A model generated the notes under the pieces. The model was not told where the DNA came from. It searched no databases and was given only the letters and a program-made list of their open reading frames with translations. Below are positions 1-37,841 of a stretch of 37,841 nucleotides of DNA, piece after piece. How positions within the stretch are numbered: the stretch's first letter is position 1; each line of letters begins with the position of its first letter. The DNA lies in the NCBI GenBank assembly GCA_018671895.1, contig JABHGV010000009.1, forward strand, positions 1 through 37,841, given 5' to 3'. Both the position numbers and the translations under genes were made by a program. This DNA comes from Rhodospirillaceae bacterium. Lineage in GTDB: Bacteria > Pseudomonadota > Alphaproteobacteria > Rhodospirillales > JABHCV01.

Positions 1-1
1 A

Positions 2-796
2 GCGCCTACGGCAGGGTCGGTCATTCTGGCCGGTGTGCTGCTGAAATTCGGCGGCTATGGCTTCCTCAGGTTCTCGCTGCCCATGTTCCCGCTGGCGTCG
101 ATGGATTTCACGCCGCTGATTTTCGCGCTCAGTATCATCGCCGTCATCTACACGTCTCTGGTGGCACTGGCGCAGACGGACATGAAAAAGCTGATCGCTT
201 ATTCATCGGTCGCCCACATGGGGTTCGTGACGGTCGGTACTTTCACCATGACGGTGCAGGGCATTGAAGGCGCCATCTATCAGATGCTCAGCCACGGTGT
301 TGTGTCAGCCGCCTTGTTCCTTGTCGTCGGCGTCGTTTATGACCGTATACATTCGCGCGAGATTGACGCTTATGGCGGACTGATTCACCGAATGCCCGCT
401 TATGGTCTGATCTTCATGATCTTTATGCTGGCGTCGGTCGGCTTGCCCGGAACCGGTGGGTTTATTGGCGAGTTCCTGATCCTGGTCGGCGTCTTTAAGG
501 TGAACACCTGGGTTGCGGCGTTTACCGCAACGGGGGTCATCCTGGGCGCGGTTTATATGTTGTATCTGTACCGCCGGGTCATCTTTGGCGAGTTGACCAA
601 GGAAAGCCTGATGAAGATTGGCGATTTGAGCCGGCGCGAGATGCTGGTCTTTGCGCCGCTGGTGCTGCTGGTTTTCTGGATGGGTATTTATCCAAGCTCG
701 TTCCTCGACGTTATGCATGTGTCGGTGAACAATCTGCTTGATCAAATGGAAACGGCGCGTGCGGCGGCCGGCGTAATGACAGCGGGGAATCCTTAA
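2..796 (+). CDS. nuoM: NADH-quinone oxidoreductase subunit M, C-terminal part (5' end outside window)
   Basis: This is the C-terminal half of the proton-pumping antiporter-like subunit M of respiratory complex I, an inner-membrane protein. The frame is open from base 2 and begins with [11 protein letters not shown], a motif well inside the NuoM family, so the true start lies outside the window. Multiple hydrophobic helices follow. The motif [16 protein letters not shown] carries the conserved lysine and helix of the antiporter fold, and [15 protein letters not shown] is the typical later broken-helix region. It ends in TAA four bases before nuoN, the order expected at the end of a nuo operon. 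Family and role are secure; only completeness is limited. Confidence 0.95.
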
Positions 797-800
797 AATC

Positions 801-2270
801 ATGATGTCGTCTGTTCCCAATGTTGTTCCGGCGCTGCCGGAAATATTCCTGGCCCTCGCGGCGATGGCGCTGTTGATGCTGGGTGTCTTCCAAAAAACGG
901 ATGAAGGCGATGGCGAGGTCCGTGCCTTCCGGCTGATTTCCCGCCTCGGCATGATCTCGCTGGTGCTGGTGATGATGTTGGTCGCCACCGTATCGGGCGC
1001 GACCTTGACGACCTTTGGCGGAATGTTCGTTAGTGACCCGTTCGCGGTGTTCTTCAAGGTGCTGATTGTGTTGGCGTCACTGATGGCGCTGATCCTGTCG
1101 CAGGACTATCTGGAAAATCAGAAAATTGCGCGGTTTGAATACGCCATTCTGATTTTGCTGGCGACGCTGGGCATGATGATGATGGTGTCTGCGGGCAACC
1201 TGTTGTCGCTGTATATGGGCTTGGAGATGCAGAGCCTGTCGCTGTATGTGATTGCCACCTTTAATCGTGACGACAGCCGTTCGACAGAAGCCGGTCTGAA
1301 GTATTTCGTTCTGGGCGCAGTGGCGTCGGGCATGCTGCTGTATGGAATTTCGCTGGTTTACGGCTATGCCGGGACCGTCGATTTCATGGCGCTTGGTTCC
1401 ATGTTCAAGGCCGACACCCATGTGCCGCTTGGTCTGATCATCGGCATTGTCTTTATGTTAGCCGGGTTGTCGTTCAAGGTTTCAGCCGTGCCGTTCCATA
1501 TGTGGACGCCCGATGTCTATGAAGGCGCGCCGACACCTGTGACCGCCTTTTTCTCAGTCGGCCCGAAGATCGCCGCCATGGCGTTGTTCGTGCGTGTGAT
1601 GATCGAACCCTTTGGCGACCTGTTCCAGCACTGGCAGCAGATCGTTGTTCTGATTTCCATCGCCTCGATGCTGTTAGGCGCGTTTGCCGCCATCAGCCAG
1701 ACCAACATCAAACGAATGATGGCATACAGTTCCATCGGCCATGTTGGCTACGCGATGATTGGTTTGGCGGCGGCTGATGAAGCCGGGGTGCGCGGCATTT
1801 TGATCTATATGGCGATCTATCTGTTCATGAACATGGGTGCCTTTGCCTGCATCCTGACCATGCGGCGCGGCGATAAAATGGTCGAGAACATCAGCGACCT
1901 TGCCGGAATGTCGAAATCCCATCCGCTGGTTGCCGTGGCGCTGGCCATATTCATGTTCTCCATGTCCGGCATTCCGCCGCTGGCCGGGTTCTTCTCGAAG
2001 CTGTACATATTCTACGCCGCCATTGAGTCCGGCCTGTATGCACTGGCGATCATTGGTGTGCTGAGCAGTGTTGTTGGCGCGTTTTACTACATCCGCATCG
2101 TCAAGGTGGTTTACTTCGATGATTTGACAGAACCGCTGGACTCGCCCATTGGCCGCGAAGTCGGCGGTATCATTCTGGTCAGCGCCTTGTTCGTTCTGCT
2201 GTTCTTTGTCTTCCCGGGCACCATCGTTGACGGTGCATCGGCGGCGACAGCGGCATTGTTTGGCGGATGA
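801..2270 (+). CDS. nuoN: NADH-quinone oxidoreductase subunit N
   Basis: NuoN is the second of the antiporter-like membrane subunits and the usual last gene of the complex I operon. The 489-residue product is a full-length polytopic inner-membrane protein with about 14 hydrophobic segments. Visible family motifs are [15 protein letters not shown], the glutamate-bearing helix near residue 135, [19 protein letters not shown] near residue 235, and [16 protein letters not shown] near residue 305, which holds a conserved lysine. Two adjacent ATG codons (801 and 804) could start it; the first is taken. Its TGA overlaps the birA ATG by four bases (ATGA), so birA is probably translationally coupled to it. 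Confidence 0.96.
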
Positions 2271-3010
2271 CGGTCCGGCTGCCAAGCCCGTACCGGCTAC
2301 ACGTTCACGACACACTCGACAGTACTAACGCCGAAGCCAAGCGAATGGCCGCTGATGGTGCGCCCGACGGTACGGTCGTGTGGGCGCGCGAGCAAACGGC
2401 GGGGCGGGGCAGGCGCGGTCGCGAATGGCAAAGCGGCGAGGGCAATCTGGCGTGTTCCATATTGCTGAGGCCCGGCGGTCATGCAAAACGCGCCATGCAG
2501 TTGAGCTTCGTTGCCGCCCTTGGCATGGCTGATGCCGTAGCCACGGTGTTGCCGCGCAGCGCATACGTGACATGCAAATGGCCAAATGACGTTTTGGTCG
2601 AGGGTCGCAAGATCTCGGGCATCCTGCTGGAATCAGAAGCACCGGCGCTGGGCGGTATTGAATGGCTGGTCGTCGGGGCCGGGTTGAATATTATTAGTCA
2701 TCCCGATGATACCGAATATCCGGCAACGTCGCTTATTGCCGAAGGGGGCGTGAAGGTAACGCAAGAGCAGATGCTGGAAACCTTTTGCCTGCGTTTCCTG
2801 GCCGGAATGGTGACATGGAAAAATTTGGGCTTCGAGCCGATCCGCAGGGCATGGGTAAAACGCGCGCACGGCTTGGGAAAAGAAATCACGGTGCGGCTGG
2901 AACGCGAAACCCTGGTCGGAGAATTTACGCGTTTGGATGAAGACGGCGCGCTTATCCTGTTGCACAATGGGGCCGAGCGCCGTATTACCGCCGGCGACGT
3001 ATACTTTTAG
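2267..3010 (+). CDS. birA: Biotin--[acetyl-CoA-carboxylase] ligase, class I without DNA-binding domain
   Basis: The enzyme activates biotin with ATP and transfers it to the lysine of biotin carboxyl carrier proteins such as AccB. The 247-residue product starts directly with the catalytic domain: DSTNAEAKR near residue 18, the biotinyl-AMP loop GRGRRGR at residues 46-52, then KWPNDV and [10 protein letters not shown] near residues 105-120, followed by a small C-terminal domain. The N-terminal helix-turn-helix found in E. coli BirA is absent, so it should be a ligase only and not a repressor of biotin genes. The start overlaps the nuoN stop. Position after nuoN and before coaX is the usual alphaproteobacterial arrangement. 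Confidence 0.95.
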
Positions 3011-3020
3011 GAAGCTTGTA

Positions 3021-3797
3021 ATGTTATTGGCTATCGATGCCGGAAACACCAATACCGTCTTTGCCGTCTTTGATGCCGAGGGCAAAGTGCTTGGAGAATG
3101 GCGTTCGTCCAGCGAGAGCGAACGCACATCCGATGAATACGGCGTCTGGTTGATGCAATTGCTGGACCTGGACGGCATTGAGCGGGATTCCATCACGGCC
3201 TCGATCATCGCTTCGGTGGTTCCAGCCACCTTGCACAGTCTGAAAACCCTGTGCCGCGATTACTTCAAAAGCGAGCCGTTGATTATCGGCGAGGCGGGAG
3301 TCGATCTGGGGCTCGAGGTCCTGCTCGACAAACCCGACGAGGTTGGTGCCGACCGGCTGGTCAATGCGGTGTCGGCTCATGCGGCCTATGGCGGGCCGAT
3401 GATCATTGTCGATTTCGGCACGGCGACGACCTTCGATGTGATTGACGGTGACGGCAACTATGCTGGTGGTGTTATTGCGCCGGGAATTAATTTATCGCTC
3501 GAGGCCCTGCATATGGCGGCGGCGCAATTGCCGCGGGTTGCCGTCGAGAGACCTGATGCCGTGATCGGCAAGGGAACCGTCGGGGCCATGCAATCGGGTA
3601 TCTATTGGGGATACGTCAGCATGATCGAAGGCATTGTGGCGCGCATCCAAGACGAGTTTGGCGCCGACATGCGGGTGATCGCCACCGGTGGTCTGGCCGC
3701 TCTGTTCGCCGGGTCCATGGAACTGATCGAGGCCGCCGATGCCGAACTGACGCTGAGGGGGCTATACGCCATCCATCGTTTGAATGGCGGAAAATAA
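3021..3797 (+). CDS. coaX: Type III pantothenate kinase
   Basis: This enzyme carries out the first step of coenzyme A synthesis, phosphorylation of pantothenate. Type III enzymes belong to the ASKHA fold and are typically insensitive to CoA feedback. The 258-residue product opens with LLAIDAGNTNTVFAVF, the phosphate-binding loop with its catalytic aspartate; GADRLVNAVSA and DFGTATTFDVI follow at about residues 105-140. The open frame extends upstream to 2937 inside birA, but ATG 3021 is preferred because AGGAAG lies six bases before it and the family begins there. It follows birA by ten bases and ends one base before the rnj start, so these are probably one transcript. Confidence 0.95.
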   Translation: MLLAIDAGNTNTVFAVFDAEGKVLGEWRSSSESERTSDEYGVWLMQLLDLDGIERDSITASIIASVVPATLHSLKTLCRDYFKSEPLIIGEAGVDLGLEVLLDKPDEVGADRLVNAVSAHAAYGGPMIIVDFGTATTFDVIDGDGNYAGGVIAPGINLSLEALHMAAAQLPRVAVERPDAVIGKGTVGAMQSGIYWGYVSMIEGIVARIQDEFGADMRVIATGGLAALFAGSMELIEAADAELTLRGLYAIHRLNGGK

Positions 3798-3798
3798 T

Positions 3799-5448
3799 AT
3801 GTCCGATGAACTGATTTTCTTGCCGCTGGGCGGAGCCGGTGAAATCGGCATGAACCTGAACCTTTATGGTTTTGGTCCGCCCGACGAAGAACGCTGGATG
3901 ATGGTCGACCTTGGTATCACTTTTGGCGACGGTATATTGCCCGGCGTCGATGTGATGATGCCGGACCCGGCCTTTATCGAAGAACGCCTTGATCAACTGG
4001 ATGGTCTGGTTCTGACCCACGCCCACGAAGATCATCTGGGGGCCGTTGCACATTTGTGGCATCGCCTGAAGTGTCCGATCTATGCGACGCCGTTTACCGC
4101 AGAAATTCTGCACCACAAGCTGGAAGAAGCGGGGCTGGACGGTCAGGTTGAAGTGAATATCGTTCCGCTGAAGAGCAAGTTCAGCGTCGGGCCGTTCGAT
4201 CTGGAATTGATTACCTTGACCCATTCCATACCCGAGCCCAACGCCATAGCCATTCGCACGCCGCTTGGTATGGTTCTGCATACCGGCGACTGGAAGTTCG
4301 ACCCGGACCCGGTCGTCGGCGGGGTGTCTGACGAAGCGGCACTCGAGGCCCTAGGCGACGAAGGTACGCTGGCCATCATTTGTGATTCAACCAACGTGTT
4401 CTCGCCGGGCTCGTCAGGATCGGAAGGCGATCTGCTGACCAGCCTGACGGATATTATCGGCAAGCTGGAAGGCCGCGTTCTCGTCTCCAGTTTTGCATCC
4501 AACGTGGCGCGTATGGAAACAATTGCCGCCGCCGCCGCCGCCAACGACCGCGATGTGGTTCTGGCCGGGCGATCGCTGTGGCGGTTCAACGAGGTCGGGC
4601 GCAATCACGGATGCTTTGCCGATACTCCGGCCTTTTTGGAAGAAGATCAGGCCGGGTATCTGCCCCGCGACAAGACATTGATTATCTGTACCGGGTCACA
4701 AGGCGAGCCCCGCGCGGCACTTTCGCGCATCGCCAATGGCGACAATCCGCGTATTTCTCTGGAGCCCGACGACACGGTGATTTTCTCGTCCCGGATTATT
4801 CCTGGCAATGAACGTTCCATCGGAATGTTGCAAAACAGACTTGTTCGTTCCGGCGTTCGGGTGATGACGGAACGCGATCACTTCGTTCATGTATCGGGTC
4901 ATCCGGCGCGCGACGAGTTGACCCGCATGTATCAACATGTGCGTCCGACCATCGCGGTGCCCGTGCATGGCGAGCTGCGGCATATGGCCGAACACGCCAA
5001 TCTGGCGCGTGATTGTCAGGTCGGCCAGACTCTGGTCGGCGAGAACGGCTCGATGATGCGGCTGGCGCCCGGACCGGCGGAAATTGTCGATAACGTGCCG
5101 ACCGGCAGGCTGGCTTTGGAAGGCAACCGGGTGGTGCCGCTGCATGGCGAGCTGGTGCACGGACGCAAACGGGCGCTGTGGAACGGCAGTGCGGTGATGA
5201 CTGTGGTCCTGAACGAAGCGGGAAAGCTGGCCGCTGAACCGATGCTGACGACGACAGGCGTGCTGGAAGAAGGCGATACTGAGCTGGAAGAACAGGTTAT
5301 CGAAGCGGCGCGTGCCGCCCTTGATGATATTCCCGATGGCGAGCCCGACGAGGTCGTCGGTGAAGTGGTGCGTATTGCTGTCAGACGTTTCTTCCGTGAA
5401 CGGCTCGACAAAAAACCCGTAACACAGATACATTTACTGAGGGTATAG
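3799..5448 (+). CDS. rnj: Ribonuclease J (metallo-beta-lactamase/beta-CASP nuclease)
   Basis: RNase J has 5'-3' exonuclease and endonuclease activity in mRNA turnover and rRNA maturation in alphaproteobacteria. The 549-residue product has the lactamase core with LGGAGEIGMN at its start and the zinc motif HAHEDHLGA near residues 74-82. Later come THSIPEPNA and HTGDWKFD, the beta-CASP stretch with TGSQGEPRAALSRIA, and HVSGHPARDEL near residue 365. A C-terminal domain of about 100 residues completes it. ATG 3799 is chosen over 3784 because GGCGGA is well spaced before it and because the family starts with this segment. Six consecutive GCC codons (4525-4542) give a six-alanine run. Confidence 0.94.
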   Translation: MSDELIFLPLGGAGEIGMNLNLYGFGPPDEERWMMVDLGITFGDGILPGVDVMMPDPAFIEERLDQLDGLVLTHAHEDHLGAVAHLWHRLKCPIYATPFTAEILHHKLEEAGLDGQVEVNIVPLKSKFSVGPFDLELITLTHSIPEPNAIAIRTPLGMVLHTGDWKFDPDPVVGGVSDEAALEALGDEGTLAIICDSTNVFSPGSSGSEGDLLTSLTDIIGKLEGRVLVSSFASNVARMETIAAAAAANDRDVVLAGRSLWRFNEVGRNHGCFADTPAFLEEDQAGYLPRDKTLIICTGSQGEPRAALSRIANGDNPRISLEPDDTVIFSSRIIPGNERSIGMLQNRLVRSGVRVMTERDHFVHVSGHPARDELTRMYQHVRPTIAVPVHGELRHMAEHANLARDCQVGQTLVGENGSMMRLAPGPAEIVDNVPTGRLALEGNRVVPLHGELVHGRKRALWNGSAVMTVVLNEAGKLAAEPMLTTTGVLEEGDTELEEQVIEAARAALDDIPDGEPDEVVGEVVRIAVRRFFRERLDKKPVTQIHLLRV

Positions 5449-5463
5449 GAACAGGAACGCGCC

Positions 5464-5868
5464 ATGATTGGAAAACTCAACCACGTTGCTATTGCGGTGC
5501 CGAACCTTGTGGCCGCCGCTGCGATTTATCGCGATGCGCTGGGCGGCAATGTATCGCCGCCGGTCGATCAGCCTGATCATGGGGTGACCGTCGCCTTTGT
5601 TGAATTGCCCAACACCAAGGTCGAGCTGTTGCAACCGCTGGGTGACAATTCCCCCATTCAGGGGTTCCTCGATAAAAACCCCAGTGGCGGCATGCACCAC
5701 ATGTGTTTTGAGGTCGAAGACATTCTTGTTGCCCGTGACCGGCTGGTATCGGAGGGCGCACGTGTGCTGGGCAACGGCGAGCCGAAAATTGGCGCGCATG
5801 ACAAACCGGTGCTGTTCCTGCACCCGAAAGATTTTTCCGGCACTCTTATTGAGTTGGAACAGGCGTGA
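5464..5868 (+). CDS. mce: Methylmalonyl-CoA epimerase
   Basis: The enzyme interconverts (2S)- and (2R)-methylmalonyl-CoA, linking propionyl-CoA carboxylation to methylmalonyl-CoA mutase and succinyl-CoA. The 134-residue protein is a vicinal-oxygen-chelate fold with LNHVAIAVPNL at the start and GGMHHMCFEV in the second half. Likely metal ligands by family comparison are His7, Gln57, His79 and Glu130, all present. FLHPKDFSGTLIELEQ is the characteristic C-terminus of this family. The stop overlaps the next gene's GTG by four bases. No carboxylase or mutase gene lies in the window, so the partner enzymes must be elsewhere. Confidence 0.92.
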   Translation: MIGKLNHVAIAVPNLVAAAAIYRDALGGNVSPPVDQPDHGVTVAFVELPNTKVELLQPLGDNSPIQGFLDKNPSGGMHHMCFEVEDILVARDRLVSEGARVLGNGEPKIGAHDKPVLFLHPKDFSGTLIELEQA

Positions 5869-6422
5869 ACTGGTACTGCGACGTTGCCATCGGCGACCCG
5901 CTGCATGGTCCTTATCACGACGATGAATACGGCCTGCCACGCGATGGCGAGGCGGTGCTGTTCGAACTGTTGGCGCTGGAGATTTTTCAGGCCGGTCTGT
6001 CGTGGGAGCTGATGCTGAAAAAGCGCCCAAACTTCTTCAAGGCATTCGACGGCTTCGATGTCGACACGGTGGCTGCTTACGGTGATGAGGATACAGCGCG
6101 TTTGCTTGGTGACGCCGGGATTGTCCGCAATCGTCTGAAAATCGCCTCGATCATAGAAAACGCCAAACGCATTCAGGCGATGCGTGACAGCCACGGCGGG
6201 TTCGCTGAATTTCTGGTTGCCCATCATCCAATGCCAAAATCGGGTTGGGTCAAGCTGTTCAAGAAAACCCTGAAATTTACCGGTGGTGAAATCGTCAACG
6301 AATTCCTGATGAGCCTTGGATACCTGCCCGGCGCCCATCGCCCTGACTGTCCGGCCCATGCCCGCATTATCAAAGCCAAACCACCGTGGATGCGGGTCGA
6401 TGCCTCGATTTACGACGAGTAA
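5865..6422 (+). CDS. tag: DNA-3-methyladenine glycosylase I
   Basis: Tag removes 3-methyladenine from alkylated DNA as the first step of base excision repair. The 185-residue protein has the family pattern: Cys5 and His18 near the start and an HxxxC pair (HRPDC) near the end, which match the four ligands of the zinc snap in E. coli Tag. LEIFQAGLSWELMLKKR holds the conserved glutamate region, and DAGIVRNRLKI is the helix-hairpin-helix-like segment. Translation probably begins at GTG 5865, overlapping the mce stop as GTGA, which implies coupling. A repair gene is unexpected here; in relatives I recall a small membrane protein gene (DUF1467) between mce and proS. Confidence 0.92.
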   Translation: MNWYCDVAIGDPLHGPYHDDEYGLPRDGEAVLFELLALEIFQAGLSWELMLKKRPNFFKAFDGFDVDTVAAYGDEDTARLLGDAGIVRNRLKIASIIENAKRIQAMRDSHGGFAEFLVAHHPMPKSGWVKLFKKTLKFTGGEIVNEFLMSLGYLPGAHRPDCPAHARIIKAKPPWMRVDASIYDE

Positions 6423-6496
6423 TCATCGTTGCAGTGCCGACGGCCATCGCATAAAGTCCGCCAACCACACTTTTTCGCATACTTGAGGCCCGTTTC

Positions 6497-7801
6497 ATGC
6501 GTTTGTCCGCCTATTTTCTGCCGACCCTGAAGGAAACCCCGACCGAGGCGAAAATTTCCTCGCATCGCCTGATGCTGCGCGCTGGCATGATCCGTCAATC
6601 CAGCGCCGGTATTTATTCGTGGTTGCCACTGGGCCTGAAGGTTCTGAACAAGATCGGCGAAATCGTGCGCGAGGAACAGGACGCCATCGGCTGTCATGAA
6701 ATGCTGATGCCGACGATTCAGCCCGCCGACCTGTGGCGCGACAGTGGCCGTTACGACGATTATGGCCCTGAAATGCTGCGCATTCGCGACCGCCATGACC
6801 GCGACATGCTGTACGGCCCGACCAACGAGGAACAGATCACCGAAATTTTCGCCGGTTCCGTGAAAAGCTATCGCGACGTTCCGCAGATGCTTTATCACAT
6901 CCAGTGGAAATTCCGCGACGAGGTCCGCCCGCGCTTCGGTGTTATGCGGGGCAGGGAGTTCCTGATGAAGGATGCCTATTCCTTCGACATGGATTTTGAC
7001 GGGGCGCGCAATTCCTATAACAAAATGTTCGTGGCTTACCTGAAGACCTATGAACGGTTGGGGCTGAAAGCGATACCCATGGCGGCTGATCCCGGCCCCA
7101 TCGGCGGCGACATGAGCCACGAATTCATGATCCTGGCCGATACTGGCGAAAGCGAGATCGCTTGTCATAAGGGTTTTGTCGATAACGACTGGCTGGAAAC
7201 GGCGGGCGACGATCTGCAAACAACGGTCGATACCTTCACCGAAAAATACGCAGCGACGGATGAGAAACGCGATACCGATGCGGAAGCGGCGCTGGGTGAC
7301 GATCTGGTGACGGCACGCGCCATTGAAGTCGGACACATTTTCTATTTCGGCAAAAAGTATTCTGAAAAACTGGGTGCCATTGTTACCGATTCTGACGGCA
7401 ACAACATCACCGTCGAGATGGGGTCATACGGCATTGGCGTGTCGCGTCTGGTCGGTGCCATCATCGAGGCATCGCACGACGAGGCCGGCATCATCTGGCC
7501 CGACAGCGTTGCTCCGTTCCGGGTCGGCCTGATCAACCTGAAGGTATCTGATGATGAATGTGTCACGGCGTGCGACGACCTGTATGCAAGGTTGACGACC
7601 GCAGGTATTGACACTTTGTACGACGATCGTGATACCCGCGCCGGTGCCAAGTTCGCCGATATGGATTTGATCGGACTGCCCTGGCAACTGGCGATTGGCC
7701 CGCGCGGCATCAAGAACGGCGTTATTGAAGTCAAGAACCGCAAGACCGGCGAGCGTCAGGAACTGAGCGTCGATGATGCCATGAACCTGTTGGGGGTTTG
7801 A
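6497..7801 (+). CDS. proS: Prolyl-tRNA synthetase, short alphaproteobacterial type
   Basis: ProS attaches proline to tRNA(Pro) in the cytoplasm. The 434-residue product has the class II core: motif 2 around [17 protein letters not shown] (residues ~137-153) and motif 3 [14 protein letters not shown] (residues ~311-324), followed by the C-terminal anticodon-binding domain. It is about 130 residues shorter than E. coli ProS because the editing insertion between motifs 2 and 3 is missing, as is usual in alphaproteobacteria. Such organisms generally rely on a free-standing editing protein for Ala-tRNA(Pro). GAGG is placed eight bases before ATG 6497. The 74-base gap upstream could hold a promoter (TTGCAG at 6429, TAAAGT at 6452, spacing 17), but the match is weak. 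Confidence 0.97.
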
Positions 7802-7809
7802 GCTAAACA

Positions 7810-9051
7810 ATGTTCACCCGCTTTGAATTCATGGTTTCCATGCGCTACCTTCGGGCCCGGCGTCAGGAGGGCTTTATTTCAGTCATCGCCTGGTTCTCGC
7901 TGCTTGGCATTGCACTGGGTGTCGCCACGTTGATTATCGTAATGGCGGTGATGAACGGTTTCCGTGAAGAACTGCTGGATCGTATTCTGGGGATCAATGG
8001 CCATCTGAGTGTCTATGGAACGACGGAAAAGCTGACCGGCTATGACAACCTTGCCGACAGGATCAAGGCCATCAACGGTGTCGTTGATGTCAATCCGCTG
8101 ATCGAAGGCCAGGTCATGGTCAGCGCTGGCAAGGCCGCCCAGGGCGCTATCGTCAGGGGCTTTAAAAAAGACGATCTTCTGGACCGCGAGATTATTACCA
8201 AAAACATTATCGGCGGCTCGATGGATCTACTCGATTCCGATAGCATCATCATGGGCAGCCGTCTGGCCCGGAAGCTGGGGCTGGGTATCGGCCATAAGGT
8301 GACACTGATTTCACCGAAGGGAAATATCACCGCCTTTGGCACGGTGCCACGCATGCGCGCCTATAAACTGGCGGCGACGTTTAACATTGGTATGTACGAA
8401 TATGATTCCGGTTTTATCTTCATGCCGATGGAAACCGCACAGGTCTATTTCAAATACCCCGGCGCAGTGACCAATCTGGAGGTCTTTGTCGACGACCCGG
8501 ACGATGCCATTGCCATTGGCCGTCAAATTCCGGGGATAACGGACATACCGCTGCGTATCCACGACTGGCAACGGGTCAATTCCAGTTTCTTCAACGCCAT
8601 TCAGGTGGAACGCAACGTCATGTTCCTGATCCTGACACTGATTATTGTGGTCGCCGCCTTCAACATCATTTCGTCGATGATTATGTTGGTGAAGGACAAG
8701 GGCCACGACATTGCCATCCTGCGGACCATGGGGGCGACGCGGGGGTCGGTGATGCGCATTTTCTTTCTGAGTGGTGCATCGGTGGGTGTTATCGGCACCA
8801 TGGCCGGGGTGGGGCTAGGGCTATCGTTTGCAAACAACATCGAGGCCATTCGCCAGTTCATTCAAGGGCTGACCGGAACCGATCTTTTTGCCGCCGAAAT
8901 TTATTTCCTGTCGCAGCTTCCGGCGGTCGTCGACCCAGGTGAAGTGGTTGCCGTCGTCTTGATGGGGCTTGGCCTGTCGTTCCTGGCGACGCTGTATCCT
9001 TCATGGCGGGCGGCGCGCATCGATCCGGCTGAGGCATTGCGATATGAGTAA
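7810..9051 (+). CDS. lolC: Lipoprotein-releasing ABC transporter permease (LolC/LolE family)
   Basis: This is the inner-membrane permease of the Lol system, which extracts outer-membrane lipoproteins from the inner membrane and hands them to LolA. The 413-residue protein has the MacB/FtsX-like layout: one transmembrane helix near residues 22-48, a periplasmic domain of about 220 residues, then three helices near 270-300, 315-345 and 370-400. [20 protein letters not shown] at the start and [16 protein letters not shown] at the end are family signatures. A single permease gene followed by lolD suggests a LolF-type homodimer, as in other alphaproteobacteria. Its last eight bases overlap lolD. 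Confidence 0.94.
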
Positions 9052-9718
9052 CGTTACCCTGCAACTGAACGGCATCGGACGAACCTTTCGGCAAGGCAAG
9101 TCGCGGCTTGAGGTTCTGCGTGACGTTGATCTGACCCTGAATGCGGGCGAGATCGTGGCCCTTGTCGGGCCCAGTGGATCGGGCAAATCTACCCTGTTGC
9201 ATATTGCCGGGCTGCTGGAAAAGCCCGACGCCGGAGATATAGCCATTTGCGGCGAAGCGGCAACCCAGCTTGATGACGATGCCCGCACCCGTCTGCGCCG
9301 CCATCACATGGGATTTGTCTATCAATACCATCACTTGTTGCCGGAATTCACGGCACTGGAAAACATCGCCATCCCGCAGATTATCGCCGGTTCACCAAGG
9401 CGCGAAGCCAAGGGCCGCGCCGCAGAGATGCTCGAATGGCTGGGGCTTTCTGAACGCGCGACGCATCGACCGGCACGCCTGTCGGGCGGCGAGCAGCAAC
9501 GGGTTGCCATCGGTCGGGCGTTGGCCAATGCGCCGAAACTTTTGCTGGCCGACGAGCCGACGGGCAATCTGGACCCCCACACGGCGGGCGATGTCTTTGA
9601 TGTTCTGATCCAGTTGGTGCGCGGAGCCGGTCTGGCGGCATTGATCGCCACCCACAACCCGGACCTGGCGGCACGTATGGACCGCACGGTCACTCTGGAC
9701 GACGGGCATCTGGTCTAA
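9044..9718 (+). CDS. lolD: Lipoprotein-releasing ABC transporter ATP-binding protein
   Basis: LolD is the ATPase that drives lipoprotein release together with the LolC-type permease encoded just upstream. The 224-residue protein shows Walker [10 protein letters not shown] (about residues 40-48), the Q-loop region [16 protein letters not shown], the ABC signature [17 protein letters not shown], Walker [13 protein letters not shown] and the H-loop ATHN. ATG 9044 is chosen because the frame continues upstream only inside lolC and the family starts with a short segment before the first strand. The eight-base overlap with lolC implies coupled translation. Its TAA overlaps the stop codon of the opposing GIY-YIG gene. 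Confidence 0.96.
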
Positions 9719-9978
9719 AACTGCGCTTTCAGCGCTTTCTTGAACTTTCGATCTTTCTTGATTTTGATTTCGCGTTTCAGGGCCTCGCCATGGTCCATGG
9801 GGCCTTCGGTATGGACGGGAATCCAAGGTCCGCGCCCGCGGGTGAACTTGGCCCCGATGCCGTCGTTGTGGGCGGCAATGCGGGCATTGATATCCTTGGC
9901 GATGCCGGTATACAGAATCCCCTTGGGATTGCGCGCGATATAGAGGTGCCATTCTTTGGACATGGAAAGTTTTACCAT
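9715..9978 (-). CDS. GIY-YIG domain protein, YhbQ/UPF0213-like
   Basis: This is a small single-domain protein of the GIY-YIG endonuclease superfamily, of the stand-alone type often annotated as a putative nuclease of unknown function. The 87-residue product contains [20 protein letters not shown], where the LYI/YTG pair is the GIY-YIG signature. It is followed by the catalytic-type arginine and [17 protein letters not shown], then [11 protein letters not shown] with the conserved glutamate. ATG at 9978 is preferred because GGA lies upstream; ATG at 9963 is possible. The gene is antisense to all neighbours, overlaps the lolD stop by four bases and begins 29 bases before dnaE. Catalytic activity is an inference from the family. 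Confidence 0.85.
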
Positions 9979-10007
9979 GTTTTCCACATAGAAGTGGGCC
10001 GGTTGAT

Positions 10008-13000
10008 ATGGAATCATTGGGCATGGAAGATTCCCCGACCCACGCCGGTTTTGTTCATTTGCGGGTTCACACCGCCTATTCCCTGTCAGAAGGGGCGATC
10101 CGGATTCCACAACTGATCGATATGTGTCGGGATTACGCCATGCCGGCGGTCGCCATCACCGATACGGACAACCTGTTCGGCGGACTGGAATTTTCCGCTG
10201 CCTGTGCCGGGGGCGGAGTGCAGCCGATTATCGGCTGTCAGGTAAAGCTGCAACGCCAGCGCAAGGGCGATGCCAGACCGGGGCACGTTGTTGCGGACGC
10301 TACCGACAATTTGGTGCTGCTGGTCAAGGACGAAGAAGGCTATGGCAATCTTCTGAAATTGTTGGGCCAGGCCTATCTGGGTCATGCCGATGAAGACGAC
10401 GGGCCGCTGGAACCGCACGTCACGCTGGATGACCTGAAAAGCCATGCCGCCGGTCTGATTGCGCTCAGCGGTGGCCCCGAAGGGCCGGTCGGCAACCTGC
10501 TGGTGAACGGGCAGGACGATGATGCAGAAAAACTGACGCAAACCCTGTCCGATATTTTTCCAGGCTGCTTTTATATCGAGATCATGCGTCACGGGCTGGA
10601 TGCGGAAAAACGCACCGAAGCGAAGTTCATCGACCTTGCCTATACGTTTGACCTGCCGCTGGTCGCCACCAACGAAGCGTTCTTTACCAGCCCCGATATG
10701 TACGAGGCCCATGATGCCCTGTTGTGCATTGCCGCCGGAGCTTATGTCTCGCAAGCCGAACGCCGCCGCCTGAGTCGCCAGCATTATTTCAAGTCGGCCG
10801 AAGAAATGCAGGCGCTGTTTGCCGACTTGCCGGAAGCCATCGACAACACGTTGGTCATTGCCCGACGCTGCGCCACCATGATCGATACCATCGATCCAAT
10901 CCTGCCGCCGTATGACTGTGGCGAGGGGCGGGGTGAGCCCGATGAATTGAAGGCCCAGTCCGAAGCCGGGCTGGAACTGCGCCTCGAGGTCGCTGTCTAT
11001 ACGCCAGATATGACGGACGAGGAAAAGGCCGCCGCCGCCAAGCCCTATCGTGAACGGCTGGAATATGAACTGGGCGTCATTACCGATATGGGCTTTCCTG
11101 GATATTTCCTGATCGTTGCCGACTTTATTCACTGGTCCAAGGAACGCGGCATTCCCGTCGGGCCGGGCCGTGGTTCGGGCGCCGGTTCAGTCGTCGCCTG
11201 GGCATTGACCATTACCGACCTTGACCCGCTTCGCTGGGGGTTGCTGTTCGAACGTTTCCTTAATCCGGAACGTGTATCGATGCCTGATTTCGATATCGAT
11301 TTCTGTCAGGACCGGCGCGACGAAGTCATTCGTTACGTGCAGGATAAGTATGGTCGCGACCGTGTCGCCCAGATCATTACCTTCGGTAAATTGCAGGCCC
11401 GGGCCGTGTTGCGCGATGTTGGCCGGGTGCTGGAAATGCCTTATGGGCAGGTCGACCGCATCTGCAAGCTGGTACCGAACAACCCGGCCGACCCGGTGAC
11501 GTTGCAACAGGCGATCGAGTCGGAAAAACAGTTTCGCGAGGAAATCGATGCTGACGAAACCGTCGGCAAGCTTGTCGAGACCGGCCTGAAACTGGAGGGG
11601 CTGTACCGTCATGCATCGACCCACGCCGCCGGTGTGGTCATCGGCGACAGGCCGTTGGATGAACTGATCCCGCTGTATCGCGACCCCAGGTCCGACATGC
11701 CGGTGACCGGCTTTAACATGAAGTTCGTTGAAAAAGCCGGGTTGGTGAAGTTCGACTTTCTGGGCCTGAAGACGCTGACCGTTCTCGACAAGGCGGTCAA
11801 ACTGGTCGCCGATCACGGGGTCGAGGTCGATCTTGCGACAATCCCGCTGGACGATAAGAAAACATTCAAGATGTTGGCACGTGGCGAGACCATCGGCGTG
11901 TTCCAGTTGGAAAGTGTCGGTATGCGCGATGTGCTGACGCGCCTGAAAGCCGATACCTTCGAAGATATCATCGCTGTCGTCGCGTTGTATCGTCCCGGCC
12001 CGATGGAAAATATCCCGAGCTATATCGCACGTAAGCACGGCCAAGAAGATCCCGATTACCTGTATCCGACGCTGGAAGGCATCCTGAAGGAAACCTTCGG
12101 CATCATGATCTATCAGGAACAGGTCATGCAGATCGCCCAGGAACTGTCCGGCTTCACGTTGGGCAATGCTGACCTGCTGCGCCGCGCCATGGGCAAGAAA
12201 GATCAGGCGGAAATGGATCGGCAGCGTCATACCTTCGTTGACGGTGCCAAGGCCAAAGGTGTGCCCGAAGGTCAGGCATCAATGATCTTCGATCAGGTCA
12301 ACAAGTTCGCAGGTTACGGCTTCAACAAATCCCACGCCGCGGCCTATGCGCTGGTCGCTTATCAGACAGCATGGTTCAAGGCTAATTACCCGGTCGAATT
12401 TATGGCGGCCTCGATGACGCTGGACCTGGGCAACACCGACAAGCTGAACCTGTTCCGCCAAGAACTGGGGCGGCTGAAAATTCCGTTGCTGGGTCCCGAC
12501 ATCAATGCATCGGGGGCCGAATTCAGGGTCGAGGAGGCTACAGATGGGGCAGGGGTGCGCTACGCGCTGGCGGCGATCAAGAATGTCGGCGAGGCGGCGA
12601 TGGCGGCCCTGGTCGCCGAGCGCGAAGAAAACGGAGCGTTTGCAGACGTCGGTAATTTCACCGACCGGGTCGATTCCAGAGTCGTGAATAAGCGCCAGCT
12701 TGAAAACCTCGTTCGCGCCGGGGCGTTTGATCAGATCAACTCGAACCGGCGGCAGTTGTTCAATGGCATCGAGACTATCCTGCGTCATGCCAGTGCGGCG
12801 GCCAACGACCGTGACAGCAACCAGATTGGCCTGTTCGGGGGTGAAGAGGCGCCGATGCCGCAGATCACCTTGCCTGAAACGGCGGATTATTCCCCGACCG
12901 AACGGATGCGCGAAGAATTTGATGCGGTTGGTTTTTATCTCAGCGGTCACCCGCTGGATGCCTATGGCAAAAGCCTTGAGAAGATCAAGGCACGCCCGTC

Positions 13001-13517
13001 AGCGGAAATCATCCGCGAAGGCCATCCCGGACCGGTGAATTTGGCCGGGACCGTGATTTCCAAGCGTGAACGCACGTCGGGCAAGGGCAACCGCTATGCC
13101 TTTGTTCAGTTGTCTGACGCCAGCGGCATTTATGAAATCATCGTATTTTCTGACGTGCTGGCCAATTGCCGGGATCTGTTGGAGCCGGGAAGTTCCTTGT
13201 TTATCAAAGGCAACGTCAAGTTCGAGGGCGAACAGCCGAGTTTTAGCGCCAACGGTATCGAGGCACTGGATGCGGTAGCGTCGCGCGCCGCACCGGGGTT
13301 GTTGGTGTCGCTGTCATCTGAACAGCCGATAGAGGCCCTGAGCAAAGTACTGAAGGATGCAAACGGTGGACGTGGACGCGGCGAAGTGCTGGTCGTTGTA
13401 AATCTTGAAGACGGTCGCGAGGTCGAAATCGACCTTCAGGGGGGCTTCGCCATTACCCCGGAAATCCGCCATCAGGTGCAGTCCATCCCCGGCATCGGGG
13501 ATGTCCGGGAAATCTAG
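10008..13517 (+). CDS. dnaE: DNA polymerase III subunit alpha
   Basis: DnaE is the replicative DNA polymerase catalytic subunit. The 1169-residue protein has the PHP domain from about residue 14 (FVHLRVHTAYSLSEGAI) and the polymerase core with GPGRGSGAGSVVAW near residue 385. The palm motif PDFDIDF at residues 426-432 carries Asp427 and Asp429, likely two of the metal-binding catalytic residues. GYGFNKSHAAAYALVAYQTA follows near 766, then helix-hairpin-helix and OB domains. Its length is close to the E. coli protein. A second in-frame ATG at 10023 could be the real start; neither has a strong ribosome binding site. The upstream gene is divergent, so any dnaE promoter must lie in the 29-base gap or inside the GIY-YIG gene. 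Confidence 0.97.
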   Translation: MESLGMEDSPTHAGFVHLRVHTAYSLSEGAIRIPQLIDMCRDYAMPAVAITDTDNLFGGLEFSAACAGGGVQPIIGCQVKLQRQRKGDARPGHVVADATDNLVLLVKDEEGYGNLLKLLGQAYLGHADEDDGPLEPHVTLDDLKSHAAGLIALSGGPEGPVGNLLVNGQDDDAEKLTQTLSDIFPGCFYIEIMRHGLDAEKRTEAKFIDLAYTFDLPLVATNEAFFTSPDMYEAHDALLCIAAGAYVSQAERRRLSRQHYFKSAEEMQALFADLPEAIDNTLVIARRCATMIDTIDPILPPYDCGEGRGEPDELKAQSEAGLELRLEVAVYTPDMTDEEKAAAAKPYRERLEYELGVITDMGFPGYFLIVADFIHWSKERGIPVGPGRGSGAGSVVAWALTITDLDPLRWGLLFERFLNPERVSMPDFDIDFCQDRRDEVIRYVQDKYGRDRVAQIITFGKLQARAVLRDVGRVLEMPYGQVDRICKLVPNNPADPVTLQQAIESEKQFREEIDADETVGKLVETGLKLEGLYRHASTHAAGVVIGDRPLDELIPLYRDPRSDMPVTGFNMKFVEKAGLVKFDFLGLKTLTVLDKAVKLVADHGVEVDLATIPLDDKKTFKMLARGETIGVFQLESVGMRDVLTRLKADTFEDIIAVVALYRPGPMENIPSYIARKHGQEDPDYLYPTLEGILKETFGIMIYQEQVMQIAQELSGFTLGNADLLRRAMGKKDQAEMDRQRHTFVDGAKAKGVPEGQASMIFDQVNKFAGYGFNKSHAAAYALVAYQTAWFKANYPVEFMAASMTLDLGNTDKLNLFRQELGRLKIPLLGPDINASGAEFRVEEATDGAGVRYALAAIKNVGEAAMAALVAEREENGAFADVGNFTDRVDSRVVNKRQLENLVRAGAFDQINSNRRQLFNGIETILRHASAAANDRDSNQIGLFGGEEAPMPQITLPETADYSPTERMREEFDAVGFYLSGHPLDAYGKSLEKIKARPSAEIIREGHPGPVNLAGTVISKRERTSGKGNRYAFVQLSDASGIYEIIVFSDVLANCRDLLEPGSSLFIKGNVKFEGEQPSFSANGIEALDAVASRAAPGLLVSLSSEQPIEALSKVLKDANGGRGRGEVLVVVNLEDGREVEIDLQGGFAITPEIRHQVQSIPGIGDVREI
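13484..13503 (+). other. Perfect hairpin in the last codons of dnaE
   Basis: An 8-bp perfect stem with a 4-base loop (arms 13484-13491 and 13496-13503) sits within the codons for the final SIPGIGDV segment of dnaE, 14 bases before the stop. No T-run follows, so it is not a canonical intrinsic terminator. It could protect the mRNA 3' end or be a by-product of the Gly/Pro codons. Confidence 0.4.
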
Positions 13518-13570
13518 GCATATATGGTGTCCTGCGGGGCAACGCCTCTTTGTCTAAGAGCCGCCATACG

Positions 13571-13667
13571 CTGGAAGTCAGATTAAACTTTCTACAGGAG
13601 TCTTGTTTGCGCGCTGTGCGGCGAGGATTCTGGAAGTCAGGTTTAACTTTTGACAGGAGCCCTGTTT
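13571..13667 (+). repeat. Two imperfect direct copies of a ~38-bp intergenic repeat
   Basis: Copy 1 spans 13571-13608 and copy 2 spans 13630-13667, offset by 59 bases. By eye 32 of 38 positions agree, beginning with an identical CTGGAAGTCAG. Each copy ends in a small hairpin: ACAGG-AGC-CCTGT in copy 2, and in copy 1 a version that keeps pairing through a G-U wobble, suggesting that structure is retained at the RNA level. The stretch 13518-13846 is the only gene-free gap over 300 bases; this pair fills its first half and the rpsB leader its second. Function is unknown. Candidates are a dispersed intergenic element, a protein-binding site pair, or a structured RNA. Confidence 0.7.
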
Positions 13668-13672
13668 TCTCC

Positions 13673-13701
13673 TTGCTTTTCCTCATCTGCGGGGGTATTT
13701 A
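13673..13701 (+). promoter_or_regulatory. Candidate housekeeping promoter for rpsB-tsf
   Basis: TTGCTT (13673-13678) and TATTTA (13696-13701) are separated by 17 bases, in the right place for transcription of the rpsB-tsf operon with a leader of roughly 140 bases. Each hexamer matches the sigma-70 consensus at only about half its positions, so this is a placement guess supported mainly by spacing and location. Confidence 0.3.
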
Positions 13702-13753
13702 ACCGCTTCACACACGGTCATTAGATCGTGATTTCACACGTGGGCTTGCGGCC

Positions 13754-13806
13754 CCGGCGCAAATTCGCCGGTTTAAAAGTCGCTCCGGTGTCCGGACTTT
13801 TCGGAC
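13754..13806 (+). promoter_or_regulatory. Structured rpsB leader (two hairpins)
   Basis: The leader upstream of rpsB contains a perfect 6-bp stem with a 6-base loop (CCGGCG 13754-13759, CGCCGG 13766-13771), followed by TTTAAAAG. A second 5-bp stem has arms GTCCG 13790-13794 and CGGAC 13802-13806. In other bacteria ribosomal protein S2 represses its own rpsB-tsf mRNA through leader structure. This region is a plausible equivalent, but the motif itself is not one I recognise. A strong AAGGAAGGAG ribosome binding site follows just before ATG 13847. Confidence 0.4.
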
Positions 13807-13846
13807 GACGCCCGCGGAGGATTAACCGGAAAAGGAAGGAGCCATC

Positions 13847-14779
13847 ATGGCTATCCCTACGTTTACCATGCGTCAGCTGTTGGAAGCTGGCGTTCACTTT
13901 GGACATAGTACCCGCCGCTGGAACCCGAAAATGGGTCCGTACATCTTTGGTGTGCGCAACGGCATTCACATTATCGATTTACAGCAGTCCGCACCGATGA
14001 TGCATCGTGCGATGTCTGCCGTTCGCGACACTGTCGCTGGCGGTGGCCGTGTTCTGTTTGTTGGCACCAAGCGTCAGGCATCTGAACGCGTCGCCGAAGC
14101 CGCCAAGCGTTGCGGACAATATTACGTTAACCATCGTTGGCTCGGCGGCATGCTGACCAACTGGCAGACGGTGTCGAAGTCGATCCGTCGCCTGCGTGAT
14201 CTTGATGTGCAGTTGGACGCGGAAGATTCCGGACTGACGAAAAAGGAACTACTGCAATTGACCCGCGAGCGCGACAAGCTGGAACGCACGCTGGGCGGCA
14301 TTAAGGAAATGGGCGGCAAGCCCGACGTCATGGTTGTTATCGATACCAACAAGGAAGCCATCGCCGTTGCCGAAGCCAATCGTCTTGGCATTCCGGTCGT
14401 TGGCGTGATCGATTCCAACAGCTCGCCTGATGGCATCGACTTCCCGATCCCCGGTAACGATGATGCGCTTCGCGCTGTCACCACCTATTGCGATTTGCTT
14501 AGCGGTGCCGTTCTTGACGGTATCCAGGCCGAAGCGGTTGCGTCCGGTGTTGATACGGGTGCCGCCGATGTAGCCCCGGCGGAAGACCTGAGCAAGCCTG
14601 CTGAAGAAGCAAAGCCTGAGAAAGCCAAGGCAGAGAAGGCTCCGGCAAAGGAAGCCAAGGCAGAGGAAGCCAAGGCAGAGGAAGTCAAGGCAGAGGAAGC
14701 CAAGGCAGAGGAAGCCAAGGCAGAGGAAGCACCGGCTGAAGCCGCTAAAACGGAAGAAGCCCCGGCTGCATCCACCTGA
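13847..14779 (+). CDS. rpsB: 30S ribosomal protein S2 with long acidic/alanine-rich C-terminal tail
   Basis: S2 binds late on the 30S subunit and is needed to bring in S1. Residues 1 to about 235 form the normal S2 fold: [20 protein letters not shown] at the start, then [18 protein letters not shown], and [20 protein letters not shown]. Residues ~236-310 form an added tail of Lys, Glu and Ala, including five copies of a five-residue unit (E-A/V-K-A-E) encoded by a 15-bp tandem repeat. E. coli S2 is 241 residues; alphaproteobacterial S2 proteins often have such tails, but length varies. It has a very strong ribosome binding site and is followed by tsf after 43 bases, the classic operon. Confidence 0.97.
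14651..14725 (+). repeat. Five 15-bp tandem repeats inside rpsB
   Basis: Five consecutive 15-bp units (14651, 14666, 14681, 14696, 14711) encode E-A-K-A-E. They are identical except for one C-to-T change in the third unit, which turns Ala to Val. Unit length is a multiple of three, so copy-number change would keep the frame. Near-identity at synonymous positions indicates recent slippage or recombination. Confidence 0.92.
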
Positions 14780-14822
14780 TTTTCTCGAGTTGCATAACCT
14801 TTTGAAGAAGTGAGGATGAGAG

Positions 14823-15746
14823 ATGGCTGAAATTACCGCCAGTCTGGTCAAAGAACTGCGTGATACGTCCGGTGCCGGCATGATGGATTGCAAAAAGGCA
14901 CTGAGCGAAACCAATGGCAATCTGGAAGAAGCCGTCGACTGGCTTCGCACCAAGGGTATAGCCGGTGCCGCCAAGAAATCCGGACGCATCGCGTCGGAAG
15001 GTCTGGTCGGTGTTGTCGTTGACGGCAACCGTGGGGCCACCGTCGAGGTTAATTCGGAAACCGATTTCGTCGCCCGTAATGACGAATTCCAGGGTTTCGT
15101 TACCGACGTCAGCAAGTTGGCTCTCGATGCCGGTGACATTGATGCGTTGAAGGCCGCGAGCTATCCCGGAACGGACGCCAACGTTGAAACACGCCTGACC
15201 GACATGATCGCGACCATTGGCGAAAATATGAACCTGCGTCGCGTCGAAACCCTGAGCGTCGATAACGGCGTCGTGGTTTCCTATGTTCACAACGCCATCA
15301 ATAGTGGCCTGGGCAAAATCGGAGTTCTGGTCGGCCTGTCTTCGGACGTTGGGGCTGACAAGCTGGAGCCTTTGGGCAAGCAACTGGCCATGCATGTGGC
15401 GGCTGCCAATCCGCAGTCGGTATCGCGTGATGATCTGGACCCCGACACGCTGGAACGCGAACGTCAGGTGCTGATCGAACAGGCCCGTGAATCCGGCAAG
15501 CCTGAAGAGATTATCGAAAAGATGATCGAAGGCCGTATTCGCAAGTTCTTCGAAGAAGTCTGTCTGCTGGATCAGACCTATGTGATCGACGGCGAAAGCA
15601 AGGTTTCCAAGGTTCTTGAAGATGCATCCAAAGAGCTGGGAGGCGATGTTGCGCTTTCCGGATTCGTTCGTTTCGCCCTTGGCGAAGGCATCGAGAAAAA
15701 ACAGGAAGATTTTGCGGAAGAAGTCGCCGCTGCTGCTGGCAGCTGA
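14823..15746 (+). CDS. tsf: Translation elongation factor Ts
   Basis: EF-Ts is the guanine nucleotide exchange factor that regenerates EF-Tu-GTP. The 307-residue product has the N-terminal UBA-like domain ([20 protein letters not shown]), the TDFVARN motif near residue 81 that contacts EF-Tu, and two core repeats ending with [13 protein letters not shown]. Length is normal for alphaproteobacteria. GTGAGGATGAGAG supplies a ribosome binding site upstream of ATG 14823. It is cotranscribed with rpsB. Confidence 0.97.
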
Positions 15747-15765
15747 GCACCCTTTCAGATACCGC

Positions 15766-15792
15766 GGGCGAGGCAAAAACGACACCTCGCCC
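15766..15792 (+). terminator. Hairpin after tsf, possible attenuator between tsf and pyrH
   Basis: An 8-bp GC-rich perfect stem (GGGCGAGG 15766-15773, CCTCGCCC 15785-15792) with an 11-base A-rich loop lies 20 bases after the tsf stop. No T-run follows on the + strand, so full termination is doubtful. It may reduce readthrough or stabilise the abundant rpsB-tsf mRNA relative to pyrH. Confidence 0.5.
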
Positions 15793-15868
15793 TGTGGTGT
15801 CAGGGTGGGCCATGGTGTAAGATCGCCCGGGAATCATTCTAGCCATTAATTTCCGGAATCTGCGTGAT

Positions 15869-16594
15869 ATGTCGACGAAGCCAAAATACAAGCGTGTTCT
15901 TCTAAAACTGTCCGGTGAGGGGTTGATGGGGCCGAAGGAATTCGGCCTTGATACCGAAACCGTCGAGAGGATCGCCGACGAGATTGCCGTCGTCCATAAA
16001 ATGGGCGTCGAGGTCTGTCTGGTAATCGGGGCGGGTAATATATTTCGCGGTATTTCCGGGGCGGCTGCCGGAATTGAGCGGACCAGCGCCGATTATATGG
16101 GAATGCTGGCAACCGTGATTAATGCGATTGCCGTGCAAAGCGTTCTCGAGGGCAAGGGGGTTCCGACCCGAGTGATGTCGGCAATTCCGATGGCAACCGT
16201 ATGCGAACCCTACATCAAGCGCCGCGCCGACCGCCATCTGGACAAGGGCCGGGTGGTGATCTTTGCCGCCGGTACCGGCAATCCGTTTTTTACCACCGAT
16301 ACGGCGGCTGCCCTCAGGGGCGTGGAAATGGGGTGCGATGCATTGTTGAAGGGAACCCAGGTCGACGGAGTCTACAGTGCAGACCCGAAGACGACCCCGG
16401 ATGCCGAACGCTATGACAAACTTTCCTATCAGGATGTCCTGACCCGCAATCTTCGGGTTATGGATACGTCTGCCATTGCATTGGCGCGTGAAAACGACGT
16501 TCCGATCGTCGTCTTTTCCATTCATACGCCGGGCGCCTTTGCCGAGGTTGTAAACGGCGATGGGTTGTTTACGATTATTGCTGCGGACGCTTAA
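15869..16594 (+). CDS. pyrH: Uridylate kinase (UMP kinase)
   Basis: PyrH phosphorylates UMP to UDP and belongs to the bacterial amino-acid-kinase-fold UMP kinases. The 241-residue protein has [14 protein letters not shown] at the start (ATP site lysine), [10 protein letters not shown], the UMP-binding stretch [15 protein letters not shown], and [29 protein letters not shown] is the family signature near residue 168. It is a full-length protein. It lies 122 bases after tsf and 35 bases before frr, the conserved order rpsB-tsf-pyrH-frr. The ribosome binding site (CCGGAA) is weak and placed ten bases upstream. Confidence 0.97.
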
Positions 16595-16629
16595 AGCGGA
16601 CGAAGACGAAGCCAGGGGAGATTAAGACG

Positions 16630-17199
16630 ATGACTGCACCGGACATCAAAGAGACCAAGAAGGATATCACCCGCCGTATGGATGGCGCTGTAGAGGTCCT
16701 GCATTCTGAATTTGCCGGTCTGCGCACGGGGCGTGCTGCGGCCAGTTTGATCGAACCGGTCACGGTCGAGGCCTATGGCTCGGCAATGCCGATGAGCCAG
16801 GTTGGCACTATTGGCGTTCCCGAACCGAGAATGTTGAGTGTTCAGGTCTGGGACAAGGGGCTGGTGAAGGCGGTTGAGAAGGCGATTATGGATGCTGGTC
16901 TTGGCCTGAACCCCAGTGTCGATGGTCAACTGGTCAGAATTCCAATCCCGGCGCTGACTGAAGAACGCCGCATCGAGCTTACCAAGGTTGCGGGCAAGTA
17001 CGCCGAAGAGGCGCGTGTTGCAGTTCGCAACGTTCGCCGTCACGCCATGGATGAATTGAAAAAGGCGGAAAAAGACGGCGATATCTCGGAAGATGCACAT
17101 CATGAATATCACCAGGACGTACAAGATATTACCGATGAATTTATCACAAAAATAGATGACACCCTGTCCCATAAGGAACAGGAAATCATGCAGGTCTGA
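16630..17199 (+). CDS. frr: Ribosome recycling factor
   Basis: RRF works with EF-G to split post-termination ribosomes. The 189-residue product has the three-helix-bundle and hinge pattern: [20 protein letters not shown] at residues ~34-53, then [33 protein letters not shown] near residue 100, and the final helix with [26 protein letters not shown] stands nine bases before ATG 16630, a good ribosome binding site. Length is normal for the family (about 185). It is followed by uppS after eight bases. Confidence 0.97.
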
Positions 17200-17207
17200 T
17201 GGCTTAA

Positions 17208-17963
17208 ATGAATTTGACAGATCCCCTTAAAAGCGACCAGCAGTCGGGAGGTGATGAAGCCACCCCGCCGGTTCATGTCGCCATCATTATGGATGGCAAT
17301 GGTCGCTGGGCAAGAAGCCGCAATATGCCGCGCGCAGCCGGACACCAACGCGGTGCGCAAGCCGTCAAAAAGGCAATCAATGCGGCTGTCGATGCGGGTG
17401 TGTCATACCTGACGCTCTACGGTTTTTCGTCGGAAAACTGGAAGCGTCCGAGTGACGAAATCAACGACCTGATGGGGTTGCTGCGTTTTTATTTGAAAAG
17501 CGAGATTAGCAATCTGCACAAGGAAGGGGTCCGGGTGTGTGTTATTGGCGACAGGGAGCGACTTGAAAAAGACATCGTCGATCTGATTAATGATGCAGAG
17601 GAAAAAACAGCCACCAACGTGGGACTGACCCTGACCATTGCATTGAGTTATGGCGGTCGCGAAGAGCTGACCCACGCCGCCCGGGAGCTTGCCCGCAAGG
17701 TCGAGGCCGGAGGGTTGGGCGCCGATGATATTGATGAAAACCTGTTCGCCGATGAGCTTTACACAGCCGGAATTCCGGACCCGGATATCCTGATCAGGAC
17801 CAGCGGCGAGAAGCGCATCAGTAATTTTCTGCTCTGGCAATTGGCCTATGCGGAATTCGTGTTCGTCGATGTCTTGTGGCCTGATTTCAGCGAACAGGAT
17901 TTCGCCTCGGCCATTACCGAGTACAACCGGCGCGAAAGGCGCTACGGCGCAACCGGTGGCTGA
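17208..17963 (+). CDS. uppS: Undecaprenyl diphosphate synthase (cis-prenyltransferase)
   Basis: UppS condenses eight isopentenyl diphosphates onto farnesyl diphosphate to make the C55 lipid carrier for peptidoglycan and polysaccharide. The 251-residue protein contains HVAIIMDGNGRWA near residue 24, which includes the catalytic aspartate. It also contains GHQRGAQAVK, LTLYGFSSENWKRP, ALSYGGREEL, and IRTSGEKRISNFLLWQ near the end. A 23-residue hydrophilic extension precedes the core. No clear ribosome binding site precedes ATG 17208, which may depend on readthrough from frr. The last eight bases overlap the likely cdsA start. Confidence 0.95.
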   Translation: MNLTDPLKSDQQSGGDEATPPVHVAIIMDGNGRWARSRNMPRAAGHQRGAQAVKKAINAAVDAGVSYLTLYGFSSENWKRPSDEINDLMGLLRFYLKSEISNLHKEGVRVCVIGDRERLEKDIVDLINDAEEKTATNVGLTLTIALSYGGREELTHAARELARKVEAGGLGADDIDENLFADELYTAGIPDPDILIRTSGEKRISNFLLWQLAYAEFVFVDVLWPDFSEQDFASAITEYNRRERRYGATGG

Positions 17964-18639
17964 CAGTCAAATCCGTATTCTGCTGACCCGCACCCTGTCC
18001 GCACTGGTGATGATTCCACCTGTGTTGGCGGCGATTTGGTATGGCTCCCCGTATTTTGAAATTCTTGTCGCCGTCGCCATCGTCATTATGGCGTGGGAAT
18101 GGCTGGGGATGACGAGCGGAGCGGCCAATCGACTTGGCTGGTTGGCTTTCGGGGGCGTTTATATCGTTGCGCCATCGTTGGCGTTGATCTGGTTGCGAAC
18201 CGGCGAAGACCCGGGCATGGGCCGCGATACGGTGGTCTGGCTGTTCGTGCTGGTGTGGGCGGCGGACATCGGGGCGTATGCTGCGGGGCGGACCATTGGC
18301 GGGCCAAAGCTGGCACCGGCGATCAGTCCCAACAAGACATGGGCCGGGTTGTTCGGCTGCATTGCCGCATCGGCGGCGGCAGGCGTGGCGACGGCAGATT
18401 ATTTCGGCCACACAGACCTGTATGGCGTGGCCATGATCAGCGGCTTTGTTGGCATGCTGTCACAAGCTGGAGACCTGTTTGAATCATCGGTCAAACGGCG
18501 GTTCGACCGCAAGGATTCCAGCCATTTGATTCCCGGACACGGGGGGCTTCTGGATCGCGTCGATGGTCTGTTGGCGGCGGCGTTCGCAGTAGCATTGATC
18601 GGTTACGCCAACGAGGGCAATATGGCGTTATGGCCATGA
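17956..18639 (+). CDS. cdsA: Phosphatidate cytidylyltransferase
   Basis: CdsA makes CDP-diacylglycerol from phosphatidic acid and CTP, the precursor of membrane phospholipids. The 227-residue product is a polytopic inner-membrane protein with at least six hydrophobic helices. It carries the family signature SSVKRRFDRKDSSHLIPGHG followed by GLLDRVDGL. The open frame runs back into uppS, but GTG 17956 gives the residues that match the usual N-terminus (ILLTRTLSALVMIPPV) and an eight-base overlap with uppS. It is somewhat shorter than E. coli CdsA (285). The TGA at 18637-18639 overlaps the dxr start. Confidence 0.9.
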   Translation: MADSQIRILLTRTLSALVMIPPVLAAIWYGSPYFEILVAVAIVIMAWEWLGMTSGAANRLGWLAFGGVYIVAPSLALIWLRTGEDPGMGRDTVVWLFVLVWAADIGAYAAGRTIGGPKLAPAISPNKTWAGLFGCIAASAAAGVATADYFGHTDLYGVAMISGFVGMLSQAGDLFESSVKRRFDRKDSSHLIPGHGGLLDRVDGLLAAAFAVALIGYANEGNMALWP

Positions 18640-19829
18640 GTCAAAGTCAATCAACAGCCCAGACGCTTGTCAAAGAAGCACCCGACGTGCGCTCGGTGAG
18701 CATCCTTGGGTCGACCGGTTCGGTCGGCTCGAACACGGTCGATCTGGTCAAACGGTCCCCGGAACGCTTTAGTGTCGAGGCCTTGAGCGCCAACAGAAAC
18801 GTAGCTGCACTGGCCGAACAGGCTTTGTTGTTGAAACCGAAACTGGCCGTTGTCGCCGATGAAAGCGCCTATCAAGACCTGAAAGCGGCCCTGTCGGGTT
18901 CCGGCATTGAGGTCGCGGCGGGGACAGATGCCGTGCTGGAAGCCGCATCCCGACCGTCGGATTGGCTGATGGCGTCGATTGTCGGCACCGCCGGTCTGGC
19001 CCCGACCCTGAAAGCCGTCGAGCGCGGCGCTATCGTCGGTCTTGCCAACAAGGAATGTCTGGTTTCGGCAGGCGACGTTATGATCAAGGAGATCGAGCGC
19101 CACGGTGCGACGCTGATCCCTGTTGATTCCGAACACAGCGCTATCTATCAGGTCTTTGATTTTGACGACCCGTCGAAGGTCGCGCGTATTATCCTGACGG
19201 CATCTGGCGGCCCGTTCCGCGAGAAAAGCCGCGATGAAATGGCCGATATGACGCCTGAACAGGCCGTCGCTCACCCGAATTGGGACATGGGGGCGAAGAT
19301 TTCCATCGATTCAGCGACGATGATGAACAAGGGGCTGGAATTGATTGAGGCTTACCACCTGTTCCCGGTGCCTGAGGAAAAAATTGAAATTCTGGTGCAT
19401 CCACAATCGGTGGTGCACAGCATGGTCGATTATGTCGATGGCTCGGTTCTGGCGCAGTTGGGCGCGCCTGACATGCGGACCCCCATCGCCTATGCGTTGG
19501 GCTGGCCCGCCCGAATGGAAACTCCGGTCGAACGCCTGGATTTGGCCGAAATCGGGTCGCTGGACTTTGAAGCGCCGGATACCGATAAGTTCCCGGCTCT
19601 CAGATTGGCGCGCGAGGCCTTGATAAAGGGCGGAAACGCACCTACATCGTTGAATGCAGCCAATGAAATTGGCGTAGCGGCCTTCCTGAATGGGCGCATT
19701 GGATTTTTGGATATTATTTCGATTGTTGAAAAAACACTGGAAAAATCCCAGATATCCGATTTGGGCACCATTGACGATGTTTTGGCAGCCGATGCAACGG
19801 CTCGTGACATTGCCGCCGGTCTCGTCTAA
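18630..19829 (+). CDS. dxr: 1-deoxy-D-xylulose-5-phosphate reductoisomerase
   Basis: Dxr carries out the committed step of the non-mevalonate isoprenoid pathway, supplying isopentenyl diphosphate for UppS among others. The 399-residue product has VSILGSTGSVGSNTVDL for NADPH binding, ANKECLVSAG, and the metal/substrate residues in PVDSEHSAIYQ. Further motifs are SGGPFR, DSATMMNKGLELIEA and HPQSVVHSMVDYVDGS. Two starts are possible: ATG 18630, and ATG 18636, which makes an ATGA overlap with the cdsA stop; I cannot decide between them. An additional ~20 polar residues precede the Rossmann fold. Confidence 0.97.
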   Translation: MAMSQSQSTAQTLVKEAPDVRSVSILGSTGSVGSNTVDLVKRSPERFSVEALSANRNVAALAEQALLLKPKLAVVADESAYQDLKAALSGSGIEVAAGTDAVLEAASRPSDWLMASIVGTAGLAPTLKAVERGAIVGLANKECLVSAGDVMIKEIERHGATLIPVDSEHSAIYQVFDFDDPSKVARIILTASGGPFREKSRDEMADMTPEQAVAHPNWDMGAKISIDSATMMNKGLELIEAYHLFPVPEEKIEILVHPQSVVHSMVDYVDGSVLAQLGAPDMRTPIAYALGWPARMETPVERLDLAEIGSLDFEAPDTDKFPALRLAREALIKGGNAPTSLNAANEIGVAAFLNGRIGFLDIISIVEKTLEKSQISDLGTIDDVLAADATARDIAAGLV

Positions 19830-19879
19830 ACAGACGCACCGAGTAGAGATTTCAATCTAGAAAAAACGGATTCAGTTTC

Positions 19880-21001
19880 TTGGATATCATTATCGATTAC
19901 GTCATTCCCTTTTTGGTCATCCTGACCATTCTGGTTTTTGTTCATGAACTAGGGCATTACTGGGTTGCGCGGCGCAACAATGTGCGTGTCGAGGTGTTTT
20001 CCATTGGCTTTGGCCCGGAAATGTTCGGCTTCAACGACAGCCACGGCACCCGTTGGAAGTTCAGCGCCATACCGCTTGGCGGTTACGTCAAGATGTTTGG
20101 CGAGGGCGATACCATCGAAGAAGAAGAAAAGGAAGAAGAGCGTCCGCTGACACCGGAAGAAATCGCCGTTTCCTTTCATCACAAGCGTTTAGGGCAGCGT
20201 TCAGCCATTGTTGCTGCGGGCCCGATTGCCAATTTTTTGTTTGCGATCATCGTCCTAGCCGGACTTTATGGCGTTGCCGGTGTTCCGGCACCGCTTGCCG
20301 GGGTTGGCACGGTTCAGCCCGATAGCGCTGCCGCTGCTGCTGATATGCGCCCTGGCGACCGGATTGTTGAAATATCCGGCCAACCGGTGAAATGGTTCAA
20401 GGATATGCGGGCGATTGTCATGGATAGTCCTGCGATGGTTTTGACCTTGCAGATCATTCGGGACGACGCCGAAATTTCCATTAAAGTGACTCCTACGGCC
20501 AAAACCGTTGGTGGGGATGGTGGAACGAGCCGCGAAATAGGCATTCTGGGCGTCACGCCGCACGCCGATATGATTGAATATGAAAGTGTTTCTCCGTTTC
20601 GGGCCCTGGTCCTGGGGGCAGAGCGCACTTATGGCCTGACAATGATGATTATGGGCAATATTGGCGAGATTCTGGGGGGTACACGCAGTTCCGATGAGCT
20701 TGGCGGAATCATTAAAATTGCCGATTTTTCGGGGCAAATGCTAGCCAGGGGCTGGGCTGACGCCTTTTTCTTCCTGGCCATGCTGTCTATCAATCTTGGG
20801 CTCATCAACTTCTTCCCGATTCCGATGCTGGATGGTGGACATCTTGTGTTTTATGCCGCTGAAGCCGTGTTGGGACGACCAATTGGTGCAAGGGTGCAAG
20901 AATACAGTTTTCGTTTCGGGCTGATTCTGATATTAATTCTAATGGTATACGTCAATTGGAATGACGTTGTGTCGTATCGGATATTAGAGTTCAATAACTA
21001 G
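19880..21001 (+). CDS. rseP: Site-2 protease RseP (TTG start)
   Basis: RseP is an inner-membrane zinc metalloprotease that cleaves transmembrane segments, for example of anti-sigma factors and remnant signal peptides. The 373-residue protein has VFVHELGHYWVARR near residue 21 (HExxH zinc motif), one PDZ domain around residues 120-205 and NFFPIPMLDGGHLV near residue 310, which supplies the third ligand. The start is TTG 19880; a stop precedes it in frame and no ATG or GTG fits, while the residues MDIIIDYVIPFL match the family start. A glutamate-rich run (EEEEKEEE, around residues 79-86) lies between the first helix and the PDZ domain. It precedes bamA, as usual. Confidence 0.95.
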   Translation: MDIIIDYVIPFLVILTILVFVHELGHYWVARRNNVRVEVFSIGFGPEMFGFNDSHGTRWKFSAIPLGGYVKMFGEGDTIEEEEKEEERPLTPEEIAVSFHHKRLGQRSAIVAAGPIANFLFAIIVLAGLYGVAGVPAPLAGVGTVQPDSAAAAADMRPGDRIVEISGQPVKWFKDMRAIVMDSPAMVLTLQIIRDDAEISIKVTPTAKTVGGDGGTSREIGILGVTPHADMIEYESVSPFRALVLGAERTYGLTMMIMGNIGEILGGTRSSDELGGIIKIADFSGQMLARGWADAFFFLAMLSINLGLINFFPIPMLDGGHLVFYAAEAVLGRPIGARVQEYSFRFGLILILILMVYVNWNDVVSYRILEFNN

Positions 21002-21034
21002 AACCACCCAATCACACCACTCCATGGGGGGATT

Positions 21035-23323
21035 ATGTTGAGGCGCTTGATTCGCGTCATAGGATTTGTTTGTTTGTTGCCGTTTCTTGGGCTTTCGTCG
21101 ACGGATGTCGCGGCCCAGACGAATGGTGGCGGCGATTCCGTGCGCGAAATCATCGTTGAAGGCAGCCAGCGCATCGAACCGGGCACCATTTTGTCGTACA
21201 TGCTGATCAAGGAAGGCGATCCGTTCGACGAACGACGGATTGACCGTTCCCTGAAAAGCCTGTTTGCCACCGGACTGTTCGCCGACGTCACCATGCGCCG
21301 ACAGGGGACCGCATTGGTTGTCAATGTTCTTGAAAATCCGGTCATCAACCGGATTGCATTCGAGGGCAATTCGAAACTGGATGATGACGATATCAATGTT
21401 GAATTATCGCTTAGGCCGCGCGTTATCTATACCCGCACCAAGGTCCAGAATGATGTCAAACGGATCCTGACGCTGTATCGCCGCAAGGGACGTTTCGCCG
21501 CCACTGTCGAGCCGAAGGTTATTCAGCTTCCGCAAAATCGGGTCGATCTGGTCTTTGAAATAAACGAAGGCAAGTGGACGGAAGTGCGCAACATCCGTTT
21601 CTTGGGCAACCGTGAATACAGCGATGCCCGCCTGCGCGAGATCATCAGGACCCGGGAAACCCGTTGGTATCGCATCCTGTCATCTGACGATAACTATGAC
21701 CCGGATCGCCTTGCCCTTGACCGGGAATTGATGCGCCGGTTCTACCTGTCCAATGGGTTTGCCGATTTCCGTGTGATTTCAGCTGTCGCCGAACTGACAC
21801 CAGATCGAAAAGACTTTTTCATTACCTTCACCATCGAAGAAGGCAATCGCTACACCTTTGGCGACGTCGCAATGGATATCAAGCTGCGCGACCTGAAGGG
21901 CGAAGACATTGAGGATGTCATCGAGGTTGAATCAGAAGACTGGTTCGATTCAGAAGTCGTGGAGACGACAATTGACGATTTGACCGATGCCATTGGCACC
22001 CTTGGGTTTGCGTTTGTCGATATTCGCCCGAGAATTAACCGCAACCGTGAGGCCAAGACCATCGATGTGACCTTTGAGATTAATGAAGGTCCGCGGGTGT
22101 TCGTCGAGAAAATTGATATTGAAGGAAATGTCAGAACCGCAGACGAGGTCATCCGCCGGGAGTTCCGACTGGTCGAAGGAGACGCTTTCAATACCGCCAA
22201 GTTGAAACGGTCCAAGCAACGTCTAGAGGACCTGGATTTCTTTGAAACAGTCACGGTTGAACGGGTGCCCGGAAAAGAACCTGACAAGACATCAGTCAAG
22301 GTTGGTGTCGAAGAAAAGTCGACCGGGTCGCTGTCACTTGGGTTCGGGTTCTCGACGACCAGCGGTATTCTGGGTGATATCGGCATTACGGAACGTAACC
22401 TGCTTGGCCGTGGTCAGTATCTGAAATTGAAGACCCTGTTGTCGGCGACCGGAAGCCAGATCGACCTGAGCTTTACCGAGCCATACTTCATGGACCGCGA
22501 CGTTGCAGCCGGATTTGGTGTTTTCCATACCACCACCGATCGACAGGATGTCAGCTCTTACGACACCCAACAGACAGGTGTTTCGCTGCGTATTGGGTAC
22601 CCGATTACGGAAGACCTAAGGCAAAGCTGGAATCACACCATTAAACAATCAGAAGTCACGGATGTTCCGTCGACCGCTTCCATTTATGTCCAGGAAGCCG
22701 AAGGTGAATACATTGAATCCGTCCTTTCCCACGGCATCGCCCTTGATAAACGGGATAGTAAAACGCTTCCCACGAAAGGCTATATTCTGCGTATGAATAA
22801 TGACGTGGCCGGGCTTGGCGGGGCGAAACGATATATGCGAAACGTCCTCAGTGGCGGTAAGTACTTCCCGATTTATGACCAGTGGGTGCTGTCTGTCGGC
22901 GGCAGCGCGGGCCATATATTCGGCATTGGCAAGGACGTTAGCTTGCTGGACAGGTTCTTTATTGGCGGTGATGACTTGCGCGGATTTGCGACATCCGGCG
23001 TTGGCCCAAGGGATGCGACGACCAAGGATGCGCTTGGCGGCGAATGGATGTACAAGGGCACCGTGCAGTTGAAATTTCCGTTGGGGCTGCCGGAAGAACT
23101 TGGCATTTCAGGCAAGTTATTTTCTGATTTCGGCAGCACCGGCAAGATCGACAGCACAACAGCAGACGTCAACGATACCGGAAGTATTCGCGCGTCTGTC
23201 GGAACCGGGCTTGAATGGGTGTCACCGTTCGGCCCCATCGCCATCGATTTTGGCTTCCCCGTTGTTAAAGAAAACTTTGACGAAACAGAGACCGTTCGAG
23301 TCAATTTCGGCACCAGATTCTAG
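21035..23323 (+). CDS. bamA: Outer membrane protein assembly factor BamA
   Basis: BamA inserts beta-barrel proteins into the outer membrane. The 762-residue precursor has an N-terminal signal peptide (hydrophobic residues ~6-22, likely cleaved after VAA near residue 28). Five POTRA domains follow to about residue 420, then a 16-strand barrel. FFIGGDDLRGFATSGVGPRD near residue 647 contains the (V/L)RGF motif of Omp85 proteins, and the C-terminus VRVNFGTRF ends in phenylalanine, the usual signal for BamA-dependent assembly. GGGGGG lies a few bases before ATG 21035. skp follows after nine bases. Confidence 0.97.
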   Translation: MLRRLIRVIGFVCLLPFLGLSSTDVAAQTNGGGDSVREIIVEGSQRIEPGTILSYMLIKEGDPFDERRIDRSLKSLFATGLFADVTMRRQGTALVVNVLENPVINRIAFEGNSKLDDDDINVELSLRPRVIYTRTKVQNDVKRILTLYRRKGRFAATVEPKVIQLPQNRVDLVFEINEGKWTEVRNIRFLGNREYSDARLREIIRTRETRWYRILSSDDNYDPDRLALDRELMRRFYLSNGFADFRVISAVAELTPDRKDFFITFTIEEGNRYTFGDVAMDIKLRDLKGEDIEDVIEVESEDWFDSEVVETTIDDLTDAIGTLGFAFVDIRPRINRNREAKTIDVTFEINEGPRVFVEKIDIEGNVRTADEVIRREFRLVEGDAFNTAKLKRSKQRLEDLDFFETVTVERVPGKEPDKTSVKVGVEEKSTGSLSLGFGFSTTSGILGDIGITERNLLGRGQYLKLKTLLSATGSQIDLSFTEPYFMDRDVAAGFGVFHTTTDRQDVSSYDTQQTGVSLRIGYPITEDLRQSWNHTIKQSEVTDVPSTASIYVQEAEGEYIESVLSHGIALDKRDSKTLPTKGYILRMNNDVAGLGGAKRYMRNVLSGGKYFPIYDQWVLSVGGSAGHIFGIGKDVSLLDRFFIGGDDLRGFATSGVGPRDATTKDALGGEWMYKGTVQLKFPLGLPEELGISGKLFSDFGSTGKIDSTTADVNDTGSIRASVGTGLEWVSPFGPIAIDFGFPVVKENFDETETVRVNFGTRF

Positions 23324-23332
23324 GAGGCCATC

Positions 23333-23890
23333 GTGAAACATATATTCGCAGTATTTATGCTTGGTATATTTCTTGGAACCTCGCTGCCAGGCGCAGCCCT
23401 GGCGCAGGATGCCGGAGGAAAACTTAAAATTGCGGTGATCAACGTTGAGGCGATTCTTCGCAATGCTACCGCGGTGAAGAATATTCGCGAGCAAATCGGC
23501 AAATACAGAAAAACGTTCCAGGAAGAAATTCAGAAAGAAGAAGAGGCGCTTCGCAATGCCAATCAGGAGCTGGCTCGTCAACGCACGCTGCTTTCGTCCG
23601 AGGCGTTTACCGGAAAAAGGCGTGACTTTGAACAACAGGTTTCCCAGGTCCAGAAAATGGTTCAGGAACGCAAACTGAATCTCGACAAGGCTCAGGGTGA
23701 AGCCATGGGCAAGGTTCAGGATTCGCTGAATAAAATTATTACCAAGCTGTCTGAAGAACAGGGCATATCGCTTATTTTGCGTCGGGATCAGACCGTACTG
23801 GCGGTCAAGAGTCTGGAGATTACAGACGTTATTCTGAAACAACTCAACATGGTGCTGCCTAAGGTCAAGGTTGCCGATCTCGGAAAATAA
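23333..23890 (+). CDS. skp: OmpH/Skp family periplasmic chaperone
   Basis: Skp holds unfolded outer-membrane proteins in the periplasm on their way to BamA. The 185-residue precursor has a signal peptide ending in ALA-QD near residue 25, a short trimerisation strand (KIAVINVEAILRNA), and a long charged helical hairpin from about residue 50 to 135, with heptad-like Glu/Gln/Lys content. Closing strands follow. Translation starts at GTG 23333 with a strong AGGAGG site correctly spaced, more convincing than later starts. Position between bamA and lpxD is the usual one. Confidence 0.92.
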   Translation: MKHIFAVFMLGIFLGTSLPGAALAQDAGGKLKIAVINVEAILRNATAVKNIREQIGKYRKTFQEEIQKEEEALRNANQELARQRTLLSSEAFTGKRRDFEQQVSQVQKMVQERKLNLDKAQGEAMGKVQDSLNKIITKLSEEQGISLILRRDQTVLAVKSLEITDVILKQLNMVLPKVKVADLGK

Positions 23891-23923
23891 ATTGCCACTA
23901 TTCTGGCGGGGCAAAAAAGGAAG

Positions 23924-24946
23924 ATGACCGATCCCAGGTTCTATACGGTTGCCGGCCCCTTTACATTGGGTGAACTGGCCAAGATCACAGGGGCAGATAT
24001 CGCCGAGGGCGTCAATTCGGACGCCCGTTATAGTGATGTTGCGCCGCTCAGCGAAGCGGGACCCGATGACATCAGCTTCCTTGATAACAAGAAATACGTA
24101 AACGATTTTACCAAGACCAAAGCCGGGGCGGTGATCGTGCATCCTGATCTCGCGTCAAAAGCGCCCGATGGGCTGGCGTTGTTGTTATCCCAAGAGCCTT
24201 ATCGCGGCTATGCGCGAATCGCAAATGCGTTTTACCCTGTTCGGGAAGTGCAAACGGCGGAATCGGATGCGGCCTCTATTGACGAGACAGCGGTTATTGG
24301 CGAGGGATGCCAAATTGCCTCTGGCGTTGTTATTGGCCCAGACGTTGAAATTGGTAAGCAGTGCGTTATCGGGGCCAACACCGTTATTTGTAAAGGGGTT
24401 GTTGTTGGCGATGCGTGCAGCATCGGGTCATCGGTTACCCTTCAGTATTGTCAGATTGGTGACAATGCCATCATTCATACCGGTGTCAGGATAGGACAGG
24501 ACGGTTTTGGTTTCGCTATGGGGGCAGAAGGGCACGTGAAAGTGCCGCAGCTGGGACGAGTGATTATCGGCGATGATGTTGAAATCGGTGCCAATTCGAC
24601 CATTGATAGGGGCACTGGTCCGGACACGGAAATCGGGTCTGGAACAAAAATTGATAACCTTGTGCAGTTGGGCCATAACGTCAAACTGGGACGCAGCTGC
24701 ATTCTTGTTTCGCAGTCTGGAGTTTCCGGTTCTACTGTGCTTGGGGATTTCGTCGTCGTTGGCGGACAGGTCGGTATAGCCGGTCATCTGACAATAGGCA
24801 GTGGCGTGCAAATTGCTGCGAAAAGTGGCGTTATGCGCGATATTGAACCCGGTGGTAAGGTCGGAGGCTATCCGGCAAAACCCTTTACGCAGTGGATGCG
24901 TAGTCTGGCGTTAATCGATAAACTGGTAAAAACGAGGGGCAAATAG
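23924..24946 (+). CDS. lpxD: UDP-3-O-acylglucosamine N-acyltransferase
   Basis: LpxD adds the second acyl chain to UDP-glucosamine in lipid A synthesis, using an acyl-ACP. The 340-residue protein has an N-terminal uridine-binding domain (residues ~1-110, [18 protein letters not shown]). A left-handed parallel beta-helix of hexapeptide repeats (residues ~115-310) follows, with [13 protein letters not shown] carrying the likely catalytic histidine. A C-terminal helix ends it. AAGGAAG abuts ATG 23924, giving unusually short spacing. fabZ begins two bases after its stop. Confidence 0.96.
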
Positions 24947-24948
24947 AC

Positions 24949-25413
24949 GTGTCGAAGGAAAATTCACAAGACAACGAAATTGATATCGTCCGGGTTATGG
25001 AAATGATCCCGCATCGCTATCCGTTCCTGATGATCGACAGGGTTGTCGATGTTGTTCCCGACGAAAGCGCTGTTGGTATCAAGAACGTCACCATCAACGA
25101 GCCGTTCTTTCAGGGGCATTTCCCTGGACATCCGGTATTTCCGGGCGTGTTGATTATTGAATCAATGGCCCAGACCGCAGCAGTGCTGGTGGTTAAGACC
25201 ATGGGTGCAGAGTCAGAAGGAAAACTGGTTTATTTCATGTCCGTCGATCAGGCCCGATTCAGGAAACCGGTAACCCCCGGCGACACCATGAATATTATTG
25301 TCGAGAAGGTCCGCAATCGTGGCAATGTCTGGAAATTCAAGGGCAAGGCCATGGTCGGCGATACGTTAATGGCGGAAGCGACATTTTCCGCAATGATTGT
25401 GGATGGTGAATAA
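24949..25413 (+). CDS. fabZ: 3-hydroxyacyl-[acyl-carrier-protein] dehydratase FabZ
   Basis: FabZ dehydrates 3-hydroxyacyl-ACP in fatty acid elongation and so competes with LpxA/LpxD for the same 3-hydroxyacyl-ACP pool. The 154-residue hot-dog-fold protein has His57 in [12 protein letters not shown] and Glu71 in IIESMAQ as the expected catalytic pair. The start is GTG 24949, two bases after the lpxD stop. GAGGGGC near the lpxD end can act as ribosome binding site. It sits between lpxD and lpxA, the common proteobacterial order. Confidence 0.96.
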
Positions 25414-25414
25414 T

Positions 25415-26215
25415 ATGACTGATATTCATGCAACAGCCATCGTGGCTGACGCCGCCGAGATCGGTGAAAACGTCTCTATTGGCCCTTACTGCATTGTTGG
25501 TGGGGATGTGAAGCTGGCCGATGGTGTCGAGCTTTTATCCCATGTGGTTGTCGATGGTGATACCAGCATCGGGGCCAACACTCGGATTTTCCCGTTTGCG
25601 TCCATTGGGCTGCAGCCTCAGGACCTGAAATACGATGGCGAGGCTTCGCGGCTGGAAATTGGCTGCAATAACGTTATTCGAGAACATGTCACCATGAACC
25701 CCGGTACCGATGGCGGCGGCCTGCTGACGACGGTCGGCAACAACTGTCTGTTCATGGTCGGTGCCCATGTCGCCCATGACTGTCACGTTGGCGATCATGT
25801 AATTTTGGTCAATAACGCGACCCTCGGTGGGCATGTGAATATTGATGAATGGGCTATTATCGGTGGTTTGTCAGCGATCCATCAATTTGTTCGAATTGGT
25901 CGTCACGCCATGATCGGCGGTATGTCGGGCATTGAAAACGATGTCATTCCCTATGGCTCGGTGATCGGCAACCGGGCTCGTTTGCAGGGCCTAAACGTGG
26001 TTGGTCTGAAACGACGTAACTTTGATCGCGAAACCATCCATGCGCTCAGAAATGCCTATCGTCTGATGTTTGCACCCGAAGGAACCATGGCCGAACGTAT
26101 GGACGATGTCGCTGAAATGATGAGCGAAATCGAACCGGTAATGGAAATCGTCGATTTCATCCGCGCGGAATCATCGCGCTCTATCTGCCAGCCCAATCTG
26201 GAAGATGCCGCCTAA
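25415..26215 (+). CDS. lpxA: Acyl-[ACP]--UDP-N-acetylglucosamine O-acyltransferase
   Basis: LpxA transfers the first 3-hydroxyacyl chain to UDP-GlcNAc, the first step of lipid A synthesis. The 266-residue protein is a left-handed beta-helix of hexapeptide repeats (residues ~1-185) with a C-terminal helical domain. The catalytic-type histidine is His121 in AHVAHDCHVGD, and SGIENDVIPYGSVIGNRA forms the acyl-length ruler region. ATG 25415 follows the fabZ stop by one base, with GGATGG upstream; the open frame before it lies inside fabZ. The last 11 bases overlap the next gene. Confidence 0.96.
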   Translation: MTDIHATAIVADAAEIGENVSIGPYCIVGGDVKLADGVELLSHVVVDGDTSIGANTRIFPFASIGLQPQDLKYDGEASRLEIGCNNVIREHVTMNPGTDGGGLLTTVGNNCLFMVGAHVAHDCHVGDHVILVNNATLGGHVNIDEWAIIGGLSAIHQFVRIGRHAMIGGMSGIENDVIPYGSVIGNRARLQGLNVVGLKRRNFDRETIHALRNAYRLMFAPEGTMAERMDDVAEMMSEIEPVMEIVDFIRAESSRSICQPNLEDAA

Positions 26216-28196
26216 ACTCGGCATCCTGGCAGGTGGCGGCGAGCTGCCGTCACGCCTTGTGGAACACTGCCGGAATACCGGCCGCGAGGTCTTCGTCATT
26301 GCCTTTGAAGGGCAGACGTTACACGAAAGCGTGCAATCCGTTGATCATCAGTGGGTTCGACTTGGAGCCGCCGGCACCAGCCTGAAGGCGCTTAAAAGTG
26401 CGGGCGTCAAGGAACTGGTCATGGCCGGGGCCATTCGACGGCCGAGCCTTGGCGAGCTGCGTCCCGACATGTGGGCGACAAAGTTCTTTGCCAAATCCGG
26501 GGCGGCGTCGCTTGGCGACGACGGCCTGTTGTCCGCCATCGTTAAACTGCTGGAACAGGAAGGCTTCAGCGTCGTCGGTATCGATGATGTGTTGCCCGAC
26601 ACCCTTGCCGCTGATGGCGTTTATGGTTCTGTTCAGCCCGACGATGTTGCCAGACAAGATATGGACGTTGCCCTGACGGCGGCATTGGCCGTTGGCAGTG
26701 CCGATAAGGGCCAGGGAGCCGTTGCCAGGAACGGGGAGGTACTTGCCGTCGAAGATGTCAGCGGCACCGATGCGATGCTGCAAAAAGTGTCTGACGCGCA
26801 CGACAGTGAAAAAGGCGGTGTGCTGGTCAAGGTCAGCAAGCCCGGTCAGGAACGACGTGCCGATCTGCCGACGATCGGGGTTGCGACCATCGAGAATGCG
26901 GCTCGTGCCGGTTTGTCCGGTATTGCCATCGAGGCCAAATCGGCCCTTATTGTCGATACAGAAGCCGTTATCCGGGCTGCCGATGCCGCCGGCGTTTTCA
27001 TTGTTGGCATATCCGTCGATGTGCCGTTGGTCTATGTCATTGCTGGCGAGCCGTCCGGCGATATTCTGGGTGCACGCCTGATGGCCGCCCTGAAAGAACG
27101 CGGGCCGGTTGCCTTTGCCGGGGTTGGGGGTCCGAAAATGTGTGAACAGGGCCTCGACAGCCTGTTCCCGATGGAAGACCTGACGGTGATGGGGCTGGCC
27201 GAGGTGCTGCCCCACTTGCCGAAACTGTTGGGCAGAATCCGGGAAACCATCGCCGACGTTCGCACCCGTCGTCCGGCGATCCTGATCACCATTGATGCGC
27301 CGGATTTCTGTTTCCGGGTTTCCTCGAAGCTGTGCGGCGAGGGTATCAAGCTGGTGCATTATGTGGCGCCGTCGGTGTGGGCATGGAAGCCGGGGCGGGC
27401 AAAGAAAGTCGCTGGGTTCCTTGACCATCTGCTGGCCTTGCTGCCGTTCGAGCCGCCGTATTTCGAATGCCATGGCCTGAAAACGACCTTTGTCGGCCAT
27501 TCGGTTGTCGAAGGCGGTGCTGGCAAAGGCGATGGGGCAGGGTTCAGGGACCGTCACGGCATATCGGGCGATGCGCTGATGCTGGTGGTGTTGCCGGGCA
27601 GTCGGACGAGTGAAATCAGCAGATTGCTGCCAATCTTTGCCGAAACCGTCGCCGGTCTGACGTCATCCCACCCAGACTTGAAGATCGTTATTCCGACCCT
27701 CGAGAAGCGACTCGGCTCCATCAAGGCGGCTGTCGCCGATTGGCCCATGGACGTGCTGGTTGTTTCTGGTGACACCGAAAAATTTGATGCTTTCGCCACC
27801 GCCAATGCAGCCATTGCCGCATCAGGCACGGTGGCACTGGAACTGGCGATATCGGCAACGCCGATGGTGATTGCCTATAAATTCAATGCCCTGACCGGCT
27901 GGATCGCCCGACGGCTGATCAAAACGCCGTATGCCAATCTGGTCAATATTGTGCTGGGACGCCTGGTGGTGCCTGAGCTCATCCAAGAAGATTGCCGCCC
28001 TGAGTTGTTGGCCGCCGCAACTGCAGAGTTGCTGGATGATGATGCGGCACGCGTTCGCCAGCTTGACGCAATTGAAGAGGCGCTGAAAATGATGGGCAAG
28101 GGCGGGGAGTCTCCGTCCGGGCGGGCCGCCGATGTGATAATGGGCATTTTGCAGGCGCCCCCTACCGGTGGCACGAATTCCGGAAGCCAGGTTTAG
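26205..28196 (+). CDS. lpxI-lpxB: LpxI-LpxB fusion: UDP-2,3-diacylglucosamine pyrophosphatase joined to lipid-A-disaccharide synthase
   Basis: One open frame of 663 residues carries two complete lipid A enzymes. Residues 1-270 are LpxI: LGILAGGGELPSRLVEHCR, AGAIRRPSL, then RRADLPTIG with Asp220 at the position of the aspartate essential in Caulobacter LpxI, and GIAIEAKSALIVDTE. LpxI hydrolyses UDP-2,3-diacylglucosamine to lipid X. From residue 273 the protein is LpxB: VYVIAGEPSGDILGARLM, GVGGPKM, IDAPDFCFRV, HYVAPSVWAWKPGRAKK, LPGSRTSEI and ASGTVALELA, about 391 residues, full length. LpxB joins lipid X to another UDP-2,3-diacylglucosamine. Only a few residues separate the domains and no stop intervenes. 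A GTG at 27021 could in principle restart LpxB. It overlaps lpxA by 11 bases. Confidence 0.93.
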   Translation: MPPKLGILAGGGELPSRLVEHCRNTGREVFVIAFEGQTLHESVQSVDHQWVRLGAAGTSLKALKSAGVKELVMAGAIRRPSLGELRPDMWATKFFAKSGAASLGDDGLLSAIVKLLEQEGFSVVGIDDVLPDTLAADGVYGSVQPDDVARQDMDVALTAALAVGSADKGQGAVARNGEVLAVEDVSGTDAMLQKVSDAHDSEKGGVLVKVSKPGQERRADLPTIGVATIENAARAGLSGIAIEAKSALIVDTEAVIRAADAAGVFIVGISVDVPLVYVIAGEPSGDILGARLMAALKERGPVAFAGVGGPKMCEQGLDSLFPMEDLTVMGLAEVLPHLPKLLGRIRETIADVRTRRPAILITIDAPDFCFRVSSKLCGEGIKLVHYVAPSVWAWKPGRAKKVAGFLDHLLALLPFEPPYFECHGLKTTFVGHSVVEGGAGKGDGAGFRDRHGISGDALMLVVLPGSRTSEISRLLPIFAETVAGLTSSHPDLKIVIPTLEKRLGSIKAAVADWPMDVLVVSGDTEKFDAFATANAAIAASGTVALELAISATPMVIAYKFNALTGWIARRLIKTPYANLVNIVLGRLVVPELIQEDCRPELLAAATAELLDDDAARVRQLDAIEEALKMMGKGGESPSGRAADVIMGILQAPPTGGTNSGSQV

Positions 28197-28227
28197 GCGG
28201 TCAACAGGAGACACATTCTTCTCCATC

Positions 28228-28292
28228 ATTCCCTCGCAGGCGGGAATCCAGTCCTTCGTCGAATATCACTGGACCCCCGCTTTCGCCGGGGT
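28228..28292. repeat. REP-like bipartite palindrome between convergent lpxI-lpxB and gltA
   Basis: Two 20-base hairpins (28228-28247, arms ATTCCC/GGGAAT; 28273-28292, arms ACCCC/GGGGT) flank a further inverted pair TCCAG (28247-28251) and CTGGA (28269-28273) around a 17-base loop. The whole is a nested palindrome filling most of the 108-base space between two convergent stop codons. The sequence style (GGCGGGAATCCAG and its partner) is that of dispersed palindromic repeats common in proteobacterial intergenic DNA. It could act as a bidirectional transcription end, though no T-run follows. Confidence 0.7.
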
Positions 28293-28304
28293 GACGGGCG
28301 CGAT

Positions 28305-29624
28305 TTACTTGCGCTTTGTGACGTCCAGGTAATTCCGTTCCAGAGAACCGGTGTATAGCTGACGCGGGCGACCGATCTTCTGGGTCGGGTCCTCGATCAT
28401 CTCGTTCCACTGGGCGACCCAGCCGACGGTCCGGGCAACGGCGAACAGCACCGTAAACATGGATGTCGGGATGCCCATGGCCTTGAAGATGATGCCGGAA
28501 TAGAAGTCGACGTTGGGATACAGCTTCTTTTCGACGAAATAGTCGTCTTCCAGCGCGATGCGTTCCAGTTCCATCGCCATGTCGAGCATTGGATCGTCCT
28601 TGATGTTCAGATCGCCGAGAACCTCATGGGCAGTCTGGCGCATCACCTTGGCGCGTGGATCAAAATTCTTGTAAACACGATGGCCGAAGCCCATCAGACG
28701 GAACGGGTCGTTCTTGTCTTTGGCTTTGGCGATATAATCAGGGATGTTGTCGACCGAGCCGATTTCTTCGAGCATCGTCAGCACAGCTTCGTTGGCACCA
28801 CCGTGTGCCGGGCCCCAAAGCGAGGCGATACCGGCGGCGATACAGGCAAACGGATTGGCGCCTGACGAGCCGGAAATACGCACCGTCGAGGTCGAAGCGT
28901 TCTGTTCGTGGTCGGCGTGCAGGATCAAAATACGATCCATGGCACGGGCCAAAATCTTATTGACCTTGTATTCCTCGCACGGGTTGGAAAACATCATATA
29001 GAGCAGGTTTTCCGAAAAATTCAGGTCGTTGCGCGGATAGGTGAATGGCATACCAAGAGAATAACGATACGCCGTCGCCGCGATGGTCGGCATTTTGGCG
29101 ATCATCCGGGTAGAGGCAATGAAACGGTGTACGGGGTCTGCAATATCAGTGCTGTCGTGATAAAACGCCGACAGTGCACCAATAACACCGTTCATAATCG
29201 CCATTGGGTGTGAATCCCGACGGAACCCCCGGAAGAAGTAGTTGATCTGCTCGTGCAGCATGGTGTGATAGGTGATCCGGGTTTCGAACTTTTCCATATC
29301 GTCTGCGTTCGGAAGTTCGCCGTAAACCAGCAGGTAACAGACTTCGAGGAAATGTGAGTGCTCGGCAAGCTGATCGATGGGGTATCCGCGATACCTGAGA
29401 ATGCCTTCTTCGCCATCAATAAAGGTGATGTCGGATTCACAGCTGCCGGTTGAGGTAAAGCCCGGGTCATAGGTGAAATGACCGGTGTCGGCGTACAGCT
29501 TGCGCACGTCGATAACGTCCGGTCCCGTCGAGCCCTTAAGGACATCAAGATCATAGCTTGTCCCGCTGCGATTATCGGTCAGCGTGAAAGCGGCTTTTTC
29601 CGTGGAATGCATCTTTTCAGGCAT
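28305..29624 (-). CDS. gltA: Citrate synthase (type II)
   Basis: The enzyme condenses acetyl-CoA and oxaloacetate to citrate, the entry of the TCA cycle. The 439-residue length and sequence are of the NADH-sensitive type II class of Gram-negative bacteria. Catalytic regions are visible: [20 protein letters not shown] (active-site histidine), [14 protein letters not shown] (second histidine), and [10 protein letters not shown] with the catalytic-type aspartate. The start at 29624 has an ideal AGGGAGG six bases upstream. It follows gltX on the same strand and has a candidate promoter in the 58-base gap. Confidence 0.97.
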
Positions 29625-29674
29625 TCATTACCTCCCTGGTTTGCATGCGTTCAGGTGCGCACTGTCATATTTGT

Positions 29675-29680
29675 ATTATA
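29675..29680 (-). promoter_or_regulatory. Perfect -10 hexamer upstream of gltA
   Basis: The minus strand reads TATAAT here, 50 bases before the gltA start codon and just after the gltX stop. No convincing -35 hexamer lies 16-18 bases upstream, so it would be a weak or activator-dependent promoter, or chance. It would let gltA be expressed independently of gltX. Confidence 0.4.
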
Positions 29681-29682
29681 CA

Positions 29683-31059
29683 TCATTTTAACACGTCTTC
29701 TATGCGGCCCAGACTTTCTTCGCGGCCGAGTACTTCCATAACCTCGAAGACGCCGGGCGAAACGTTCGAGCCGGTCAGTGCGGCGCGCAACGGTTGGGCC
29801 AGTTTGCCGAGTTTCAGGTCGGCGGTTTCGGCCGCGGCCTTGGTCGCATCGTGCAGGATGTCCTGGCTCCAGTCGTCTGTTGCGATCAGTTTATCACGTG
29901 CAATGGCGAGCCTTTCAAGGCCCTCTGCATCGAGAATTTTAGCTGCTTTTTCAGACATGCCCAGCGGCCTTGATTTCAAATATAACTGTGAGTTTTCAGT
30001 TAATTCAACGATAGTCTTCGCGCGTTCCTTTAAGCCAGACATGCCCTTGGTCAAGCGCGCCTTGGTATCGTCTGGGGCGTCGGGTGAGATGAGATCGACC
30101 AGGCGGGAATCATCGGCCTCGCGGATGTAGATGGCATTCAGGTTTGTCAGCTTGGCGACGTCAAACCGGGCCGGTGATTTGCCGACACCGTCCAGGCCGA
30201 ACCACTCAATGGCCTGTTCATCGGAGATAATCTCGTCGTCGCCGTGGCTCCAGCCAAGCCGGAGCAGATAGTTCCTCAGCGCTTCGGGCAGGAAACCGTC
30301 GTCGCGATAGGCTTCAATCCCCAACGCCCCGTGGCGTTTCGACAGTTTTGCCCCGTCGGCCCCGTGGATCAGCGACATATGGGCGAATACCGGCGGCTGC
30401 CAGCCGAGCGCCTGATACAGCTGGAATTGGCGAAAGGCGTTGGTCAAATGGTCGTCGCCACGAATGATATGGGTGATACCCATGTCGTGGTCGTCGACGA
30501 CGACGGCCAGCATATAGGTCGGGGTGCCGTCGGCGCGCAACAAAATCATGTCGTCGAGCTGGTCATTGGCGACTTCGACCCGGCCCTGAACCTCATCTTC
30601 GATGACGGTGGTGCCGTCGAGTGGGGCTTTCAGGCGGATAACCGGGGGAACGCCGTCTGGCGCATCGGCTTCTGATTTATCGCGCCAACGGCCGTCATAG
30701 CGCATCGGGCGGCCCTCGGCACGGGCGGTCTCGCGCATTTCGGTAAGTTCTTCGGGCGAGCAATAGCATTTGTAGGCATTGCCCTCGGCGAGCAGCCGTT
30801 CGGCGGCCTTGACGTGATCGTCGACGCGCGACGTCTGAAACACGGCCTCGCCATCCCAATCGGTGCCGAACCATTTAAGGCCGTCCAGAATGGCGTCAAT
30901 GGCCTCGTCTGTGGACCGCTTGCGGTCGGTGTCTTCGACACGCAGCAGGAATTTGCCGCCGTGATGGCGGGCATAAAGCCAATTGAACAGGGCCGTACGG
31001 GCTCCGCCAATGTGCAGGAAACCGGTGGGCGAGGGGGCAAATCGGGTAACAACCGTCAT
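29683..31059 (-). CDS. gltX: Glutamyl-tRNA synthetase
   Basis: GltX charges tRNA(Glu) with glutamate and, in organisms using the amidotransferase route, may also charge tRNA(Gln). The 458-residue protein is a discriminating class I synthetase with [20 protein letters not shown] (HIGH motif), the GluRS segment [10 protein letters not shown], a Cys-containing CYCSPEEL segment, and [10 protein letters not shown] (KMSKS motif). A helical anticodon-binding domain ends it. Alphaproteobacteria often carry two gltX copies; whether this is GltX1 or GltX2 cannot be settled here. It is divergent from comEC, with 88 bases between the starts. Confidence 0.95.
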
Positions 31060-31147
31060 GGTATTGGGCTTATTTTTCTGTTTTCATGCTCTGGCGAGAT
31101 GGTGATTTAGCACATTCATTGAGCAGTTTCAGAAAAAACCTGACCTG

Positions 31148-33274
31148 ATGGGGGAAATTATTTCACAAATTCAGTCCAATAAGCCCTTTTCAATGGTGAA
31201 CGTGCTGTCTTTGCTGATCGCCGAGCGTCATCGCTGGGCCTTGTGGCTGCCGGTGCTGATGGGGTTGGGAATCGTCGTTTATTTCGGTTTGCCCATCGAG
31301 CCGCCCCTGTGGATGGGTATTGTCGGTTTTTTGGCTTCAGGCTTGGCAAGCTGGCGGGCGCGTAATCGTTCAGGGCTGCTCATTATCAGCGTTGCCTTGC
31401 TGGCCATGACAACGGGGTTTCTGGCGGCCCAGGTCCGCACGATCAGCGTCTCGGCCCCGGTGCTGCAAAGAAGCTTGAACGTTACTACTGTTGAGGGCCG
31501 CATCGCGATGATCGAAAGCCGCAACAAGGGGCTGCGGCTGACGCTTGAAAAGCCACGGATTACGGGCCTTGGCCCCCACGGAACCCCGGACCGGGTTCGG
31601 GTGACGGTCAATGGCAAACAGCCGGACATGGTTCCCGGCGACTGGGTCAGACTCAGGGCCAGCCTGTCGCCGCCGTCGCCACCGGCTATGCCGGGCGGTT
31701 TCGACTTTCAACGTCATTCCTATTTCCGGGGCATCGGCGCGGTCGGTTTTTCCTTTGGGCCAGCGCAGTTGACGGCACGCGGGTCCGGTGACGGGGCATG
31801 GGTGGCGCTACAAACCCTGCGCCGGAGCGTCTCGAAGAGGGTGTTGGCGGCGTTTGATGCAGGATCACCCGTCGGCGGGGTTGCCGTGGCGCTGATGACC
31901 GGCGAGCGCGGGGCAATCCCGAAGACGGTGATGGAAGGCTTTCGCGATTCAGGACTGGCGCATTTGCTGGCGATTTCCGGGCTGCATATCGGGCTGGTGG
32001 CGGGAATATTGTTCTTTGGCATGCGTGCTGCGTTGGTGTTATTGGGTGGTTCCCTGGCGCTTCGACACCCCGTGAAGAAATGGGCGGCGGCGGTGGCTCT
32101 GATCGGGGCCTTTGCCTACGCCATGATTGCAGGCGCCACGGTGCCGACGCTGCGCGCCTTTTTGATGGTCGGGCTGGTATTAACGGCGGTGATACTGGAC
32201 CGGCGCGGTTTATCCATGCGGCTGGTCGCCTTTGCCGCGGTCGCCATCATGCTGGTTCAGCCCGACAGCTTGCTGGGTGCCAGTTTTCAATTATCATTTG
32301 CCGCTGTTATTGCGCTGATTGCCGCCTATGAGGTTGTCAGCGACCGGCGCAAGTCGCGTGAACGCCAAGGCAAGCATTATGGCTGGCTCGGCAAGACAGG
32401 TCGATACATTGGCGGCGTCGCCCTGACCACCCTGATTGCCGGGGCCGCGACCGCGCCATTTGTTATCTACCATTTCAACCGGCTGGCCGATTATGGGCTG
32501 GCAGCCAATTTAGCAGCGGTGCCGTTAACGGCGCTGTGGGTGATGCCGTGGGCCGTTGTCGCCTTCGCCTTGATGCCGTTCGGGCTCGAGGCGCTGGCCC
32601 TTGCACCCATGGGCTGGGGCGTCGAGGCGGTGATTTCCGTGACATCCGAGGTCGCCCATTGGCCCGGTGCCGTGACGTTGGTTCGCTCGATGCCCGACTG
32701 GGGGCTGGGACTTGTGGTTATCGGCGGATTGTGGTTGTGCCTGTGGAAGGGCCGATGGCGATTGTTCGGCACCGCCGGTATTGCCGCCGGACTGGCCAGC
32801 GTGATGTTGGTCGCTACACCCGATGTGCTGATCGATGCCAAAGGGAAGTTACTGGCCGTTAAAAATGAAGACGGGTTGCTGGCAGTGTCATCAAAGCAAA
32901 AAGCGCGCTTTACCCGTGATATCTGGCTTCGAAGCTTCGCCCAACCGGCATCCTCACCATGGGGTGGTGATACGGCTGCCCTGCGGTGCGACGATTTGGG
33001 CTGCCTGTACAAGGCAAAGGGCCGCACAATCGCGCTGGTCCGGAAACCGGGGGCTTTGGCGGAAGATTGCGGACGAGCCGACATTATTGTCAGCACTATT
33101 CCTGTGCGCCGGGCATGCCGGGGGCCTGATGCTGTCATCGACAGGTTCGATTTATGGCGAGACGGGGCACACGCGGTATGGCTGGGCGGTGATGAGGGTG
33201 TGCGCATCGAAAGCGTCAACGCCGGGCGCGGTGAGAGGCCTTGGGTTTTACGTCCGAAAAGAAAGTCTCAGTAG
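31148..33274 (+). CDS. comEC: ComEC/Rec2-family DNA uptake channel protein
   Basis: ComEC is the inner-membrane channel through which single-stranded DNA enters during natural transformation. The 708-residue protein has two N-terminal helices (residues ~30-95) and a soluble OB-like domain with [10 protein letters not shown]. The Competence domain begins at [20 protein letters not shown] (residue ~268) and has about seven helices, with [10 protein letters not shown] and [14 protein letters not shown] motifs. The C-terminal ~150 residues correspond to the usual metallo-beta-lactamase domain but show no HxHxDH motif, so nuclease activity is unlikely; this is common in alphaproteobacteria. ATG 31148 lacks a clear ribosome binding site; ATG 31193 is an alternative. 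The 3' end overlaps lexA by seven bases, tail to tail. Confidence 0.9.
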
Positions 33275-33966
33275 TTCCGCAGCAAGCCGACCAACTGGCC
33301 CTGCACCTTGACCCGGTCGGGCCCGAAAATGCGGGTTTCATATTCCTTGTTTGCCGGTTCCAAGGCAACCGAGTTGCCCTTGCGGCGCAACCGTTTCAGA
33401 GTCACTTCCTCGTTGTCGATCAAGGCGACGACAATGGCACCGTTATCGGCGGTCTCGCCATTTCGGATAATCACCGTGTCGCCATCATGGATACCTTCTT
33501 CGATCATCGAGTCGCCATCGACCATAAGCGCATAATGGGCACCACCGCCAAGCATGCTGGGTGGCACGGCGATGGTATTCGATGGATTGCTGACAGCTTC
33601 GATCGGCGCGCCAGCGGCGATGCGTTCATACAGCGGGATTTCCACGACTTGGCTGCCTTCGTTGCCGCTCGGCTGTTCGGTGCCGGGGATTTTGAAATTG
33701 CCTTCGATGACGTTCGGCGAAAATCCATTTGCCGCCGGTCGTTCATCCATGTTTTCCGGGCGTTTCAGCACTTCCAGTGCGCGCGCCCGATGGGCCAGAC
33801 GACGGATAAACCCTCGTTCCTCAAGCCCGGTAATCAGGCGGTGGATGCCCGATTTCGATGCCAGCCCAAGGGCATCCTTCATTTCGTCAAAAGACGGCGA
33901 AACACCGGTTTCCTTGAGGCGGTTATCGATGAAAATCAACAGTTGATGCTGTTTTTTGGTCAGCAT
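33268..33966 (-). CDS. lexA: SOS response transcriptional repressor LexA
   Basis: LexA represses DNA-damage genes and self-cleaves when bound to RecA filaments. The 232-residue protein has a winged helix-turn-helix (residues ~25-66; [20 protein letters not shown]) and a linker of about 40 residues. The S24 protease domain carries the cleavage bond Ala118-Gly119 (IAAGAPIEA), Ser153 (GDSMIEEGI) and Lys191 (VTLKRLRR), all intact. ATG 33966 is chosen because ACGGAG is correctly spaced before it and the family starts MLTKKQ; the frame extends 16 codons further upstream but into the leader. It has its own SOS-type promoter. It overlaps the comEC 3' end. Confidence 0.97.
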
Positions 33967-34022
33967 GACGGGAACTCCGTAACAAAAAAAGGCTTCAGAA
34001 CAAAACCAAAACACTTATTAAT

Positions 34023-34051
34023 GTTCTACTTTGGTTCTTTCGTGCCGTCAA
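34023..34051 (-). promoter_or_regulatory. lexA promoter with SOS box GTTC-N7-GTTC
   Basis: On the minus strand TTGACG (34046-34051) and TAGAAC (34023-34028) form a -35/-10 pair with a 17-base spacer. The LexA operator is GTTC 34023-34026, seven bases, GTTC 34034-34037 on the plus strand (GAAC-N7-GAAC on the other), the alphaproteobacterial SOS box. It overlaps the -10 and the adjacent spacer, so LexA binding would block RNA polymerase: classic autorepression. The lexA start codon lies 56 bases downstream. A degenerate second site (GAAC at 33998-34001, AAAC at 34009-34012) is in the leader. Confidence 0.9.
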
Positions 34052-34072
34052 GAAGGTTTTGTTTTGCTAACC

Positions 34073-34142
34073 GGAACCTGGATTCCAGAGAATGCGCCCC
34101 GCAGGGCGATAGCCAAAAAGAGGCTGTGCCATCCGAAGGATG
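34073..34142 (-). other. Four small hairpins in the moeA-lexA spacer
   Basis: In transcription order on the minus strand the spacer contains CATCC/GGATG (34130-34142), AGCC/GGCT (34111-34125), GCCC/GGGC (34096-34107) and GGAA/TTCC (34073-34086), each with a loop of 3 to 7 bases and little sequence between. None is followed by a T-run. They lie after the moeA stop and before the lexA promoter, so they may form a 3' processing or termination structure for the trp-moa-moe transcript, or be a dispersed repeat. Confidence 0.5.
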
Positions 34143-34144
34143 CG

Positions 34145-35365
34145 CTAAACAGAAACCAAAGCCCCGCCCAGACGCAGGATCGAAACCACGTCTCCGGCCT
34201 TTGCTGCCGGGGCTTCGGGCGCGCGGATGATCAGGCAATCGGCGACCGCCATGCGCGCCTGCATGGCGCTGTCTTGTTTGTTAAACGGAGTTGCGACCAG
34301 TCCGCCATCGACGCTTTCGAGGCTGGCGCGCAGGTAGTCCTGGCGCATATCGTTTGGCTTAAGGTCACAGCCAAGTCGGGCCGTCTGGGTATCTTCCGTC
34401 GCGTCGAGACCAAGCAGGGCCATGATTGCCGGGCGTAGAAACAGCACAGAGCAGACCGCGGTCGAAACCGGATTGCCGGGCATTCCGAGTACGCCCATAT
34501 CGCCGAAACGCCCTCCCAGTTTGCCGAACAGCAGGGGCTTGCCGGGGCGCATGGCGATTTTATAGAAAATACGTTCCAGTCCGTTGTCATCCAGCAGTGT
34601 GCCGACCAGGTCGTAATCGCCGACCGAGGCCCCGCCAATGGTGACCAGCAGGTCGCAGCCAAGGGCCTTGTCCAGCGTTTCGTTCAAGGATTCCATGGTG
34701 TCGCTGGCGATGCCGACATTGACGGGCTCGCCGCCCATCGCCCTGACGAATGTCACCAGCGAAAAGGTATTCGACGAAATGATTTGCGACGGACCAACCG
34801 GCTGGCCCGGCATGACCACTTCGTCGCCGGTTGCCATGATGGCGATGCGTGGCTTACGGCGTACTTTCAAGCTTGGCAAATTCATCGCAGCCGCCAATCC
34901 GATGTGGCGCGATGTCAGTACCGTGGCGGCAGTCAGCAAGACGTCGCCTTCAGAGAAATCAAGCCCGGCCGGGCGGATAAACACACCTGATTCAACACTT
35001 TCAAGAACTTTCACAACACCTTCGGAAGACTCGGTATTTTCCTGAATAACGATAGCATCTGCACCATCTGGAAGCGGTGCGCCGGTAAAGATGCGGACGG
35101 CTTGTCCGGCCCCGACCACACCGTCATATCCGCCCCCGGCTTGCGATTCCCCAATAACGTTCAGGGTTGCGGGAACATCTGCAACGTCTTGGGCCTGAAC
35201 CGCGTAGCCATCCATGGACGAAACCGCGACCGGCGGGTGCGACAGGTTCGAAGCAGCATCTTCGGCTAATACTCGACCAAGGCAGTCTTCCAGGATGACC
35301 TCTTCGGCTTCGAGCGTCTTGAGGTTGGTTTTAACGTGATTGAGGGCTTCGGCTACGGGGATCAT
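34145..35365 (-). CDS. moeA: Molybdopterin molybdenumtransferase MoeA
   Basis: MoeA inserts molybdate into adenylylated molybdopterin, the last step of molybdenum cofactor synthesis. The 406-residue protein has the expected domains: an N-terminal region with VAVSSMDGYAVQAQD, the GADAIVIQEN segment, and a MogA-like domain with RIAIMATGDEVV, VTIGGASVGDYD and FYKIAMRPGKPLLFGKLG. GMPGNPVST follows, then a C-terminal beta domain. Its ATG overlaps the stop of the upstream VOC gene (ATGA), so translation is likely coupled. The spacer after it leads to lexA. Confidence 0.96.
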   Translation of the reverse strand: MIPVAEALNHVKTNLKTLEAEEVILEDCLGRVLAEDAASNLSHPPVAVSSMDGYAVQAQDVADVPATLNVIGESQAGGGYDGVVGAGQAVRIFTGAPLPDGADAIVIQENTESSEGVVKVLESVESGVFIRPAGLDFSEGDVLLTAATVLTSRHIGLAAAMNLPSLKVRRKPRIAIMATGDEVVMPGQPVGPSQIISSNTFSLVTFVRAMGGEPVNVGIASDTMESLNETLDKALGCDLLVTIGGASVGDYDLVGTLLDDNGLERIFYKIAMRPGKPLLFGKLGGRFGDMGVLGMPGNPVSTAVCSVLFLRPAIMALLGLDATEDTQTARLGCDLKPNDMRQDYLRASLESVDGGLVATPFNKQDSAMQARMAVADCLIIRAPEAPAAKAGDVVSILRLGGALVSV

Positions 35366-35784
35366 GCGGGAATATCCAGACTTCCATCTTCAAGAACCGG
35401 GAAATGAGGCACCCAGGAAATTTCCCAGGGGTGACCGTCGGGGTCGGCAAAATAACCAACATAGCCGCCCCACGACATATCGACCGGGGGCTTCAGGGTG
35501 GTCGCGCCTGCCTCTTCGACGACGCCCATGAAATGATCGACTTCCTCGCGCGAGCGGGTGTTATAGGCCAACGTCGTGCAGCCGGGCGTCGGTGTGTTCG
35601 TTAATCCGGTGTCTTTGCTTAAATCGGATTGGCCATACAGGCCGAATATCATGCCGCCCATGTCGAAGAAGACGACTTCGTCCATGCTGGCGCTGGATGC
35701 TTTCCAGCCGAGCCGTTCGTAAAAGGCTCTCGAGGCGGCGACGTCGGCGACGCCCAGAGTAACGAGGCTGATGCGTTGTTCCAT
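35362..35784 (-). CDS. VOC (glyoxalase-fold) family protein of unknown substrate
   Basis: The 140-residue product has the paired beta-alpha-beta-beta-beta modules of the vicinal oxygen chelate superfamily: LGVADVAASRAFYERLGW in the first module and GYFADPDGHPWEISWVP in the second. The usual first metal ligand (a histidine in the opening strand) appears to be replaced (SLVTLGV), while the closing-strand glutamate (PWEIS) is present, so ordinary metal chemistry is doubtful. No specific reaction can be named. GAGGGA before ATG 35784 overlaps the moaC stop, and its own stop overlaps moeA, so it is locked into the molybdenum cofactor operon between moaC and moeA. Confidence 0.85.
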   Translation of the reverse strand: MEQRISLVTLGVADVAASRAFYERLGWKASSASMDEVVFFDMGGMIFGLYGQSDLSKDTGLTNTPTPGCTTLAYNTRSREEVDHFMGVVEEAGATTLKPPVDMSWGGYVGYFADPDGHPWEISWVPHFPVLEDGSLDIPA

Positions 35785-35796
35785 CTGATATATCCC

Positions 35797-36276
35797 TCAA
35801 TCGGCCTCGAACGTGCCGGATTTTCCGCCTGCCTTGTGGGTCAGGCGGATATCGGTGATTTGCATGCCCTTGTCGGCGGCCTTGCACATGTCATAGACGG
35901 TCAGGGCTGCCACCGAAACGGCGGTCAGTGCCTCCATCTCGACACCGGTGCGCCCCTTTAGCTTGCAGGTTGCTTCGATATCGACGGCGTTGCGGGCGGC
36001 ATCAATGCTCAATTCGACCTTTACCGAGGTCAAGTCGAGGGGGTGGCACAGCGGAATCAGGTCCGGCGTCTTTTTCGCTCCCATAATCCCGGCCAGTTGG
36101 GCGACGGACAGCACATCGCCTTTTTTGACGTCGCCGCCCTGTATAAGCGCCAGAGTCTCGGGCTGCATCAGCACCGTGCCCTTGGCCGTTGCCGTGCGCT
36201 CGGTCTCGCCTTTGTCCGACACGTCGACCATGTGGGCGTTACCGTCTTCGTCGATATGAGTGAGTTCGTTGTTCAT
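35797..36276 (-). CDS. moaC: Cyclic pyranopterin monophosphate synthase MoaC
   Basis: MoaC converts the 3',8-cyclo-GTP product of MoaA to cyclic pyranopterin monophosphate, the first intermediate of molybdenum cofactor synthesis. The 159-residue protein contains [31 protein letters not shown] (substrate-binding His/Cys segment), [20 protein letters not shown] and [13 protein letters not shown], all family signatures. No moaA is in the window. It starts one base after the trpC stop and is followed by the VOC gene after 12 bases. Confidence 0.97.
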
Positions 36277-36277
36277 T

Positions 36278-37069
36278 TCAGGACCCTAACAGATTTCGAG
36301 TGGCGGCTTCGACATCATCGTTGGACATCAGCGACGATCCAATCAGGAAGCGGTTGGCACCGACGCGCGCCATGCGGTCGAGATCGGCGGACGTCTCAAG
36401 GCCACTTTCGCACACCAGCACCCGGTCATCGGGCACCATTTCCGCCAGTTCCTCGGTCGTTTCCAGCCTGATTTCCAATGTTTTCAGATTGCGGTTGTTA
36501 ACCCCGATCAGCGGTGATTTCAGCATCAATGCGCGTTCCAGTTCCGGGGCATTGTGGACCTCGATCAGCACGTCCATGCCCAGCTCCATCGCGGCGGCTT
36601 CCAGTTCGGTAGCCTGCGCGTCGTCCAAGGCCGCCATGATCAGTAAGATGCAATCGGCCCCAAGGGCGCGGGATTCAGCAATCTGATAAGTGTCCAACAT
36701 AAAATCTTTTCGCAGGACGGGCAGGGAGACGGCGTTGCGGGCCTCAACCAGATAAGCGTCGGAGCCTTGAAAGTATTCCACGTCGGTTAACACCGACAGG
36801 CAGGCTGCGCCCCCGGATTCATAGGCTTTGGCAATGCTCGGCGCATCGAAATCGGTGCGGATCAGACCTTTCGACGGGGACGCCTTCTTGATTTCTGCGA
36901 TCAGGCCATACTTGGAACCAGAGCCACCGGAATCGACTTTTTCGGTCAAGGCGGCAGCGAAACCGCGCACCGGCGATGCGGCATTCACATCCGGTGTCGG
37001 GTTGGCGACCTTGGATGTGGCGATGTGTTCCAGCTTGTCGGCACAGATTTTAGCCAGCACATCACTCAT
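36278..37069 (-). CDS. trpC: Indole-3-glycerol phosphate synthase
   Basis: TrpC closes the indole ring in tryptophan synthesis, turning carboxyphenylamino-deoxyribulose phosphate into indole-3-glycerol phosphate. The 263-residue monofunctional TIM barrel has [16 protein letters not shown] (catalytic lysine strand), [32 protein letters not shown] and [25 protein letters not shown] follows near the end. The frame is open further upstream inside trpD, but ATG 37069 gives the normal N-terminus. It overlaps the trpD stop by eight bases. It is not fused to TrpF, unlike E. coli. Confidence 0.96.
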
Positions 37070-37841
37070 TCGTAATGGCGACCAGTTTGTCGAGCGCGGC
37101 TGTGGCCCGGCCATCGTCGATGGCGGCTGCGGCCATTTCGGCACCGGATTTCAAATCGTCGGCCTTGCCGGCAACCAGCAGCGCCGCCCCGGCGTTGTAG
37201 ATAACGATATCGCGGTAAGGACCGGCGTCGCCTGCCAATACCGCCTTCAGGGCCGTTGCGTTTTCTTCAGGGGTGCCGCCTTTCAGGTCATCAGACGAAG
37301 CCGTGGCAATACCGGCATCCGATGGCGAAACCTCGAACGTCGTGACCGCGCCATCCTTTAACTGGGCAACGAAGCTCGGCCCCGTCGTCGTCAATTCATC
37401 AAGGCCGTCTGACCCATGCACGACCCAGGCCGCCTCGCAGCCAAGATTACCGAGGACTTCGGCCATCGGTTCTATCCAGTCGTGCGAAAAGGCACCGGTG
37501 AACTGACGTTTGACTGAAGCCGGGTTAGTCAGGGGGCCTAAGATATTAAAAACGGTACGGGTCGCCAGTTCGATGCGCGACGGCATCACATGCTTCATGG
37601 CGCTATGATAGAGCGGGGCCATCATAAAGCCGATTTTTGCCTCGGCGATAGCGCGCTCCACATGCGCCAGATCGGCATCCAGATTGACACCCAGCGCAGA
37701 CAGCACATCGGATGCACCGGATTTCGACGAAAGCGCCCGGTTGCCATGCTTGGCGACGGGAACGCCGCAACCGGCGGTAACGATGGCGGCTGCGGTCGAG
37801 ATGTTGTAGGTGCCGGCCCCATCGCCGCCGGTGCCGACGAT
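37062..37841 (-). CDS. trpD: Anthranilate phosphoribosyltransferase, C-terminal part (5' end outside window)
   Basis: TrpD transfers phosphoribose from PRPP to anthranilate. About 259 C-terminal residues are present. The frame is open to the window edge and begins [17 protein letters not shown], which contains the GTGGDG PRPP-binding loop. [19 protein letters not shown] and the segment [21 protein letters not shown] follow in order. The missing N-terminus is about 80 residues. It overlaps trpC by eight bases, the usual trpD-trpC order. Confidence 0.95.

Follow-up and report, generated by a model that had tools for sequence, protein, structure and literature searches.

A single reading frame in a 37,841-nucleotide stretch of an alphaproteobacterial genome (here called the window) very probably encodes a genuine bifunctional lipid A enzyme, with LpxI at the N terminus and LpxB at the C terminus of one polypeptide, as judged from sequence. 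These two enzymes act consecutively in building lipid A, the outer-membrane anchor, and are normally separate proteins. Stand-alone LpxI makes lipid X, and LpxB joins lipid X to a second molecule of UDP-2,3-diacylglucosamine (PMC6286764). In the fusion, the LpxI domain, as the UDP-2,3-diacylglucosamine pyrophosphatase, would yield lipid X, and the LpxB domain, as the disaccharide synthase, would condense it with another molecule of the same substrate to give the disaccharide. The gene most likely originated by loss of the stop between neighboring genes of an lpxD-fabZ-lpxA-lpxI-lpxB operon, both domains being left whole, and in many lineages LpxB's own translation start would have been lost after the fusion. 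We infer that the product is one uncut protein with both halves active, and the main consequence would be that the two enzymes are made at a fixed 1:1 ratio and sit side by side at the membrane. The relevant features of the window are as follows.

21035..23323, + strand: bamA (Omp85 and POTRA domains), upstream in the envelope cluster
23924..24946, + strand: lpxD, identified by domain search
24949..25413, + strand: fabZ, with a FabA-like domain
25415..26215, + strand: lpxA (Hexapep and Acetyltransf_11 domains), sharing its last 11 bases with the start of lpxI
26205..28196, + strand: fused lpxI-lpxB, a single open reading frame of 663 codons, from the ATG at 26205 to a stop ending at 28196
26205..27017, + strand: LpxI part, residues 1 to 271 (LpxI_N at 4 to 132, LpxI_C at 137 to 267, predicted catalytic Asp220)
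27012..27026, + strand: junction, residues 270 to 274 (SVDVP), a five-residue loop
27018..28193, + strand: LpxB part, residues 272 to 663, a GT-B glycosyltransferase by Pfam, TIGR00215, and a fold match to 5w8n
27021..27023, + strand: GTG (V273), at the position of the LpxB start in split relatives, with a ribosome-binding energy of -1.5 kcal/mol

The initial annotation had described one uninterrupted 663-codon LpxI-LpxB frame, and this description was borne out, with exact coordinates, three Pfam domains in the same frame, and both folds whole. The open reading frame and its translation contain no internal stop. The Pfam matches are LpxI_N at residues 4 to 132 (E value of 2.1e-35; 122 bits), LpxI_C at 137 to 267 (9.8e-40; 136 bits), and LpxB at 276 to 628 (2e-100; 337 bits), the cutoffs being 25 bits for the two LpxI domains and 22.6 bits for LpxB. 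The fused gene is the last of a cluster of the usual composition (uppS, cdsA, dxr, rseP, bamA, ompH, lpxD, fabZ, and lpxA), and the 2.5-Mb, 98-contig genome encodes no other LpxI or LpxB. A TIGR01854 search of this 98.5%-complete genome gave no match to LpxH, while E. coli was positive in the same search. Both lpxC and lpxK are present. Two lpxK-family genes (L240 and L241, at G000:C63:1407-2252 and G000:C43:6964-7836) exceed the curated cutoff, where one is usual. Elsewhere in the window, a 329-codon open reading frame at 33241-34230 (+) overlaps the end of the one at 31148-33274 and has no Pfam match at 1e-8, and a palindrome at 28276-28296, just 3' of the fused gene, was suspected of being a genome repeat and dropped on finding that it occurs once.

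The LpxI half resembles the Caulobacter crescentus enzyme (CcLpxI; PDB 4GGM and 4J6E) in its two-domain fold, in its catalytic and substrate residues except N74, and in its gene position after lpxA; it differs in having no free LpxI C terminus, as LpxB follows after the five-residue loop. Residues 2 to 271 of the predicted model superimpose on C. crescentus LpxI D225A (4j6e) with a Z score of 33.5 and 1.9 A over 266 residues. By structure-based alignment, CcLpxI residues Q169, T187, D188, K214, D225, T228, and T233, catalytic and contact residues taken from PMC6286764, correspond to Q170, T188, D189, K209, D220, T223, and T228 of the fusion, with the numbering of the PDB chain offset by 3 relative to the published positions. 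The substrate contact N74 is Ala76 in the fusion, the sole active-site residue changed among those compared in either half. The NCBIfam equivalog NF047836 scores the fusion at 227 bits against a cutoff of 400, and stand-alone LpxIs from Thalassospira, Azospirillum, and Cognatishimia score 195 to 261 bits; because these also fall below the cutoff, it does not discriminate here, and the idea that LpxI escapes annotation because of the fusion was dropped.

The LpxB half scores 286 bits against TIGR00215 (cutoff, 190), and the model from residue 271 on matches E. coli LpxB (5w8n) with a Z score of 26.9 and 2.6 A over 291 residues. E282 and S284 of the fusion are identical to E15 and S17 of E. coli LpxB, which we take to be active-site positions. 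The other E. coli positions compared (PMC5785501, PMC6286764) are likewise identical: D98, V125, W126, and W128 correspond to D364, V391, W392, and W394, and R201, E281, and N316 correspond to R467, E546, and N581. The likeness to E. coli LpxB (PDB 5W8N/5W8S/5W8X) thus extends to fold, active-site residues, and a TIGR00215 score above the cutoff, the difference being that LpxI precedes the domain in the fusion, so that LpxB has no free N terminus. The LpxB half of the coding frame at 26205-28193 also resembles, in sequence and fold, the LpxB-like subunit found in mitochondrial complex I of Tetrahymena (7tgh, 8b6f, and 8gym).

All six sampled genomes of the window family (f1), the window genome included, carry the fused gene with no stop at the junction. 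Whether the joined architecture is clade-wide had been raised in the initial annotation, and the five other family genomes answered in its favor, a stop near position 27015 being found in none of these close relatives. The first relative set consisted of 100 related genomes, with the five others of the window family among them, and further searches covered 317 genomes of the order and a class sample of 385 genomes. Loci were classified by placing each half with tblastn and then asking for a stop between the halves. Among 132 LpxI/LpxB loci classified in this way, 48 were fused and 84 were split, a ratio that is not a frequency because the loci were partly chosen by score. A better lower bound is given by the order, in which at least 47 of the 317 genomes have the fusion, versus a single case detected in the remainder of the class sample; all fused counts are lower bounds from searches with strict E values. 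Within one alphaproteobacterial order, the fused loci represent eight families and 17 genera; one more family with the fusion (G514) lies outside that order but in the same class, and a 398-genome sample of the phylum yielded no fusion in other classes at an E value of ≤1e-110.

Among the matches listed for named genomes, the only set to extend to other phyla, the fusion was present at 15 of the 77 loci scored. It occurs in a Rhodospira MAG and in a cultured isolate, Roseospira visakhapatnamensis JA131, as well as in the one-contig genome G071; L160, named a Rhodospirillaceae bacterium, has a fused gene whose junction is identical to that of the family member G002, and Thalassospira and Azospirillum have split loci. 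All classified loci of genera g48, g52, g96, and g103 are fused. Genus g49 is mixed, with three fused loci (L014, L041, and L092) and four split loci (L040, L042, L088, and L095), and is therefore well suited to a search for recent fusion or resplitting. One fused LpxI-LpxB locus (L176; QZKR01000166.1) is filed as Myxococcales; its linker is like those of the alphaproteobacterial family f2, so the contig is probably misbinned.

On a gene tree of 131 rows, built from concatenated LpxI and LpxB with the linker left out, fused and split states changed 14 times, with at least 10 changes forced by well-supported branches, whereas shuffled labels gave an average of 38.5 changes. The fused state thus appears inherited but labile. 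A 47-row mixture-model tree gave 11 changes and rejected a single clade of all fused genes (p-AU = 2e-86). The window family forms one supported fused clade. The fusion recurs in many related bacteria, apparently through independent origins, although such change counts are silent on gain versus loss, so that some splits (e.g., in g49) may be refissions.

Why the fusion exists, as distinct from whether it is real, is the subject of two readings. The fusion may have been nearly neutral, to which we would give somewhat less than an even chance: cotranslated neighbors lose a stop easily, and the joined state would then be fixed by decay of the LpxB start, with no catalytic gain. The median distance from stop to LpxB in split relatives is 20 nt, and 34 of the 84 split loci are already in frame, one stop loss away from fusion (a share inflated by the class-level choice of loci); the variable linkers and the coexistence of both states in g49 point the same way. 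The persistence of the fused state in whole genera (six of six genomes in f1 and all classified loci of the four uniformly fused genera) fits this reading poorly, and so does its concentration in one order compared with the rest of the class sample. Outside the order, too, there are adjacent in-frame lpxI and lpxB genes separated by a stop, so that opportunity alone cannot explain this concentration.

The other reading depends on how the two halves are joined. An AlphaFold2 monomer model of the fusion has a mean pLDDT of 94.2 and a pTM of 0.90, and its secondary structure places the last LpxI strand at residues 265 to 269 and the first LpxB strand at 275 to 280. Since the fold matches cover residues 2 to 271 and 271 onward, both halves are complete where they meet. 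The domain limits proposed initially (residues 1 to 270 and 273 onward) were right in placing two whole domains side by side, with the handover itself shifted to residues 271/272, at about nucleotides 27015-27023. Among the classified fused loci, linker length varies between 3 and 27 residues and the linker sequences are unrelated; the window family has junctions of 4 to 11 residues. Longer Ala/Pro-rich or repeat-like linkers, of roughly 35 residues or more, were found in Roseospira (L182:2477-4570) and in a Rhodospirillales MAG (L165). In the Roseospira model, the domains are confident and the linker is disordered, with a pTM of 0.63 versus 0.90 for the window protein, a comparison of two monomer predictions from the same sequence set that is only suggestive.

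Selection for substrate channeling, whereby lipid X made at the LpxI site would pass directly to the LpxB site within one particle, so that little lipid X is free and the two domains share the pool of UDP-2,3-diacylglucosamine, is possible but doubtful as the reason for the fusion. The repeated occurrence of the same fusion, evident from the state changes on both trees, speaks for such selection, and so do the conserved six-member family of the window protein, its short junction, and its confident whole-chain model. There is also a precedent in modeling: a kinetic model of the E. coli pathway, in which about 400,000 molecules of lipid X were predicted and 2,000 had been measured, neared the measured value only with strong product inhibition and suggested LpxH-LpxB channeling (PMC4412817). 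As for the channeling of lipid X suggested in the initial annotation, the widely varying linkers, together with the disordered Roseospira linker, make a common evolved channel or a rigid tunnel shared by all fusions unlikely, although the fusion may act through simple proximity or tethering. The motive advanced alongside it, the toxicity of lipid X, finds mixed backing: in Chlamydia, lipid X builds up to harmful effect when LpxG is overexpressed (PMC4807358), but strong expression of C. crescentus LpxI does not impede growth of Pseudomonas aeruginosa (PMC11202943), a result that also speaks against channeling. In the window family, with its short junctions, the two domains may perhaps be held more firmly. 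It is an unlikely extension that the active sites of this family stand in a fixed arrangement and hand lipid X on unreleased, in a repeatedly evolved coupled synthase/condensase. If true, this would be the first physical instance of the pyrophosphatase-LpxB channeling proposed from E. coli modeling.

Whether one protein is made or two bears on the stoichiometry. GTG and TTG codons are both retained at the former LpxB start of the window gene, and start codons are absent at this site in two of its four g2 sisters (G001 and G004). Of the 48 fused genes, 20 lack any ATG, GTG, or TTG near the LpxB start (20 in one analysis and 18 in another, owing to slightly different junction windows). The average Shine-Dalgarno energy of the best candidate start is -3.1 kcal/mol in fused genes versus -5.5 kcal/mol in split genes, with a P value of 7e-12 that overstates the difference because kin sequences were counted as independent. 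At the LpxB start of split genes the median ribosome-binding energy is -5.65 kcal/mol, and -4.5 kcal/mol is reached by 12% of fused genes versus 65% of split genes. Separate initiation of LpxB thus looks largely lost in the fused genes. Pairs of fused genes gave dN/dS values of 0.09 to 0.35 in both halves, indicating purifying selection, which together with the decayed internal start supports a single translated chain, although this chain may be cut by proteolysis. The fixed 1:1 ratio of LpxI and LpxB activities asserted in the initial annotation would follow from such a chain, provided that it is not cleaved; the loss of separate initiation favors the claim, which holds only if the product stays uncut.

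It is accordingly very improbable that two proteins are still made, by internal initiation at the GTG at 27021 or by proteolysis, leaving the joined frame of little consequence: that codon does sit at the ancestral LpxB start of the window gene, but its ribosome-binding energy is weak, and the two g2 sisters and the other start-free fused genes have no start codon there at all. A sequencing or assembly error near 27015, with loss of a stop or a shift of frame, is barely credible even though the window is drawn from a 98-contig assembly, since the same fusion occurs in five other family genomes, many other assemblies, the one-contig G071, and one isolate, and for the clade it is not an assembly error because those five genomes are fused. 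Counted against the bifunctional enzyme itself are the possible proteolytic separation, the GTG and TTG kept in the window gene, and the oligomeric state of the partner enzymes, as LpxI appeared to form dimers and LpxB dimerizes by swapping its C terminus (PMC6286764, PMC5785501), whereas the fusion was modeled as a monomer.

No description of an LpxI-LpxB fusion was found in the open-access literature, a scope that misses the key early LpxI papers, and this agrees with the initial annotation, in which such a fusion is not known to have been characterized. A 2010 survey placed lpxI between lpxA and lpxB and noted an lpxC/fabZ fusion but not an LpxI-LpxB fusion (PMC3087551). The lpxC/fabZ fusion (Bacteroidetes, Chlorobi, and Verrucomicrobia; PMC3087551) is similar in that two neighboring genes of the lipid A cluster are joined, but it involves other enzymes and nonconsecutive lipid A steps, with FabZ acting in fatty acid synthesis. 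E. coli LpxH and LpxB carry out the same two consecutive reactions, but LpxH is unrelated to LpxI, the genes are separate, and channeling was proposed there without a demonstrated physical link (PMC4412817). The architecture may already stand uncommented in public domain databases, so the new part is its repeated occurrence together with the loss of the internal start.

Each disaccharide uses up one molecule of lipid X and one of intact UDP-2,3-diacylglucosamine, so that LpxI or LpxH and LpxB split one pool. That these two steps are the ones fused, and that the fusion has been gained or lost many times, provides independent evidence that they are functionally linked. Short-linker fusions, long-linker fusions, and split sisters within one genus are natural constructs for testing this linkage, and the fusion offers a good case of how operon neighbors turn into one protein.
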